Origin: a bacterium
Lineage (GTDB): Bacteria > Hinthialibacterota > Hinthialibacteria > H5-UNCL2
Reading direction: 5' to 3'
Assembly (NCBI GenBank): GCA_015075175.1
Contig: JABTUV010000005.1
Location: 1-64,000 of the forward strand
DNA length: 64,000 nt
Below the pieces are notes generated by a model. The model was not told the DNA's origin, searched no databases, and was given only the letters and a program-made list of their open reading frames with translations. The position numbers were made by a program, and so were the translations under genes. Positions 1 to 64,000 of the stretch are shown here, in pieces; positions within the stretch are counted from its first letter, which is position 1; every line of letters begins with the position of its first letter.

Positions 1-76
1 CCGCAGCGGCCTCGGTTTTCATCCTCTACGCGTGCGCCAAAGCCTCGTGAGTATCGTCCCCGCGCCGCTTGACCAT

Positions 77-100
77 GTGGAGTGCGGCTGCTTGCTGCCG
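77..100. repeat. interspersed palindromic repeat, GGAGTGCGGC/TTGCTGCCG family
   Basis: A short palindromic unit of the form GTGGAGTGCGGCNGCTTGCT followed by GCCG. Close copies lie at 19791-19813 and 19823-19846, and in reverse orientation at 51168-51189. The first 178 bases hold no gene that I can recognise; this unit is the only clear element there. Confidence 0.6.
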
Positions 101-178
101 CCGGCGTTCCCCCCCCCCGCCCGGCCCCCCCCCAAACAACTGCTGCATCCCCCAACCGCCTATGATATTTTTCCCCCC

Positions 179-1500
179 ATGAACACGCCCGCCGACTCAC
201 CGCCCCGACCCCGCTCCTTCCACCGGCGCATCCTCTTGGCCGTCCTCCTGCTCCTCTTTCTCGCCCAGGGCGCCGTCCTCTCGCTCATCCTCCTCTTTCA
301 CCAGGCCCGAGAAGAAATGAAAGCCATGCACGAGGAATCCCTCTCCCACGCCGCCCTCGCCGCCGCCCTCGCCCTCGCCGCCGCCGACCTCCTGGACCGC
401 CTCGCCGCCGACGAAAACGCCCGCCTGGAGGCCGAACTCCGCCTCGCCTTCGTGCGCGAGGAAACCCGCGTCGAAAACATCGAACTCTACGACCCCGACG
501 GCAACTACCTCCTCGGCCTCAAGGCGACCGACGCCCGTGAACGCCTCTTCCACCAGGCCGAACTCTGGAGCGCCGAGGCCGGCACGCCCGCCTATACGCC
601 CCCCCAGCAAGTCCGCGGCCTCTACTTCCAGACCCTCTACCATCCCGTCCGCGATCCGCTCAGCGACGAAATCCTCGCCATCGTCGCGGTGCAAGCCGAC
701 GTGGGCTTCTTGCACACACTCGCGCCCCTGCGCCGCTGGGCGACCGTACTGGGGGTCGCCAACGCGCTGGCGGCGGTTCTGGTAGCGGCGTTGTTCTACT
801 TCCTGCAGCGCCGCCTGGCGCAGCTGGAGGCGCGCCGCGCCGAAGCCGACCGCCTCTCCGCCATCGGACGCCTCGCCGCCGGCGTCGCCCACGAACTGCG
901 CAACCCCCTCGCCATCATCGGCCAGGCCGTCTCCCTCCTGCGCAAAAAGTACGACCCCGCCGGCGCCGACAAGTTCTTCGACTACATCCCCGCCGAAGTC
1001 GCGCGCATGAACGGCCTCGTCAAGGAATTCCTGGCGCTGGCCCGTCCCCAACCCCTCTCGCTCTCGAACTCCAGCCTCGCTGAAGTCGCCGAGCGCGTGC
1101 ACGCCCAGTTCACCGCCGAATGCCAACGCCGCGGCGTCGCCTTCACCCACGAGACCGCCGGCCCCTCCCCTTGCCGCCTCGACCCTGACCGCATGGTCCA
1201 AGTCGGTCTCAACCTGGTCAGCAACGCGCTCGACGCCATGCCCCACGGCGGCAAACTCGTCAGCCGCACCGGCGCCCGCGCCCGCGAAGTCTTCTGGAGC
1301 CTCTCCGACTCCGGCCCCGGCATCCCCCCCGAACAGCTCCCCCGCCTCACCGAAGCGTTTTACACCCCCAACCCGGACGGTTCCGGCCTCGGTCTCGCCG
1401 TCGTCGAGCGCATCGTCTCCCGGCACGGCGGACGCCTCGAAATCACCAGCCCACTGGGCGAAGGCGCTACCTTCACCATCTACCTGCCCAGAGGAACCTG

Positions 1501-1501
<1 letters not shown>
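179..1501 (+). CDS. membrane sensor histidine kinase
   Basis: A 440-residue two-component sensor kinase that senses a signal outside or in the membrane and phosphorylates the regulator encoded next. TM1 is at about 18-40, followed by an extracytoplasmic sensor loop and TM2 at about 188-208. The dimerisation/phosphoacceptor motif AHELRNPLA has the active His at 238. The ATPase domain shows NLVSNALDAMP, DSGPGIP and GSGLGLAVV. I chose ATG 179; the frame is open back to 32, but that stretch is low-complexity, C-rich sequence without kinase features. The stop overlaps the next start (ATGA), so the pair is translationally coupled. The layout resembles ZraS/NtrB-type kinases that pair with sigma-54 activators. 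The signal sensed is unknown. Confidence 0.93.
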
Positions 1502-2840
<1,339 letters not shown>

Positions 2841-2844
<4 letters not shown>

Positions 2845-3000
2845 GGTGCGCACCGCGCACCACGGGCAACTGTCCGACCTGCCTGTAGGGTGCGCACCGC
2901 GCACCACCGGTAACTGTCCGACCCGCCTGTAGGGTGCGCACCGCGCACCAACGGTAAATGTCCGGCCCGCCTGTGGGGTGCGCACCGCGCACCACCACCG
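2841..3000. repeat. 44-bp tandem repeat, about 3.6 copies, GTGCGCACCGCGCACC core
   Basis: Units begin at 2841, 2885, 2929 and 2973, exactly 44 bases apart. Each starts with GTAGGGTGCGCACCGCGCAC, which is itself palindromic, followed by a more variable tail (CACGGGCAACTGTCCGACC and variants). The array begins at the stop codon of the upstream regulator and ends at the stop codon of the convergent epimerase gene, filling the whole gap. The same palindrome recurs at 27655-27800. Confidence 0.9.
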
Positions 3001-3981
3001 TCAATTCCGATACTTGGCACTCTGCGGGTCCGCAATCAACCCCGACGCCACCAACCGGTGCACTTCCACCAACCCATCGCGCGCGCTGCGTACCGTGTCG
3101 TACCCCAGCGCGCCCCGAATCTTGTCGAAGTTGACCCGATAGCTGCGGCGATCCACCACGTTGGCGTGAATCTGCACCTCCGCGCCCGGAATGCACTGCG
3201 GAATGATCTCGCGGAAGGCCTCCATCCTGTAGTTCTCCCGGTTGGAACCCACGTTGAAAACCTGCCCCGCCACCTTCTCGCGCGGAGCCTCCAGGCAGGC
3301 CACAAACGCCCGCGCCACGTCGTAGACGTGCAGCATCGGCCGCCAGTGCCGCGCTCCGTCGATGGTCACCCGCCCCGACAACGTCCCCTGCATGGCGAAG
3401 AAGTTGAGCGCCAGATCGAACCTCATGCGCGGCGAAAATCCGTGCAGCGTCGAGAGCCGCAAAACCGTCGGCGCAAGTCCGTTCGACTTGTCCAACAGCA
3501 GCTCTTCGCAGCGCACCTTGGTCTCCGCGTAGAGCGAGACGGGGTTCTGCGCCGAGTCCTCGAACAGCTCCCCGTCTCCGCCCGCGCCGTACACGCTGCA
3601 CGTCGAGGCGAAGAGCAGCCGCTCCACGTGCCGCGCCAGGCACTGCTCCAGCACCCGCGCCGTCCCTTCCACGTTGCCCGCAATCGCCGCCGCCGCGTCC
3701 CGCGCGCACGCCGCGTCCCCCACGATCGCCGCCAGATGCACCACCGCCTCCACCCCCTCAAACGCCCGCGCAAGCTCCGCCCCCTCCAGCACGTCCCCCC
3801 GCACAAACCGAAACCCGGGGCGCTCGAACAAATCCAACAGGTGGTAATTCTCATACATGAGCCGGTCCAAGACGACCACGGGATAGCCGCGCGACAAGAG
3901 CATCCTGACCAGTACCGAGCCGATGTATCCGGCCCCGCCGGTCACGAGTACGCTGGGCCGGTCGGATGAAGGACGAGACAT
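3001..3981 (-). CDS. NAD-dependent epimerase/dehydratase (extended SDR)
   Basis: A 326-residue sugar-nucleotide epimerase/dehydratase-like protein. The Rossmann motif VTGGAGYIGSVLVRML is at the N-terminus, followed by VVHLAAIVGD. The active-site pair is a SVYG-like stretch (STCSVYGAGG) and YAETKVRCEE (YxxxK). I start at ATG 3981 (MSRPSSDRPSVLV). The frame is open further upstream, but that part is translated repeat sequence. The C-terminal half has the substrate-domain pattern of GalE/WbpV-type enzymes. The exact substrate cannot be assigned. The gene stands alone between two repeat arrays. Confidence 0.88.
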   Translation of the reverse strand: MSRPSSDRPSVLVTGGAGYIGSVLVRMLLSRGYPVVVLDRLMYENYHLLDLFERPGFRFVRGDVLEGAELARAFEGVEAVVHLAAIVGDAACARDAAAAIAGNVEGTARVLEQCLARHVERLLFASTCSVYGAGGDGELFEDSAQNPVSLYAETKVRCEELLLDKSNGLAPTVLRLSTLHGFSPRMRFDLALNFFAMQGTLSGRVTIDGARHWRPMLHVYDVARAFVACLEAPREKVAGQVFNVGSNRENYRMEAFREIIPQCIPGAEVQIHANVVDRRSYRVNFDKIRGALGYDTVRSARDGLVEVHRLVASGLIADPQSAKYRN

Positions 3982-4089
3982 GAAAACGCGAACCCCAAGC
4001 GAGGCTTGCCGCCGGAACGCCGGCGGGTCGGAGTAATCTTCGGCAGACCGCGCCCTCGCCTTGAGTGGTGGGCAGGCACGGCGGCACGG

Positions 4090-4760
4090 CGGCCGCGCGG
4101 AAAATGTAAGCCGTGTCCTCGAGTAGGCCCCGCCGTCGCACCTCCATGAGAGCGAAAACCCCTCTTCGGGGCCGTATCGAGAGGCACGGCGACTTGAAAC
4201 CGGCAATCCCACATTCATGCCGTTCTCTCGATACGCGGCGCCAACTTCCATCCCGCACTTCACGACGCATCTCCACCGCCCCGCTACTCGAGGACTCGGT
4301 TTTCCTTTCTATTGCATCTACTCCTGAACACCTTTTTCCAGACGAGAACGCAAAGCCACCGTGTCCTCGACTAGGCCTCTTTGATGTATAAAACCCAAGC
4401 CGTGTCCTCGAGTAGGCCCGCCGTCGCACCATGAGCGAGGAAACCCTCTTCGGGGCCGTATCGAGACGCGGCGACTGAAGCCAGCAACGTCCACATTCGC
4501 CGTTCTCTCGATACGGCGCCAGACCGCTCCCGCCCCGACGCATCTCCACCGCCCCGCTTCTCAGTGACTCGGTTTTCCTTTCTATTGCATCTGCTCCTGA
4601 ACACGACCGGACGAGAACGCAAAACCCAGACGGCCCCGATACTAGGCCCCTTTGATGTATAAAACCCAAGCCGTGTCCTCGAGTAGGCCCCGCCGTCGCA
4701 CCTGCATGAGAGCGAAAACCCCTCTTCGGGGCCGTATCGAGAGGCACGGCGACTTGCCCG
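4090..4760. repeat. array of TATCGAGAG / CTCGAGGACTCGG hairpin repeats
   Basis: Three related blocks (about 4108-4290, 4400-4600 and 4670-4755) share GCCGTGTCCTCGAGTAGGCC, then CCCTCTTCGGGGCCGTATCG, then fragments of CTCTCGATACGGCGCC. The blocks are imperfect copies of one another, with insertions and deletions. There is no credible gene in 3982-4773; the open frames here are translated repeats. A reversed copy of the same unit lies at about 59200-59280. Confidence 0.8.
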
Positions 4761-4773
4761 CTACCACCCCGCC

Positions 4774-6144
4774 TCAGCCGCCGCCTTCCGCGTCAAGATT
4801 ATTGTTCCACAGATACTTCCGCGTCTCCGCCGCCACGACCCCCGACAACAGCACCAGCGCAACCAGATTCGGCGCCGCCATCAGTCCGTTGGCGATGTCG
4901 GCGAAATCCCACACCGCCTGCGGCAACACCAGCGACCCCACCATCACCGCCACCACCCACAACACCCGATACGGGAAAATCACCCCCCGCCCCAACAGAT
5001 ACTCCGCCGCCTTCTCCCCGTAATAACACCACCCCAGAATAGTCGAAACCACGAAGGTGATCATCCCCAGGTTTAGTACCCACGGCCCCAGGTAGTGCAC
5101 GGTCCCAAACGCCTCCTTGGTCATCACGGCGCCCTTCGCCTCCGTCTGCCAGGCGCCCGAGCTGACCAGGACCAACCCCGTCATGGCGCAGATCACTACC
5201 GTGTCCCAGAATGTTCCCGTCGAGGAGACCAACGCCTGCCGAACGGGATTCTTGGTCTGCGCCGCCGCCGCCACGATGGGGGCGCTGCCCAGTCCCGACT
5301 CGTTCGAGAACAATCCCCGTGCTACCCCGTAGCGCACCGTCGTCCCCAGAAACCCGCCCGCGACCGCCTCCCCCGTGAAGGCGTCCCGCAGGATCAGCGA
5401 CAACGCCCCCGGTATCGCGTCGTAGTGCAAAAAGAGGATGGCCGCGCATCCCCCCACGTAAAAGACCGCCATGAAGGGCACCAGCATCTCCGACACCCGC
5501 GCAATGCTCCGGATGCCCCCCAAGATCACCACGCCCACAAGCACCGTCAGCGCCAGTCCGGTCGCCCAGCGCGGCGCGCCGAAGTTGTCGTGCGTCAGCC
5601 GCGCGACCTCGTTGGCTTGCACCACGTTGCCGATGCCGAACGCCGCAATCGCCGTGAAAACCGCGAACAGCACCCCCCACCATTTCAGATTGAGGCCCCG
5701 CTCCAGCACGTACATGGGTCCGCCCGCGACCGTCCCATCCGCCCACACCACGCGATACTTGATCGAGAGCACCGCCTCCGCGTACTTGGTCGCGATCCCG
5801 AAAACCCCCGTTAACCACATCCATAGCACCGCCCCCGGCCCGCCCGCCGCGATCGCCGTCGCGACTCCTGCGATGTTTCCCGTCCCGATGGTCGACGCCA
5901 GGGCCGTCGTCAGCGCCCCGAAGTGGCTGATCTCCCCCGTCCCCTCCCGCTTGCGCGCCAGCGACAGCCGGATCGCCGTCCCCAGCCGCCGCTGCACGAT
6001 CCCCTGTCGAAACGTCAGGAACAGATGCGTCCCGAATAAGAGTACCAACAGCGGTGGTCCCCACACCCAGCCCGCGAGAATCGACAGACACTCTCCGGCC
6101 GCTTCCACGACGCTGGAACCCGATGCTTGCTCCGGCGGCATCAT
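4774..6144 (-). CDS. alanine/glycine:cation symporter (AGCS family)
   Basis: A 456-residue inner-membrane Na+-coupled amino-acid importer with about 11 hydrophobic segments. Family hallmarks are the N-terminal [11 protein letters not shown] segment, the conserved core [47 protein letters not shown], and [19 protein letters not shown]. Substrate is most likely alanine, or glycine/D-alanine. The start is one of two adjacent ATG codons (6144 or 6141). It stands alone and diverges from the acetolactate synthase gene. Confidence 0.93.
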
Positions 6145-6252
6145 CCCACCTCTCCTCGTCAGAATCCTATCGCTGCAGGGAACGGCCGATTCTTACCCCT
6201 CCCCTCCCGCCAAAGCAAACCCTATCCTCGCCCGCCTCGCGGCTCCGTTCCG

Positions 6253-6279
6253 TCCCATAGGTCCTATCGGTCCCATCAC
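6253..6279. repeat. GGTCCTAT-type interspersed repeat
   Basis: The stretch CGTCCCATAGGTCCTATCGG and a few following bases belongs to a family built of GGTCCYATNGG units. Others are near 9888-9908, 44789-44819 and 53523-53550. All lie at gene ends or in gaps. Confidence 0.5.
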
Positions 6280-6297
6280 GCGCTTTCCGCAATCGCA

Positions 6298-6326
6298 TTG
6301 ACTTGCTCGCGCCTCTGTGAGAAAAT
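6298..6326 (+). promoter_or_regulatory. candidate sigma-70 promoter of the acetolactate synthase gene
   Basis: TTGACT at 6298-6303 (-35), a 17-base spacer, then GAAAAT at 6321-6326 (-10, 4 of 6 matches). It lies 56 bases before the chosen ATG in an AT-richer pocket. The -10 match is weak. I see no attenuator or leader peptide between it and the gene. Confidence 0.35.
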
Positions 6327-6381
6327 TAAGCTTTTACGAGCATCACCCGGCGCCCGGCGCGCCGGTGGACAGGACGAGGCC

Positions 6382-8160
6382 ATGAGTACCAAACCCAACA
6401 CGACGCGACGCAAGAGCATCCACGCCCCCAAGCTGCGCCCACCCACCATCGTGGACGTGACCGCGGGCGCGCCCATGAAGGGCGCCGACATCGTCGCCGC
6501 CTGCCTGGAACGCGAGGGCGTCGACCTCGTCTTCGGCTATCCCGGCGGCGCCAGCATGGAAATGCATCAAACCCTCACCCGCATCCCCGGCATCCGCGTG
6601 GTCCTGCCCCGCCACGAGCAGGGCGAGTGTTTCGCCGCCATCGGTTACGCTAGAAGTACCGGCAAGGTCGGCGTCTGCCTGGCCACCTCCGGCCCGGGCG
6701 CCACCAACCTCGTCACCGGCATCGCCGACGCCTACATGGACAGCGTCCCCATCGTCGCCATCACCGGCCAGGTCCACCAGGCCATGATCGGAAAAAGCGC
6801 CTTCCAGGAAACCGACGTGATCGGCGTCACCCGCCCCATCGTCAAGCACAGCCACCTCGTTCAGGACGTCCGCGACATCCCCCGCGTCATGCACGAGGCC
6901 TTCTACATCGCCCGCAGCGGCCGCCCCGGCCCCGTCGTCATCGACATCCCCAAGGACGTGCAACAGGCCAGCGCCCACGTCTCCTTCCCCGACGAAATCC
7001 ACCTCCCCGGCTACAGTCCCGAAGTCGCCCCCCATCCGCGCCGCATCGAGGAGATCGTCCGCGCCCTCAAAAAGAGCCGCCGCCCCCTCATCTACTGCGG
7101 TGGGGGCATCATCTCCGGCCACGCCCACGATGAACTCCGCCGCTTCGTCGAGATCACCGGCGTCCCCGTCACTACCACCCTCATGGGCGTCGGCGCCTTC
7201 CCCGAGGACCATCCCCTCTCCCTGAAGTGGCTCGGAATGCACGGTGCAGCCTACGCCAACTACGCCGTCGCCGAGTGCGACCTGCTCCTGGCGCTCGGCG
7301 TCCGCTTCGACGACCGCGTCACCGGCAAGGTCGAGGAATTCGCCAAGGGCGCCACCATCGTCCACATCGACATCGACGCCTCCGAAATCAACAAGAACCG
7401 CGTCGTCGACATCCCCGTCGTCGCCGACATCAAGCTGGCCCTGCAGGAACTGCTCAAACTCGTGGAGAAAAAAGACCTCTCCGAGTGGCACGCCCGCCTC
7501 GCCGAACTCAAGCGCGCCTATCCCCTCCGTTACAAGGAAAGCGATGACGCCATCCTGCCCCAGTTCGCCATCCAGAAGCTCTACGAGTTGACCCGCGGCG
7601 ACGCCATCATTACCACCGGCGTCGGCCAGCATCAGATGTGGGCCGGCCAGTGGTACACCTACCGCCATCCGCGCACCTTTATCACCAGCGCCGGACTCGG
7701 ATCGATGGGCTACGGCCTGCCCGCCGCCATGGGCGCCAAACTCGGCAACCCCGACAAGATGGTCGTCAACATCGACGGCGACGGCAGCTTCCAGATGAAC
7801 ATCCAGGAACTGGCGACCGTCCACATCGAAAAAATCGGCGTCAAGACCATGATCCTCAATAACCAGCATCTGGGCATGGTCGTGCAGTGGGAGGATCGCT
7901 TTTACGAGGGCAATCGCGGCCACACCTTCATCGGCGATCCCGCCTCCACCGTCCCCTATCCCGACTTCGCTACCATTGCCAGGGGTTATGGCGTGAAATC
8001 CCGCCGCGTGATGAAAAAAGAGGAGCTGGTCCCCGCCTTGCGCGAGATGCTGGCCGACCCCAACGAACCCTATCTCTTGGACGTCATCATCCCCCACCAG
8101 GAGCACGTCCTCCCCATGATCCCCGCCGGCAAAACCGTCCGCGAGATGATCATCGAGTAA
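6382..8160 (+). CDS. ilvB: acetolactate synthase large subunit
   Basis: A 592-residue ThDP enzyme that condenses pyruvate to 2-acetolactate (or with 2-oxobutyrate) in branched-chain amino-acid synthesis. The N-terminal PYR domain has the catalytic Glu79 in RHEQGECFA and [11 protein letters not shown]. The middle domain follows, and the C-terminal PP domain carries the ThDP/Mg motif GDGSFQMN ending in NNQHLGMV at about 465-497. ATG 6382 follows AGGACGAGG. The frame is open upstream to 6127, but that stretch overlaps the divergent symporter start and the promoter. A 30-residue basic leader precedes the family homology. No regulatory subunit gene (ilvN) lies nearby, so it is elsewhere or absent. 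Confidence 0.96.
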
Positions 8161-8182
8161 CCCAAGCGGGGAGGACGCCGTT

Positions 8183-8400
8183 GGAAATAGGCGACTGCTC
8201 TTGGAATGGACGCTGTGAGTGTCGCGAAAGAAAAACCGAGTCCTCGAGTAGCCGGTACTCCGGCGTATCGAGAGCACGCCCTCGATGCGGCCATCCCGCC
8301 CTGGGAGCGACCGTGCCCGCCGACGGGACAGGCGCCCATTGCCGAAATCCCTCTTCCGCTTCACGCCAGGCCCGCCGGCGGAAATCGGCGACTGTCCCGC
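8183..8400. repeat. composite intergenic repeat (TATCGAGAG hairpin plus GACTGTCCC unit)
   Basis: Between ilvB and the convergent mnmE. GGCGACTGCTCTTGG is at 8189, the hairpin unit AACCGAGTCCTCGAGTAGCC...GTATCGAGAG at 8234-8274, and AATCGGCGACTGTCCCGCC at 8382-8400. No gene is seen in this 240-base gap. Confidence 0.7.
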
Positions 8401-9834
8401 CTATTTCCCAATACAAAACCGCCTGAAAATCTCCCCCACAATATCCGCCCGAACCTTCTCCCCCAACAGTTCCCCCAGCGCCGCGTGACTCTCCCGCAAC
8501 CCCTCGGCCAACACGTCCAGCGTCTCGCCCTCCTCCAGCCTCCGCCGATTCTCCGCCAGCGACGCTACCAGCGTCTCCAGCCCCGCCCGCTGTCGCTCCG
8601 AGAGAAGAAACGCATCCTCCCCCTCCGGCGGAGGCGCCTCCCCCAGACTCGCTCCCAGCGCCTCCAACAGTTCCGCAATCCCCTCCCCCGTCAAAGCGCA
8701 CACGGGCACGGCCCGTAGTTGCGCAGCGTGCTGCGCTTGCCACCCACCCGGCCCCGCCCGCTGCAACAATACCGCCGGATACAAGTCCGCCTTCGTCAAA
8801 ACTACCATCTTCACGCACCCCGCCGCCGGCAGCTCCGCCAACAGCGCCTCCACCTCACCCTTGACGCGCTCCTCCGGCCCCGCCTCCGCCACGAGTATCC
8901 ATGCCCACGCTTCCGCCGCCGCCGCCTTGATGCGCTCGATACCCAATCGTTCCACCGCATCCGCCGTCTCGCACAGCCCCGCCCCGTCGATCAACTTGCA
9001 CACCCGCCCGCCCATCAACAGCTCTTCCTCCAAAAGGTCCCGCGTGGTTCCGGCAATCGCCGACACCAACGCCCGCTCCCGTCCCAAGATGGCGTTGAGC
9101 AGCGTCGACTTGCCGACATTGGGCCGGCCCAAAAGCACCACGCTGTGCCCGCGTTGATAGAGCGCCTCCCGCTCCCCCGCCAGGAGCAGCCGCCGCCCTC
9201 GCTCCTCCAATCCCGCCAATAGCGCTTCCAGCCGCCCCCGCTCCCCCGTCCCCAACTGCTCCTCGGGGAACTCCAGCGCCGACTCGATCTCCACCGCCGC
9301 GTCCGTCAACTCGCTCTTCAATCCCTCCAGGACGCGCGACAAGTCCCCCGATAGTTGCCGCACCGCCAGCCGCCGCGCCCGTTCGTTGCGCGCACCTACC
9401 AACGCCTCGATCGCCTCCGCCTCCGGCAAATCCACCTTCCCCGCGATAAACGCCCGCAGCGTGAACTCCCCCGCCTCCGCCAACCGCGCCCCCGCCGCAA
9501 CCAGGCTGCCTAGAATCGCCGCCACGGTCGCCCGCCCCCCATGGCACGTGATCTCCAACATGTCCTCGCCCGTATAACTCGCCGGCCCCGCGTAGTACAC
9601 GACCGTGACCTGATCCAGCGCCTCGCCTTCCCGCTTCCACCAACCCAAATAGACGCGCCGCGGCTCGAACCCTTCCTGCGCCCCCCCATCCATGCGCCGG
9701 AAACCCTCCGAGACGATGCGCCCACACTCCCGCCCCGACACCCGCAACACCGCCAGCGCCGAATGTCCCACGATCGTCGCCGGTGCAACGATCGTGTCCC
9801 CACGCGACAACCCCCCGAGAAAGTCCCCCGCCAT
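8401..9834 (-). CDS. mnmE: tRNA-5-carboxymethylaminomethyl modification GTPase MnmE
   Basis: A 477-residue tRNA wobble-uridine modification GTPase that works with MnmG (not in this window). It has an N-terminal folate-binding domain (VLRVSGRE, ITCHGG, GEFTLRAFIAGKVDLPEAEAI) and an inserted G domain with P-loop GRPNVGKST (236-244), K-loop TTRD (263-266) and TKAD (347-350). The C-terminus is the diagnostic FCIGK, whose cysteine is conserved. Two oddities. The G3 motif reads DGAG (283-286) instead of DTAG, and residues about 366-374 are encoded by a copy of an interspersed repeat. Genes of this family often lie near bacterial replication origins, which fits the neighbourhood. Confidence 0.97.
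   Translation of the reverse strand: MAGDFLGGLSRGDTIVAPATIVGHSALAVLRVSGRECGRIVSEGFRRMDGGAQEGFEPRRVYLGWWKREGEALDQVTVVYYAGPASYTGEDMLEITCHGGRATVAAILGSLVAAGARLAEAGEFTLRAFIAGKVDLPEAEAIEALVGARNERARRLAVRQLSGDLSRVLEGLKSELTDAAVEIESALEFPEEQLGTGERGRLEALLAGLEERGRRLLLAGEREALYQRGHSVVLLGRPNVGKSTLLNAILGRERALVSAIAGTTRDLLEEELLMGGRVCKLIDGAGLCETADAVERLGIERIKAAAAEAWAWILVAEAGPEERVKGEVEALLAELPAAGCVKMVVLTKADLYPAVLLQRAGPGGWQAQHAAQLRAVPVCALTGEGIAELLEALGASLGEAPPPEGEDAFLLSERQRAGLETLVASLAENRRRLEEGETLDVLAEGLRESHAALGELLGEKVRADIVGEIFRRFCIGK
8715..8736. repeat. GTAGTTGCGCAGCGTGCTGC family repeat inside mnmE
   Basis: This 22-base palindromic unit also occurs at 13293-13314, 51137-51158 (reverse), 59363-59384 (reverse) and 62588-62609. 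Here it lies within mnmE and is read in frame, encoding QHAAQLR in the loop between G4 and G5 of the GTPase domain. Confidence 0.85.
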
Positions 9835-9919
9835 CTCACCCGCACCTCCATCTGCAATCCATCACGCTCTTTTGGTCCCCTGCATCCCGTGGTCCCATAG
9901 GTCTCATCCACCCCATGGC

Positions 9920-10861
9920 TTATTTCCCTCTCCATCCTCCAACAGCGCGCCGAAAAAGCGGCGGCAGCATGATCTCGTGATGCCCGATGAAATAAAACCC
10001 CTCCCCTCCTCCCGCCTCGCGCGGCCGGTTCACCACGTTGACCAGCGGTCGATACTGGCTCTGCATGTCGAACACCGCCGTGTGAAATCCCTCCACTCCC
10101 GCCGTCGTGTTCCGCGCTACCGTCAACGCCTTTAAGAAGACTTCCGGCATCAACACCGCCGACCCCAGATTGGCCACGCACGCCCCCGCTCCCATGCCCG
10201 CAAGAACTTCGATCAGCCGGTCGAAGTCCTCCCCCGTCGCCCTGCCGGTCCGCGCCGCATCGAACTCCGGATGCTGATGAATGATATCCGTCCCCAGCGC
10301 CACGTGTACCGTGCAGGGCACGTCCGCCTCGTGGCACGCCGCCAAAAGACTCACCTCACGATGCGCGTATCCCTTCTCGACGATCCACCGCCCCAGCGCC
10401 TCTCCCATCCCCTCGCCTCTCTCCGCGCCCGCGTTGATCGCCAGGTTCATGTCGCGCCCCGTTTCAAGTGTCATCCCAAACGAGCCATCCACCAGTCCCT
10501 GTCCCACGTTCTCCGAAGTCTTGCCCGCCAGCGCCAACTCGAAGTCGTGAATCGCCGCCGAACCGTTCATGGCCACGTGCGAGATCACGCCCTCCCGTAC
10601 GCACGCGGAGAGCAGCGGCCCCATGCCCGTCTTGATCACGGCCCCTCCCAGCATGACCAGCCGCAGCTGCCGCCTCTCCCGCGCCTCCTGCCAGAAATGA
10701 AAAAAACGCTTCAACTCCTGGCCCTTCAGTATCTCCCCCAGCCCGAGAAGAAACGCCTTCGCATGTCCGGACGCAACCTCACGCCCAAACTGCTCCTTCG
10801 CCACGTGATGCGCCTGCTCCGCGATGCTCCGCCGAATGATCTTGCTCCGATGTTTGTTCAT
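9920..10861 (-). CDS. deoxyhypusine synthase-like protein
   Basis: A 313-residue protein of the deoxyhypusine-synthase fold. Matching stretches are VMLGGAVIKTGMGPLLSACVREG, NGSAAIHDFELALAG(KTSENV), VHVALGTDIIHQHPEFD and VANLGSAVLMPEVFLKAL. The C-terminal part that carries the catalytic lysine in eukaryotic DHS is replaced by an unrelated tail, so true deoxyhypusine synthase activity is doubtful; bacteria also lack eIF5A. I chose ATG 10861 because GGTAAG precedes it; an in-frame ATG at 10879 lacks a ribosome site. It lies downstream of mnmE's start in the opposite sense of transcription from ilvB. Function is unknown; a polyamine-related or NAD-dependent role is a guess. Confidence 0.8.
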   Translation of the reverse strand: MNKHRSKIIRRSIAEQAHHVAKEQFGREVASGHAKAFLLGLGEILKGQELKRFFHFWQEARERRQLRLVMLGGAVIKTGMGPLLSACVREGVISHVAMNGSAAIHDFELALAGKTSENVGQGLVDGSFGMTLETGRDMNLAINAGAERGEGMGEALGRWIVEKGYAHREVSLLAACHEADVPCTVHVALGTDIIHQHPEFDAARTGRATGEDFDRLIEVLAGMGAGACVANLGSAVLMPEVFLKALTVARNTTAGVEGFHTAVFDMQSQYRPLVNVVNRPREAGGGEGFYFIGHHEIMLPPLFRRAVGGWRGK

Positions 10862-10975
10862 GTTCTTACCATGTTCCATGCCGCAGAGTGTTTCCGTATA
10901 CGATACCGTAACGGCGACATCCTGTCGCCGGTCTCGGCGGCGTCCTCTCCGCCGCCTCCGGCACTGTCTACCCCG

Positions 10976-11006
10976 ACAAACAAAAAGGGGAGACAGCGTC
11001 TCCCCC
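10976..11006 (-). terminator. rho-independent terminator of the pseudopilin gene
   Basis: On the minus strand a stem GGGGAGAC / GTCTCCCC with a 3-base loop is followed by TTTTTGTTTG. It lies about 40 bases past the stop of the pseudopilin at 11042. Confidence 0.8.
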
Positions 11007-11041
11007 TTTTGCGTGTTGCCACGAAATCCTAATCTCCGAAC

Positions 11042-11674
11042 TTACGGACCCGTCTTAATGATATCGCCACGGCTGGTGATACCGTTGGTCGGATCATAAA
11101 GCCCGTTGATGGCGCCCGTACCCGTCGGGCTCAACGACGCCTGCTGGTCGCCTCCCTGGGCGATCGGCCGGAAGTACCTGGAGTCGCACGCCCTCGGCGC
11201 CGTGCCCGTCTGCGTCGCAGGACCGAACACGAACGTGGATTCATTGGTAAACTGGGACGGCCCGGTGAAGTACGTCCGCGCCCGGTCCGGACCCCAACTA
11301 CCCAGAATCCAGCAGTTGTTCACGTCCGTAAAGTACGTGTAGTGGAAGATACGTTGACGGAACGGATCGCCCGGCAGCGCCGCAATGTGCGAAACCGGAC
11401 TCGTTAACGTCTTGAACGGCGGCGCCGTAAACTGCGGCAAGGCCGGCGTATGACTTCCATCATAGTACTCATTCACAAACGGCAGGCGACCCTCGAAGAC
11501 ACGGAACGATTCCAGTGCGACAGCGATGTTGCGATGCTCGGCTTCCACACTAGCCACGCGCGCCCGAATCTGCGCATGCAGAAAGTTCGGAACCGCAATC
11601 GCCGCCAGGATGCCGATGATCGCGACCACGATCAGCAATTCGATGAGGGTAAAGCCACGAGATCTCTGCATCAT
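11042..11674 (-). CDS. type II secretion/type IV pilin-like protein (prepilin N-terminus)
   Basis: A 210-residue secreted or pilus-type protein. The N-terminus is a class III prepilin signal: a short basic leader, then G-FTLIELLIVVAIIGILAAIAVPNF with Glu at mature position 5. The pattern ARVASVEAEHRNIAVALESF follows, as in the prepilin group common in Planctomycetes-like and candidate-phylum genomes. The C-terminal two thirds is Gly/Pro/Thr-rich with no known domain. The ribosome site AAAGGAGGTGA is a near-perfect anti-16S match, and it has its own promoter and terminator, so this is a monocistronic, probably strongly expressed gene. Pilus or surface subunit is inference. Confidence 0.9.
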   Translation of the reverse strand: MMQRSRGFTLIELLIVVAIIGILAAIAVPNFLHAQIRARVASVEAEHRNIAVALESFRVFEGRLPFVNEYYDGSHTPALPQFTAPPFKTLTSPVSHIAALPGDPFRQRIFHYTYFTDVNNCWILGSWGPDRARTYFTGPSQFTNESTFVFGPATQTGTAPRACDSRYFRPIAQGGDQQASLSPTGTGAINGLYDPTNGITSRGDIIKTGP

Positions 11675-11773
11675 CTCTTGTTCACCTCCTTTCTTTCTGG
11701 GATCGGAAAAATGGCTCTCTCAAGCTCAGAAAACACAAGCCAAGACATGTTCTTTGGCGGGAACAGTGGCGCT

Positions 11774-11802
11774 ATTTAACGCTCCCGCTTCCCTCCTGTC
11801 AA
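11774..11802 (-). promoter_or_regulatory. sigma-70 promoter of the pseudopilin gene
   Basis: On the minus strand, a perfect -35 TTGACA (11802-11797), a 17-base spacer and -10 TTAAAT (11779-11774). It lies 100 bases upstream of the pseudopilin ATG and is the best promoter match in the window. Confidence 0.7.
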
Positions 11803-11927
11803 GCTCAATCCTTGTGCATTTTTTGCACCCAGCGTCCACGATTTGGCCCGCCCCTCATGCAGATTATGAACCTCCAACCGTTTGCATTGAAACAAAATCT
11901 CAAATCCTCTCACAATGCTCGATATCC

Positions 11928-12125
11928 TGTGTATAACTTGTGGGTAAATTCCTCCCAAAAGAACCTCCCACCTTCCTCCCAGGCTTGTCCCCAGGTACTC
12001 CGCAACTCGCCCCGCTTTTTCTCCTTGATTATGTCTAGAAAGGGAAGTACCTTAACGGCGTTTTCAACAGAGTCTACAGACTACAGACACTATCAAATAT
12101 TTCAGGAATTTCTTTTTAGTACTAG
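11928..12125. other. candidate DnaA-box pair and AT-rich stretch upstream of dnaN
   Basis: Two directly repeated 9-mers, TGTGTATAA (11928-11936) and TGTGGGTAA (11939-11947), each differ by one base from the DnaA box TGTGGATAA. They are 11 bases apart, so they lie on the same helix face. An AT-rich stretch follows at about 12088-12122 just before dnaN. Either an origin element or a DnaA-regulated dnaN promoter would look like this. The rest of the 466-base gap shows nothing else. Confidence 0.45.
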
Positions 12126-12140
12126 CAGTGAGGCTGGACC

Positions 12141-13247
12141 ATGAAATTCACATGCAGCGCCGAAGCGCTCCAGCGCGGCATCGGAGCTGTCCAGAATGCC
12201 GTCGGAACCAAGATCTCCAATCCCATCGTGGAAAACATCAAAGTGGAGGTAACTCAAGACGGCTTAGCCTTTTATGGTACTAATTTGAGCCTCCATATCC
12301 GCTGCCAGGTTCCCTGCGAGACGACCACTCCGGGCATGGTCGCTCTTCCTACCGACTACCTCGTCTCGACGTTTCGTGAATTGCCGGCCTGCGACGTGAA
12401 GGTCGAGACCAAGGGCCACGACGTCATTTTTCGCACCCCCTCGGGTGAAGTCAAGCTGCGCGCCCTTCCGGCCGACGACTTCCCCGAGTTCGAAGGTGAA
12501 ATCCAGGGTGCGTCTTTCCAACTTCCCGTCGCCGTCTTCAAGGACATCTGTCGCAAGACGCTCTTTGCGACTTCACCCGAAAAAGCCCGCTTTGAACTGG
12601 ACGGCGTCAAGTGGGTCCTTTCTACTGCGGGTACCTTGACATGTGTATCTACCGACGGTCGTCGCCTCTCCCATGTCGCGCGAGCCATGGAAGACATCAA
12701 GGCCGACGCGACGGCCCTCATTCCCTCCAAGACGCTTAACGAGCTGGCCCGCATCGTTCCCACCGATGGCGACATCTCGATCACATTGGGCAAGAACAAA
12801 GCCTATTTCGAGTGCGCCGACATCGCGCTCTCCAGCGCCCTCTTTGAGGATCGCTTCCCTCCCTACGAACAGATCATCCCCAAGGCTTTCGAAATTAGCC
12901 TCGACATCCCGCGCGAGCCTTTCATCCATGCCATTCGTATGGTCGGCGCCCTGGCCGACGATCGAACCAAATTGGTCAAGCTTACTCTGGAGAAGGGTCG
13001 CATGATCCTGCAAAGCGAGCAGGAGCAGGTCGGCGACGCGCGCGAAGAACTCGCCGTCGACTACAGCGGTGCACCCATGACCGCCGGCTACAAGGCTTCG
13101 TACCTTCTGGACGCCATGCGCGCCATCGACGACGCCACGGTCCAACTCAATCTAATCAACCCCGGCAGCCCCGGCGTCTTCAAGTCCGGCGAAATGGAAA
13201 AGTTCACCCACGTCGTCATGCCCATGCAAATCTCCGACGACGTCTGA
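12141..13247 (+). CDS. dnaN: DNA polymerase III beta sliding clamp
   Basis: A 368-residue processivity clamp, the usual family length. It begins MKFTCSAEALQRGIGAVQNAVG and shows the three clamp repeats, with TLTCVSTDGRRLSHVA in domain 2 and the C-terminal VMPMQISDDV (family pattern VMPMR/QL), which forms part of the protein-binding cleft. ATG 12141 follows GAGGCTGG. dnaA, recF and gyrB are not adjacent, so the classic dnaA-dnaN order is broken here. Its nearness to parAB and mnmE supports an origin-proximal location. Confidence 0.97.
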   Translation: MKFTCSAEALQRGIGAVQNAVGTKISNPIVENIKVEVTQDGLAFYGTNLSLHIRCQVPCETTTPGMVALPTDYLVSTFRELPACDVKVETKGHDVIFRTPSGEVKLRALPADDFPEFEGEIQGASFQLPVAVFKDICRKTLFATSPEKARFELDGVKWVLSTAGTLTCVSTDGRRLSHVARAMEDIKADATALIPSKTLNELARIVPTDGDISITLGKNKAYFECADIALSSALFEDRFPPYEQIIPKAFEISLDIPREPFIHAIRMVGALADDRTKLVKLTLEKGRMILQSEQEQVGDAREELAVDYSGAPMTAGYKASYLLDAMRAIDDATVQLNLINPGSPGVFKSGEMEKFTHVVMPMQISDDV

Positions 13248-13255
13248 CCAAAGTA

Positions 13256-13314
13256 CAGACTTTAGTCTGGATAATTATCCCCTGCTACTGGCGTAGTTGC
13301 GCAGCGTGCTGCGC
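13256..13314. repeat. AGACTTTAGTCTGG hairpin and GTAGTTGCGCAGCGTGCTGC unit
   Basis: CAGACTTTAGTCTG (13256-13269) is a perfect small hairpin of the TACAGACTT(T/C)AGTCTG family, next to the 22-base unit at 13293-13314. The hairpin is not followed by a T run, so it is not an obvious terminator for dnaN. Confidence 0.6.
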
Positions 13315-13444
13315 CTGCGCCCGCCCCGGCCTCTGGAACCGCTTTGTTCTTCATTTTCTGCGTCTGATTCGACGCCTCCTGCACCCCGTTACCCCACTTG
13401 AATCCCCGTTAATTGCGATTCCCCTACCACATCGTTCTCAACCC

Positions 13445-13453
13445 TGCTATAAT
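13445..13453 (+). promoter_or_regulatory. extended -10 promoter of the hybrid kinase gene
   Basis: TGCTATAAT is a perfect extended -10 (TGnTATAAT), 30 bases before the GTG start. No good -35 lies at the usual distance, as expected for extended -10 promoters. It predicts a leader of only about 23 bases. Confidence 0.55.
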
Positions 13454-13482
13454 CCGTACCAATACGTCTGTTAGGCGACCTC

Positions 13483-16400
13483 GTGCCCCCTTCCAAGCCG
13501 GAAGCCAGGACAGTGCTGACTCGAACGGTCCAAGCGTGCGCGGGACTGTCCGCCATCTTTGGACTCTCCGCCCTGACCGGCTGGACTACCGACCTTCGCT
13601 GGCTTACCAGCTTTTCAACCCACAGCATTCCCATGGCGCCCAGCACGGCCGTGCTCTTTTTCATTTACGGCCTCCTCCTCGCCCTCCATGCCGGGCAGGC
13701 TTCGTACCGCCGTTCCACGCCGGTCCGCCGAGCCTTGCTGCTCATCGCTTTTCTCGCTTCCCTGCTTCTCCTCGTGCTCTCATCGCGGGGTGTACATTCC
13801 GACCGGGAGCATCTCGGCCTCCCCATCGGAGGCCGCATCAACGACGCTCCCGTCGGCCACATCTCTCCTGTCACGGCGTTCTGCTTCATGCTCATCGGCC
13901 TCTCGCTCCTTTTGCTCTCGACCGCGCAAGTCCGCCGGCCCTGGCGTGCCGCCGCCGCCTTTGCCTCCTCCTCCCTCGTCCTTTGCATCGCGGTCGTCCT
14001 GGGCGTCGCCTACCTCCTCGGCGGACCCCTGCTCTACGGCAGCGGCGTCATACCCCCCGCCCTCTCCACGACCCTCGCCTTTCTTTTCCTCTCGTTCGCC
14101 CTGGTCGTCCATTCAGGACTACACGCCTGGCCGGACGAGTACCACACCGGCGGCGCCCACACAGGATACTGGCTCGCGCTCGCCTTTGGGGTGGTCGGCG
14201 TCGCCATCCTCACCACCAGCTACGTCTACTTTCAGACCTATCAGCAGAATCTCCGCGCCGAAGTGGAAGCCTCTCTGAGCGCCATCGCCGAAGTGAAGGT
14301 CAGCCAATTGATCCAATGGCGACGCGAGCGCATGGGCGACGCGGAGCTGTTCTTCGATAACGAGCACTTCTCCTCCCGCGTGAAGAGCTTCCTGGACAAC
14401 CCCGCCCAGCCCCAGACCCGCGCCCGCGTCCAGACTTGGCTCCACAAGATCCGCACCGCCTATGCTTACGACCGCGTATCTCTCTTGGACGCCCACGGCG
14501 TTGAACGCCTCGCTTCACCCGACCCACCCCAGCCGGCGGAACCACACCTCGTCCGCGACAGCGCCGAGGTCCTTGCCTCACGGCAAATCCAGTTCCTCGA
14601 CTTTCACCGCGACGAGTCGACCGGAGACATCCACCTCGCCGTCCTGGTTCCTATTCTGGACGCGTCCAACCAAGCCCCGCTGGGCATGCTCTGCCTCCGC
14701 ATCGACCCCGCGGAGTATCTCTACCCCATGCTGCGGCGCTGGCCCACCCCCAGCCGCAGCGCCGAGACCCTCTTGGTCCGCCGCGACGGCAACGACGCCC
14801 TCGTACTATCCGATCTGCGTTTTCGCGCCGACGCCGCCCTCTCCCTGCGCCTGCCCCTGGATCGCGGCAAGATACCCGCCGTCCAGGCCGTCCTCGGCCA
14901 CGCAGGAGTGCTGGACGGTATCGACTACCGCGGCGTGCCCGTCGTCGCCGCCGTCCAGCCCGTCCCCGACTCCCCCTGGTTCCTCGTCGCACGCATGGAC
15001 GCCGCCGAACTCTTCGCCCCCGCCCGCCAGCGACTTCGGATCATGGTCGGACTCGTCGCCGCCCTGCTCCTGGGCGCCGCCGCTTGCGTCGCCTTCCTCT
15101 GGCGCCATCAACGCGCCGCTGCCTACCGCCAACTGTACCTCGCCGCCGAGGCCCTCCGCGCCAGCGAACGCCGCTACCATACGACCCTGGACGGTATGCT
15201 CGAGGGCTTCCAAATCCTCGGCCGCGACTGGCGCTACCTCTACGTCAACGACGCCGCCGCCTCCCATGGCCGCCGCCCCAAAGACGAACTCCTCGGCAAG
15301 ACCCTCATGGAGTGTTTCCCGGGCATCGAAAATACGCCGCTCTTCGAGGACCTCGCCCGCTGTATGAACCACGGCGTCCCCGTCCGCCGCGAAAACCTCT
15401 TCGACTATCCCGACGGCTCCTCCGCCTGGTTCGTTCTCAGCATCCAGCCCGCCCCCGAAGGCGTCGCCATCGTCTCCCTGGACATCACCGACAGGAAAGA
15501 GGCGGAAAAGACGCGTGAGAGCCTGGAGGAACAACTCCGCCAGTCCCAGAAGATGGAGGCCGTGGGTCGTCTGGCCGGCGGCGTCGCCCACGACTTCAAC
15601 AACATGCTTCAGACCATCCTCGGCTACGCCGAGATCATCCTCGCCGAACTGCCCCCCGACCACCCCGTGCGCGACGACGTCCAGCAAATCCAGAACGCCG
15701 CCGAGCGCTCCAGCGAGTTGACCGGCCAACTCCTGGCCTTCGCCCGCAAGCAGACCATCGCCCCGCGCGTCCTCGACCTCAACGACACCGTCTCCGGCGC
15801 TCTCAAGATGCTCCGCCGCCTCATCGGCGAGGACATCCACCTGCTATGGAAGCCCGCGCCGGACCTCGCCCCCGTCAAAATGGACCCCGCCCAGATTCAT
15901 CAAATCCTCGCCAACCTCGTCGTCAACGCCCGCGACGCCATCCCCGGCGTCGGCAAGATCACCATCGAAACCGGCGCGGTCCAGTTCGACGACGCCTATT
16001 GCAGGACTCACGCCGGCTTTCAGCCCGGCAGCTACCTGCTCTTGGCCGTCAGCGACGACGGCGCCGGCATGGACCGCGACACGCGCGCGCACATCTTCGA
16101 GCCTTTCTTTACGACCAAGCCCCACGGCAAGGGTACCGGCCTCGGCCTGGCGACCGTCTACGGCATCGTCAAGCAGAACGGCGGCTTCATCAACGTCTAC
16201 AGCGAACCCGGCAAGGGCAGCACCTTCCGCATCTACCTCCTGCCCCAACCCGCCGCGCCGGTCGCCGCCGTGTCTCCGCCCCCGCCCGCCGAGCTGCCTC
16301 GCGGCTCGGAGACGGTCCTCCTCGTCGAGGACGAAGCGACCCTCCTCAAACTCTCCCGCATGATGCTGGAGCGCCTCGGCTACACCGTCCTCGCTGCCGC

Positions 16401-16671
16401 CGGCGCCCGCGAGGCCCTCGAACTCGCCCACCGGCACGCCGCGGGAATCCAGTTGCTCATGACCGACGTGGTCATGCCCGAGATGAGCGGACGCGACCTC
16501 TGGCAGCACCTCGCAGATCTCCATCCCGGCCTGCCCTGCCTCTTCATGTCCGGCTACACCGCCAACGTCATCCCGCATCACGGGGTCCTCCAGGAAGGCG
16601 TCCACTTCCTCCAGAAACCCTTCTCATTGGACGCCTTGGCCTCCAAACTCCGCGAGACCCTCGGAAACTGA
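13483..16671 (+). CDS. hybrid sensor histidine kinase/response regulator
   Basis: A 1062-residue membrane hybrid kinase. The N-terminus is a multi-pass membrane region (about seven segments in 1-230), followed by a Cache-like extracytoplasmic part (about 255-520) and a TM at about 515-535. A PAS domain (about 555-670; [18 protein letters not shown]) follows, then HisKA with [16 protein letters not shown], and HATPase with [18 protein letters not shown] and [13 protein letters not shown]. The C-terminal receiver has its Asp in [18 protein letters not shown]-type kinases usually relay to their own receiver or to a separate phosphotransfer partner. GTG 13483 fits the promoter; the ribosome site is weak. 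No cognate regulator is adjacent. The signal is unknown. Confidence 0.93.
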
Positions 16672-16684
16672 CGGCACTACAACC

Positions 16685-16710
16685 GGAGTACAAACTTCAG
16701 TTTGTCTCCT
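16685..16710. repeat. GAGTACAAACTTCAGTTTG interspersed hairpin
   Basis: GGAGTACAAACTTCAGTTTG and the following TCTCC form a palindromic unit of the same family as 13256-13269, 20727-20750 and 62620-62645. It is wedged between the convergent ends of the hybrid kinase and folC. Confidence 0.6.
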
Positions 16711-18095
16711 TCAGGCCCCCGCACGCACTCCGAACCCCAGCTCCCCAAGTCGCGTGCGCAGCGCGCCTACCAGGTAAATCGACCCCGCTACCACCACCAG
16801 CTCCTCCTCCCCCGCCTCCCGCAACGCAGAATCCAACGCCTCGCAAGGTTCCTCCGGCAACTTATCACCTGCTCCGGCGCGAACGCCAGCTTCCCCACGA
16901 GTATCTCCCGGATTTCCTCCGGCCGCCGCGCCCGTGGATTGTCTACCCGCGTCGCCATCACGCAATCCTCCGGCCGCAGGAGGCTCTGCAGGTAGTGCGT
17001 CGTGTCCTTGTCGTTCATCTGCCCGATCACAAAACGCCGCGGCCGCGTCGGAAACACCTGGTCCAGCGTGCGCAAGAGCACTCGCGCCGCCTGCTCGGTA
17101 TGTGCCACGTCCAGTACCACGCGCGCCCGCCCCGCCCGCGCCAACACCTCGAACCGCCCCGGCATCGAGAAGTCTAGAAGATGCCGCTGCAGCGCCTCCC
17201 ACGGCATCCCTTCCGTAAACTCCGGCAGCCGCCACAACGCCAAGAGCGCCGTGCACGCATTCGCGACTTGGTGGTCGCCGGGCAGGGGATGCCGCCACAC
17301 CCGTCTTCGGCCGTCGTCGGGAGAGAGGAACTCGAACACGTACCCGTCGCCCCGCCGCTCCAGTACTCGAGGGCGCAAGAGCTCCGACACAAAATATGAA
17401 TTGCCCCCGCGCGCCGCGACCTCCTCGCGCACGAAACTCTCGGCGACGTTCATCTGCGGCGTCACCACTACCGGCACGCCCGGCTTCACAATCCCCAGCT
17501 TCTCGCGCGCGATCGCCTCCAGCGTCGCGCCCAGATGCCGCGTATGGTCGATGCCCAGCTGCGTGATCACCGCCACGCGCGGCATGAGCACGTTGGTCGC
17601 GTCCAACCGCCCCCCCATCCCCACTTCCACCACCGCGTAGTCCACGCCCTCCTCCGCAAAGTACAGAAACGCCATCGCGGTGATGATCTCGAAGACGGTC
17701 GCAAATCCGTGCCCGGTCGGCGGCGCGGCGTACTCGCCCGGCAGCTTTTCCAGTACACGCTCAAACAGCGCGACAAACGTCTCCTCCGGCATCATCGCGC
17801 CGTCGATGCGGAACCGCTCGCGGATGTCCTCCAGATGGGGAGACGTGTTCAGCCCCGTCCGAAAACCCAGCCGCGAGAGAAAATGAGCGCACAGCGAGGC
17901 CGTCGAACCCTTGCCGTCCGTCCCCGCGAGATGGATGGCGGAAAGACGCGCGTGCGGCTCCCCCAGCGCCGCCAGCAACCGCCGCATCCGGTCCAGATTG
18001 TACTCCGCATCCCCGTACTTGGACGGCGGCTGCCTCTCGTAGTTGATGAAGCTGTGTAGGCGCGATACGGCCGCCAGAAAACGCTCGCGGTTCAT
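16711..18095 (-). CDS. folC: folylpolyglutamate synthase/dihydrofolate synthase, C-terminus frameshifted
   Basis: A Mur-ligase-family enzyme that adds glutamate to dihydropteroate/folate. It starts MNRERFLAAVSRLHSFINYERQ. The P-loop is AGTDGKGSTAS, with TSPHLEDIRERF, VEVGMGGRLDATNVL, TQLGIDHTRHLG and a C-terminal domain with VVLDVAHTEQAARVL. After VISC (about 16865) the frame goes out of register. The natural ending KLPEEPCEALDSAL...VVVAGSIYLVGALRTRL is read in another frame to 16711; read uncorrected, the frame stops at 16788. One missing or extra base would explain this. The 4-base overlap with fmt shows one operon, fmt-folC, reading leftward. Confidence 0.88.
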
Positions 18096-19051
18096 GGCTT
18101 GGCTTGATCGGTGAAGCGATCCCCCACGCGCACGCGATACCCGTTGATGAAATCACGCGCCGACATGACGGCTCCGCCTTCGCGCTGCAGCGTTTCGATC
18201 ACCAGGTCCCCCTTGCCGGTTTTCACGATCACCCGGTCCGAGAATCGCAGCGAGACCACTTCGCCGGGAACGCCCGGCGTCTGTCGCTTGGGATGCGGCG
18301 ACGTGGCGATCAGCTTCACCCGCTTGCCGGAAAGAAAGCTGTAGGCCCCCGGCTTAGGCGTCAGCCCGTGCACCAGGTTGTGGATGCGCAGGGCCGGTTG
18401 GTTCCAGTCGATCCGCCCCAACTCCTTGGAAATGCGCCGCGCCGGCGTCGCCTGCCCCGCCTCCTGCGGACGCGGGCGCGCCCGTCCCGCCCCCACGTCG
18501 CTCAGCGACTTCAGCAGGAGATGCGCCCCCTGCTCGGCCAGCTTGGTTGACAGCGTGGCGTAGTTGTCCTGCGGCTCGATCACCGCCGGCTCCTGGTCGA
18601 TCAAATCCCCGCTGTCCCACGCCTCCGCGACGAACTGCGTCGACACTCCCGTCACGCTCTCGCCGTTGATCAGCGCCCACTGGATCGGCGCCGCTCCCCG
18701 ATACTTCGGCAGCAGCGACGGATGCAGGTTCACGCTCCCCAACCGCGGCACTGCCAGCATCGCGTTGGGTATCTTCATCCCGAACGCCACCACCACGAGA
18801 AAATCGGGCGCCAGCTGCCGCAGACGCTCCCACAACTCGGGAGCGTCCAGCGTTTCCACCTGGCACACGGGCAGGTGTAACTCATCCGCCAGGACCTTGA
18901 CGGGCGGCGGATGCAGTTTCATCCCGCGATCCCGCGGCCGGTCCGGCTGGGTAATCACCAACTCGACGGAAAAATCGCGCGACGCCGCTAACAGTGAAAG
19001 CGAAGGCAGGGAGAACTCGGGCGTTCCCATGAACACGACGCGGTACGGCAT
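18092..19051 (-). CDS. fmt: methionyl-tRNA formyltransferase
   Basis: A 319-residue enzyme that formylates initiator Met-tRNA using 10-formyl-tetrahydrofolate. It starts MPYRVVFMGTPEFSLPSL and has QPDRPRDRGMKLHPPPVK, then the signature NLHPSLLPKYRGAAPIQWAL with the formyl-transfer residues, and the conserved Asp in AWDSGDLI. The C-terminal OB-like tRNA-binding domain follows. It overlaps folC by 4 bases, and def lies upstream. The fmt/def/folC grouping links formylation, deformylation and the folate supply. Confidence 0.96.
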   Translation of the reverse strand: MPYRVVFMGTPEFSLPSLSLLAASRDFSVELVITQPDRPRDRGMKLHPPPVKVLADELHLPVCQVETLDAPELWERLRQLAPDFLVVVAFGMKIPNAMLAVPRLGSVNLHPSLLPKYRGAAPIQWALINGESVTGVSTQFVAEAWDSGDLIDQEPAVIEPQDNYATLSTKLAEQGAHLLLKSLSDVGAGRARPRPQEAGQATPARRISKELGRIDWNQPALRIHNLVHGLTPKPGAYSFLSGKRVKLIATSPHPKRQTPGVPGEVVSLRFSDRVIVKTGKGDLVIETLQREGGAVMSARDFINGYRVRVGDRFTDQAKP

Positions 19052-19129
19052 AGGGCATTCTCCCGCCGGGGGGACTGAAATCGCAGCCTACGGCGCGGGC
19101 ACTAAGAGTGTCAAGACAACGTAGCAGCG

Positions 19130-19200
19130 GCGTTTGTAGCGCCGGCGTCCCGCCGGCTTGCGTGTCGCCATCTTGCCGACACGCTTCTCCAAAGGACCGC
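19130..19200. repeat. GCCGGCGTCCCGCCGGC-type REP element
   Basis: GTAGCGCCGGCGTCCCGCCG, followed by GCTTGCGTGTCGCCATCTTG and CCGACACGC, forms two nested inverted repeats in the fmt-def gap. A related stretch (GTGTCGGCATCTTGGCGATG) occurs at about 31527-31546, at the start of the M16 peptidase gene. Confidence 0.5.
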
Positions 19201-19223
19201 AGGGGGCGCGCCTGCCCCCGCCG

Positions 19224-19721
19224 CTATCCCACCTTCCGCCGCCCCGCCAAAAACTCCCGGATCAGCGCCTTGCCCGCTTCCCCCATGCGGTCCGGGAACA
19301 GAATCCCATCCAGGTGGTCGATCTCATGCTGAATGCAACGCGATAGAAGCCCGGAAGCCTCCAGTTGAAAGCGCTCGCCCTTCTCGTCCAAGGCCTGCAC
19401 GATGATGCGCTCGGGACGGACTACCTCCCCCTCGAAACCGGGAATGGAGAGACAGCCCTCTTTGTAGGCCGAGGTCTCCGAGCCCATGAAGACGATCTCA
19501 GGGTCGATGAAGAGCATGGCGGGATGCTCGGGGACCTCGGCCACGAAGAGGCGCTTGAGTACCCCCACCTGGGGCGCGGCCAGGCCGATGCCGCGCGAGT
19601 CGCGCATCGTCTCCAGCATATCCGCGGCCAGCTTGCGCACTTCGCGCGTGACTTTGTGGACCGCCTTGGCCCGCTGGCGTAGGACCGGCTCGCCGCACAG
19701 GGTAATCTTCAACAGCGCCAT
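19224..19721 (-). CDS. def: peptide deformylase
   Basis: A 165-residue Fe/Zn hydrolase that removes the N-formyl group from new proteins. All three family motifs are intact: GIGLAAPQ (44-51), EGCLS (88-92, metal Cys) and QHEIDH (131-136, two metal His and catalytic Glu). It lies upstream of fmt in the same direction, separated by 172 bases of repeat sequence. Confidence 0.97.
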   Translation of the reverse strand: MALLKITLCGEPVLRQRAKAVHKVTREVRKLAADMLETMRDSRGIGLAAPQVGVLKRLFVAEVPEHPAMLFIDPEIVFMGSETSAYKEGCLSIPGFEGEVVRPERIIVQALDEKGERFQLEASGLLSRCIQHEIDHLDGILFPDRMGEAGKALIREFLAGRRKVG

Positions 19722-19790
19722 ACCGCCTCCTTCCCGCTCGGTTGTTCCAGAATAGTCGAGCGACCGCGCAACGTCAAGTCACGCGGGATA

Positions 19791-19846
19791 AGGAGTGCGG
19801 CAGTTTGCTGCCGCGTGGGCATGTGGAGTGCGGCAGCTTGCTGCCG
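19791..19846. repeat. two copies of the GGAGTGCGGCAG/TTGCTGCCG palindrome
   Basis: Copies at 19791-19813 and 19823-19846 lie 15 bases past the pseudopilin's end. Each can fold into a hairpin (CGGCAG...CTGCCG). Confidence 0.75.
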
Positions 19847-19861
19847 TGTAGAGAACCCCGA

Positions 19862-20542
19862 TTAGTAATTGACGATGTCGTCCTCGGGCCAGAATTCCGG
19901 TCCGGTTCCACGACCTTTGACTTGAAACTCGTCGGTCGCGCCGTCCCCGTCGTTGTCCCGTCCATCTCCATACACCAGCGGGGCGGGGCGGCCCTCCTTC
20001 ATGCGCAGCCGCCGGTCCGGCCCCGCGCTGATGAGCACGAAACTGTTCGAGTTCACATAGATCGACCCGCCGAACAAGGTCTCGCTGCCCGCGAACGGCG
20101 TCTCCTGGAGTACGCCTACCGAGGGATAGTCGCGCTTGGGGATGTAATACAACGCCGTCCCCCACTCGTCGGCGATCTGCTCCGCCAATAGCGAAAGCGG
20201 CTGGCCCGTCTCCAGGTCCAGCGCCACGCCGGTGATGTTGCGCGGATCGCGCTTGCCCGTCGGCGTGTAGTAAGGGCCCCGCCAGTTCACATCCGCCGCC
20301 GCCTTGGGATCGGACAGCTGCGCAACCAGCTGACCGCGCGCCGGATACCGCCCCGTGTCCTGCCGGAACATCTCGATGGCCGTCGCCAGCTCCGTGATGT
20401 TCGCCTTTTCCGCCGCCAGCTTGGCCTTGGTGATCTGCGTGGGCCCATAAATGAACCCGACGCTGGCCAGAATCACGATGATTCCCACGACCACGAGCAG
20501 TTCCATCAGGTTGAATCCGGTTTGTGTCGAATGGCGTAACAT
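19862..20542 (-). CDS. type II pseudopilin-like protein
   Basis: A 226-residue prepilin-type protein with N-terminus MLRHSTQTGFNLMELLVVVGIIVILASVGFIYG. The Gly/Phe cleavage site has Glu at mature position 5. The KANITELATAIEMFRQDTGRYP pattern follows, as in GspG-like major pseudopilins, then a C-terminal Ca-site-like stretch YGDGRDNDGDGATDEF. ATG 20542 follows GAGAGGAAAG; upstream extension of the frame (to 20668) is ignored. It is not in an obvious gsp operon. A role in type II secretion or a pilus-like fibre is likely. Confidence 0.88.
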   Translation of the reverse strand: MLRHSTQTGFNLMELLVVVGIIVILASVGFIYGPTQITKAKLAAEKANITELATAIEMFRQDTGRYPARGQLVAQLSDPKAAADVNWRGPYYTPTGKRDPRNITGVALDLETGQPLSLLAEQIADEWGTALYYIPKRDYPSVGVLQETPFAGSETLFGGSIYVNSNSFVLISAGPDRRLRMKEGRPAPLVYGDGRDNDGDGATDEFQVKGRGTGPEFWPEDDIVNY

Positions 20543-20818
20543 GAAAACACTTTCCTCTCGTGGTCGCCGCCTCCCCCGCCGACAGCGATCCTGCCCTTGA
20601 CGTGGGCCGGTGTACGGCGCGCGCGACAATAGGCCGCGCCGAACCCTCAATACCGCCAAAACTCCCACTGAATCCTAACATTACGGCCCATCAGTGTCAA
20701 CTTTTCCGCAGACTCCCTCTCTCCGCGGAGTCCGGGCTTCAGCCCGTCTGTGCACCCCCGGCGTCCAGACTTTAGCCTCCCTGCTCGCGCCGATTCGAGT
20801 CAATCATTTCGACCGCAC

Positions 20819-20908
20819 CTGTCATTTCGACCGCAGGGAGAAATCTCATTCGGCTCAACGGATTTTCATCAAAGCAATAAGGATTCCTCCCTGCGGTCGA
20901 AATGACAG
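20819..20908. repeat. 90-bp inverted repeat, TGTCATTTCGACCG family, copy 1
   Basis: Left arm 20819-20845 (CTGTCATTTCGACCGCAGGG then AGAAATC) pairs with right arm 20882-20908 (GATTCCTCCCTGCGGTCGAA then ATGACAG). They flank a 36-base centre. A half copy precedes at about 20803. Further copies lie at 23533, 25254, 37076, 49046 and 54911. Confidence 0.9.
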
Positions 20909-20913
20909 ACGGG

Positions 20914-21474
20914 CTAGCGCAAGAACGCGAACGGCGACGTGGTCAGATCGACCACGGTCGAGGCGCGGCCCGAGCCCCACCGGCCGGCATCTAGGAGGAG
21001 GTCCACGCCGTCTAGGAGCTCACCGGCCAGCCGGCCCGCCGAGTTCGTGTCCGGTTTGCCGGATGGATTGGCGCTGGTGGAAGCCAGGGGACGTCCGAGT
21101 TCGGCGATTAATTCAAGAATTAGAGGGCAATCAGGCATGCGCAAGCCGAGCTTGACGCCGTCCTTGCCCGTAAGCAGGACGGTCGTGGCGCCGGGCCAAT
21201 GCTGGGAGAGATAATCTCGTTGCTCGCGATTCGGTTCGACCTCCAGCTGTGCGAGCCGCGCCATCGAGTCAACAAGATACGGGAGCGGCTTGTCGTGCGG
21301 GCGCTTCTTGAGAGTGTAAATCCGGTCGATCGCCTTGGGATGATCCGGATGCGCCAATAGTCCGTACACCGTGTCCGTCGGCGCGACGACGAGTCCGCTT
21401 TTGGAAAGCACCGCGAGGGCTTCGGCCAAAACGGCCGCATCGGGACGGGCCGGATCACAGCGCACCCGACGCAT
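20914..21474 (-). CDS. tsaC: threonylcarbamoyl-AMP synthase (Sua5/YciO/YrdC family)
   Basis: A 186-residue YrdC-fold enzyme, probably making threonylcarbamoyl-AMP for the t6A modification of tRNA. Motifs are VVAPTDTVYGLLAHPDHPKAIDRIYTLKKRP (the KRP/TDTVYGL nucleotide-carbonate site) and STSANPSGKPD near the C-terminus. Short YciO-type homologues of less certain function look similar, so tsaC is likely but not proven. It ends 2 bases before parB's stop side and shares its direction, so it may belong to the parAB operon. Confidence 0.88.
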   Translation of the reverse strand: MRRVRCDPARPDAAVLAEALAVLSKSGLVVAPTDTVYGLLAHPDHPKAIDRIYTLKKRPHDKPLPYLVDSMARLAQLEVEPNREQRDYLSQHWPGATTVLLTGKDGVKLGLRMPDCPLILELIAELGRPLASTSANPSGKPDTNSAGRLAGELLDGVDLLLDAGRWGSGRASTVVDLTTSPFAFLR

Positions 21475-21476
21475 GT

Positions 21477-22379
21477 TTAAACTCCGCCGAATCTTACACC
21501 CAAAATTCCAAGGATGCGCTCGAGATCCTGGTCCTGGTAAAACTCGATTTCGATCTTCCCCTTGCCGCCCCGCGGAGGCAGGATCGTCACCTTGGTTCCC
21601 AGTCGAGTGCGCAGTTGGCGTTCCATGTCGCGTAGGTGCGGGTCGGGCGCCACGGGGATTTTGGCCTTCGCCTTGGGCTTCGGCGCGGTCTCGTTGCGGA
21701 CCGTCTTGGCCAGCGACTCCGCCTCGCGCACGGAGAGACCCTTCTGCAGGATGATGTCGAGCGTGGTCAGTTGTAGGCGCGCGTCGCCCATCGCCAGGAG
21801 GGCGCGGGCGTGGCCCGCATCGATCAGGTTGTCGGCCAGCGCCTCCTGAACCGGTTCGGGTAGCGTCAAGAGGCGCAGGGCGTTGGCGATGGTCGCGCGC
21901 GCCTTGCCGACGCGGGCCGCGACGTCCTCCTGGGTGTAGTTCATTTCTTCCATAAGTGATTGATATGCATGTGCTTCCTCAATTGGGTTGAGCGCGTCTC
22001 GCTGCAAGTTTTCGATCAGCGCCAGCTCCAACATCTCGCGCGTTTGCGCCTGCACTAGGCGCGCGGGCATCGCTGTAAGCCCGGCTTTGCGTGCCGCCGC
22101 CAGCCGGCGGTGGCCGGCGATAACCGTGTAACCGGGGCCGTCGTCCTTCTTGCGCACCAGGATCGGCTGCAGCACGCCGCGACTGCGTATGCTCTCGGTC
22201 AATTCCGCCAGCGTCTCCTCGTTCAGCGAGAAGCGCGGCTGGAAGGGATTCTCCTCCAGCTGCCCGATGGGGATCTCAAGGAGAGCAGGCGCAATCGGGG
22301 GAGGCGTCTCAAGCGCTCGGCTCCCCGGCGACTCCGGCATGAGGGCGCTGATTCCACGGCCCAAGGCGTTTCGTTTCAT
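21477..22379 (-). CDS. parB: chromosome partitioning protein ParB
   Basis: A 300-residue CTP-dependent clamp that loads at parS. It starts MKRNALGRGISALM. The N-terminal domain has ENPFQPR (43-49), and the C/phosphate motif reads GHRRLAA (89-95) where GERRxxA is usual. ENLQRDALNPIEEAHAYQSLM, then the helix-turn-helix YTQEDVAARVGKARATIANALRLL, recognise parS. The C-terminus (IEFYQDQDLERILGILG) is the dimerisation zipper. I use ATG 22379 (MKRNALGRGI is the family start); this overlaps parA's end by 71 bases. Two parS sites lie upstream of parA. Confidence 0.95.
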   Translation of the reverse strand: MKRNALGRGISALMPESPGSRALETPPPIAPALLEIPIGQLEENPFQPRFSLNEETLAELTESIRSRGVLQPILVRKKDDGPGYTVIAGHRRLAAARKAGLTAMPARLVQAQTREMLELALIENLQRDALNPIEEAHAYQSLMEEMNYTQEDVAARVGKARATIANALRLLTLPEPVQEALADNLIDAGHARALLAMGDARLQLTTLDIILQKGLSVREAESLAKTVRNETAPKPKAKAKIPVAPDPHLRDMERQLRTRLGTKVTILPPRGGKGKIEIEFYQDQDLERILGILGVRFGGV

Positions 22380-23190
22380 TGGAGATGACCTCCTGGCAAA
22401 GACTTCGATAGGCGGCCGCACCCTTGCTGGCCGGGTCGTAAACGGTTATGGGCTGGCCGAAGCTGGGCGCTTCGGACAGGCGAACGCCCCGCGGGATGGT
22501 CGCCTGGAAGACGCCATCTTTATAATATCCGCGGATTTCCTGCTCGACCTGCGTCGATAGGTTGGTCCGTGGATCGACCATCGTCAAGAGAATTCCCTCC
22601 AGTTCCAGGTCGGGGTTGTGGTGGGAGCGCACGTGGTTGTAGGTCAGATGGAGTTTCGTAAGCCCCTCGAGTGCGAAGAACTCGCACTGGACCGGAGCGA
22701 GCAACGTGTGGGCGGCGACCAAAGCATTGGCGGTCAGGATTCCCAGGGAAGGGGGGCAATCGATGAGTACGTAATGAAACATCGGTTCATCGGCAGGCGC
22801 GTAGAAGCCGGAGGCATCAAAAAAGCGGCGCAGGTAATAAGGGGCATCCGGGTCCTCCGCCAGGCCGCGCTCGACGCCCACGAGGTCGATGTTGGCCGGA
22901 ATGACGGAGAGATTGGGGACGGCGGTAGGCAGCACGATGTCGGAAATGGGCGGGGCGTTGTCGAAGACATCGAAGGCGGAGGGCCGGTTCACGTCCTGCG
23001 GCAATCCGAGGCCGGAGCTGGCGTTGCCTTGGGGGTCGAGGTCCACGAGCAGGGTACGCCGACCGGTTTCCGCCAAGCAAGCGGACAGATTGATCGCCGA
23101 CGTAGTCTTGCCGACCCCGCCCTTCTGGTTGGCGATGGCGATGATGCGCGGCAACCGAGGCTCCTCGCTTTTTTCTTGGTCCCAAGGCAT
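22309..23190 (-). CDS. parA: chromosome partitioning ATPase ParA/Soj
   Basis: A 293-residue deviant Walker ATPase that moves ParB-parS complexes on the nucleoid. It has the deviant Walker A KGGVGKTT (23-30), VDLDPQGNASSGLG, YVLIDCPPSLGILTANAL and a C-terminal SEAPSFGQPI. ATG 23190 is preferred; a TTG at 23247 in the same frame is possible but has no ribosome site. It precedes and overlaps parB. The operon reads leftward away from the two parS sites. Confidence 0.96.
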   Translation of the reverse strand: MPWDQEKSEEPRLPRIIAIANQKGGVGKTTSAINLSACLAETGRRTLLVDLDPQGNASSGLGLPQDVNRPSAFDVFDNAPPISDIVLPTAVPNLSVIPANIDLVGVERGLAEDPDAPYYLRRFFDASGFYAPADEPMFHYVLIDCPPSLGILTANALVAAHTLLAPVQCEFFALEGLTKLHLTYNHVRSHHNPDLELEGILLTMVDPRTNLSTQVEQEIRGYYKDGVFQATIPRGVRLSEAPSFGQPITVYDPASKGAAAYRSLCQEVISNETKRLGPWNQRPHAGVAGEPSA

Positions 23191-23250
23191 CGATGAGGCT
23201 CGACGTCGGTGCAACTTGCCAAAGGCCGAGAGGTTTTTCAAGGGCAAAAA

Positions 23251-23266
23251 TGTTTCACGTGAAACA
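23251..23266. other. parS site 1 (centromere-like ParB binding site)
   Basis: TGTTTCACGTGAAACA matches the universal bacterial parS 16-mer at all positions. It lies 61 bases upstream of the parA start, so ParB bound here could also repress parAB. Confidence 0.97.
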
Positions 23267-23440
23267 TTTTGGCAGGATCGAACTTAACAGCCTCATAAAT
23301 AATAAATTAAGCATGATTTTCGGATGGCGTTCTGGGGAACGACACGGCCATTCGGATCGCAAATGTTTCACGTGAAACATTTCGTGAAAAGCGGCTTAAG
23401 ATATTCATAAATATTGAATTACGCAATTGCGCGTCCCTGT
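23267..23440. other. AT-rich gap around the parS sites (origin candidate)
   Basis: Stretches such as CTCATAAATAATAAATTAAG (about 23291) and TTCATAAATATTGAATTACG (about 23404) are far more AT-rich than anything nearby. Together with two parS sites and the G/C strand-bias switch just upstream, this is the best candidate for an origin unwinding region. I found no consensus DnaA box inside it. Confidence 0.45.
23364..23379. other. parS site 2
   Basis: A second perfect TGTTTCACGTGAAACA, 113 bases from the first. Confidence 0.97.
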
Positions 23441-23532
23441 CTGCCATGCACCCGGGCATGGAAGTTGCGGCGGACACCGCAGCTCCCGTGGAATCGAGCG
23501 GTCACATCGGGTGAGCTGTTATGTCGATTGAG

Positions 23533-23680
23533 CTGTCATTTCGACCGGAGGAAGAAATCACTTCGACGGTACTGCGGGTCGAGTCTGAAGCAGGAGATTT
23601 CTCCCTTCGGTCGAAATGACAATCCGCCGACGTCGAAATGACAGTGCGCTTCGGTCGAAAAGACCGTGCCCTGCGGTCGA
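23533..23680. repeat. TGTCATTTCGACCG inverted repeat, copy 2, with 3' expansion
   Basis: Left arm CTGTCATTTCGACCGGAGGA begins at 23533; the right arm GATTTCTCCCTTCGGTCGAA ends near 23621. It is followed by decayed extra right ends (GTCGAAATGACAG, CGGTCGAAAAGACCG, CGGTCGAAAAGGCAG) to about 23688. No gene lies between the parS gap and 23727. Confidence 0.85.
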
Positions 23681-23727
23681 AAAGGCAGCGACAAGAGCCG
23701 GTCCAAGAGGGGCGGGAAGGCAGCCGA

Positions 23728-24015
23728 CTAATATTCTGAAGTCCCCATGATTGCAGGCTTTACCTTGGTCTGCTTCTTGATTTCCCGCTTGCTGACCTCG
23801 GGAGGCGCATCCGCGCGCAGGTCCTCTTCGGTCATGCCCTGTCGCTTGGCGTAATCGGGTGGGTTGCCCGCCAGGAGGCGCGAGGGCGCCGACAGGACGC
23901 GAACCATTCCACTACCGGCCTTCTTCGCACCCGAGCCTGCCTGGCGCGCGCCCTCGCAGGCGATCAAGCTGAGGGCCAAGGCCAAGGGCAAAGCTAGGCG
24001 GACATACCGGGTCAT
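23728..24015 (-). CDS. small lipoprotein of unknown function
   Basis: A 95-residue lipoprotein. The signal peptide MTRYVRLALPLALALSLIAC ends in lipobox LIAC (Cys20). The mature part (EGARQAGSGAKKAGSGM...KREIKKQTKVKPAIMGTSEY) is small, basic and without a known domain. The open frame extends far upstream into the adjacent glycosyltransferase only because that gene is frameshifted; ATG 24015 is the natural start. It shares the glycosyltransferase's direction and begins 33 bases past that gene's end. Function unknown. Confidence 0.75.
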   Translation of the reverse strand: MTRYVRLALPLALALSLIACEGARQAGSGAKKAGSGMVRVLSAPSRLLAGNPPDYAKRQGMTEEDLRADAPPEVSKREIKKQTKVKPAIMGTSEY

Positions 24016-24047
24016 CGTCGCTACTCCCGAACGGGTAATCACGCGCA

Positions 24048-25199
24048 CTATAGGCAGTGCTCCCCGACGCTGCAAGGAGAATTCCGGTTGAGCCGCGCGC
24101 GACGTTGGTAAATCTGGACCGACTCCGCCACGTTGCGCTCGATGGTGTATTGTTCCGCCGTCCGGCGTGCCGCAGCACCCATCGCGGGGGTCTCGCCCCG
24201 GCAGTTCGCCCAAGAGCGGACCATGGCGTCCGTGGCGTGAGAGAGCGGTACAATCCAGCCGTTCACGTCTTCCCTGACTACCTCGGCCGCGCCGTTTGCG
24301 TCCGTGGTGAGCACGGGAATCCCGCTGGCCATCGCTTCCAAGACCACGTTGGAGGGCGTCGTAGCGCGTGGGAAAGAGGAGAAGGTCGCTGGCGGCATAG
24401 AGGGTGGGCATGTCCGACGAGATCCCAATCGGCAGGATGCCGTCTTCTCGCATGGAGAGGCTCGCGGCCGCCTTGCCGACGACGACCAGGCGCAGCCCAT
24501 CGCGGACAGCCGGCGGCAACCGCTGCCACGCGGTCAGGGCGAGGTCGAGGCCCTTGCGCCGGGCGTCGTGACCGACGAAGAGGAGCAGCCGCTGCGACTC
24601 GGATATCCCCAGCGCTCGACGCACCTTACGGCGCGCCTCCGGCCTCCGGTCGGGATGGAAGAGGCGACCGTCGACGCCGTTATAGACGACGGTGCAACGG
24701 TCGACGACGGCTGGGTAGAATTGCTCCAGTTCTCTTTGCACCAGCCTGGAATTGCAGATGATGTGCGGCCCGGCGGGATCCCCGTAAATGCGGTCTTCGA
24801 TCGCAAGGATTTCCCGATGAAGGGGATGAAGGGCCGCCCAGAGAGGACGCTCCCGCCCCCACTTGTGGGCGAGCCAAGCCCGATGGCAGCCGCCGCCGGC
24901 GCGATACACGTCCTGCCCCAACGTCTTGCCAAATCCGACTACGACGTCGCAATCGTCCTTCGTGACGAAGGATGCGCTGGGCATTGCGGCAGAAGCTGCG
25001 GACCGCCAGGAAAGACGGACGGAGAGCCAGGGCACGCGGCGGAAACTTATCCCCGGCGGCACTTCGACGGACCACTCGGCGGTGTAGACCGTAAGCTCGT
25101 GCCCCGCGGCGACGAGGCCTTCAGCCAAAGTCCAGACGTAGCGTTCGGAACCGCCGCCCTCGGGAAGGAACGTCTTGACGACCAGCGCGATTTTGGCAT
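24048..25199 (-). CDS. family 4 glycosyltransferase, frameshifted
   Basis: A GT-B glycosyltransferase, probably for lipopolysaccharide core or surface glycan. The N-terminal half (KIALVVKTFLPEGGGSERYVWTLAEGL, DVYRAGGGCHRAWLAHKW, VYNGVDGRLFHPDRR, LLLFVGHDARRKGLDLAL) runs in one frame. At about 24357 the frame breaks after LLFPTRYDA. The donor-site part NVVLEAMASGIPVLTTDANGAAEVV continues in another frame to 24048. The start is also unclear: an ATG at 25199 is one base out of frame with KIALVV. AGGGCHRAW is the WaaG-like heptose glucosyltransferase pattern, which hints at LPS-core synthesis. Two single-base errors, or true decay, would explain it. Confidence 0.75.
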
Positions 25200-25253
25200 A
25201 GCGGGCGCATTGTGCGGAAGGGCGTTTCTCCCAGGGAAAAATGCGGGCGGACC

Positions 25254-25360
25254 GTCTGTCATTTCGACCGCAGGAGAAATTTTGTTTGCCCTGCGGACTT
25301 CCCGACCGAGGAAGATTTCTCCTGCGGTCGAAATGACAGGGCGGTCGAAATGACAGACTC
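25254..25360. repeat. TGTCATTTCGACCG inverted repeat, copy 3, with 3' expansion
   Basis: Left arm CTGTCATTTCGACCGCAGGA at about 25255; right arm AGATTTCTCCTGCGGTCGAA ends at 25338. It is followed by one extra right end, GGCGGTCGAAATGACAG (to 25357). Confidence 0.85.
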
Positions 25361-25366
25361 GAGACG

Positions 25367-25620
25367 ATGCAGGCAGACAGGCTGAAGCCGGACTCCGGGG
25401 AGCGCGCGATGCAGGTAGACAGGCTGGCCTGGACCCGGGGAGGGCGCGCGCGGCGCAGGCAGACAGGCTGAAGCCTGGACTCCGGGGAGGACGCGGCGCA
25501 GGCAGACCAGGCTGAAGCCTGGACCGGGGAGGGCGCGATGCAGGCAGACAGGCTGAAAGCTGGACTCCGGGAGCGCGCGCGCGCAGGCAGACAGGCTGAA
25601 GCCTGGACTGGGGGAGGAGT
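25367..25620. repeat. tandem array, six units of 41-45 bp, CAGGCTGAAGCCTGGACTCC core
   Basis: Units begin at about 25367, 25409, 25454, 25497, 25538 and 25582. Each reads GCAGGCAGACAGGCTGAAGC then CTGGACTCCGGGGAG and a GCGC-rich tail. The core is the same hairpin as the dispersed CTTCAG units at 16685, 20727 and 62620, here amplified. There is no gene in 25200-25895. Confidence 0.9.
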
Positions 25621-25788
25621 GGAATCCGGCAAATGGGCTCGTCGCGGAATTGCCGGCACTGGTTGTTCTTGTCATGCGGAGCTTGCACGCGGCGTCTGCA
25701 ATGCTAGGCTGTCCGCCGCTGGGTGCACGATACATGGGTGTGGGCTGAAGCTAGCGCGTTTCAAGAAAAGTTGTAGCGACCCGGTCGT

Positions 25789-25840
25789 CCTCTCGATACG
25801 CCGGAGTACCGGCTACTGGAGGACTCGGGTTCAGGTTTCT
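25789..25840. repeat. CTCTCGATACGCC / GGACTCGG hairpin repeat
   Basis: CTCTCGATACGCCGGAGTAC then CGGCTACTGGAGGACTCGGG, 56 bases before the next gene's start. It can form a stem TCTCGA...GAGGA around GCCGG/CCGGC. Confidence 0.75.
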
Positions 25841-25895
25841 CGCAGTACTTTTTGGGGAACGGCACTGGGAAGACGATGGAAACGAGGGACGATAC

Positions 25896-27905
25896 ATGAA
25901 GGCGCTGCGTGAACTCCTCTGCGTCGCCACGATGCTTGCCGTTGTCGGCGGCGATGCGGGGGCGACGCTCAGTTACGACGTGTCCATCGCCAGCGCTTCT
26001 CCGCCCATCATGCAGGTCGACTTGCGCTATGCGCCGACTCAGGACGCGAGCGGGCCGCTGGAATTGGTTTTTCCCAGAAGCCCCGGCACGCGGGGCCGCA
26101 TGTTGTCGCCTTACTGCATGGTCGTGGCGGCGACCGGACCCGCGGGGGAACCGCTGGACGCGACGCTGGCCTACGAGATCGACGGCGTCCGGATTTACGC
26201 GCCTCAAACTCCCTTGACACTCTCGTATTCGGTCCTGCTCGTGCACGGCCTGTCGCCGTATAGCGGGATGAGTCCGGCGGAGTCGGCCGTGCTCACCGCT
26301 TCCGGGGGGGTGTTTCCGCCGCGCGTGTTATTGATGCTGCCCGCGGGGACGGAAAACCCTCCCATCGCGCTGCGGGTACACGCACCGCGGGGATGGAACG
26401 TGGTCGCGCCGTGGGAAATGAAGCGAACCGGTGGGGCTTACGAGACCATGCTCTCCTACCGGGACGCGATCGATTCGTTTTTCTACATCGGAGCGGAGAC
26501 GGGCGTCACTTCGCGGCTGGGGCGAGGGGAGTTGACGGTCGTCGCGCCGGCGGACCTGCCCGCGGCCTCGGGGGAAGAGCTGCAATCCTGGACGCGGCGA
26601 ATGATGGAGGGGCTGGAGCGGGCGTTCGGGCGGGCGCCGGCGTCGCGGATACTGGTTTGTTTGTCGGCGCCGCCGGTAGCCACGGGGCTGTACACGGCGG
26701 CCCGGCGGGATTCGGCGCATCTGGTGCTTCCGCCGCTGGATTCGCGGGCGGCGGCGTCGCGGCCCCAGCTCTTGCGGGGCATGGCGCGTGGCCTCGTGCA
26801 CCTCTGGGTCGGGGGCATGTCGGCGATGCCTGCGGACGCCACGCTCTTCTACTTCGAGAGCGGGCTGGCGGAGTACACGGCTACGCGCTGCCTGGCGCGC
26901 GCCGGTCTCCTGTCGGAGGAGGAGTTCCTCGACTATCTCAACGCCATGCTGGAGGAGTATCTGAACAATCCGCTGGCGTGGGACGTGCCGCCGTTGGAGG
27001 GAGCACGTACCCCCGAGCTGGCGGACGCTCCCGAGGCGTTGAAGCAGCTGGCCAATCTCTTGGCGCACAACGCCGGCAACCTGGCCGGCTTTCTCCTGGA
27101 GGAGGGGTTGCTCTCCAGCAGCGGGCACGACCGCGACCTGGACGCCTTCTGGGCCATGCATTTGTCGAAGTTCGGGCGGCAGGCGACGTATGGACGGGAG
27201 GAATATCTGGCGTTGTGGGGTGAGCTGTCGCCCAAAGTAGACCTGTTGGCGCCGCTGGCGCAGGCGCCGCTGCCGGTGGAGCCGAGTTTTCTCCGAGCGG
27301 GGGTGCGGGTCGTGGCCAGCACGTTGGATGAGCCGTTCATGGGGGCGTGGTTCGACTCGCGCTCGGCGACGGCGGAGGTGAAGGCGGTGATGCCCGGGCC
27401 GGCGCGACGCGCCGGCCTGTCGCGCGGAGACGTGATCGTGCGCGTGCGCGCCATGAATATCCCCGACGCCAACGTGCTCTTTTTCCAGTTGGAAAACGCC
27501 CGCCCGGGCGAGGTGTTGCCCATGCGCATCCGCCGTCCCGATGGGGAGGAGCGCGAGATTCAACTACAGCTGGAAGCGCGCACGATTCGCACGCTGGAGA
27601 AGGTCGAGCGGCCGACGGCCGAGCAGGCGAGGTTGTGGCGGGCGCTGGTCAGCAGGTCGGGTGCGCACCGCGCACCGCCCCCGCGCCGGAGTGGTGCGCG
27701 GTGCGCACCCTACGAGAGTTCCAACGGGGGTGGAGTGGTGGTGCGGTGCGCACCTACGAGTTCCAACGGGGTGGAGTGGTGCGCGGTGCGCACCCTACGA
27801 GAGGCCCAACCCGCTCTTCTCGATGGATTGCAGGGGCGTCGCGCACCAGGGCGACGAGAGCCGGGCAGTTCCATCCCCAGTTCAACGGCGCCGCGGGCGA
27901 CGTGA
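25896..27905 (+). CDS. M61-peptidase-like exported protein with PDZ domain, zinc site lost
   Basis: A 669-residue exported protein with a signal peptide at about 1-24 (ATMLAVVGGDAGA). The N-terminal beta domain and the middle part follow glycyl aminopeptidase (M61) architecture, ending in a PDZ domain at about 485-560 (MPGPARRAGLSRGDVIVRVRA). The expected zinc motif HExxH reads RGLVH (in MARGLVHLWVGG), so catalysis is unlikely; the later FYFESGLAEY matches the M61 helix. The last ~85 residues come from translated GTGCGCACC repeats, so the natural end was probably near 27650. ATG 25896 follows GAGGGA. Role unknown; a binding or scaffolding pseudoenzyme fits. Confidence 0.7.
   Translation: MKALRELLCVATMLAVVGGDAGATLSYDVSIASASPPIMQVDLRYAPTQDASGPLELVFPRSPGTRGRMLSPYCMVVAATGPAGEPLDATLAYEIDGVRIYAPQTPLTLSYSVLLVHGLSPYSGMSPAESAVLTASGGVFPPRVLLMLPAGTENPPIALRVHAPRGWNVVAPWEMKRTGGAYETMLSYRDAIDSFFYIGAETGVTSRLGRGELTVVAPADLPAASGEELQSWTRRMMEGLERAFGRAPASRILVCLSAPPVATGLYTAARRDSAHLVLPPLDSRAAASRPQLLRGMARGLVHLWVGGMSAMPADATLFYFESGLAEYTATRCLARAGLLSEEEFLDYLNAMLEEYLNNPLAWDVPPLEGARTPELADAPEALKQLANLLAHNAGNLAGFLLEEGLLSSSGHDRDLDAFWAMHLSKFGRQATYGREEYLALWGELSPKVDLLAPLAQAPLPVEPSFLRAGVRVVASTLDEPFMGAWFDSRSATAEVKAVMPGPARRAGLSRGDVIVRVRAMNIPDANVLFFQLENARPGEVLPMRIRRPDGEEREIQLQLEARTIRTLEKVERPTAEQARLWRALVSRSGAHRAPPPRRSGARCAPYESSNGGGVVVRCAPTSSNGVEWCAVRTLREAQPALLDGLQGRRAPGRREPGSSIPSSTAPRAT
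27655..27800. repeat. cluster of GTGCGCACCGCGCACC palindromes
   Basis: Alternating forward and reverse copies (GGTGCGCACCGCGCACC, then GGTGCGCGGTGCGCACCCTA three times) separated by GAGAGTTCCAACGGGG-like spacers. They are read through by the M61-like gene's frame. This is the same palindrome as 2841-3000. Confidence 0.85.
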
Positions 27906-28350
27906 CCTCGCGATCGACGGCGCGGGCGAAGGCCTTGTCCTTGAGTTCTTTTTCACCGAGCTCCACTCGAGGGTCCACGGATTGCGGCTTGGGCGCACCA
28001 AGGCGACCGCGACAAGGAAGCCGCATAGTTCGTCGACCGCGTAGAGCGCCTTGGCCATGGGGGTGGTGCGGGGGACGCCGGTGTGGTCGCCGTGGCCCAA
28101 AATGGCGGTAAGGAACCTCGTCCAGGCCCTTCGCGCAGGATTTCCACGCCGCGGAAGGGATGATCGGAGAGGTCGGGATAGCGCTCGTAGTCGAAGTCGT
28201 GCAGGAGGCCGCAGAGGCCCCAGCGTTCCGGGTCGCGCCGAGGCGCGCGGCCATTGCGCGCATGGCGGCCTCGACGGCATAGCCGTGCCGCCGCAGGTTG
28301 AGGGTCGGCGTGTATTCGTGCAAGAGATGCCAGGCTTCGTCGCGTGTCAT
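27882..28350 (-). pseudogene. HD-domain phosphohydrolase, several frame breaks
   Basis: It starts at ATG 28350 with [38 protein letters not shown]. At about 28226 the frame breaks, and the metal motif [16 protein letters not shown] is read in a second frame. Later pieces [32 protein letters not shown] and KDKAFARAVDREV are spread over further frames. The intact protein would be a ~180-residue HDIG-type hydrolase that binds metal through H...HD...D. Repeated single-base breaks suggest a pseudogene or local sequencing errors; I cannot tell which. Confidence 0.7.
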
Positions 28351-28460
28351 CTTGATCCTCCGTGTTGGAACGAGGGACAGGCGCTCCTGAGGTTTCGCCT
28401 CACCCATAGAGAACGAAGAACGAGGCGAGCTCTGAAGAGGGCCGCTCGCGTCCATGCCGT

Positions 28461-28650
28461 CCTCTCGATACGCGGCCCGTGGTTACGTCTCGCATCAATG
28501 CACGCAGGCTCGTCGGGCCGCTACTCGAGGACTCGGTTCTTCTTTTCTCGCAACCCTGTCGAAGTCTGTTCTGAGGAACAGGCGCCAATTCCCGAAGTCA
28601 CCTGGTCGCGTTGGACGAGGGACCTCAGCGGAATTGGTGACTGTCCCGGC
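28461..28650. repeat. composite repeat: CTCTCGATACG hairpin plus GGACAGGCGCC/GACTGTCCC unit
   Basis: CCTCTCGATACGCGGCC begins at 28461, and CTACTCGAGGACTCGG then TTCTTCTTTTCTCGC ends near 28550. The second part follows: GAACAGGCGCCAATTCCCG (28576) and AATTGGTGACTGTCCCGG (28632-28649). The same two-part order is seen at 49560-49815. Confidence 0.8.
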
Positions 28651-30045
28651 TCAAGTCTCACCTCGGTCCCTGCCTGTCGGCAGGCGGGCGGGCGTTGGTC
28701 GAAGTGGCCACGAGTCGCCCACGTAGAGCATGAGCAGGCGGTCGGGATGCAGGTACTTCTCCGCCACGCGACGCACGTCCGCCGCGGTCACGCGCTGAAT
28801 GCGGTCCATGTAGTCGTCGAGGAACTGGACTCTCGCCGTGCATCTCCAGCTTCGGGAGATTGCCCAGGTACTTGTCAGGGAACCAGATCTGAAAATGAAA
28901 CATTGACCAGCGAGTCTTTGGCCAGTTGCAGCCCTCGGGGGACGTCTTCCACGGCGGATGCGTTCGATCTCGGAGAGGATCAACTCGCCGGCGCGGTAGC
29001 TGGTAGTCGGCTTGGTCTGGCACCAGGCGCCGAAGACGCCGCGTTTGTAGCCGTAGGCGAAGAAGCTGGCGACGCCGTAGGCCAGGCCGCCCTTGGTGCG
29101 CACGCTGTCGGTAAGGCGGGAGAAGGAGCCGCCGCCGAGGATGAAGCTCATCACTTGCACCGCGTGGTAGTCAGGATAGGGGCGGGCGGGGCCGCGATGG
29201 GCGAGGATGAGGCTGGTCTGCGCGATCGGTTTCTCGAAGATGAAGAGACCCTCTTTGGGTTGCGGCAGCGGCGGCACGGCGGGCAGCGCCACGGTGCGAT
29301 AGGGCCAGTTTTCCGCCAACTGCCGAACGCGGCGCTTGATGTCGCGGGCGTCGAAGTCGCCCGCCACGCCGACCAACATGCGCGAGGGGGAGAGGAGCTG
29401 TTTGTGCCAGGCGAGGAGGTCGTCGCGCGAGAGGGCGGCGATGGTTTTCTCTTCACCGTCCGTGCGGCGGCCGTAGGGGTGGTCGGGATAGAGGAGGCGG
29501 CGGTACTCGCGCATGAGAATCTGTTCAGGCTGGTCGTTCTCGCGCCGCAGGGCCTCCAGCATCTGCTTTTTCTTCTCGTCGATGTAGCGCTCCTGGAAGC
29601 GGGGGTGCTCGAGCATGTCCACGAGCATCGCCCAGACGTCGTCGAAGTCCTTGGAGAGGCAGTCGAAGGAGAGGGTGGAGCGGTCGGCGTCGGCGGAGGT
29701 TTCGATGGAGGCGGCGACGAATTCGAGGGCCTCGTCCAGTTCTTCGGCGCTCATTTCGGCGGTGCCGCCGGTACGCAGGACGTGCATCGTGAGGGCGGAG
29801 AGACCGGCCCTTTCGGCCGGTTCATGGGCGGCGCCGCCGAGAAACATGATCTTCCCGCGGACCAGGGGCAATTCGTGGTTTTCGACCAGGTAGAGGACGG
29901 CTCCGCCGGGCAGTTCCACGCGTTCAAAGCGCGGGGGTTGCCAGGAGAGTTTGGGAAATTGGAGCGCCTCGGGCCGGTCGGGGATGGGTTGCGCGCCGGC
30001 GATGTCGAGGAGACAGAGGAGGAGGAGGGCGGAGAGCTTGTTCAC
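28651..30045 (-). CDS. M16-family peptidase-like subunit without zinc motif, frameshifted near C-terminus
   Basis: An insulinase-fold partner protein. A signal peptide (VNKLSALLLLCLLDIAGAQ) precedes the domain. The position of HxxEH reads ALTMH in GLSALTMHVLRTGGT, so the zinc ligands are gone, as in the non-catalytic half of two-subunit M16 enzymes. The later GGSFSRLTDSVRTKGGLAYGV is the conserved M16 C-domain stretch. Between about 28980 and 28840 the frame breaks (FHFQIWFPDKYLGNLPKLEMHGE is in another frame), then QFLDDYMDRIQRVTAADV resumes. GTG 30045 overlaps the upstream stop (GTGA), so the two are coupled. Confidence 0.82.
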   Translation of the reverse strand: MNKLSALLLLCLLDIAGAQPIPDRPEALQFPKLSWQPPRFERVELPGGAVLYLVENHELPLVRGKIMFLGGAAHEPAERAGLSALTMHVLRTGGTAEMSAEELDEALEFVAASIETSADADRSTLSFDCLSKDFDDVWAMLVDMLEHPRFQERYIDEKKKQMLEALRRENDQPEQILMREYRRLLYPDHPYGRRTDGEEKTIAALSRDDLLAWHKQLLSPSRMLVGVAGDFDARDIKRRVRQLAENWPYRTVALPAVPPLPQPKEGLFIFEKPIAQTSLILAHRGPARPYPDYHAVQVMSFILGGGSFSRLTDSVRTKGGLAYGVASFFAYGYKRGVFGAWCQTKPTTSYRAGELILSEIERIRRGRRPPRAATGQRLAGQCFIFRSGSLTSTWAISRSWRCTARVQFLDDYMDRIQRVTAADVRRVAEKYLHPDRLLMLYVGDSWPLRPTPARLPTGRDRGET

Positions 30046-31535
30046 GATTTCTCCTCCTTGACGCGGATCGCCACGGTTCGGTTGGCGGGAGTGAGGTACT
30101 GGCGGGCGACGCGCTTCACGTCCTCGGCGGCGATCGCGTTGATGCGGTCGAGAAAGGTCTCCAGGTAGCGCCAGTCGGCGATGACGGCGTAGTAGCCGAG
30201 GGCGTGGGCCATGCCCATGTTGGTTCCCAGGCCGCGAATGAAGTCGGCCTGCAGGTTGTTCTTGACCTTCTGGAGTTCGCGCTCGTCGATGGGGTCGTGG
30301 ATGAGTCCGGCCAGTTCGGCGTAGAAGGCTTTTTCGACCTCTTCGGCGGTATGCGGGTGGCGGGGGGCGCCGGAGAAGATGAAGAGTCCGGGGTCGCGGC
30401 CGTCCAGCGCAAAGGCGTGGGCGGAGACGGCGATCTCTTGGGTTCGCACCAGCGACTTGTAGAGGCGGCTGGTGCGACCTTCGGAGAGGAGACCGGCGAG
30501 GACTTCGAGGGCGTAGAGATCGGGATGGCCGGTGGGGGGGACGTGGTAGGCGACCATGACGTGGGGTTCGGCGTCGAAGAGGACCTGGACGCGGCGCTCG
30601 CCGCGCTGCTCGGGTTCGCGGGGGAGGATGGGAGGCGGGTCGGGCTGGCGGGCCAGCCGCCCGAAGTATTTTTCGCAGACGGCGAAGGCCTTCTGGGCGG
30701 AGAGGTCGCCGACCAAAACGACCACGGCGCGATTGGGCGCGTAGTTGAGGGTATGGAAGCGCTCCACCGCGGGCCGCTTGTAGTTCTCTATGTCGCTCAT
30801 GTAGCCGATGGTGGGAATGCGATAGGGATGGGCGGTGTAGGCGGCGGAGAAGAGCGCCTCCCAGAGGACGCCGCCCGGGTCGGCCTCGACCCTCATGCGG
30901 CGCTCCTCGGCGATCACGTCGCGCTCGCGGTAGAACTCGCGGAAGACGGGGGCCTGCATGCGGTCGCTTTCCAGCCAGGCCCACAGCTCGAGCCGGTTGG
31001 CGGGCAGGGAGAGGAAGTAATTGGTGATGTCGCGGCTGGTACTGGCGTTGAGGTTTTCGCCGCCGTTTTGCTGATAGAGGCTCCAGAGTTCTTCGCTTCT
31101 GATGTACTGCTGTTGCTCGTTTTCGACCGAAGTGATCTGCGCGGCCAGGTCCTCGATGCGGCTGGCGTCGGGGACGGGGGCGGCGCGGGCGGCGTCGAGT
31201 TGCTCGTAGAGCTGGTCCAGTCGGGCCATGAGCGGTTCTTCGGCCGCGTAGTTGCGCGTGCCCATGACGCGCGTGCCCTTGAAGAGCATGTGTTCCAGCA
31301 TGTGGGCCATGCCGCTCTCGCCGGGTTTTTCGTAGGCGCTGCCGGCGCGGAAACCGATGTGCGCATGGAAGGTGGGGCTGGCGCGCCGCTCGATTACGAG
31401 GATGGTCATGCCGTTGGAGAGGATCTTCTCGTGGACGGGGGGCATTTTCCAGGCGGCGGAGGCGGGCAGGAGGGAGAAGGCGAGCAGGGCGAGGAGGGCG
31501 CAGCGGGGAGACGTTGTCGCCGGTGGTGTCGGCAT
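30042..31535 (-). CDS. M16-family zinc metallopeptidase
   Basis: A 497-residue exported peptidase with a signal peptide at about 1-27 (LALLAFSLLPASA). Zinc site HMLEH (78-82), with the third ligand in ERDVIAEERRMRVEA. The two-domain M16 fold continues with SRLYKSLVRTQEIAVSAHAFA. It pairs with the following inactive homologue; such pairs act as heterodimers that degrade small peptides in the periplasm. I start at ATG 31535 because residues before it are translated repeat-like sequence. The stop overlaps the partner's GTG. Confidence 0.9.
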   Translation of the reverse strand: MPTPPATTSPRCALLALLAFSLLPASAAWKMPPVHEKILSNGMTILVIERRASPTFHAHIGFRAGSAYEKPGESGMAHMLEHMLFKGTRVMGTRNYAAEEPLMARLDQLYEQLDAARAAPVPDASRIEDLAAQITSVENEQQQYIRSEELWSLYQQNGGENLNASTSRDITNYFLSLPANRLELWAWLESDRMQAPVFREFYRERDVIAEERRMRVEADPGGVLWEALFSAAYTAHPYRIPTIGYMSDIENYKRPAVERFHTLNYAPNRAVVVLVGDLSAQKAFAVCEKYFGRLARQPDPPPILPREPEQRGERRVQVLFDAEPHVMVAYHVPPTGHPDLYALEVLAGLLSEGRTSRLYKSLVRTQEIAVSAHAFALDGRDPGLFIFSGAPRHPHTAEEVEKAFYAELAGLIHDPIDERELQKVKNNLQADFIRGLGTNMGMAHALGYYAVIADWRYLETFLDRINAIAAEDVKRVARQYLTPANRTVAIRVKEEKS

Positions 31536-31669
31536 CTTGGCGATGCGGGCAGCCGGCAGGGGGCGGCGAGACGCCGCCCGGACCGGCGACAAGACCCTTT
31601 GACCAGGTGCAGGGCAGGTGTCGCCGCTACGGGGGTGGGTGTCGGCGTTACGGGCGTCGTCTCGTTGCA

Positions 31670-32710
31670 TCATTTCCACTCCAGGGTGAACTCCGGTCGG
31701 ACGACGCCGACGCGTTCGCCGTGGCCGTTGAGGACGGGCTTGTAGTGTTGGTCCCTGAGGGCGGCGAGTTCGTCGTCGGAGAGGGCGCCCAGTTGGGCGA
31801 GGAGCTCGATGAGGACGGGGCAGATGCAGCGGAGGGCGTTGCCGTCGCCGATCTTGACGGCGACGCCCAGGGGGCCGAAGCGGGTAGCGTGGGCGTGGAT
31901 GCCCATGACGTAGTAGCCCTCCGCGCCGCTCTTGCCGAAGGCCTTGCCGTGGAGGTGGGGGAAAATCTGGGTTTCGGTGCGTTCAGGACCGGAGACGAGG
32001 AAGGGATGGGCGGTCATGGCGCGAGCGATGCGGAGGGCGGCCTCGGCGCGCTCGGGAGGTTGTCCCGAGGGCAGGACGAAGCGGGCGATGCCCGTGGCGG
32101 TGTTGCGCAAGGGCAGGGCATGGACGGGTACGCCGCAGCCGTCAACACCGATCTTCACGGCGTCGACGGGATAGTCGCAGATGCCGGCAAACGCGCGCAG
32201 GATGTGCTGCTGATGGGGATGGGCGGGATCGCGGTAGGTTGCGATGGGATAGCCGCGATGCACGCAGGCGGCCAACATGCCCGCGTGCTTACCCGAGCAG
32301 TTGTGGCAGAGGGTGCTCTTCTCGCGTCCCTCTTTGATGTACTCGAACATGCGGGGCTGATACATGGGCCAGGCGAGGCCGCATTGGAGATGCTCGGGGC
32401 CCAGGCCGATGCGAGCGAGGATGCCGGAGACGAGTTCTTGGTGCTCCGGTTCGCCGCTGTGGCTGGCGGCGGTGATGGCGATCTCCTCGTCGCTGTAGGC
32501 GAAGCGGTCGGCGGCGCCCGATTCGAGCACGGCCAGCGCCTGGAAGGGCTTGCCGCTGCTGCGGACGTAGCAGGTGAAGTCGGGATCGCCGACGGAGGCG
32601 AGGAGTTTGCCCTGTGGGTCGCAGACGGCGAGGGCGCCGCAGTGCACGGTTTCGCACACGTCGTTGCGATAGGCGCGTACGAGGGGTGAAAGTCCGGTTC
32701 TGTTGTTCAA
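31670..32710 (-). CDS. L-asparaginase II-family amidohydrolase
   Basis: A 346-residue protein of the asparaginase II (thermolabile Rhizobium-type, PF06089) family. Motifs are YVRSSGKPFQALAVLESGA, NCSGKHAGMLAACV, KIGVDGCGVPVHALPL and GVAVKIGDGN. It likely hydrolyses asparagine to aspartate and ammonia. I chose TTG 32710 because TGGAGG lies 9 bases upstream; another TTG at 32728 would sit before that site. It shares the direction of the M16 pair but is separated by 134 bases. Confidence 0.9.
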   Translation of the reverse strand: MNNRTGLSPLVRAYRNDVCETVHCGALAVCDPQGKLLASVGDPDFTCYVRSSGKPFQALAVLESGAADRFAYSDEEIAITAASHSGEPEHQELVSGILARIGLGPEHLQCGLAWPMYQPRMFEYIKEGREKSTLCHNCSGKHAGMLAACVHRGYPIATYRDPAHPHQQHILRAFAGICDYPVDAVKIGVDGCGVPVHALPLRNTATGIARFVLPSGQPPERAEAALRIARAMTAHPFLVSGPERTETQIFPHLHGKAFGKSGAEGYYVMGIHAHATRFGPLGVAVKIGDGNALRCICPVLIELLAQLGALSDDELAALRDQHYKPVLNGHGERVGVVRPEFTLEWK

Positions 32711-32811
32711 GTCGTTTTGCCTCCACAAAAGGGGAGGGCGGCAGGTTCTCCCGCGGCGCCCTCGGCGGACGACTATAGGCGGAGACGGGGGACTTTAACA
32801 AGGGGGGAGAA

Positions 32812-32885
32812 GGGACCGGCGCCGATTTTCCGCGAGGGATGTTGCTATGTGGGCGGGAATGAGCCGGAAAATCGGTGACTGTCCC
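32812..32885. repeat. GGGACMGGCGCC...GGTGACTGTCCC inverted repeat
   Basis: Left arm GGGACCGGCGCCGATTTTCC (32812-32831) and right arm GGAAAATCGGTGACTGTCCC (32866-32885) are near-perfect complements around a 34-base centre. Better-preserved arms are at 59542-59615. Confidence 0.85.
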
Positions 32886-32929
32886 GCACTGTCCCTTTCG
32901 CTGGATGGCGACTGAGGCTACACTGTCTC

Positions 32930-35900
32930 ATGCGTCTTATGCGGGTTTTGCGCTGGATGGTGCGGGCGGTCGTGGCCGCGGGACTCCTGTTGGTAATCGC
33001 CTTGGGGGTGTGGATCGCGCAGGGGGGGGCGGTGCGACTCCTGTCGCGGGAGTTGTCGCAGGTTGCGAGTGCACCCATCACCGTCGATGACATCCAGATG
33101 CCCGGGCTGCGCCACGCCGCGGTCGAGAACCTGGCCATATTCCTGCCTGACGGCCGTCCCTTTCTTCTCTTGGAGCGGGTAGACGTTTATTTCACTTACA
33201 GCGGCCTTATGCGTGGTCGGCTGGGGCGGATGGAGATTTCCGGTTGGGAGTTGGACGTTTTTGTGGATGAGCGGGGGCGGCCGGAGGTTCCGGCGCTGGC
33301 GGGCCGCGGCGGGGCGGCCCTTCCGCACCTGGATCTGCAACTCCTCTCGGGCCGGCTGGCGGTGCGAGACGGGTCGGGGACGGCGTTGGGCGAGTACGAC
33401 GTGCCGGGCCTCGCGGTCCGACTGGCGCCGGCTGGGCTGGAGGCGCGCATGAAGCCTCCCCTGCGGGAGCCGCTGTTCGCCGAGCTCACCCTCTCGATTG
33501 ACGCGGTAGGCGACGGGGGGCTGGCCGTGAGCGGCCTTGTGCCTGATCTGGTCCTGCCCGAGGCGGCGCGGCTGGGTTACGGGCTGCCGTTTCCCATCGC
33601 TTGCGAAGGCGCCCTGGACGCGACCGTGGAACTGGCGGGCGGCGCGCCCAGTCGCGTTGAAGTCGCCGGTCCGCGTGCACGGGTGCGGCTGCTCCATCCG
33701 ACCCTGCCCGCCCGCCTGACGGGACCGCGGCTGTCGCTGTCGGGAATACTGGACGCGACCTCGTCGGGCCAACTGCACTTTGACGGCTGCACCGTCGGAA
33801 CCGTATCCCTGCCGGTCTTCCCGCAGGGATTGGCGTGGAGCGCCAATCTGCGCTCCAGTTCGGAGGCGGGCCTTCGAGCGCGGCTCGAAAGCGTGGGGGC
33901 GGACTGGCCGTTCGAGCTCGCGCTGGCGAGCGGGCCGGGCGGGGCCACGCTGGCCGTCCGCCTCGCTACGCAACTGGAGGGAGAGACCTTCACCTGGCCG
34001 CTGGGACGGCTGGAGACGGGCGGGCTGGAGCTGGCGCTGGACGCGAAGCTGGAAGGCGGTCGCGCCGAAATCGCGCTGGACGCACGCGGAGCCTACAGCC
34101 TTGAGCACGAAGGCGCATCGGTGCGCCTGTCCGGGCTTTCCGGGGCGCTCGCAGCCGGGCTCGATCTCGCCACGGGTCGCGCGACCGCGGAAGTGAACCT
34201 GAATGCCCCCGAGGCGGCCCTGGCCGCGCCGGACGCGACGGCCCAGGTGGCAGCGTTAGAGTCCGCGCTGGCAGGAAGTTATGCGAATGGCGCGGTCGCG
34301 TTCGAGGCTGACGTGGTCGCCGCCAGCCTGACTCTACTCCCTTTGGTTTCGGCGCAAGAAGTCAAGTTGGCGCTGTCGGGGGAAGCGCGGCCCCTGCCAC
34401 GGCAGGGGGAGGGGGAAGTCGAGCTGCAAGTGGGCCGGATGGCCGTCGCTGCGTCGGACTTCACGGGTAGTCTGGAGCGGGCGCGGTTGGCCGGGATCGG
34501 GCGATTTCGGGATGGCGAGTTGACGAGCGAGGGGCGGCTGGCGGCGGCCGGGCTGGAAGGCCGGGCGCTGGCGCTCGGGGGCGAAGGGCGCCTCTCCGCG
34601 CCGGCGGCGGCGTTCCGGCTGGATTACGCCACGGGCGAGGCGCGCTGGAGCCTGTCCGGCGAGGGCCGCGAGGCGGTGGTCGTGCACCGGGTGTTGGAGG
34701 CGGACGCGGGGCGGTGGACCTTTACTTGGTCGGGTCGGGGCGACTGGGCACGCGGGTCCGGGGCGGCCAAGGCAGCGTTGTGGGTCGATTCGAGTACCGC
34801 GATGGCGCTGGACGGCCGCTTCATCGGCCAGGAGCTGGCCTTCTCGACCCGCCTGGACGCCGCCTCCAGCCCGGAGCGGTCGGCAGTCGTGGTCATCGTG
34901 TCGGCGACGGGGGGCGACGTGCTTTGCGATACGCTGTATGCGTCGCTGTCGGAGTTTCCGCTGCGGGTGGAGTCGGCGGTGGAGATGGGGCGGGGCGAGC
35001 GACGGCCAGCCCTGTTGCGGGCGGAGTTGCCGGGTCTCGTAGCCGAGGTGTCGGGGGAGCTGGCGGCGGCGGGCTGGAGGTCGGCGGACATCCTGGGGGT
35101 GGACGTGCAGGTGCGACTGGAGCGGGTGCTGCCGCTGGTGGGTCCGGCGCTGGCGCCGGCCCTGCCCAGCCTGGGGGAAGCGACGGCGAGCGGCGGCGTG
35201 CGTCTTTCGGCCGTGGTCGTACCGGAGCCTCCGACGGCGCTGGGAACGCTTGAGTTGGCCGACGTGGACGTGCTCCTGCCGCAGCTTTTCGGGTTGGTGT
35301 TGACGGAGCTGTCGGGGCGGCTGCCGTTTTCGTTGACGGCGGGGGCGACGGAGGTGTTGCCGGCGGCGCCGCCAGCGGCTGGCGTGCGGGAGCCTGGCGT
35401 TGCCGGATTGGTGTTGGACGACGTGAGGCTGAAGTTGCAGTTGTCGCAGAATCGGCTCACGTTGCTTGAACCGTGGAGGATGGCGCAATACGGCGGCGTG
35501 CTGGCGCTGCACCGGCTGGCGTGGGAGGACGTGCTGTCGGGCGAGTCGGCGTTCGCGCTGGAGGGGACGCTCGCCAATCTCGATCTGGGGCAGGCGGGGG
35601 CGGCGGCGGGGGCTTCGCTCTTTGAGGGCCGGCTGGACTGCCCCGACTTTTCCATCCACAAGACGGGCCGCCGCTACTATCTGTCGCGGCCGTTGCGGCT
35701 GGTCGCTTTCGGCGGGGAGGTTCTCTTCACGGACCTGTCCGTGGAGGAACCAGGCTCGCCGTACATGGAATTGCGCACGAGCGTCGAGATCAAGCGCATC
35801 GATCTGGGGCGGCTGACCAACGTGATTCCCGTAGGCCGGATCACGGGCATCCTGGAGGGTTACGCGCGCGACGTGGTCATCGTGGGCGGGGAGGAGATGG

Positions 35901-36268
35901 CGTTTGACGTGGATTTGCATACCATACCCACGCGCGGGGTACGGCAGGAGATTTCCGCCAAGGCGATCAAGACCCTTTTGGCGGGGACGGAGATGGACAT
36001 CGCGACGACCTTCAGTTCGGCGCTCTCGCACTACGGTTACAGCAAGTTGGGGTTGAAGGCGCGGTTGGCGGACGGTATTCTGCATCTCACCGGAGCTGAG
36101 AAAGCGAACGGCGGGCAGTACTTCATGGTCGGTTCGGGCCTGTCCAAGGTGAACATCGTGCTGCACGGGGTGGAAGGCGGGATCGACTATCGCCGGTTCC
36201 GGCGCACGCTGGTTGCGGGGGTGCGGGGGATCGACGTGAATAAGCTGCCGGAAGTGCAGGTCAAATAG
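32930..36268 (+). CDS. YdbH-type AsmA-like intermembrane phospholipid transport protein
   Basis: A 1112-residue protein with one N-terminal TM anchor (about 10-30) and a long beta-rich region. The C-terminal part (ISAKAIKTLLAGTEMDIATTFSS...YSKLGLKARLADGILHLTG, then GGIDYRRFRRTLVAGVRGIDV) matches the conserved end of YdbH/dicarboxylate-transport-domain proteins. In E. coli YdbH is one of three AsmA-like bridges (with TamB and YhdP) that carry phospholipids to the outer membrane. The next gene is YdbL-like, as in the E. coli ydbH-ynbE-ydbL operon, which strongly supports the call. Start is ATG 32930, or ATG 32939. Confidence 0.85.
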   Translation: MRLMRVLRWMVRAVVAAGLLLVIALGVWIAQGGAVRLLSRELSQVASAPITVDDIQMPGLRHAAVENLAIFLPDGRPFLLLERVDVYFTYSGLMRGRLGRMEISGWELDVFVDERGRPEVPALAGRGGAALPHLDLQLLSGRLAVRDGSGTALGEYDVPGLAVRLAPAGLEARMKPPLREPLFAELTLSIDAVGDGGLAVSGLVPDLVLPEAARLGYGLPFPIACEGALDATVELAGGAPSRVEVAGPRARVRLLHPTLPARLTGPRLSLSGILDATSSGQLHFDGCTVGTVSLPVFPQGLAWSANLRSSSEAGLRARLESVGADWPFELALASGPGGATLAVRLATQLEGETFTWPLGRLETGGLELALDAKLEGGRAEIALDARGAYSLEHEGASVRLSGLSGALAAGLDLATGRATAEVNLNAPEAALAAPDATAQVAALESALAGSYANGAVAFEADVVAASLTLLPLVSAQEVKLALSGEARPLPRQGEGEVELQVGRMAVAASDFTGSLERARLAGIGRFRDGELTSEGRLAAAGLEGRALALGGEGRLSAPAAAFRLDYATGEARWSLSGEGREAVVVHRVLEADAGRWTFTWSGRGDWARGSGAAKAALWVDSSTAMALDGRFIGQELAFSTRLDAASSPERSAVVVIVSATGGDVLCDTLYASLSEFPLRVESAVEMGRGERRPALLRAELPGLVAEVSGELAAAGWRSADILGVDVQVRLERVLPLVGPALAPALPSLGEATASGGVRLSAVVVPEPPTALGTLELADVDVLLPQLFGLVLTELSGRLPFSLTAGATEVLPAAPPAAGVREPGVAGLVLDDVRLKLQLSQNRLTLLEPWRMAQYGGVLALHRLAWEDVLSGESAFALEGTLANLDLGQAGAAAGASLFEGRLDCPDFSIHKTGRRYYLSRPLRLVAFGGEVLFTDLSVEEPGSPYMELRTSVEIKRIDLGRLTNVIPVGRITGILEGYARDVVIVGGEEMAFDVDLHTIPTRGVRQEISAKAIKTLLAGTEMDIATTFSSALSHYGYSKLGLKARLADGILHLTGAEKANGGQYFMVGSGLSKVNIVLHGVEGGIDYRRFRRTLVAGVRGIDVNKLPEVQVK

Positions 36269-36312
36269 GCAGGAAGAGGGGCGCGCGAGGCGCGCCGTGA
36301 AAGGAAAGCGAG

Positions 36313-36867
36313 ATGAAGAAGCGGCATTGGGCGGGGTTCTTGTGGATGCTGGCGCTGGTGGGATGCGTGACGATACCCATCAACATTTATTTTCCGGCGG
36401 CGGCCATCGAGAACGCGGCGGAGAAGATCGAGACCGAGGTGCGGGGGGCGACGCCGGAGCAGAGTTCGCGGGTGGCGCCGTCGTTTTTCATCCAGCGGGC
36501 CTACGCCGTGGATGTGAACGTGGAGACGCCCAAAATCCGCAAGATTGTGGAGAGCCGCAAGGCGCGGTTTCCGCAGGTGGATCAGATGCTCTCGGACGGC
36601 TTTGCCGGGGAGGGCAACAACGGGTATCTGAAAGAGAAGGACCGGGGCGTTTACGGGGATTTGAAGAAGCTGGCCGACGCGCGGCGGGTGACGGCGGAGG
36701 AGAACAAGGACCGCAAGGAGCTCTATCTGGAGATTGTGCGGGCCAACAACATCCCCGAGGAGAAGGTGAAGGAGGTGGAGAAGATCTTCGCCGAGACCAA
36801 CCGGGGGAAGTTGAAGGCGGGGCAGTACTACGAGGATGAGACGGGCGCGTGGGTGAAGAAGGGGTAA
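36313..36867 (+). CDS. YdbL-family (DUF1318) lipoprotein with YnbE-like N-terminus
   Basis: A 184-residue lipoprotein. The signal peptide ends at lipobox LVGC (Cys18). The short VTIPINIYFPAAAIENAAEKI stretch resembles the small lipoprotein YnbE. The C-terminal YdbL domain has QVDQMLSDGFAGEGNNGYLKEKD and ENKDRKELYLEIVRANNIPEE, ending KLKAGQYYEDETGAWVKKG. In E. coli YnbE and YdbL are separate partners of YdbH; here both seem joined in one lipoprotein. ATG 36313 follows AAGGAAAGCGAG, 44 bases after the YdbH-like gene, so they form one operon. Confidence 0.86.
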   Translation: MKKRHWAGFLWMLALVGCVTIPINIYFPAAAIENAAEKIETEVRGATPEQSSRVAPSFFIQRAYAVDVNVETPKIRKIVESRKARFPQVDQMLSDGFAGEGNNGYLKEKDRGVYGDLKKLADARRVTAEENKDRKELYLEIVRANNIPEEKVKEVEKIFAETNRGKLKAGQYYEDETGAWVKKG

Positions 36868-36958
36868 GCCGCTCCGGCGACGGGAGCGGGTCGCTGGAAA
36901 GTCCTCCGTTGGCTCCTTGCGAGAGGCCGTTCAGGCGGGCGAGGGCGCGCCCATGCCG

Positions 36959-37012
36959 TTCTCTCGATACGCGCCTGCGGCGCTACTCGAGAACTCGGGT
37001 TTTGCTTTTTTG
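36959..37012. repeat. CTCTCGATACG / CTCGAGAACTCGGG hairpin repeat
   Basis: TTCTCTCGATACGCGCCTGC then GGCGCTACTCGAGAACTCGG and a T-rich TTTTGCTTTTTTGCG tail, 90 bases past the YdbL-like stop. In this place the hairpin plus T run could act as a terminator. Confidence 0.75.
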
Positions 37013-37075
37013 CGCTGGTTGAAACCTCGGGTTTGGATCCGGCTGCCGCAGCGCACCACGCCCTGCTACGATCAC

Positions 37076-37270
37076 TGTCATTTCGACCGAAGGGAGAAAT
37101 CCTGCGCCGCGGACTGGGTCCGCGGTATCGGGGGGGGGAAGATTTCTCCCTTCGGTCGAAATGACAATGGGTCGGTCGAAATGACAGTGGGTCGGTCGAA
37201 GTGACAGTGGGTCGGTCGAAATGACAGTGGGTCGGTCGAGGTGACAGTGGGTCGGTCGAGGTGACGGAGG
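37076..37270. repeat. TGTCATTTCGACCG inverted repeat, copy 4, with five exact 20-bp expansions
   Basis: Arms are at 37076-37101 and 37141-37166. The right end is then repeated as GTCGGTCGAAATGACAGTGG units starting at 37171, 37191, 37211, 37231 and 37251, exactly 20 bases each, differing only at A/G positions. Confidence 0.95.
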
Positions 37271-37317
37271 AGTCCGTCGGGGCTGCGCTGTTGGGGTGGA
37301 ATGCGCGCACGGGAGGG

Positions 37318-37405
37318 TTCCCTCACCCGGCGCTTCGCGCCGACCTCTCCCCGTGGGAGAGGTGAAGAATGCGCGCCAGGCGGCGCGCTCCCTTGGGAGA
37401 GGTGT
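37318..37405. repeat. GGGAGAGGTGAAGAAYGCGC / CTCTCCC repeat
   Basis: TCACCCGGCGCTTCGCGCCG then ACCTCTCCCCGTGGGAGAGG, then TGAAGAATGCGCGCC and a second GGGAGAGGTG. This is the same family as the large array at 41810-42350. Nothing else is seen in 36868-37486. Confidence 0.8.
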
Positions 37406-37486
37406 TTCTGCTGTACAAGCGGGGGTGGGCGTGGTATCCATGGGTTGTTAAATCGGCGTTAATAAGCTCAAGCTGGGGAGCACGTT

Positions 37487-38215
37487 GTGGCGCGGTCGCC
37501 GGTGTCCATCGAAGAGATTGTGCGGCAGTTGCGAGGCCAGGTTGAGACGCCGGCTCCGGCTGCGGCCGAAAGTCCGTGCGAACCCGGCGCGCTCCTGCGG
37601 CAGCTGGACGGCGAGTCGGACCTGTCGGGGGCCGTACCCGATGCCGCCGCGCTGACGCTTCCACAGCGACTGGTGGCGCGCGCGGTCGAGCCCGTGGGTC
37701 GCGCCCTCCTGGAACGTCAAACCCGCGTCAATCGCTATTTGGTTACGATACTGCGCCTCCTTTATGATAAACTGGAGCGTCAGGAAGAGCTACTGGGCCA
37801 GATCGCGCGCAACCAGGAAGACCTCTCCCAGTCGTTCGCGCAGCGCATGGATGCGCTCCTGGGGCGGTTGGATCGGGCCCATGGGACGCTCCAGCATGAA
37901 GTCGAGAGCCTCTCCTCCACGTTGGAGGAGGGGCGCGTCGAAAGCAACGACGCTTTTGTCGCCCTTCGGTCTCTCGTAGCCTCGGTGCAATCGGACCAGC
38001 ATCGGCTGATCGACGATCTGAAAGCCGACATTCTGGCCGGTTACGAGGAGTTATTGGTCGCGCTCCGGCGGGAGATGGCGCGCACCGAGTCCAGCCTGTC
38101 GCGGCGTTGCGGCGAGCTGGACAGCCGCATCTCGACCGAGCTGGAGCTGATGCTCGTGTCCCTCCTGGGTCAAACGGAGGAGAATGTCCATGAATCGGGG
38201 CGAGGCGCGGATTGA
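37487..38215 (+). CDS. coiled-coil protein of surface-glycan locus
   Basis: A 242-residue protein that starts VARSPVSIEEIVRQLRGQV. The N-terminal EEIVRQLRGQV stretch is of the kind seen at the head of polysaccharide methyltransferase/glycosyltransferase modules; the product at 39471 begins with a similar stretch. Residues about 95-235 are heptad-rich coiled coil. GTG 37487 follows GGGGAG. The next gene starts within its 3' end. It may measure or scaffold glycan synthesis; this is inference from location only. Confidence 0.72.
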   Translation: MARSPVSIEEIVRQLRGQVETPAPAAAESPCEPGALLRQLDGESDLSGAVPDAAALTLPQRLVARAVEPVGRALLERQTRVNRYLVTILRLLYDKLERQEELLGQIARNQEDLSQSFAQRMDALLGRLDRAHGTLQHEVESLSSTLEEGRVESNDAFVALRSLVASVQSDQHRLIDDLKADILAGYEELLVALRREMARTESSLSRRCGELDSRISTELELMLVSLLGQTEENVHESGRGAD

Positions 38216-39446
38216 CGTGGTGAAACTGATGGCGGAGCTGGAGCGCAACTTGGAGACGGGTGGAAAGGAGCTGGACCTGCGGGCCGCGCTGCGCGACCTT
38301 TTGGGGAGCAGCCTGGCGGCGTCCGGGGCGGATGACGAGCAGGTCGAGCGCATCCTGGGGGTGGTGCGACAGCATCTGTCCGAGGAGCGGGCGCACTTTT
38401 ATCGGGTACTGCAACTGTTCGTACAGCGGTTGGAGCGGCAGGAGGAGGGAGAGAGCCGGCTTTCGGTACTGCAAGCGCAGCTGGAGGAGCAGCGGCAGGC
38501 GATGGAGTCGGTGCGGCAGTTGGTGAAGGTGCTGCAGGAGGACGGCTCATCGCTGGCGCGGCATACCGCGCAGACCTTGGAGGGCGTGGTCAGCCGGGTC
38601 GAGGTGTACGGCCGCAACGTGGAGGAGAACAACCAGCGTATCCGGGGATTGATCGAGAAGTCGGCGCAGTTGGAAGAACGGCTGGCGGCGGCGGCGCGGA
38701 CGCTGGAAACCGCCGGCGACGTCAACGCGCGCATCGAGGACGCGACGCGGCAGTTGGAAGGATTTCACGGCGAGTTGCACGGGCTCCTGGAAAAGATCGC
38801 CACGCTGGAGTCGCGGCCGGCGGGCGATGCCAAGGTCCGGCTGGACGACCTGATGCATCATGTGGAGGAAACGCGCGCCGAACTGCACTCGCTCGCAGAA
38901 AGAACCGCCGGGCTGGAGGCGCGGCCGGCGGGCGATGCGAACGTGCGCCTGGATGACTTGGCGCACCACCTGGAGGAACACCACGGCGAGTTGCACGGGC
39001 TCCTGGAAAAGATCGCCACGCTGGAGTCGCGGCTGGAAGCGGCGGCGCCGGGGGCGGAGACGTTGGCGGGGCTGTTCTCGCGGCTGGAGGTATACGGGCG
39101 CAACCTGGAGGAGAACAACGAGGCCGTGCGCGCCCTCAAGCAACGCGTGGAGGCGGTGCATGGGCGCGGGGCGGCGGGGCCGGACGGAGACCGCCTGGCT
39201 GGCTTGACGGACGTGCGCGAGGGTTACGAACGGCTGGCGCGCCTGCGGGCGAGATCAGCAGTCGGCTGGCGCAGGAGGAAGACGCCCGGCGCGAGATGGG
39301 CCGCCCGATCGAGTAAGGTGCAAACCGTGGTTCCGGCGCTGGAGCGGCGCATGGAGGAGCTGTCCGGCCAATTGTCCGCGCTGCGCAAGCGGCCAGCGGC
39401 CAGGAAGAAGCCCGCGACGCGCAAGAAGTCCAGCAGCCGGCGTTAG
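38190..39446 (+). CDS. long coiled-coil protein with internal repeats
   Basis: About 418 residues, nearly all coiled coil. Internal repeats are RLDDLMHHVEETRAELHSL / RLDDLAHHLEEHHGELHGL, two GELHGLLEKIATLESR blocks, and SRVEVYGRNVEENNQ / SRLEVYGRNLEENNE. A lysine-rich tail (AARKKPATRKKSSSRR) ends it. Around 39250-39320 the frame may have slipped and returned: EISSRLAQEEDARREMG is a better coiled coil in another frame. ATG 38190 has GGAGG at good spacing; ATG 38184 is too close. Beside a methyltransferase, this recalls WbdD-type molecular rulers, where a coiled coil sets O-antigen length. Confidence 0.75.
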   Translation: MNRGEARIDVVKLMAELERNLETGGKELDLRAALRDLLGSSLAASGADDEQVERILGVVRQHLSEERAHFYRVLQLFVQRLERQEEGESRLSVLQAQLEEQRQAMESVRQLVKVLQEDGSSLARHTAQTLEGVVSRVEVYGRNVEENNQRIRGLIEKSAQLEERLAAAARTLETAGDVNARIEDATRQLEGFHGELHGLLEKIATLESRPAGDAKVRLDDLMHHVEETRAELHSLAERTAGLEARPAGDANVRLDDLAHHLEEHHGELHGLLEKIATLESRLEAAAPGAETLAGLFSRLEVYGRNLEENNEAVRALKQRVEAVHGRGAAGPDGDRLAGLTDVREGYERLARLRARSAVGWRRRKTPGARWAARSSKVQTVVPALERRMEELSGQLSALRKRPAARKKPATRKKSSSRR

Positions 39447-39470
39447 CGCGCGCCTGGGAGGTCCCCGCTC

Positions 39471-39920
39471 ATGGTTGATCCCGCGGCGGTCATGCAGGAA
39501 ATCCGCCAAAAGGTACTTTCGGACGAAGGGCCCGCAGTCCCCAGTCCCACGCGTCCTATTCCGCCTTCTTCTCCCGAACGGGAAATCGGCCCACCGTCGC
39601 CGGAGTTGGCTGGGGCGGTGGCGCAGTTGAACGACCTGTTCATTCTGGACGGGGAACCGCCGTTGCGGTCGCATCGTCCGGGTCGCGCTTGGCTGGTTCG
39701 TCCCATCAAGCGGCTTCTGGGCAAGCTCCTGAAGTGGTACGTGCGTCCCATCGCGATGCATCAGACGAGCGTGAACGCGCAGAGCGTGCGGGCCTGGAAC
39801 GCGCTCGTGACGAGCGAGTTGCCGCGGCTGAACCAGCGGCTGGAGGCGCTGGAGGCGCGGCTGGCGCGGCTGGAGTCGGCTCCCCCCTCAGGCCGGGGGG
39901 CTGGGGGGGATTCTGAGTGA
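39471..39920 (+). CDS. small glycan-locus protein with C-terminal coiled coil
   Basis: A 149-residue protein. MVDPAAVMQEIRQKVLSDEG resembles N-terminal modules of polysaccharide chain-terminating methyltransferases. A Pro-rich linker, a basic amphipathic stretch (RPIKRLLGKLLKWYVRPI) that could touch the membrane, and a short coiled coil follow. It overlaps the methyltransferase start by 4 bases (GTGA), so the two are coupled and may act as one unit. No defined family recognised. Confidence 0.75.
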   Translation: MVDPAAVMQEIRQKVLSDEGPAVPSPTRPIPPSSPEREIGPPSPELAGAVAQLNDLFILDGEPPLRSHRPGRAWLVRPIKRLLGKLLKWYVRPIAMHQTSVNAQSVRAWNALVTSELPRLNQRLEALEARLARLESAPPSGRGAGGDSE

Positions 39921-40627
39921 ATCCGCTGCTGGACACCACGCGCAAGAACTACTATCTCCTGGAAGACCTCCTGCGGGGAACCGAGGCGTCCATCAAGGAG
40001 GGCCAGCGGCGGTATCTGGCCTACTTTCTGGGGCGCGAGAACGTTCTCGACGTCGGGTGCGGGCGGGGGGAGTTTCTGGAGCTGTTGCGCGAGGCGGGGG
40101 TTTCGGCGCGGGGCATCGATGTCAATCCCTTCATGGTGGAGCGCTGCCGGGACAAGGGCCTCTCGGTGGAAGAGCGCGACGCGCTGGAGTATCTGCGGGC
40201 GCTGCCGGACGACGGCCTGGGGGGAGTGTTCATGGCGCAGGTGGTCGAGCACCTGGCGCAACCGTACCTGGAGGAGCTTTTGGAGACGGTTTTCTGGAAG
40301 CTGTCGCCGGGTGCGGCGCTGGTCGCGGAGACGGTGAATCCGCAGAACCTGACGGTCTTTTCCGGTTCTTTCTACGCCGATCCGACGCATATCAAGCCCG
40401 TCCATCCGGCGATGCTGAAGCGGCTCTTGGGGATCATCGGGTATCGCAGCATCGATCTTATCTTTTCCGTGCCGACGGCGGCGGAGGATCGCTGCCGGAT
40501 GCTGCCGGTGGGAGAGATCGCCGACCCGGAGTTGCGGGCGTTGGCGGCGGTAGTCAACGAGAACTTCCGCAAGGTGAACGACGTTCTGTTCGGCTTTGCC
40601 AACTACGCGGTGGTGGGGCTGCGCTGA
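39917..40627 (+). CDS. SAM-dependent methyltransferase, probable glycan chain terminator
   Basis: A 236-residue class I methyltransferase. SAM motif I is VLDVGCGRGEFLELL, motif II GIDVNPFM, and a VVEHLAQPYLEELL helix follows. SFYADPTHIKPVHPAMLKRLL is typical of methyltransferases from ABC-exported polysaccharide clusters. It lies directly after three coiled-coil genes and before a glycosyltransferase and the Wzm/Wzt exporter. Capping of the non-reducing end is a reasonable role; the target sugar is unknown. GTG 39917. Confidence 0.88.
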   Translation: MNPLLDTTRKNYYLLEDLLRGTEASIKEGQRRYLAYFLGRENVLDVGCGRGEFLELLREAGVSARGIDVNPFMVERCRDKGLSVEERDALEYLRALPDDGLGGVFMAQVVEHLAQPYLEELLETVFWKLSPGAALVAETVNPQNLTVFSGSFYADPTHIKPVHPAMLKRLLGIIGYRSIDLIFSVPTAAEDRCRMLPVGEIADPELRALAAVVNENFRKVNDVLFGFANYAVVGLR

Positions 40628-40628
40628 G

Positions 40629-41804
40629 GTGCGCACGGTAGCCCTCGTGATACCGTGGTACGGGCAGGGAACCGGAGGCGCGGAGCTGGCGGCGCAGGAG
40701 CTGGCGGAGCATTGCTGCCGGCGCGGGTATCGCGTGGAGGTGCTCACGACCTGCTGCCGCTCGCCTTACGACGACTGGAGCAGCAACGCGCTGGCGGCGG
40801 GGCGGGAAATTCTGAATGGAGTCGCGGTGCATCGCTTTCCCGTGGCGCCCCGCGACGCCGACGCCTACCACGCGGTCAACTACAAGTTCATCCATCATCT
40901 GCCGGTGAGCCGCGAGGAATGCACGCGCTACATGGAGAACAACATCAACAGCCACGAGTTGATGGCGTTCATTTCGCGCGAGCAGGAGCGCTATTGGTTC
41001 GTATTCACGCCGTTTCCGTTCGGGACGAGTTACTGGGGGCACACGATCGCGCCCAGGGTGAGTTTTCTCATGCCGCATCTGCATGACGAGCCGTTGGCGC
41101 ATACGGAGAACATCCGGGAGATGTTTCATCGCGTGCGGGGGGTATTGTTCAACACGCCGGTGGACCAGGCGCTGGCAGAGCGGCTGTTCGGGCTGCCGCG
41201 GGAGCGGGGGGGGGTGATGGGGGGCGGGGTGGAGACGGAGGGTTGGGCGATGGCGGAGCGGTGGCGCGCCCGGCATCGTTTGGGCGATCCGTTCGTCTTG
41301 TACGTGGGCAAGAAGCAGGCGGCCAAGAACGTGGACATGCTGGTGGAATACTTCGTCGAGTACAAGCGGCGGTACGGCGGGCCGTTGAAGCTGGTGCTTT
41401 TGGGGCCGGAGGGGATGGCGTTGTCGGAGGCGGCGCGGCGGTATGTGCTGGACATCGGCGCCACCTCCAAAGAGGAGCGGGACGACGCCTACGCGGCGTC
41501 GAGCGTGTTCTGCCAGCCCTCCTGCAACGAGAGTTTCTCGCGGGTACTCATGGAGGCGTGGCTGGCGGGCAAGCCGGCGCTGGTGCACGAGGGCTGCGAG
41601 GTGACCTCGTGGCATTGCCGGCAGAGCAACGGGGGGTTGTACTTTCACGACGCGCGGATGTTCGCGGCGTGTCTCGAATACTACTTGCAGCATCCGCGGG
41701 AGGCGGAAATGATCGGGGCGCAGGGGCGCGAGTACGTGCTTCGCAACTATCATTATGACGGATTGTGGCGCGTTTCAGGGCTATTTCGAGTCGCTGGGGA
41801 GTGA
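40629..41804 (+). CDS. family 4 glycosyltransferase
   Basis: A 391-residue GT-B enzyme. It starts VRTVALVIPWYGQGTGGAELAAQELAEHC (acceptor-side glycine loop). The C-terminal donor site has FVLYVGKKQAAKNVDML, LLGPEG and CNESFSRVLMEAWLAGKPALV (an EX7E-type variant). GTG 40629 comes 1 base after the methyltransferase stop. The sugar is unknown. Confidence 0.9.
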   Translation: MRTVALVIPWYGQGTGGAELAAQELAEHCCRRGYRVEVLTTCCRSPYDDWSSNALAAGREILNGVAVHRFPVAPRDADAYHAVNYKFIHHLPVSREECTRYMENNINSHELMAFISREQERYWFVFTPFPFGTSYWGHTIAPRVSFLMPHLHDEPLAHTENIREMFHRVRGVLFNTPVDQALAERLFGLPRERGGVMGGGVETEGWAMAERWRARHRLGDPFVLYVGKKQAAKNVDMLVEYFVEYKRRYGGPLKLVLLGPEGMALSEAARRYVLDIGATSKEERDDAYAASSVFCQPSCNESFSRVLMEAWLAGKPALVHEGCEVTSWHCRQSNGGLYFHDARMFAACLEYYLQHPREAEMIGAQGREYVLRNYHYDGLWRVSGLFRVAGE

Positions 41805-41809
41805 GGTGA

Positions 41810-42350
41810 GTTCCCTCTCCCTTGGGAGAGGGTTAGGTGAGGGGGCGTGGCGGCGGGCGGGCACTCACCCGGCGCTTCTGCGCCGACCTCCCCCAGGGAG
41901 AGGTGGAGAACGCGCTTCGGGGCGACCTCTCCCTGAGAGGTGGAGCCCTCCCTGGGGAGAGGCCAGTGAGGGGGGCGCGGCGCACAGGCGGGTTTCCCCA
42001 CCGGCGCGTTTCGCGCCGACCTCTCCCTCAGGGAGAGGTGGAGAACGCGCTTCGCGCCGACCTCTCAGGGAGAGGTGGAGAACGCGCTTCGCGGCGACCT
42101 CTCGAGGGTGAGTTCCTCCCTTGGGGAGAGGTTCAGGTGAGGGGCGGCGTACAGGCGGGCTTCCCCTCACGGCGCTTCGCGCCGACCCTCCCTCAGGGAG
42201 AGGTGAAGAACGCGCTTCGCGCCGACCTCCCTCAGGGAGAGGAGAACGCGCGCTTTATGGCGACCTCTCCCAGGGAGAGGTGGAGAACGCGCTTCGGCGA
42301 CCTCTCCATGGAGGGTGAGGAGTTCCCTCCCTGGGGAGAGGGTTAGTGAG
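41810..42350. repeat. array of CTCTCCC...GGGAGAGG repeats
   Basis: At least eleven copies of GGGAGAGG followed by TGGAGAACGCGCTTCGCGCC and GACCTCTCC, in both complete and truncated form, fill the 560-base gap between two glycosyltransferase genes. Every unit is a hairpin (CTCTCCC/GGGAGAGG). Small differences between units argue for repeated local duplication. There is no gene in this stretch. Confidence 0.92.
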
Positions 42351-42366
42351 GGAGGCGTGAGAGAGG

Positions 42367-44822
42367 ATGAAGCGCATCGCGATCGATGTGCAGACGTTGC
42401 AGACCTTCGAGAAGGACCGGGGCATCGGGCGGGCGACGCCCGCTTTTGGAACACGCGCTGCGGCAGGCGCCCGCCGACCCGACCACGAGTATCATCTATT
42501 ACAATCGCAATGCGCCGCGTCCCGAACTGGAGGCCGGGGCGCGCGTCGCGTGCCGCTGGCACGGGCTGGACCTCAGCTCGACTGGGCGCCTCGACCCTCT
42601 CAATCGGCAGGCCATCAGATCGTTTCTCGTGTGCGAGCGGATCGATCTCGTGCATTTCACCAATCCGCTGGGCTGGAACATCGCCATGCCGGGAAAGCTG
42701 GGGGGCCTGCCGCACGCTTTGCACGGTGTACGACCTGATACCGCTGTTGTATCCGCGCGAGTGTTTGGAGCCGCTGCCGCCGGTGCTGCATCGCGAGGTA
42801 TTACGAGCGATTGCGCTATCTGCTGCACGCCGACCGGCTGACGACCATCTCCGAGCACGTGAAGGGGACGCGGCGCGCATCCTGGGCATCCCGGAGCGGC
42901 GCATGGACGCGATCCGCTGGCGGCGGACGCCTCGTTCCTGGGTCCTCTCCGACGCGGCGGCGGTGGAGGCCGCTGCTGCAAGTACGACATCACCAACCTA
43001 CCATCCTGTGCGTGGGGCGATGAGCCGCAAGAATCTGTCCGGGCTGGTCGCGGCGTTTCGGAGGATGAGGGCTGCACCGGGGACGGCGGCAGCAAGCAGG
43101 CGCAGTCCACAGGATGTGCAATTGGTCGTGGTGTGCCACATCGGGTCGGAGGAGGAGGAGCGGCAGGTGCGCAGCCTGGTGCGCGCGCAGGGGGTGGAAG
43201 AGGCGACGCGCTTCACCAACTTCGTGCCGCACGACGTCCTCGTGGCGCTCTACAACGGGGCGGCGGTGTTCGCGTTCCCGTCGCTTTACGAGGGTTTCGG
43301 GCTGCCCGTGCTGGAGGCGATGCAGTGCGGCTGCCCGGTCGTCTCGTCGGACGCTTCGTCGCTGCCGGAGGTCGTGGGCAAGGCGGGGATGCTTTTGCCG
43401 GCGCAGGACGTGGAGGCGTGGGCGGAGGGCCTCGTGCGGGTGGTCAGCGACGAGGAGCTGCGGGCGGTGATGGCGGAGAAGGGGCGGGCGCAGGCGGCGC
43501 GCTTCAGCTGGGAGCGGGCGGGACGGCAGCTGTTGGAGAGTCATCAGCGCGCCTTCGTGCCCGGCTATCACGTCGTGGGGCATGGCCTGTCGAGCCGCCG
43601 CCTGCGGGTGGCGTACTTCTCGCCCCTGCCGCCGCAAAAGAGCGGGATTGCAGATTACTCGGCTCATCTTGTCAAGCATCTCTATCATTACGTGGATTTG
43701 GACCTCTACGTCGAGGACGGGGTGGTGGTGGAAGACGCTTTTCTCACCGGGCGATTGAACTGCCTGCCGATGAGCGTTTTTGCGGGGCGGGCGGACGACT
43801 ACGACGTGGCGCTCTACCACGTGGGCAACAACAGCCTGAACTGGCCGATCTACAAAACGGCGCGGCGTATTCCGGGGGTGGTGGTACTGCACGATTATTC
43901 GCTGCAGGGGATGATCTACCACAATACGGCGCTGGCAGGGGATGCGGCGGGGTTCGTGGAAGAGATGACGTTCGCCTACGGGGAGCGTGGGCGGCGGGCG
44001 GCGGAGCGGACGCTGGCGGGCCGGGAGGTGATGGACGCGGGGGAGTGGCCGGCCTCCGCGCAACTGGTCTGCTGGAGCCGCGGGGCGATCGTGCACAGCC
44101 GCTGGGTGCGCGACCAGATTCTCTCCGAATGTCCGCATGCCGACGTGGCGGTGATTCCGCTGGCCGTGCCCATGGCCTACGGAACCTGCGTCGAGCCGGA
44201 GTTTTTGGCCGAGATGGGCGTGCCGCCGGAGACGTTTCTCGTGGTTTCGGTGGGATTTCAGAACAAGAGCAAGCGCATCGAGCCGCTGGTGAAGGGGTTT
44301 CTGGCGTTTCATACGCGCTGTCCCTACAGTCGGCTGGTGCTGGTAGGCGAAATCCAGCCGGACGGGCATGAAGTCCTGGATCGGCTGCGGGCGACGCTGG
44401 AGCTGGAGGGCAAGGTGGTCGTGACGGGTTACGTGCCCGAGGAGACGATGCGCAAGTACGTCTTGGCGGCGTCGGTGTGTTCGAGTCTGCGCTATCCCAC
44501 CTTCGGGGAATGTTCGGCGGGGGCGGCGCAGTACATGGCGGCAGGGCGGGCGATGCTGGTGACCAACGTGGCACAGTTTCAGGAGCTGCCCGACGACTTC
44601 GCCTGGAAGGTGGATCTGGGTCCGCGCGAGGAGGCGCTGATCGCGGCCTATCTGGAGCGCCTGTATCATGATCGCGAGCTCGCTGCCGAGATGGGCCGGC
44701 GCGCTCGACAATACGCCTGGGATCGACTAAGTTTCAGCCGCGTGGCGGAAGCATACTTCCAGTATCTGCGACAGGTGGCGGTGAGCAGGACAGGACCTAT
44801 AGGACGCATGGGACCTATATGA
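42367..44822 (+). CDS. two-domain glycosyltransferase, N-terminal part frameshifted
   Basis: A protein of about 815 residues with two GT4 domains. Domain 1 starts MKRIAIDVQTLQTFEKDRGIGR at ATG 42367 (after GAGAGAGG) and ends with the donor site FAFPSLYEGFGLPVLEAMQCGCPVVSSD. Domain 2 begins at about 43605 with RVAYFSPLPPQKSGIADYSAHL and ends with RYPTFGECSAGAAQYMAAG. From about 43020 the frame is clean. Between 42430 and 43020 homologous pieces (LEHALRQAPAD, CTVYDLIPLLYPRE, RYLLHADRLTTISEHVKG, NPTILCVG-like) jump between all three frames, so there are at least four indels. The last residues (RTGPIGRMGPI) are a translated repeat. Confidence 0.82.
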
Positions 44823-44868
44823 ACTCCGCGCCCTCCGCGCCTCCGCGCGAGCTCAGGGGTTCTGCGGC

Positions 44869-45714
44869 ATGAGCACCATGGACGGAGGAAAATCGGTCGC
44901 CGTGGCGGAGCTGGTGCGGCTCCTGGCGACGCATCGCCGCCTGGCCTGGCGGATGGCGCTGCGGGAAATCCGCTTTCAGTATGTGGGGTCCTCGATCGGA
45001 TTCGTGTGGGCGGTATTGCATCCGCTCTTGATGATCGGCATCTACTCGGTGGTCTTCTCGGGGCTTCTGGGGATTCGCGTGCCGCGGGCGGAGGCGGCGG
45101 GGGGGCCTTTGGATTACACCGTCTATCTGTGCGCGGGGCTGTTGCCCTGGTTCGCCTTTTCGGACGGGCTTCTGCGCGGCTGCAACGCCTTCGTAGGCAA
45201 CGCCGGGCTGCTGAAGAAAATCCAGTTTCCCAGCCTCGTGCTGGTGGCCAGTACCTGCCTCGTATCGCTCATCAATCTCGTAATCAGCCTGTCGATCTTC
45301 ATTCTGCTCCTCGTGGCGTTCGGGTACGGCGTGCCGTGGTACGCGGTCTTGGCGCTGCCCTTGCTCTTGCTCTTGCAGACGCTCTTTCTTTTCGGGGGGG
45401 CGCTGCTGGCGGCGACGCTGAACGTCTTCTTTCGGGACGTGGCGCAGCTGCTGCTCTTTATCACGATGATCTGGTTCTGGTTGACGCCGATCGTGTACGT
45501 GCCGGAGGCGATCCGGGCGCCGTCCGAGTACCTGGCGCTGTTCAACCTGAATCCATTTTACCACCTGGTGGTGTTGTACCGGGACGTGCTGATGTATCAT
45601 CAGGTTCCGGCGTGGGGATCGCTGTGCGTGGTAGGCGGAGTCGTCGTGGGGTTGTCGGCGCTGGCGCTGTGGTTATTTGCGCGGCTGGAGGGGGAGATGC
45701 TGGACACGCTATGA
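44869..45714 (+). CDS. wzm: ABC-2 type polysaccharide exporter, permease
   Basis: A 281-residue inner-membrane permease with six hydrophobic segments. The N-terminal HRRLAWRMALREIRFQYVGSSIGFVWAVLHPLLM and PWFAFSDGLLRGCNAFVGNAGLLKKIQFP are typical of Wzm/TagG-type O-antigen or teichoic-acid exporters. The C-terminus has FNLNPFYHLVVLYRDVL. It is coupled to the ATPase gene by ATGA. It exports the finished glycan-lipid made by the neighbouring glycosyltransferases. Confidence 0.93.
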   Translation: MSTMDGGKSVAVAELVRLLATHRRLAWRMALREIRFQYVGSSIGFVWAVLHPLLMIGIYSVVFSGLLGIRVPRAEAAGGPLDYTVYLCAGLLPWFAFSDGLLRGCNAFVGNAGLLKKIQFPSLVLVASTCLVSLINLVISLSIFILLLVAFGYGVPWYAVLALPLLLLLQTLFLFGGALLAATLNVFFRDVAQLLLFITMIWFWLTPIVYVPEAIRAPSEYLALFNLNPFYHLVVLYRDVLMYHQVPAWGSLCVVGGVVVGLSALALWLFARLEGEMLDTL

Positions 45715-47420
45715 GCGCGGTCGTGGTGGAACATGTCAGCAAGACGTACAAGTTGTACCGGCGGCCGCTGGACCGGCTGCTGGACGTGTGCCTGCCGGGT
45801 CCGCGCCGCTACCGGGAGTTTGCGGCGCTCTCGGACGTGTCGTTCCAGTTGGAGGCGGGGGACGCTCTGGGGGTGATCGGCCCCAACGGGGCGGGCAAGT
45901 CGACGCTGCTGAAGATTCTCTGCGGGATCGCGCGGCCGAGCGCGGGCCGCTGCCGGCTGGAGGGGCGCGTCTCCGCGCTCTTGGAGCTGGGGACGGGCTT
46001 TCATCCCGAGTTCACGGGGCGCGAGAACATATTTCTGTCCGGCGAGCTGCTCGGTATTCCGCGCGAGGAGATGGCCGGGCGCATGGAGTCGATCATCGAT
46101 TTCGCGGAGATCGGGCCTTTCATCGACGCGCCGATTCGCACCTACTCGTCGGGCATGTACGTGCGGTTGGCGTTCGCGGTCGCCAGCATGGTGGATCCCG
46201 ACGTGTTGATCGTGGACGAGGCGCTGGCGGTGGGAGACATGTACTTTCAGAAGAAGTCGATCGAGCGCATCAAGTGGTTCGTGGAGCGGGGCAAGACGGC
46301 GCTGTTTGTCTCGCACTCGATGGAGCTTTTGCGGCGGTTCTGCAACAAGGCGATGTGGTTGGACGAGGGGCGGGTGCGTGCGCTGGGGGACGTGCCGAGC
46401 GTGATTGCAGGGTACGAGCATTTCATCCAAAAGAAGGAAGAGCAGAAGTTGTCGGAGAAGGCGCGGGCGGCGCGGCGGGCCATCGACGAGGAGCGCGAGG
46501 CGCGGCGCAGCCGGCCGACGGCGGCCGGCTTCCGCGTGTTCAAGAAAAGTTGGGGAACGGGAGAGATCCGTCTCACCAACGTCGAGATGCTCGGCGGCGA
46601 CGGGACCGCGCGCTGGACCTTTCAGTCGGGCGAGCCGGTGTGCATCAGACTTCACTTTCACGCCTTTCAGCGCATCGAGCATCCCATCTTCGCGGTCCAT
46701 TTTCATCGCCTGGACGGCATCTACGTGTACGCGGGCAGCAACTTTCAGATCGACCCGACGGACTATCCGCCGATTGAGCCGGGGCAGGGCTACGTGGAGC
46801 TGCAGATCGACCGGCTGCTCCTGCACTGCGGAACGTTCTTTCTGTCGGCGGGGGTTTTCACCTTCGTGGACGAGCCGTACTGGACGACGCCGGCGGACTG
46901 GCACAACCAGGCGTATGAGTTCAAGGTCGAGTCGGGGATGCGGCAGCATGGAGTGGTGCGGCTGCCGGCGCGCTGGCTGCCGACGGTTCATTGCGAGGCG
47001 GATGAGTACTCGGGCGTGCCGAGCGAAATCGACTTGGGGGATGAAGACAGTTTCCGTTTCTTGACCGAGGGCTGGTGGGACCGGGAGTCGGACGGGGAGC
47101 GGGCGTTCCACTGGAGCATGGAGGAGGCGGAGGTACTCGTGCGCATTCCGGCGGGCGCGACGCGGCTGGTAGCGTTGGTGCGGGCGCCGCGGCTGGTGGG
47201 TGACGCGCTGCCGGTGGAGGTTTTCTCCGGTGAAAGCCGTTGGGGAGACTTGAAGCTGGCCTGGACCGAGTGGGAGAGCGTGGAGCTGGCGCTGCCGGAA
47301 GGAGCGTCGGGCGTGCGGCGGGTGCGCTTCCGGCCGGCTTACGTGTTTCGTCCCTACGAGCATGGCCTCTCCGACAGCCGCCATCTCGGCTTCGCGCTGG
47401 CACGCCTGGAGGCGCGATGA
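45711..47420 (+). CDS. wzt: ABC polysaccharide exporter ATPase with extended C-terminal binding region
   Basis: A 569-residue Wzt-type ATPase. Walker A is GPNGAGKST (57-65), the signature YSSGMYVRLAFAVA, and Walker B VLIVDEALAVGD. After the ~250-residue ATPase domain comes a linker, then a beta-sandwich Wzt C-domain (about 300-420; RLTNVEMLGGDG, VCIRLHFHAF). Such domains bind the non-reducing-end modification of the glycan. About 120 further residues follow (from SFRFLTEGWWDRE), a possible second beta domain beyond the usual length. Overlaps both neighbours by 4 bases. Confidence 0.93.
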   Translation: MSAVVVEHVSKTYKLYRRPLDRLLDVCLPGPRRYREFAALSDVSFQLEAGDALGVIGPNGAGKSTLLKILCGIARPSAGRCRLEGRVSALLELGTGFHPEFTGRENIFLSGELLGIPREEMAGRMESIIDFAEIGPFIDAPIRTYSSGMYVRLAFAVASMVDPDVLIVDEALAVGDMYFQKKSIERIKWFVERGKTALFVSHSMELLRRFCNKAMWLDEGRVRALGDVPSVIAGYEHFIQKKEEQKLSEKARAARRAIDEEREARRSRPTAAGFRVFKKSWGTGEIRLTNVEMLGGDGTARWTFQSGEPVCIRLHFHAFQRIEHPIFAVHFHRLDGIYVYAGSNFQIDPTDYPPIEPGQGYVELQIDRLLLHCGTFFLSAGVFTFVDEPYWTTPADWHNQAYEFKVESGMRQHGVVRLPARWLPTVHCEADEYSGVPSEIDLGDEDSFRFLTEGWWDRESDGERAFHWSMEEAEVLVRIPAGATRLVALVRAPRLVGDALPVEVFSGESRWGDLKLAWTEWESVELALPEGASGVRRVRFRPAYVFRPYEHGLSDSRHLGFALARLEAR

Positions 47421-49515
47421 TCGAGCGGATTCTTTCGGTTTTCCGTGAGTCGGACTTCGATTTTCGCGGATTCGCGCATCCCGACGATCCGCTCGCGGAG
47501 CGTTTCGCCGAGTGGGTGGATTACTATCGGCTCAAGTACGCCATCGCGCGCGTGCTGGAGCCGGCGTCGATCCTGGAGATCGGCGTGCATTACGGATACT
47601 CGGCGGCGACGTTTCTGGCGGCGTGTCCAACCGCGCATTACGTCGGGCTGGACAATGAGAGCGAGAGCTACGGCGGCGTGGCGGGCGGGCCGGCCTGGGC
47701 GAGGCGGATCACGCGGCCGGATCGGGCCGAGTTTCTGCGCGTGGATACCCAGACCCTGGAGGCGCTGCCGGGCGGTGAGTACGATCTCGTGCACGTGGAC
47801 GGGCAGCAGGACGGGTTGGGAACGGCGCATGATCTGTATCTCGCGTTGCAGCAGGCGAAGTGGATTCTTCTGGATGGGTTTCTCTGGACGGAATTGAACG
47901 CGGTCGCCGCCAGCCGGTTTCTCTGCGACCATCGCAAGGCGATGGCGCATGCGCTCTTGATTCCGGGTTACGCGGGGGAGCTTCTGATCCGCGTGGATGA
48001 CGGGTATCGGCGGCTGGCGCGGGCGGTGCGAGCGGCGGAGGCGGAGCGGGACAGCGCGGCCTTGCGGCCGACTTATACGCCGGAGTATTTTCTCTGCGAC
48101 TGCGGTGGATACGCGGAGTATCACTCGGCGGGCGGGCGGGGGCTGCTGGAGGGGCGGCTGGCGGCGGTGTTTGCGCTGGCCAGTCCGCGCGCGGGAGAGC
48201 GGGTGTTGGACCTGGGGTGCGGGCGGGGGGAGCTGACCTACCAGGCGGCGCGCAAGGGCGCCGAGGTGCTGGCGGTGGATTATTCGCCCCATGCCATCGA
48301 GTTGGCGCGGGCGTGCGTTGAGGAGGCGCCGCGGCCGGCCGGTCGTGTCGAGTTTTACTGCGGCGACGTGGGGAGCGCGCCGCTCTCCGGCAAGTACGAT
48401 TGCATGCTGGCCGCGGACCTGGTCGAGCATCTGCATCCGCATGAGCTGTCGGGGCTGCTGTCGCGGCTGGCGGAGCATCTGGCGCCCGGGGGACGACTGA
48501 TCGTGCATACGGCGCCGAACCTGTGGTTTTACCATTGGGGGTACCGCAGGTTGCGGGAGGCGATGCGGCGGGAGGGGCGCTACCTGCCGAGGAATCCGCG
48601 CAGTTTGTATGAAAAGCTGATGCACATCAACGAGCAGACGCCGGGGACGCTGCGGCGGGCGCTGGGGGCGCATTTCGCGCACGTGCGCGTGTGGCCGTGC
48701 GACATTGGCGGCGATTACGCGGCGGGGCTGGCGCGCAAGCTGTCGCGGTCGGAGTATGGGGAGGCGCGGGGCATCCTGGCGGTGGCTGCGCACGCGCCGA
48801 TACGGGATGAGGAATTGCTGGCGCTTCTTTGCCAAGCACGGCTGGAGCCGGACAGGGTGCGGTTGGTGTTGGAGCTCCGTGGTGATCCGCCCGCGCGGGT
48901 CCGCTGCCGGCAGCGCCTGCATGTGCCGGTCCGGCTGGAAAACCACGGCGACCGCCCCCTCGTGAGCGCGCCGCCGCATCCCTTTCATCTCTCCTACCAT
49001 TGGCGTCCTCAACCGGCCTCCTCCAAGTCACTTCGAGCCTCCTCCCTGTCATTTCGACCGAAGGGAGAAATCTCACCGAAGGGAGAAATCCCGGGTTCGG
49101 AGGAGGGGCGGCGGAAGATTCCTCCTTCGGTCGAAATGACAGTGACGGTCGAAATGACAGTGACGGTCGAAATGACAGGGGCGGTCGGAATGACAGGGGC
49201 GGTCGAAATGATAGGGACGGCCGGAATGACAGGGAGGGTGGTGGAAGTGACAGGGAGGGGGTGGAGGTGTTTGAGGGGGAGCGGACGGCGCTGCCGTATC
49301 CACTCCTGCCAGGGGAATCGGTGGAGCTCTCGATGAAGGTAGTTGCGCCTCGTGTAGCGGGGTTTTATCGATTGGAGTTGACGGTAGTGCAGGAGCACGT
49401 GGCGTGGCTGGAGGCGGTGCAACCGGGGCTGGCGCGGGGATTGGACGTGGTCGTCGAAGATGGGGAAAGCGCGGGGGAGTCGGCGGAAATGGAGCGGCGG
49501 AGTACGGGGCCATGA
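47417..49515 (+). CDS. double methyltransferase of glycan locus, C-terminus split by a repeat
   Basis: It starts at ATG 47417, overlapping wzt. The first methyltransferase-like domain (ILEIGVHYGYSAATFLAACP, YDLVHVDGQQDG) resembles cephalosporin-hydroxylase-type folds. The second, from about residue 215, has LDLGCGRGELTYQAARKGAEV and APNLWFYHWGYRRLREAM. The C-terminal beta domain begins RLHVPVRLENHGDRPLVSAPPHPFHLSYHW and is cut by a repeat at about 49010. Its natural continuation, VEVFEGERTALPYPLLPGESVELSMKVVAP...RLELTVVQE, lies beyond the repeat in another frame to 49515. As written, the frame would stop at 49336. Confidence 0.83.
49010..49262. repeat. TGTCATTTCGACCG inverted repeat, copy 5, inserted in a gene, with 3' expansion
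   Basis: The left arm at 49046-49071 (CTGTCATTTCGACCGAAGGG) and a right arm ending at 49141 are followed by six or seven 18-20-base right-end units (GGTCGAAATGACAGTGAC and drifted versions) to about 49258. Both sides are coding sequence of one protein domain. Confidence 0.9.
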
Positions 49516-49556
49516 GGATGACGGCGGCTTCGAGGGTGGTCTGGGAGCGTGGAGGG

Positions 49557-49818
49557 CGTCCTCTCGATATCCCTCGATACGGCCTCTGGCCTAGTCGGGA
49601 CAAGGCGCGGCCCGAAGCAATATCTCGCATAAATGTAGAGAACTCGTCGGGCCGCTACCCCGCGATACGCCCTGCAGGCTACTCGGGGGACGCCTCGAGG
49701 GCGCGGTTTTTCTTTTTTTCACAAGCCTGCCAGGGCGCGTTTAAGGGGCAGGCGCCGGTTTTTAAGGAAGGCGGCGCACGGCCGCGAGGTCACCGCGCAA
49801 GACCGGCGACTGTCCCCC
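49557..49818. repeat. composite repeat before glycosyltransferase gene
   Basis: CTCTCGATATCCCTCGATAC with several partial hairpins, a CTCGAGGGCGCGG plus TTTTTCTTTTTTTC tail, then GGGGCAGGCGCCGGTTTTT (49756) and AAGACCGGCGACTGTCCCCC (49800-49819). It ends 2 bases before the next ATG, so it supplies that gene's upstream region. Confidence 0.8.
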
Positions 49819-49821
49819 ACG

Positions 49822-51117
49822 ATGAGCCGGACGATCATGGCGGGTGAGCGGGGGCGGCTGCTATTGGTGTGTCATCGGTACTGGCCGGCGCACGGTGGGT
49901 CGGAGCGGTTTTTTCAGCGGGCGGCGGAAGAGGCGGTGCGACGGGGGTACGGCGCGCGGGTGTGGACGACGGACGCTCTGGACGTGCGGGCGTTGTGGGA
50001 GCGGGGGCGGGCGCGCGCGCCGGAAGCGCGGGCCGTCCATCGCGGCGTGGAGATCGAGCGGTTCAAGCTGCGCTATCTGCCTTGGCACGGGAGGATGCAG
50101 CGCGTCTTGTCTCTATTGGTTCCGGGCGCGGGCAAGGCCTTGATTGCACCACCGGCGCCGCTGGCGCCCGGGTTGGTTTCCCGAGCCTTCACGACTGCGC
50201 GGCAGGCGGACCTCATCCTGACCACGGCGCTGCCGTACGATTCGCTCTTCTGGGTTTCGGCGCGGCTTGCGCGGCGATGGGGCGTGCCTTGGATCGCCGT
50301 GCCCTTCGTGCATCTGGGCGAGCCGGACAACGACCGCGTCCGACGGCACTACAGCCGGCCGCACCAGTTGGCGCTGCTGTCGCGCGCCGACCTGGTGGTC
50401 GTGCAAACGCGGCTGGAGGGGGAGTTTTTGGCGGGTTGCGGCGTGGCGCAATCCCCCCCGGCGCCCGTTATTACGGGGGGAGGGAGGCGGATGCTGAAAC
50501 TGGGGATGGGGGTTGATCCGGAGGAATTGGACGAGGCCGACGTCGAAGCGGTGCGGCGCAAGTACGGACTGTCGCGGCCGTATATCGTGCACGTGGCGCC
50601 GTTGTGCGTGGACAAGGGGAGCGTGGCGCTGCTGTCGGCCTGGCAGGCCCTGCGTGGGCGGGGCCGGGCGGTCGATCTCGTGCTGGTGGGTGCGCGCACG
50701 GCGGAGTTTGAGGCGGCGCTGCGCGCGGTGGAGTGCGACGGCCTGCATCTACTGGAGAATCTCTCCGAGGCGGAGAAGAACGGCCTGGTCGCCGGCGCGG
50801 AAATCCTCGCTCTGCCCAGCCGCACGGATTCCTACGGGATCGTCTTTCTGGAGGCATGGTATTACGGGCGGCCGGTCGTGGGGGCGCGGGCGGGGGGCAT
50901 CCCCGAGGTCGTGGCGGACGGCGAGCGGGGGCTTTTGGTTCCCTTCGGGGACGTGGAGGCGCTGGCGGAGGCGCTGGAGCGGCTGCTGTCGGACGGGGCG
51001 CTGGCGGAGCGACTGGGGCAGGCGGGGCGGCGGTTCGTCGTGGAGGAGGCGCTGTGGTCGCGGCGCATGGAGGCGCTCTTTGGCGCGGTGGAGGAGCTGC
51101 TGGGCGGGAGGGGATGA
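49822..51117 (+). CDS. family 4 glycosyltransferase
   Basis: A 431-residue GT-B enzyme. It has LLLVCHRYWPAHGGSERFFQRAAEEA, LSRADLVVVQTRLE, LKLGMGVDPEEL, PYIVHVAPLCVDKGSVALLSAW and the donor motif ALPSRTDSYGIVFLEAWYYGRPVVGARAGGIPE. The start is ATG 49822 or ATG 49837 (MAGERGRLLL). A repeat abuts it, so no normal ribosome site is visible for the first ATG; GGACGATC-type sequence precedes the second. It belongs to the surface-glycan cluster. Confidence 0.9.
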   Translation: MSRTIMAGERGRLLLVCHRYWPAHGGSERFFQRAAEEAVRRGYGARVWTTDALDVRALWERGRARAPEARAVHRGVEIERFKLRYLPWHGRMQRVLSLLVPGAGKALIAPPAPLAPGLVSRAFTTARQADLILTTALPYDSLFWVSARLARRWGVPWIAVPFVHLGEPDNDRVRRHYSRPHQLALLSRADLVVVQTRLEGEFLAGCGVAQSPPAPVITGGGRRMLKLGMGVDPEELDEADVEAVRRKYGLSRPYIVHVAPLCVDKGSVALLSAWQALRGRGRAVDLVLVGARTAEFEAALRAVECDGLHLLENLSEAEKNGLVAGAEILALPSRTDSYGIVFLEAWYYGRPVVGARAGGIPEVVADGERGLLVPFGDVEALAEALERLLSDGALAERLGQAGRRFVVEEALWSRRMEALFGAVEELLGGRG

Positions 51118-51136
51118 AGCGCAGCAGGCACGGCAG

Positions 51137-51189
51137 GCGCAGCACGCTGCGCAACTACGGGGCGGCGCGGCAGCAAGCTGTCGCAGTCC
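51137..51189. repeat. GCTGCGCAACTAC and CAGCAAGCTGTCGCAGTCC units side by side
   Basis: A reverse copy of the GTAGTTGCGCAGCGTGCTGC unit (51137-51158) is followed directly by a reverse copy of the GGAGTGCGGCAG/TTGCTGCCG unit (51168-51189). The two families share the gap between convergent genes. Confidence 0.8.
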
Positions 51190-51208
51190 AAATAATAGGA
51201 CAGGAGTT

Positions 51209-52495
51209 TCAGATCGTCGTGCCGGGATGGACGACGGCGTTTTTGGGGATGATGACGATGCTGTCGCGGATGTAGAAGTTTTCGCCGTCCGCCTCGACCA
51301 GACCGCGCTGGTTGCAGATGGTGACGTTGGGGCCGATGCGGGCGTTCTTGTCGATGATGGCGTTGGAGATGCGGCAGCCCTCGCCGATGCCGAGAGGGAT
51401 GCTGGTGTCGCCGACCTTGCGGCGCAGCGTCTCCCATTCGTAATAGTCGCAGCCCATCATCACGACTCCCTCGAGGCGGCTTTTTTTGACCACGTTGCGC
51501 AGGCCCACGATGGAGTGGACGACCTCCGAGTCGCCCACGATGCAACCGTCGGCGACGAGGGCGCGATCCAGGCGGGTGTTAAACATCTTGGTGGGCGGCA
51601 GGAAGCGGGCGCGGGAGAAGATGCGGCTGTCGCTGCGATAGAAGTCGAAGTCGGGCATGTGGTCGGCGAGGGCGAGGTTGGCGTTGTAGAACGTGCGGAT
51701 GGTGCCGATGTCCTCCCAGTAGCCCTCGTGGATGAAGGCGTGGACGCGGTGTTCGCGGATGGCGCGGGGGATGACATGTTTGCCGAAGTCGCGCTCCTTG
51801 CTTTCGGCGAGGACGTCGGCGAGCAAGGGCAGGCTGAAGACGTAGATGCCCATGGAGCCGAGGAAGGCCTTGCGGCGGTCGGAGATGCCGGCGCGGGCGA
51901 TGGTCGTCGCGTCCATACGCACGCGGTCCAGTTCCTCGCGGGGCGGCTTTTCGCGAAACTCGACGATGCGGCCGTCGGGGTCGGTGCGCAGGACGCCCAG
52001 CGAGGGGGCCTCGGCCTCGGTGACCGCGCAGGCGGCGACGGTCACGTCGCTGTCGCGCTCGACGTGCTGTTGCAGCATGCGGCGCAGGTCCATCTGGTAG
52101 AGTTGGTCGCCGGAGAGGATGAGGATGTAGTCCGCGCTGTAGGTCTCCAGGTGGCGCATGACGCGGCGGACGGCGTCCGCGGTACCCTCGAACCAGCCCT
52201 GTTCGTCGTAGTTCTGCTCGGCCGCCAAGATGTCCACGAAGCCGCCCGAGAACTGGTCGAAGCGATAGGCGTAATTGACGTGCCGGTTCAGGCTGGCGGA
52301 GTTGTACTGGGTGAGGACGAAGACCTTGGTGATGCCGGAGTTGATGCAGTTGCTGATGGGAATGTCCACCAGCCGGTATTTGCCGGCCAGGGGGACGGCG
52401 GGTTTGGAGCGGAACTTGGTGAGTGGGAAGAGGCGCTCTCCGCGCCCGCCGCCCAGAATCACGCCCAGCACGTTGTCGCCGGAAAAGTCAGCCAT
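51209..52495 (-). CDS. glgC: glucose-1-phosphate adenylyltransferase
   Basis: A 428-residue ADP-glucose pyrophosphorylase for glycogen synthesis. Motifs are VLGVILGGGRGERLFPLTKFRSKPAVPLAGKYRL, ISNCINSGITKVFVLTQYNSASLNRH, EGTADAVRR, LSGDQLYQMD and FREKP. The C-terminal left-handed beta-helix has GIGEGCRISNAIIDKNARIG. The sequence is of the cyanobacterial/plant type rather than the enteric type. I start at ATG 52495; the frame is open to 52801, but that extension is translated 36-bp repeat. It is the only glycogen gene here and runs against the surface-glycan genes. Confidence 0.95.
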   Translation of the reverse strand: MADFSGDNVLGVILGGGRGERLFPLTKFRSKPAVPLAGKYRLVDIPISNCINSGITKVFVLTQYNSASLNRHVNYAYRFDQFSGGFVDILAAEQNYDEQGWFEGTADAVRRVMRHLETYSADYILILSGDQLYQMDLRRMLQQHVERDSDVTVAACAVTEAEAPSLGVLRTDPDGRIVEFREKPPREELDRVRMDATTIARAGISDRRKAFLGSMGIYVFSLPLLADVLAESKERDFGKHVIPRAIREHRVHAFIHEGYWEDIGTIRTFYNANLALADHMPDFDFYRSDSRIFSRARFLPPTKMFNTRLDRALVADGCIVGDSEVVHSIVGLRNVVKKSRLEGVVMMGCDYYEWETLRRKVGDTSIPLGIGEGCRISNAIIDKNARIGPNVTICNQRGLVEADGENFYIRDSIVIIPKNAVVHPGTTI

Positions 52496-52622
52496 GATGT
52501 CGCCCCCCGATGGCTCGCTGGACCATCTTTGCGCCGGAGTCGGGGGTAAGTAAAGACAAAACGGGAGGGGACTGCTAACATCTTCGGCGCCGCAACCAGA
52601 TGGGTTGCCGCGCGGGGGCCGT

Positions 52623-52672
52623 CCTCTCGATACGCCGGAGTACCGGCTACTCGAGGACTCGGTTTTTCTTTG
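52623..52672. repeat. CTCTCGATACGCC / CTACTCGAGGACTCGG hairpin repeat
   Basis: The cleanest copy of this family: CCTCTCGATACGCCGGAGTA then CCGGCTACTCGAGGACTCGG and TTTTTCTTT. The stem is CTCGA/TCGAG and GCCGG/CCGGC around AGTA. Confidence 0.85.
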
Positions 52673-52711
52673 TCGCGCAAGCCTACCGGGGCACTTTTCT
52701 GCCGCAGGTAA

Positions 52712-52820
52712 AGAATCACGCTGGGGCACGTTTTCGAGCACGGGGAAGTATTCGCGCTGGGGCACGTTTTCGAGCACGGGGAAGTATTCGCGCTGGGGCA
52801 CATTTTTAAGCGCAGGGGAT
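52712..52820. repeat. 36-bp exact tandem repeat, about 2.8 copies
   Basis: Units start at 52720, 52756 and 52792, exactly 36 bases apart: GCTGGGGCACGTTTTCGAGC then ACGGGGAAGTATTCGC. Units one and two are identical; the third is diverged after 22 bases. As 36 is a multiple of three, the repeat is open in several frames and produces a spurious extension of glgC. Confidence 0.95.
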
Positions 52821-52839
52821 TATTCACGGGAGGTTGAGG

Positions 52840-53526
52840 GTGCGTTGCGTGGCGGTGGTGCCGGCGCGGGCAGGCAGTAAGCGCGTGCCGGGCAAGAATG
52901 TGCGGGTTCTGGGGGGGCGGCCGCTGGTCGCCTACAGCCTGGAGGTCGCCCGGCGGTGCGATTCGATTGCGTGGACGGTCGTGTCCACGGACGATGCGGC
53001 GGTGGTGCGGATTGCGTCGGAGTTTGACGTGGAAGTGCTGGCGCGAGCACCGGAGCTGGGCGGAGACGACGTGCCGCTATTGCCGGTGGTGCAAGACGCG
53101 GTACGGCGGTGCACGATGGGGGGCGAGTGTGAAGGCGTGGTCGTCCTGCAACCCACCAATCCCTTCCGGAGCGCCGAGGACGTCGAGCGGGCCGTGGCCG
53201 AACTGGCCGGCCATCCCGAATGCGAGGCGGTACTCTCGCTGTCACCGGTGCGAGAGCATCCGTACCGGATGCGCCGGCTGGTGGAGGGCGTGCCCGTGCC
53301 GCTGTTTACGGAGGCGGGGATGGCGGCGCAGTGGCAGGAGCTGCCGGAGGTGTATTACTTCAACGGGGCGGTTGTGGCGGCGCGGCGGGAGGCGCTTTTG
53401 CGGCAGGCGAGTTTCTGGGGGGAGAGGCTGCGCGCCATCGTGGTGGATGGGCGGGCGGGGTTGGATATCGATGATGAGATGGATTGGCGGTACGCGGAGG
53501 CGGTGGTGCGGGGGATGGGGGGATAG
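52840..53526 (+). CDS. acylneuraminate cytidylyltransferase-like (CMP-sugar synthetase)
   Basis: A 228-residue nucleotidyltransferase. The nucleotide motif VVPARAGSKRVPGKNVRVLGGRPLVAYSLEVA, TVVSTDD, and VVLQPTNPFRSAEDVERAV match NeuA/PseF-type enzymes that make CMP-activated nonulosonic (sialic-like) acids or similar acidic sugars. GTG 52840 has GGGAGG at good spacing; a TTG at 52834 is too close. It probably supplies an activated sugar for the surface glycan. The matching synthase is not in this window. Confidence 0.88.
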   Translation: MRCVAVVPARAGSKRVPGKNVRVLGGRPLVAYSLEVARRCDSIAWTVVSTDDAAVVRIASEFDVEVLARAPELGGDDVPLLPVVQDAVRRCTMGGECEGVVVLQPTNPFRSAEDVERAVAELAGHPECEAVLSLSPVREHPYRMRRLVEGVPVPLFTEAGMAAQWQELPEVYYFNGAVVAARREALLRQASFWGERLRAIVVDGRAGLDIDDEMDWRYAEAVVRGMGG

Positions 53527-53579
53527 GACGAATAGGACCAATAGGACTCCCTGGGTGGTGGTGGGTGGAACCCACCCTA
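53523..53579. repeat. ATAGGACNAATAGGAC and GTGGGTGGAACCCACC units
   Basis: The stop codon of the upstream gene is followed by ATAGGACGAATAGGACCAAT then AGGACT. GGTGGTGGGTGGAACCCACC, a hairpin, follows and reaches the stop of the convergent gene. Confidence 0.65.
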
Positions 53580-53825
53580 CTTGAGCAGGTTGCGGGCGGC
53601 GGGGGTAAGGCCGCTCATGACGAGGATGCGTTGGACCACGATTTTGTTGCGGACGGCGTTGCGCTCGACCAGGAGTTTTCCCAAAAGCCCGTCGCGTTCG
53701 GCCTTTAGGAGCAGCTCGGCGTCTTTCTGGAATTCGAGCAATGGCGCGAGACCAAGGGAGGCGGGTTCGAACTTGGTCTCACCGTCGGCGATGCGGGCCA
53801 GAAGTTCGAGCAGGCGCGGCGTCAT
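53577..53825 (-). CDS. 82-residue protein coupled to cytochrome gene, unknown function
   Basis: MTPRLLELLARIADGETKFEPASLGLAPLLEFQKDAELLLKAERDGLLGKLLVERNAVRNKIVVQRILVMSGLTPAARNLLK is predicted mostly helical, without signal peptide, TM segment or cysteines. Its ATG overlaps the stop of the 12-heme cytochrome gene by one base (TGATG), so it is translated together with it. No family recognised. A cytoplasmic role, perhaps regulatory or in cytochrome maturation, is possible. Confidence 0.6.
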   Translation of the reverse strand: MTPRLLELLARIADGETKFEPASLGLAPLLEFQKDAELLLKAERDGLLGKLLVERNAVRNKIVVQRILVMSGLTPAARNLLK

Positions 53826-55039
53826 CAGATGCGATGGCAGCTGGTGCAGGCGTCCTCGGGCAGGATGGCGTGACGCGCCGGGTTGAGGCGGCGGATCAGC
53901 TCGGGCCGGGGCTGCGGGGGCGGACCGCTGCCCGCGTTGGGGCCGTGGCAGGCCAGGCAGGAGGCGGTGGGGCGATGGTAGAGCGAGGGCGTGGGCGCGG
54001 GGGCGCTGGGATGCAGGCCGGCCGGATCGCCCGCGTGGCAGACAAAGCAGCCTGAGCGCTCGCCCGCGCCGGCGTGGCAGTTCCAGCAGTGCCGGTTGCC
54101 GGGCGAACTCCAGCCCGCCCGGTGCGAGAGCGGGGCGTTGTTGCTGTGGCAGTCCTGGCAACTGTCCGTCTGGTGGCAGGTCATGCACGAGTCGCGGTTG
54201 ACCGAGGCCTCGATGCCGTGGGACTTGAGCCGCCAGAAGTTGTTGTGGCTTTTGGGCATCTGGGTTTCGTGGCAGCTCTTGCAGGTGGCTTCTTTTTCGT
54301 GGCAGACGGAGCAGTTTTCCACCCCGTGCATCTGCGCCTCGCGGCCGTGGCGATTCTCCCAGTCGCCGGTGAAGTGCGAGGCCGGCTTTTTGTCGCGGCG
54401 GATGCCCTCGTGGCAGGTTTCGCAGTCGAGCTCGAGGGTGTGGGCGAAGGCCATGATGCGCCGCTTCTCGCCGAAGTCCAGCCTGGGGGTATGGAGCGTC
54501 GAGGTATCGATGACGCGGGCGTGGCAGGAGGCGCAGTCGACCTTCTCCGCCAGCAGGTCGGTATGCAGAAAGACGACCGTGGGGGTGCCCTCGGGGACGG
54601 CCGGCGGGACCATCTCGTCCTTCTTGAACACGTGGCAGTGGCCGCAACTGTCGTCGTCGGCGCTGGGGTCGCTCTCGATCTGATCGCTGTGGCAGGAACA
54701 GGTCTCGTGGGTGGGACGCGCCATCCGCCCGTCGGTGATGGTGTGGCAGGTGTCGCAGGTCAGTTCCAGTTCTTTGACGTGCTTGACGTGGTTAAAGAGG
54801 AGTTTGTGCTCTTCCTTCTTGCAGCCTAGGGAGAGCATGAGCATGGCCGCCAGGAGGATGGCCGCCAGGATGCGTGTGGACCCATTGGAGTCCAAGGGGG
54901 CGGCAGCCGAAGATTTCTCCCTTCGGTCGAAATGACAGCGGGGGTCGATATGACAGCGGGGGTCGAAATGACAGCTTCGGTCGAAATGATAGCTTCGGTC
55001 GAAATGAGAGGATGGGGCGGTGTGCAAGGTTGTTTTCAT
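53825..55039 (-). CDS. dodecaheme (12 CXXCH) cytochrome c lipoprotein
   Basis: A 404-residue multiheme cytochrome with 12 canonical CXXCH sites (CDTCH, CGHCH, CASCH, CETCH, CSVCH, CKSCH, CMTCH, CQDCH, CWNCH, CFVCH, CLACH, CTSCH) and one shortened CSCH. A lipobox (MLMLSLGC, Cys73) marks it as a lipoprotein. Its ATG 55039 overlaps the porin stop (TGATG), so they form one operon. Oddly, the signal sequence starts only at about residue 55. Residues about 11-45 (HFDRSYHFDRSCHFDP) are a translated copy of the TGTCATTTCGACC repeat, inserted in frame. A later start at 54844 would restore a normal lipoprotein signal. Confidence 0.9.
   Translation of the reverse strand: MKTTLHTAPSSHFDRSYHFDRSCHFDPRCHIDPRCHFDRREKSSAAAPLDSNGSTRILAAILLAAMLMLSLGCKKEEHKLLFNHVKHVKELELTCDTCHTITDGRMARPTHETCSCHSDQIESDPSADDDSCGHCHVFKKDEMVPPAVPEGTPTVVFLHTDLLAEKVDCASCHARVIDTSTLHTPRLDFGEKRRIMAFAHTLELDCETCHEGIRRDKKPASHFTGDWENRHGREAQMHGVENCSVCHEKEATCKSCHETQMPKSHNNFWRLKSHGIEASVNRDSCMTCHQTDSCQDCHSNNAPLSHRAGWSSPGNRHCWNCHAGAGERSGCFVCHAGDPAGLHPSAPAPTPSLYHRPTASCLACHGPNAGSGPPPQPRPELIRRLNPARHAILPEDACTSCHRI
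54911..55015. repeat. TGTCATTTCGACCG repeat, copy 6 (right half plus expansion)
   Basis: GAAGATTTCTCCCTTCGGTC then GAAATGACAG is followed by four more right ends (GGGGGTCGATATGACAGC, GGGGGTCGAAATGACAGC, TTCGGTCGAAATGATAGC, TTCGGTCGAAATGAGAGG) of 18 bases each. It lies in the 5' coding part of the cytochrome gene and is read in frame, because 18 is a multiple of three. Confidence 0.9.
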
Positions 55040-56377
55040 CAGAAGTACACCGAGAGCATGGTGCGCAGGGAGAAGAAGGTGTCCTCGCCGCCGTCGTCGG
55101 TCTGGACGTTGTCCTCGAGTTCGGCGCGGGCGGAGAGGGCGAACTCCGGGCGCGGGCGCCAGCGTGCGCGCAGGTAGTAGCTGCGCGCGTCGGGCGCCCG
55201 ATGATACTCATCCTTGAACGTGATGTCGTCGTAATACTCGTAGACGTAATCGACGACGCCGGCGCCGGCGGACAGTTCCCACTGCTTGTTGGGCCGCCAG
55301 GTGGCGTCGCCGTAGAGGCCGGAGAGGCGGTTGTCGCCCTCCGCGTCCCAGCGCTGGGCGGAGAGCGAGAGGAACCACTGCTCCGTGGGCATGAAGGCGA
55401 GGGTGATGTCCTCGTTGAGGTAATCCTGGTTGGTCGCGTTCTCGTCCCCGCCGTCCACGACGCGGCCGGTGATGCCGCCCGAGAGCGTCCAGCGCTCGCC
55501 CAGGAACTTGAGGATTCGAGCTTGACCGTAGTGGTAAGGTTGCAGGTCGCCGAGGGCGGTATAAAGCGGATTGAAGGGGAGAGACTCATCTTCCAGCGTA
55601 TGGAAGAGGCGGCTGTAGCGGCCGTCAAGTTGCAGTCTGGCCTTGTCGCAATAATAAGAGGCGTCCAGGTCGAGGCGGTCGAAGTGGTCGTCGAGGACGG
55701 TCGCGCGGGCGTGGACGCGGACGGCTCCCAGGGAGTCCCAGAGGTCGAGGGCGAAGCGGTCGCCGGCGCGCGTTTCGTCCTGGTCGTAGCGATAATAGAG
55801 GAGGCGGGCACGGCCGGTAGGACGGTAGCGCCAACCGACGGCGGCGCCGCCCGCCCAGTCGTTGTGCGTGCCGGAATAATAAGTGACGGGACGGCCCAGG
55901 AAGGCCAGCACGTCCCAGTTGCGACCCAATCCCAGGCGCGCTGAGACTCCATCCAAGTGCAACCAGTCCGCCTCGTCCACGTACTGCCGTCCCGCGCGGA
56001 TTTTCAAGTCTTCGGCCAGATTCTCAATATCAAGATAAAAGCCGATACAGGCGGTCGGGAAAGGCTTTGTCGCGCGCGTCGTACAGGTCGCGGAAAATAT
56101 CATCGTCGTAGCCGGATCCCAGGCGGTCGCCGTCGATGTCCTTGTGCCATCGCAGGGAGGAGTAAGCGCTGACATAGCCGGGGATGAGCTCGCGCACGCG
56201 CAGGTTGAGATGCTCGTAGATGTCCTGGTCGGTCTCGCCGCTACGGTGGCGCAGGCGATACTCGGAGATGAGACTGCCGTCGAGATTGTCGGGCAGGAAG
56301 TCCCATTCCGCCACGTCGGTCCATGCACCCGCGGTCAGAAGGGCGAGGAAAGCGGAGAAGAGTAGCGACCTGGTCAT
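55039..56377 (-). CDS. outer-membrane beta-barrel protein (porin of porin-cytochrome pair), one frame break
   Basis: A signal peptide (MTRSLLFSAFLALLTAGAWTD) begins at ATG 56377. The protein is about 445 residues of alternating amphipathic strands rich in Tyr/Trp/Arg (RLRHRSGETDQDIYEHLNLRVRELIPG, RLLYYRYDQDETRAG, YLRARWRPRPEFALSARAELEDNV), ending LRTMLSVYF with the C-terminal Phe expected of outer-membrane barrels. At about 56040 the frame breaks (RLYRL then YLDIENLAEDLKIRAGRQYVDEA in another frame); one base is missing or extra. No CXXCH site. Coupled to the 12-heme lipoprotein, it fits the barrel that sheathes a cytochrome wire (MtrB/PioB-like role; no sequence family assigned). Confidence 0.82.
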
Positions 56378-56752
56378 ACGTAATCGTGAAGGGAACGAAT
56401 GGGCGTGCTCGGCGACGCCGGGCATAACTTAGCAAAAGCTTGGTGGAGAGGGAAGCGAAATTCCACACGGCAGTCACGAAACCCTTGGGATTCCTATACA
56501 GAATCAATCTTGTGCCCTTTCGCGGGCACGAATTTCTTCTTCACCTTGGCGGAGTTGTAGCGTATCTTCAGCGTGGTCGTGGCGGTTCCACCGCGAGGGT
56601 CGGAGCGACCGATAAAGCGTCGAACAACGCGATGGAGCGAGGCGGACGGGCCGGCCATCGCCGAAGAAATCAACGATCCCCCGCACAGAGATGGGACGGC
56701 GCCGGGCAGCGGCGCAGTCCGGGGCGCGCGTGGGGCGAGGAGAGGTGTTTTC
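56378..56752. other. 375-base gap between divergent cytochrome operons
   Basis: No gene and no member of the repeat families recognised. It must hold the promoters of the leftward porin operon and the rightward cytochrome. An AT-richer stretch (TTCCTATACAGAATCAATCT at about 56492) is the only promoter-like spot, and I cannot assign boxes with confidence. Confidence 0.4.
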
Positions 56753-58963
56753 ATGCCGACACAGCAGCGCAGGCCGCGAGGGGCGCCGATCCTGGTCCTC
56801 GGGATGCTCGGACTCATGGTGGTTGCGATGCATCCCTTGTATGCGGCGTCGGACCGGAACGGGGACGGGCGCGTGGACGCGGAGGATCTTTTACTGTTGC
56901 AGGAGGACTGGCATTCCAAGGCGGACGTGAATGGGTCGAGCGCGCCGGAGCGAGGGGAGCTATTTCGGATGGCGCTGGACTGGCATCGGCCCTTGGGAGC
57001 GGAGACGGACACGCCGACGCCTACCGCGACGCCGACGAGTACGCCGGTCCCCACGCTGGTCGCGGGGATCGAGCGGGTAGTGGTCTCGCCGCGGCTGCGC
57101 GATCAGTCGGCTGATGACGTATTCGATGAGAAGTATCACGGCGAGACGGTAGTGGCCATCGGGCAGAAGGTATACCTGCGCGGCGTGGCGGTCGCCAACG
57201 GCCCGATCGGGCAGTACACGTGGACGGTAGCGTCGGCGCCGGCGGGTTCGACGGCGACGATTGCGGGCGCGGGGGAGCTGGTCACGTTCCGGCCCGACCG
57301 GGAGGGGGACTATCAGATTCGGCTGGCGGCGCGGGACGGGGGTGGCGCGGCGGCGGCGCCGGTGCAAGCGCGCGTGTTCGCCGCGCGTTACGTGGGGACG
57401 GGTTCACTGGGCGATAACACGCCCAACGTCGGGCTGGGGCAGTGCGCCTTTTGCCATCCCGGCAACCACACCGACTGGCTGAAGACGGAGCACGCGCAGA
57501 TCATGCCGGAGTATCTGGACGGCAAGCGCGGGCCTGAGTATCCGCAGCGACTGCTGGAATATCACACCGTGGGCTACCATGAGCATCCGGACGCCGGGCC
57601 GAGCCAGGTTTCCTGCAGACCGCCGCGGCCAATGATTTCGATACGGCGAGCATTCCGGCCTGGTCGCCGAGGCGGCAAGGGCCTGCCGATCCTGAGATTC
57701 CCGACGTCCCAACTTCTGACAACATCCTGGCGCCGGTGCAAAACAAGATGAGCGTGCAGTGCGAGAGCTGCCACGGTCCAGCCAACCGGCATTTTGAAAC
57801 AAGCAGAACATCAATCCGGCCAGTTACGATCAGCGGCGGTGCGCGGTGTGCCATGATACGGACGAGGGCGGGCCGCTGTCGACTCTGGGACAGTGGGACA
57901 TGTCGCGGCATCCGTTCACGAGCAGCGACGCGGAGGAGCGTGCAGAACAGCGCCACGTGCCGCGCCTGCCATACGGCGGAGGGCTTCGTGGAGGTGCAGG
58001 TGGAGGGGCGGGCGAGCCAGACGCATCCGGAGTATCACGCCATCACGTGCGCGGCCTGCCATGATCCGCACGGCAGCACGGGCCTGCCAACCAGTTGCGG
58101 CGCATGGGGCGACGCGCATCCTGATGGGCAACGTGCTGCCTTACGCGGGCAAGGGCGGACTGTGCATGGGCTGCCACCATTCGCGCGTCGCCGATGTCAC
58201 GAGTACCGTCACCACCAGCCGCGGGGGCGCATTACGAACGCAGACGGACATGATCCTGGGCGTATCGGGTTTCACCTACGGGCAGATATTCGGGGGGACC
58301 TCGGTGCACGCCTACGTGGTGAAGGACACCTGCGTGGCCTGCCACATGAAGAAGAGCTACGAGCGGACGCTGGGGGGGCACAGTTTCGCGCTGCGGGACG
58401 AGATGGGCACGCCCGAGGACCTCTCCGACGACCGCACGCACGTCGAAGGGCTGTGCACGAACTGCCATACCGGGCTGGGCACCTTGGACCGGGTGGCGGG
58501 GACGGCGGACTGGGACGGGGACGGGCGGGCGGAGGGCACGCAGAGCGAGGTGCGCGGGCTGTTGGCGATACTGCGTGCCGCCATCCTGGCGCGCGTGTCC
58601 GGGTTGACGGTCAACGAGCACGGCCTCATCGGGATTCCGTCCAGCGTCTTTTCGACCATGACAGAGGCGGAAAAGGCGGCCGTGTACAACCATAATTTCG
58701 TGTTGAACGACGGCAGTTTCGGGGTGCACAACACGGGCTACGCGGTGATGCTCTTGCAGGAGGGCTACCGGCAGTTGACGGGGCAGGCGGTTCCGGGGGC
58801 GGTGATTGTGCCGTTGGGGCCGACGATTCCGTGGAAGACGCGGCAGATGCTGGAGCAGTTGGCGAGTACTCCCGGAGCGGTGTATCGCCAGGCGGACGGT
58901 TCGCCGGCGATGTCGGCGGGGGCGCGGAAGGCGCTGCGCGCGGTGTACGGGTCGCTGGAGTAG
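56753..58963 (+). CDS. octaheme secreted cytochrome with dockerin-like and PKD-like parts, frameshifted
   Basis: ATG 56753 follows GGAGAGG. A signal peptide (ILVLGMLGLMVVAMHPLYA) precedes a dockerin-type Ca motif DRNGDGRVDAEDLLLLQEDW, a Thr-Pro linker (TDTPTPTATPTSTPVPT) and a PKD/Ig-like domain. Heme sites follow: CAFCH, CESCH, CAVCH, CRACH, CAACH, CMGCH, CVACH, CTNCH. Between 57600 and 58130 these sites are spread over three frames, so at least three indels are present; after 58130 the frame is clean to 58963. The C-terminal ~140 residues (TGLGTLDRVAGTADWDGDGRAEG...) end without an anchor. It may be an extracellular or surface electron acceptor/donor. Confidence 0.83.
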
Positions 58964-58972
58964 AAGCGGGGA

Positions 58973-59640
58973 GGGACAGGCGTCGATTTTCAAGCGGAGA
59001 TTTTTAGTTTGACGGGGGATGGTGCGTGAAAATCGGGGACTGCTCTGAAAATGGGGGTTACGACGATATCGGGAGAAAAGCCGAGTCCTCGAGTCGCCGG
59101 TACTCCCGTGTATCGAGAGGCGACCTTAGATGCGGCCGCTACTCGGGAGAGGCATCGAGAGGACGGCTTGGATGCGGGCGGACCGGTTCGGGCCGCCGTG
59201 CCTCTCGATACGGCCCCGAAGCGACCTCTTGCCTCTCACGAGAGTACAGCGACGGGGCCTACTCGAGGACACGGCTTACACCTTCTGCATCAAGGGGGGC
59301 TACTCGAGGATTCGGGTTACTATGGCGGCCAGGAAAAACCTGGTGTGGGACAGCGGGCGCAGGCGCAGCGCGCTGCGCAACTACGGTGTCTCGGCGCCCG
59401 GTATGATCTGGCCGACGTAGGAACTTAGTCTCGCGAACCCGCTGGGGCCATTTTCAGAACAGTCACGCGTTTTGCCGAGCGGGTTCGGGATGGGTGCGGC
59501 ACTCACGGCAAAACGGGCGGCTGTCCCAACGTCGTGGGAGAGGGACAGGCACCAATTTTCGACGGAGGGTTTGCGTCCGGCGGCGACCTGCGGCGCGAAA
59601 ATTGGTGACTGTCCCTTGTTTATCCTTCGCCACAGATGGA
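58973..59640. repeat. long composite repeat region between cytochrome genes
   Basis: In order: GGGACAGGCGTCGATTTTCA (58973); GAAAATCGGGGACTGCTCTG (59027); hairpin units CCGAGTCCTCGAGTCGCCGG and GTATCGAGAGG (59080-59120); a reversed CTCGATACGGCCCCGAAG unit (59205-59280); the GCTGCGCAACTAC unit (59363-59384); and the arms GGGACAGGCACCAATTTTCG (59542-59561) and CGAAAATTGGTGACTGTCCC (59596-59615), complementary except for one base. No gene is seen in these 690 bases. Confidence 0.88.
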
Positions 59641-59649
59641 GACACACAC

Positions 59650-62591
59650 TTGCGGATATGGTGGACTTGCCTGGCGCTGGGGATTCTCCTTGGGGCGTCG
59701 TCGTGGGCGACGGGGGAGGAGCTTACGAGCGCGCAATGCCTGGAGTGCCACGCGGTGGAGGCGGTGACGCCGCCGCGGATTCCCTCTCCGCCGGGCGAGG
59801 ATCTGTTTCTATTGCCGGAATCGGTTCACGGCGGCTTGGAGTGCAGCGACTGCCACGGCGGCGTGACGGAGGAGCATCCGCTGGAGAAGGCGGCGTTGCC
59901 GCGGGTGGATTGCGGGCAGTGCCACGCGGACGAGGCGGAGCTTCTGGCCCGCAGTGTGCACCATCCGCCGGTAGGCGCGGCGACGGAGGGCTATCCGCAG
60001 TGCTACTCGTGCCACGGGGCGCACGGGGTCTTTAAACAGGACGACGCGCGCTCGTATCTTTTCACTGCCGCGTGGGATCGCGCGTGCAGCCAGTGTCACG
60101 AGAAGGAGGAGGCCGTCTACCGCGAGAGCCTGCACGGTACGGCAATGGTGAAAGGCGATCCCCTGGCGCCGCACTGCTGGGACTGCCACGGCAGCCACGG
60201 CATCCTGCCGCCGGAGAATCCCGGCTCCCGCAGCAATCCCATCAACGTTCCCGAGATGTGCGGGGCCTGCCACGCGGAAAACGCGCCGGTGGCGGCAGCC
60301 CGCAACATCGCCCAGCACGATATTCTCCAGCACTACGAGGAGAGCATTCACGGCGAGGGGCTGAAGCGGAAGGGGCTGACGGTCACCGCGGTGTGCAGCA
60401 GTTGCCACACCGCGCATCATGTTCTGCCGCACACCGACGCGCGGTCCACCATCCATCGCGACAACGTCGTGAAAACCTGCATGCAGTGCCATACGCTGAT
60501 CGAGGAAGTGCATCGCAAGGTAGTGGAGGGGCGGCTGTGGGAGGAGGAGCCGAACAAGGTGCCGGTGTGCATCGACTGCCACCAGCCGCACGCGGCGCGC
60601 AAGGTTTATTACGACGAGGGGGTGAGCGACAAGGACTGCATGGCCTGCCACGGCCATGCGGTGACGGGTGCGACGCGCGTATTGGCGGCGGTGGACACGA
60701 TCGAGTTGGCCAGTTCGACGCATGCACGGACGCGCTGCGCGCAGTGCCATACGGGGGCGCAGCCGTCCTTGCATCGACCCTGCGAGACGATAGCGGCGAA
60801 AGTGGACTGTTCGATCTGCCACGCGGCGATGGTCAACGATTATCGGCGGGGGGTGCACGGGCAGTTGGCGGCGCGGGGCGACCCGGATGCGCCGGAGTGC
60901 CTGGATTGCCATCGCGGGCACGGCACGCAGTCCAAGCGGGATCCGGCGTCGCCGACCTTCCCGCGCAACGTGCCCACGCTGTGCGGGGCGTGCCATCGCG
61001 AGGGGGAGCGGGCGGCCAGGCGGCTGCCGCCCGAGCGCCAGCACGAGATCGTGGCGCATTATTCGATGAGCATCCACGGCAAGGGGCTGCTTCAGAGCGG
61101 GCTGGTCGTCACGGCGATGTGCTCGGACTGCCACACCGCGCATCGCGAGTTGCCGAGGACGGATCCCGAGTCGACCGTGCATCCGGACAACGTGCCGGCC
61201 ACTTGCGGGCGCTGCCACCACGGCATCCAGGAGGTTTTCGAGACCAGCATCCACTCGGCGTCGGTGTCGCAGACGGAGCGGAAGTTGCCGGTGTGCAGCG
61301 ACTGCCACAGCGCGCACAGCATCGTGCGCACGGCGGAGGAGCAGTTTGTGGAGAGCGTGATCGGGGCGTGCGGCGACTGCCACCGGGAGGAGGCGGAGAC
61401 GTACCGCGATACGTATCACGGCAAGACGGCGTACGGGCCGGGCAAGGCGGCCAAGTGCTACGACTGCCACGGGGCGCACGACATTTTGCCGCCCAGCGAT
61501 CCGCACTCGCGGCTGTCGCGGCAGAACATCGTGGCGACCTGCGCGCAGTGCCATCGGGGGGCGCATCTGCGTTTCGCCGCCGGTTATCTGACGCACGCCA
61601 CGCATCACGATCCGAAAAAATATCCGGCGTTGTTTTTCACCTTCTGGGCCATGACGGCGCTCTTGGTGGGGACTTTCGCCTTTTTCGGCTTGCACACGCT
61701 GGCCTGGCTGCCGGTCTCTTTTCGTGAGTTGCGGCATCGCAAGCGGCTGGTCGAGACGACCGGCGACCAGCGCATGTTCCGGCGCTTTGATCCCCGCCGC
61801 GGCAACTGCATTTCTTCCTGATCCTGTCCTTTTTCGGGCTGGCGCTTTCGGGCATGGCGCTGAAGTTCTCCTACATGCCCTGGGCGCAGAAGCTGGCGGG
61901 CATCCTGGGAGGCTTCGAGTCGGCGGGAAGCCTGCATCGGTTCTGCGCGGTGGTGATGGTGGTGGTGTTCGTGATCCACCTGGGGATGATCGTCTCGCGC
62001 AAGAGGCAGGGAGGGCGGAGCTGGCGGGAGGTTTTGTCGGGGACGGGCAGTCTCGTGCCCAACATGAATGACGCGCGCGAGTTGTGGGCGACGCTGCTGT
62101 GGTTTTTGCGGAGGGGACCGCGGCCCAATTACGGGCAGTGGACGTACTGGGAGAAGTTCGACTACTTCGCGGTTTTCTGGGGGGTGGCCATCATCGGCAG
62201 CACCGGGTTGATGCTGTGGTTTCCGGAGCATTTCACGCGCATTTTTCCGGGATGGTTGATCAACGTGGCGACCATCATCCACAGCGACGAGGCGCTGTTG
62301 GCGGTGGGGTTCATCTTCACCATTCACTTTTTCAACACGCATTTCCGGCCGGACAAGTTTCCCATGGACATGGCGATGTTCACGGGGCGGGTGGCGGTGG
62401 AGGAGTTGAAGGAGGATCGGCCGCGGTATTACGAGGAGTTGGCAGCGAGCGGGGAGCTGGAGAAGAACATCGTGCCGCCGGCGCCGCGGGAGATGCACTT
62501 CTGGGGGGCGGTGTTCGGGGCGATCGCGCTGGTGGTGGGGTTTTCGCTGGTGGGGTTGATCATTTACTCGATGGTGTTCGGGTATCGGTAG
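59650..62591 (+). CDS. 21-heme cytochrome c fused to membrane cytochrome b module, one frame break
   Basis: An exported protein of about 980 residues. It starts at TTG 59650 (GGAGA 9 bases upstream) with signal peptide LRIWWTCLALGILLGASSWA. Twenty-one canonical CXXCH sites run from CLECH (59737) to CAQCH (61540), many with distal His in GxHG/TAH patterns of cytochrome c3/c7-like repeats. A TM segment (FFTFWAMTALLVGTFAFFGLHTLAWL) follows. At about 61800 one base is off, and HFFLILSFFGLALSGMALKFSYMPWA continues in another frame to 62591. The last ~260 residues form a 4-5 TM diheme cytochrome b module with HRFCAV, VIHLGMI, IIHSDEALL and FTIHFFNTHFRPDKFPMD. It would oxidise quinol and pass electrons to its own heme chain, like CbcL but with far more hemes. 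Confidence 0.9.
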
Positions 62592-62645
62592 TTGCGCAGC
62601 GTGCTGGGCGACGCCGGCGAAGAGCAGGCTGAAGTTTGTACTCGG
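62588..62645. repeat. GTAGTTGCGCAGCGTGCTG unit and CAGGCTGAAGTTTGTACTC unit
   Basis: The 22-base unit at 62588-62609 supplies the TAG stop of the cytochrome gene. A CTTCAG-type hairpin half (AGGCTGAAGTTTGTACTCGG) follows at 62624-62645. Confidence 0.8.
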
Positions 62646-62663
62646 GGATAGCAGAGGGATTTC

Positions 62664-64000
62664 ATGAGTAGACTGCGAGTTGGTTGCGTGAGTGGTCTTA
62701 TTTTTCTGGCGGCGCTGATTATGGGGCTGGCGGGGGAGGAGATTTCGACCGACGACTGCACGACCTGCCATGCGCCGGAAGGCGCCACGGAGCCGTTCCA
62801 GCTGCCGCTGTCGGGCAATGACCTGGTGTTTTCAGCGAGTCGGTTCACAACATCTTCAGTTGCACCGACTGCCACGCGGGGGTCACGGACGAGCACATGG
62901 AGCAGCCGCCGCCGCGCGTGGATTGCACGAGCTGCCACACGGACGAGGGGGCGGCGATGGAAGGGAGCGTGCACCATCCCCCGAGCGTGGCGGACGCGAC
63001 CTACTATCCGGTCTGCTGGACCTGCCACGGCAAGCACTCGATCTTTTCCTCCGGCGATGCCCGTTCGCACACCTATCCGCCGTCGGTGGACCGGGTGTGC
63101 AGCCAGTGCCACGACTCGGACGCTTTCCGGGCGAAGTTTCCGGCGGTCAACAAGAACATCGTGGCCTCCTATCGGCACTCGACGCACAGCCGGGCGTTGC
63201 ACGAGACGGGCAACCTGGACGCCGCCGCCTGCAACGACTGCCACGGCAGCCACGACATCCTGCCGGGCACGCACGAGAAGAGTTCGGTGAATCGTTTCAA
63301 TTTGGCGGGGACGTGCGGCCAGTGCCACGAGCAGGTTTCCCAGGAATATCTCACGAGCATCCACGGGGAGCTGTTGGCGGCGGGCAACCGGGACACGCCG
63401 GTGTGCACCTACTGCCACGGCGAGCATTACATTCTGAATCCGCGCGATCCGGAGTCGCCGTTGGAGCACACGCGGGTGTCGCGGGAGATCTGCTCGCCCT
63501 GCCACAACTCGGTGGTGATGTCGCGGAAGTACGGGTTGCGCACGGACCGGGTGGCGACCTACGAGGACAGTTATCACGGGCTGGCGACGCGCTTCGGGTC
63601 GACGTCGGCGGCCAACTGCGCGACCTGCCACGGGGTGCACAACATTCTGCCCTCCAGCGATCCGCGTTCCATGGTCCACAAGGCGAACCTACCGGCGACC
63701 TGCGGGCAATGCCATCCGCGCATCCGGCAGGACGCGGAGATCGGGCCGGTGCACACCGCGTCGCTGACGCAGCAGGCGGAGCTGGTGCGCAGGTTCTACA
63801 TGTGGGTGATCGTTTTGACGCTGGGCGGGATGGTGGCGCACAATCTCCTGATCCATTTTCGGCCATCCGCCGGAAGCTGTTGCGCCAGCGCGGGTTGCCC
63901 AAGGTGGGGAAGTTCAACGCCAACGAGATCGTCCAGCATTGGGTTTTGGCGGTGAGTTTCATCGTGCTGGTGATTACCGGGTTCGCCATCACCATGCCGG
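62664..64000 (+). CDS. 11-heme cytochrome c with cytochrome b module, paralogue of preceding gene, partial
   Basis: It starts at ATG 62664 with signal peptide MSRLRVGCVSGLIFLAALIMGLAG. CTTCH is the first site. The frame breaks at about 62845 (VFSASRF, then VHNIFSCTDCHAGVTDEH in another frame). Ten more sites follow: CTDCH, CTSCH, CWTCH, CSQCH, CNDCH, CGQCH, CTYCH, CSPCH, CATCH, CGQCH. A TM segment (WVIVLTLGGMVAHNLLIHF) precedes a second frame break near 63862. RRKLLRQRGLPKVGKFNANEIVQHWVLAVSFIVLVITGFAITMP then starts a cytochrome b domain, which is cut by the window end. Same architecture as the 21-heme protein with fewer repeats, so a tandem duplicate. Confidence 0.88.

Follow-up and report, generated by a model that had tools for sequence, protein, structure and literature searches.

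Evidence for a single-chain CbcL/MtrH/MtoC-type protein that joins a 21-heme c domain to a diheme cytochrome b module

Does the locus at 59650-62591 of the window (the whole 64,000-nucleotide stretch of DNA that was analysed) encode one protein, in which a long chain of c-type hemes is joined to a cytochrome b module, or two separate proteins? The reading frame is broken at about 61800, and an earlier note on this DNA had nevertheless assumed continuity across the break. The results presented here make it very probable that the locus encodes one protein of about 980 residues, in which a 21-heme c domain, a transmembrane (TM) helix and a diheme b module of the CbcL/MtrH/MtoC type follow each other, the break being due to base loss.

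The c part is encoded on the forward strand by an open reading frame (59650-61821) that likely starts with TTG at 59650 and runs without an internal stop. It comprises a signal peptide, 21 CXXCH motifs, the first TM helix and a spurious stop a few codons past the break. All motifs are located between 59737 and 61554 (forward strand) in the same frame, confirming the count of 21 sites in about 610 residues given in the earlier note. When the residues of the c part were shuffled 2000 times, a mean of 0.22 and a maximum of 4 CXXCH motifs were obtained, far below the observed number. The multiheme domain is an internal duplication, as profiles of its two halves aligned over 195 columns with 41% identity (E 1e-63); in profile comparisons, both halves also matched the c domain of a neighbouring 11-heme fusion. 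Beside the 19 motif histidines, 21 non-motif histidines are conserved in the c part in an alignment of the 19-heme proteins, which is consistent with a sufficient number of ligands for bis-His ligation of all c hemes. These hemes would presumably be attached at the CXXCH sites. A predicted model of the window's c part (mean pLDDT 72) gave middling matches to HAO-like proteins and MtrA.

The c part is linked to the b module by a TM helix at 61614-61727 (forward strand), a hydrophobic stretch that corresponds to helix 603-642 in the predicted structure of L045, a close unbroken relative that stands in for the window protein (mean pLDDT 82, pTM 0.58). Six long helices were obtained in this model (603-642, 659-683, 700-732, 777-801, 813-842 and 891-921), of which one is predicted to cross the membrane after the c part and five within the b module. 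The layout described in the earlier note, a TM helix followed by a b module with paired histidines, is retained in the model, while its helix number of four to five in the b module has to be set at five, with six in total. The b module itself is encoded at 61800-62591 (forward strand, stop codon at 62589-62591) and is an FdnI/HydC-like b-type cytochrome module with conserved histidines. It matches PF01292 and TIGR01583, the latter below the curated cut-off, and the best match of the L045 b module among solved structures was FdnI (Z 14.9, 2.8 Å, 202 residues). In the b module, five TM histidines are invariant across 58 relatives; in the window, four of them lie within the residues of alignment A1, and the first, located just before A1, is also present. 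When solved structures were searched by sequence, the b-module profile matched none of them and the c part gave weak matches only. HAO-like proteins and MtrA were also the structural matches, at middling Z values, for parts of the L045 c domain; such structural similarity shows a common heme arrangement and not function.

Downstream of the locus, a second c/b fusion with 11 hemes is encoded on the forward strand from 62664 to the window end at 64000 and beyond. It comprises 626 aa on contig C20 of the same genome and is broken by lost bases in C45, the window's contig. A six-heme NapC/NirT-type ImcH-like protein is likewise encoded downstream. On the reverse strand lie the genes for a 12-heme cytochrome (53825-55039), a candidate for the periplasmic part of a porin-cytochrome conduit, and for its candidate partner, an outer-membrane beta-barrel (55039-56425) whose frame may be broken close to the start; L034 and L035 encode similar barrels in the vicinity of the fusion. 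At 56573-58963, a PKD domain and a weakly MtrC/MtrF-like multiheme stretch were noticed with frame breaks between them, possibly parts of one extracellular cytochrome. Contigs of named genomes were scanned with a b-module profile, which yielded at least 575 related loci, and the best 80 of these were analysed. Among these 80, a second b-type protein like that of the 11-heme fusion is encoded nearby in at least 36 and a strong ImcH-like match in at least about 28, both counts being lower bounds as many contigs are short.

The architecture, its conservation and the fold of the b module are supported directly. The best reading of the encoded protein is a quinol/quinone-cytochrome oxidoreductase for extracellular electron transfer, for which the following direction, partners and electron path are proposed. 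The b module would oxidise menaquinol in the inner membrane, and its two b hemes would hand the electrons to the periplasmic side. From there, the chain of bis-His c hemes, in a domain that arose by internal duplication, would carry them outward, either to periplasmic carriers or straight to a porin-cytochrome conduit, for which the pair encoded at 53.8-56.4 kb is the candidate. If this reading is right, the region is an extracellular electron transfer island in which an ImcH-like protein and a porin-cytochrome pair accompany two c/b quinol oxidoreductases. The 21-heme protein might instead reduce quinone with electrons taken up from outside, similar to MtoC, given that MtoC homologs are present in Fe(II) oxidisers and that no feature of the family tells the direction (PMC6295460). 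However, members of the family that includes the neighbouring ImcH-like gene have so far been linked to quinol oxidation only (PMC6295460), and electron uptake is regarded as rather unlikely.

The reading of a quinol-oxidising single chain depends on the frame break, which lies at 61794-61803 (forward strand). In comparisons with four unbroken relatives, the match ends at 61788-61794 in the first frame and resumes at 61800-61803 in the second frame. Between the two matches the relatives contain 2, 2, 3 and 5 residues, which need 6, 6, 9 and 15 bases, and the window has 5, 5, 8 and 14 bases at the junction, one base short in all four comparisons. The assumed continuity across the break is thereby supported. 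Contig C20 carries the same region again, starting at 61801, and overlaps with C45 at 61801-66061 (compared with L005), while the break itself is covered by C45 alone. Within these 4.3 kb, C45 is without bases at about nine places when compared with C20. The second c/b fusion is interrupted by the loss of one base each at 62829 and 63856, and the ImcH-like gene by losses after 65430; both genes are open in C20, the fusion over 630 residues. Because the junction is one base short relative to four relatives and C45 loses bases repeatedly relative to C20, we infer that the frame break is almost certainly due to a base lost in sequencing or assembly. For the latter reason, frame breaks elsewhere in the window should also be read with caution. 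A programmed frameshift was considered and dropped, as no slippery heptamer was found by eye and the relatives need none.

Alternatively, c part and b module could be encoded by two genes in this organism, as they are in Ignavibacteriota, and their products could form a two-subunit complex with the same function. Such an arrangement was found in 11 of the best 80 loci (L075, L077, L082, L084, L092, L101, L109, L114, L119, L120 and L122), mostly from Ignavibacteriota and Bacteroidota, where a 19-heme protein is encoded beside a separate b gene of 282-374 aa and the split lies at nearly the same position as the window's junction. However, the first usual start codon in the b frame of the window, ATG at 61854, comes only after the invariant first TM histidine, and a separate b gene starting there would therefore be without this residue. 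In addition, similarity to the fused relatives is still seen immediately before the break, C45 loses bases elsewhere, and the nearest relatives, Hydrogenedentota sequences with which the window protein groups, are all fused, which argues against two genes and makes them very unlikely. From this grouping, the host is probably a member of the Hydrogenedentota. The frame breaks in this and the neighbouring cytochrome genes on C45 would fit a decaying pseudogene, but this is extremely unlikely, since those in the two downstream genes are missing from C20, and all 21 heme sites (21/21) and the b-module histidines are intact.

The single chain, which is the preferred reading, was found unbroken in other genomes. 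When 61 genomes were searched, the window's own and 60 others, five of the 60 proved to encode an unbroken fusion (931-984 residues, 19 CXXCH motifs). Among the best 80 of the at least 575 loci, 59 encode complete unbroken fusions (51 with 19 motifs, four with 21 and four with 23); besides the 11 split loci, one has a shorter frame and nine are cut by contig ends. The best 80 loci span Acidobacteriota, Zixiibacteriota, Gemmatimonadota, Planctomycetota, Bacteroidota, Ignavibacteriota and others. The c and b parts are thus not always encoded by two genes, and one polypeptide for both, although its frame is broken in the window, is the state in these 59 loci and in the nearest relatives. The single-chain fusion put forward in the earlier note is thereby supported. 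Its further suggestion, that the protein serves extracellular electron transfer as a quinol oxidase, is likely. In L101 (12447-15455), a Rieske protein, a cytochrome b and an 11-heme cytochrome are encoded after the split c/b cluster, and the same gene order is suggested for L120 by lengths and first residues.

In an alignment of 60 proteins, 19 motif columns were common to all (60/60), including the window protein. Its two additional heme sites (59911 and 60001; region 59911-60084, forward strand) are missing in the 19-heme relatives and lie after the second and before the third of the shared motifs. The same columns are occupied in eight other proteins, four of which add another heme pair at the same site, so that the insertion site is shared by the other 21- and 23-heme members. 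The length of the predicted c domain varies in two-heme steps at one N-terminal site. A single clade of 21- and 23-heme members, a group named post hoc, was rejected (p-AU 7e-59, four changes on the tree). The 19-heme core with recurrent two-heme insertions would represent a natural length series in which heme-chain length can be set against periplasm width or carrier. We tentatively suggest, as an unlikely variant, that the chain of 21 hemes reaches across the periplasm and contacts an outer-membrane porin-cytochrome conduit directly, without soluble carriers, the two-heme steps tuning its reach. If true, quinone pool and outer membrane would be connected by one polypeptide.

A survey from 2018 described homologs of CbcL, MtoC and MtrH in 15 phyla, with 28.6-100% identity, 416-1034 residues, 3-23 CX2CH motifs and mostly six TM helices, and reported three conserved TM histidines for the b hemes (PMC6295460). 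In CbcL of Geobacter sulfurreducens itself, the diheme b domain has six helices and there are nine c hemes with bis-His ligation (PMC9129911), and in view of both papers the earlier contrast with CbcL as a few-heme protein is not supported. In the window protein, an N-terminal part with 21 CX2CH motifs, a C-terminal HydC/FdnI-like b region and conserved b-module histidines were found, and the six TM helices are present in the model of L045. Judged from its sequence, the window protein is within the range of the survey on every tested feature, its single-chain nature resting on the repaired break. Because this range (3-23 motifs, up to 1034 residues) covers the tested features, it is a long member of the already described CbcL/MtrH/MtoC family, to which it was likened by published descriptions.

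Like CbcL, MtrH and MtoC, the window protein would combine an N-terminal multiheme c domain and a C-terminal six-helix HydC/FdnI-like diheme b module in a single chain, within a cytochrome-rich neighbourhood. Compared by description with CbcL and its nine c hemes, it differs by its 21 sites and its internally duplicated c domain. In CbcBA of Geobacter sulfurreducens, for which a role in quinol oxidation is proposed, c and b parts are separate polypeptides. CbcBA and the split genes of Ignavibacteriota thus share the same kind of c and b parts with the window protein, but use two polypeptides instead of one. FdnI, the gamma subunit of formate dehydrogenase-N (1kqf_C), shares the b-module fold and the conserved TM histidines; it serves formate dehydrogenase, whereas the b module of the window is fused to a multiheme c domain. 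The NapC/NirT-type ImcH, a relative of which is encoded just downstream, acts, as is proposed for the window protein, at the inner membrane on the quinol side of extracellular electron transfer, but has another membrane domain without the FdnI-like b module.
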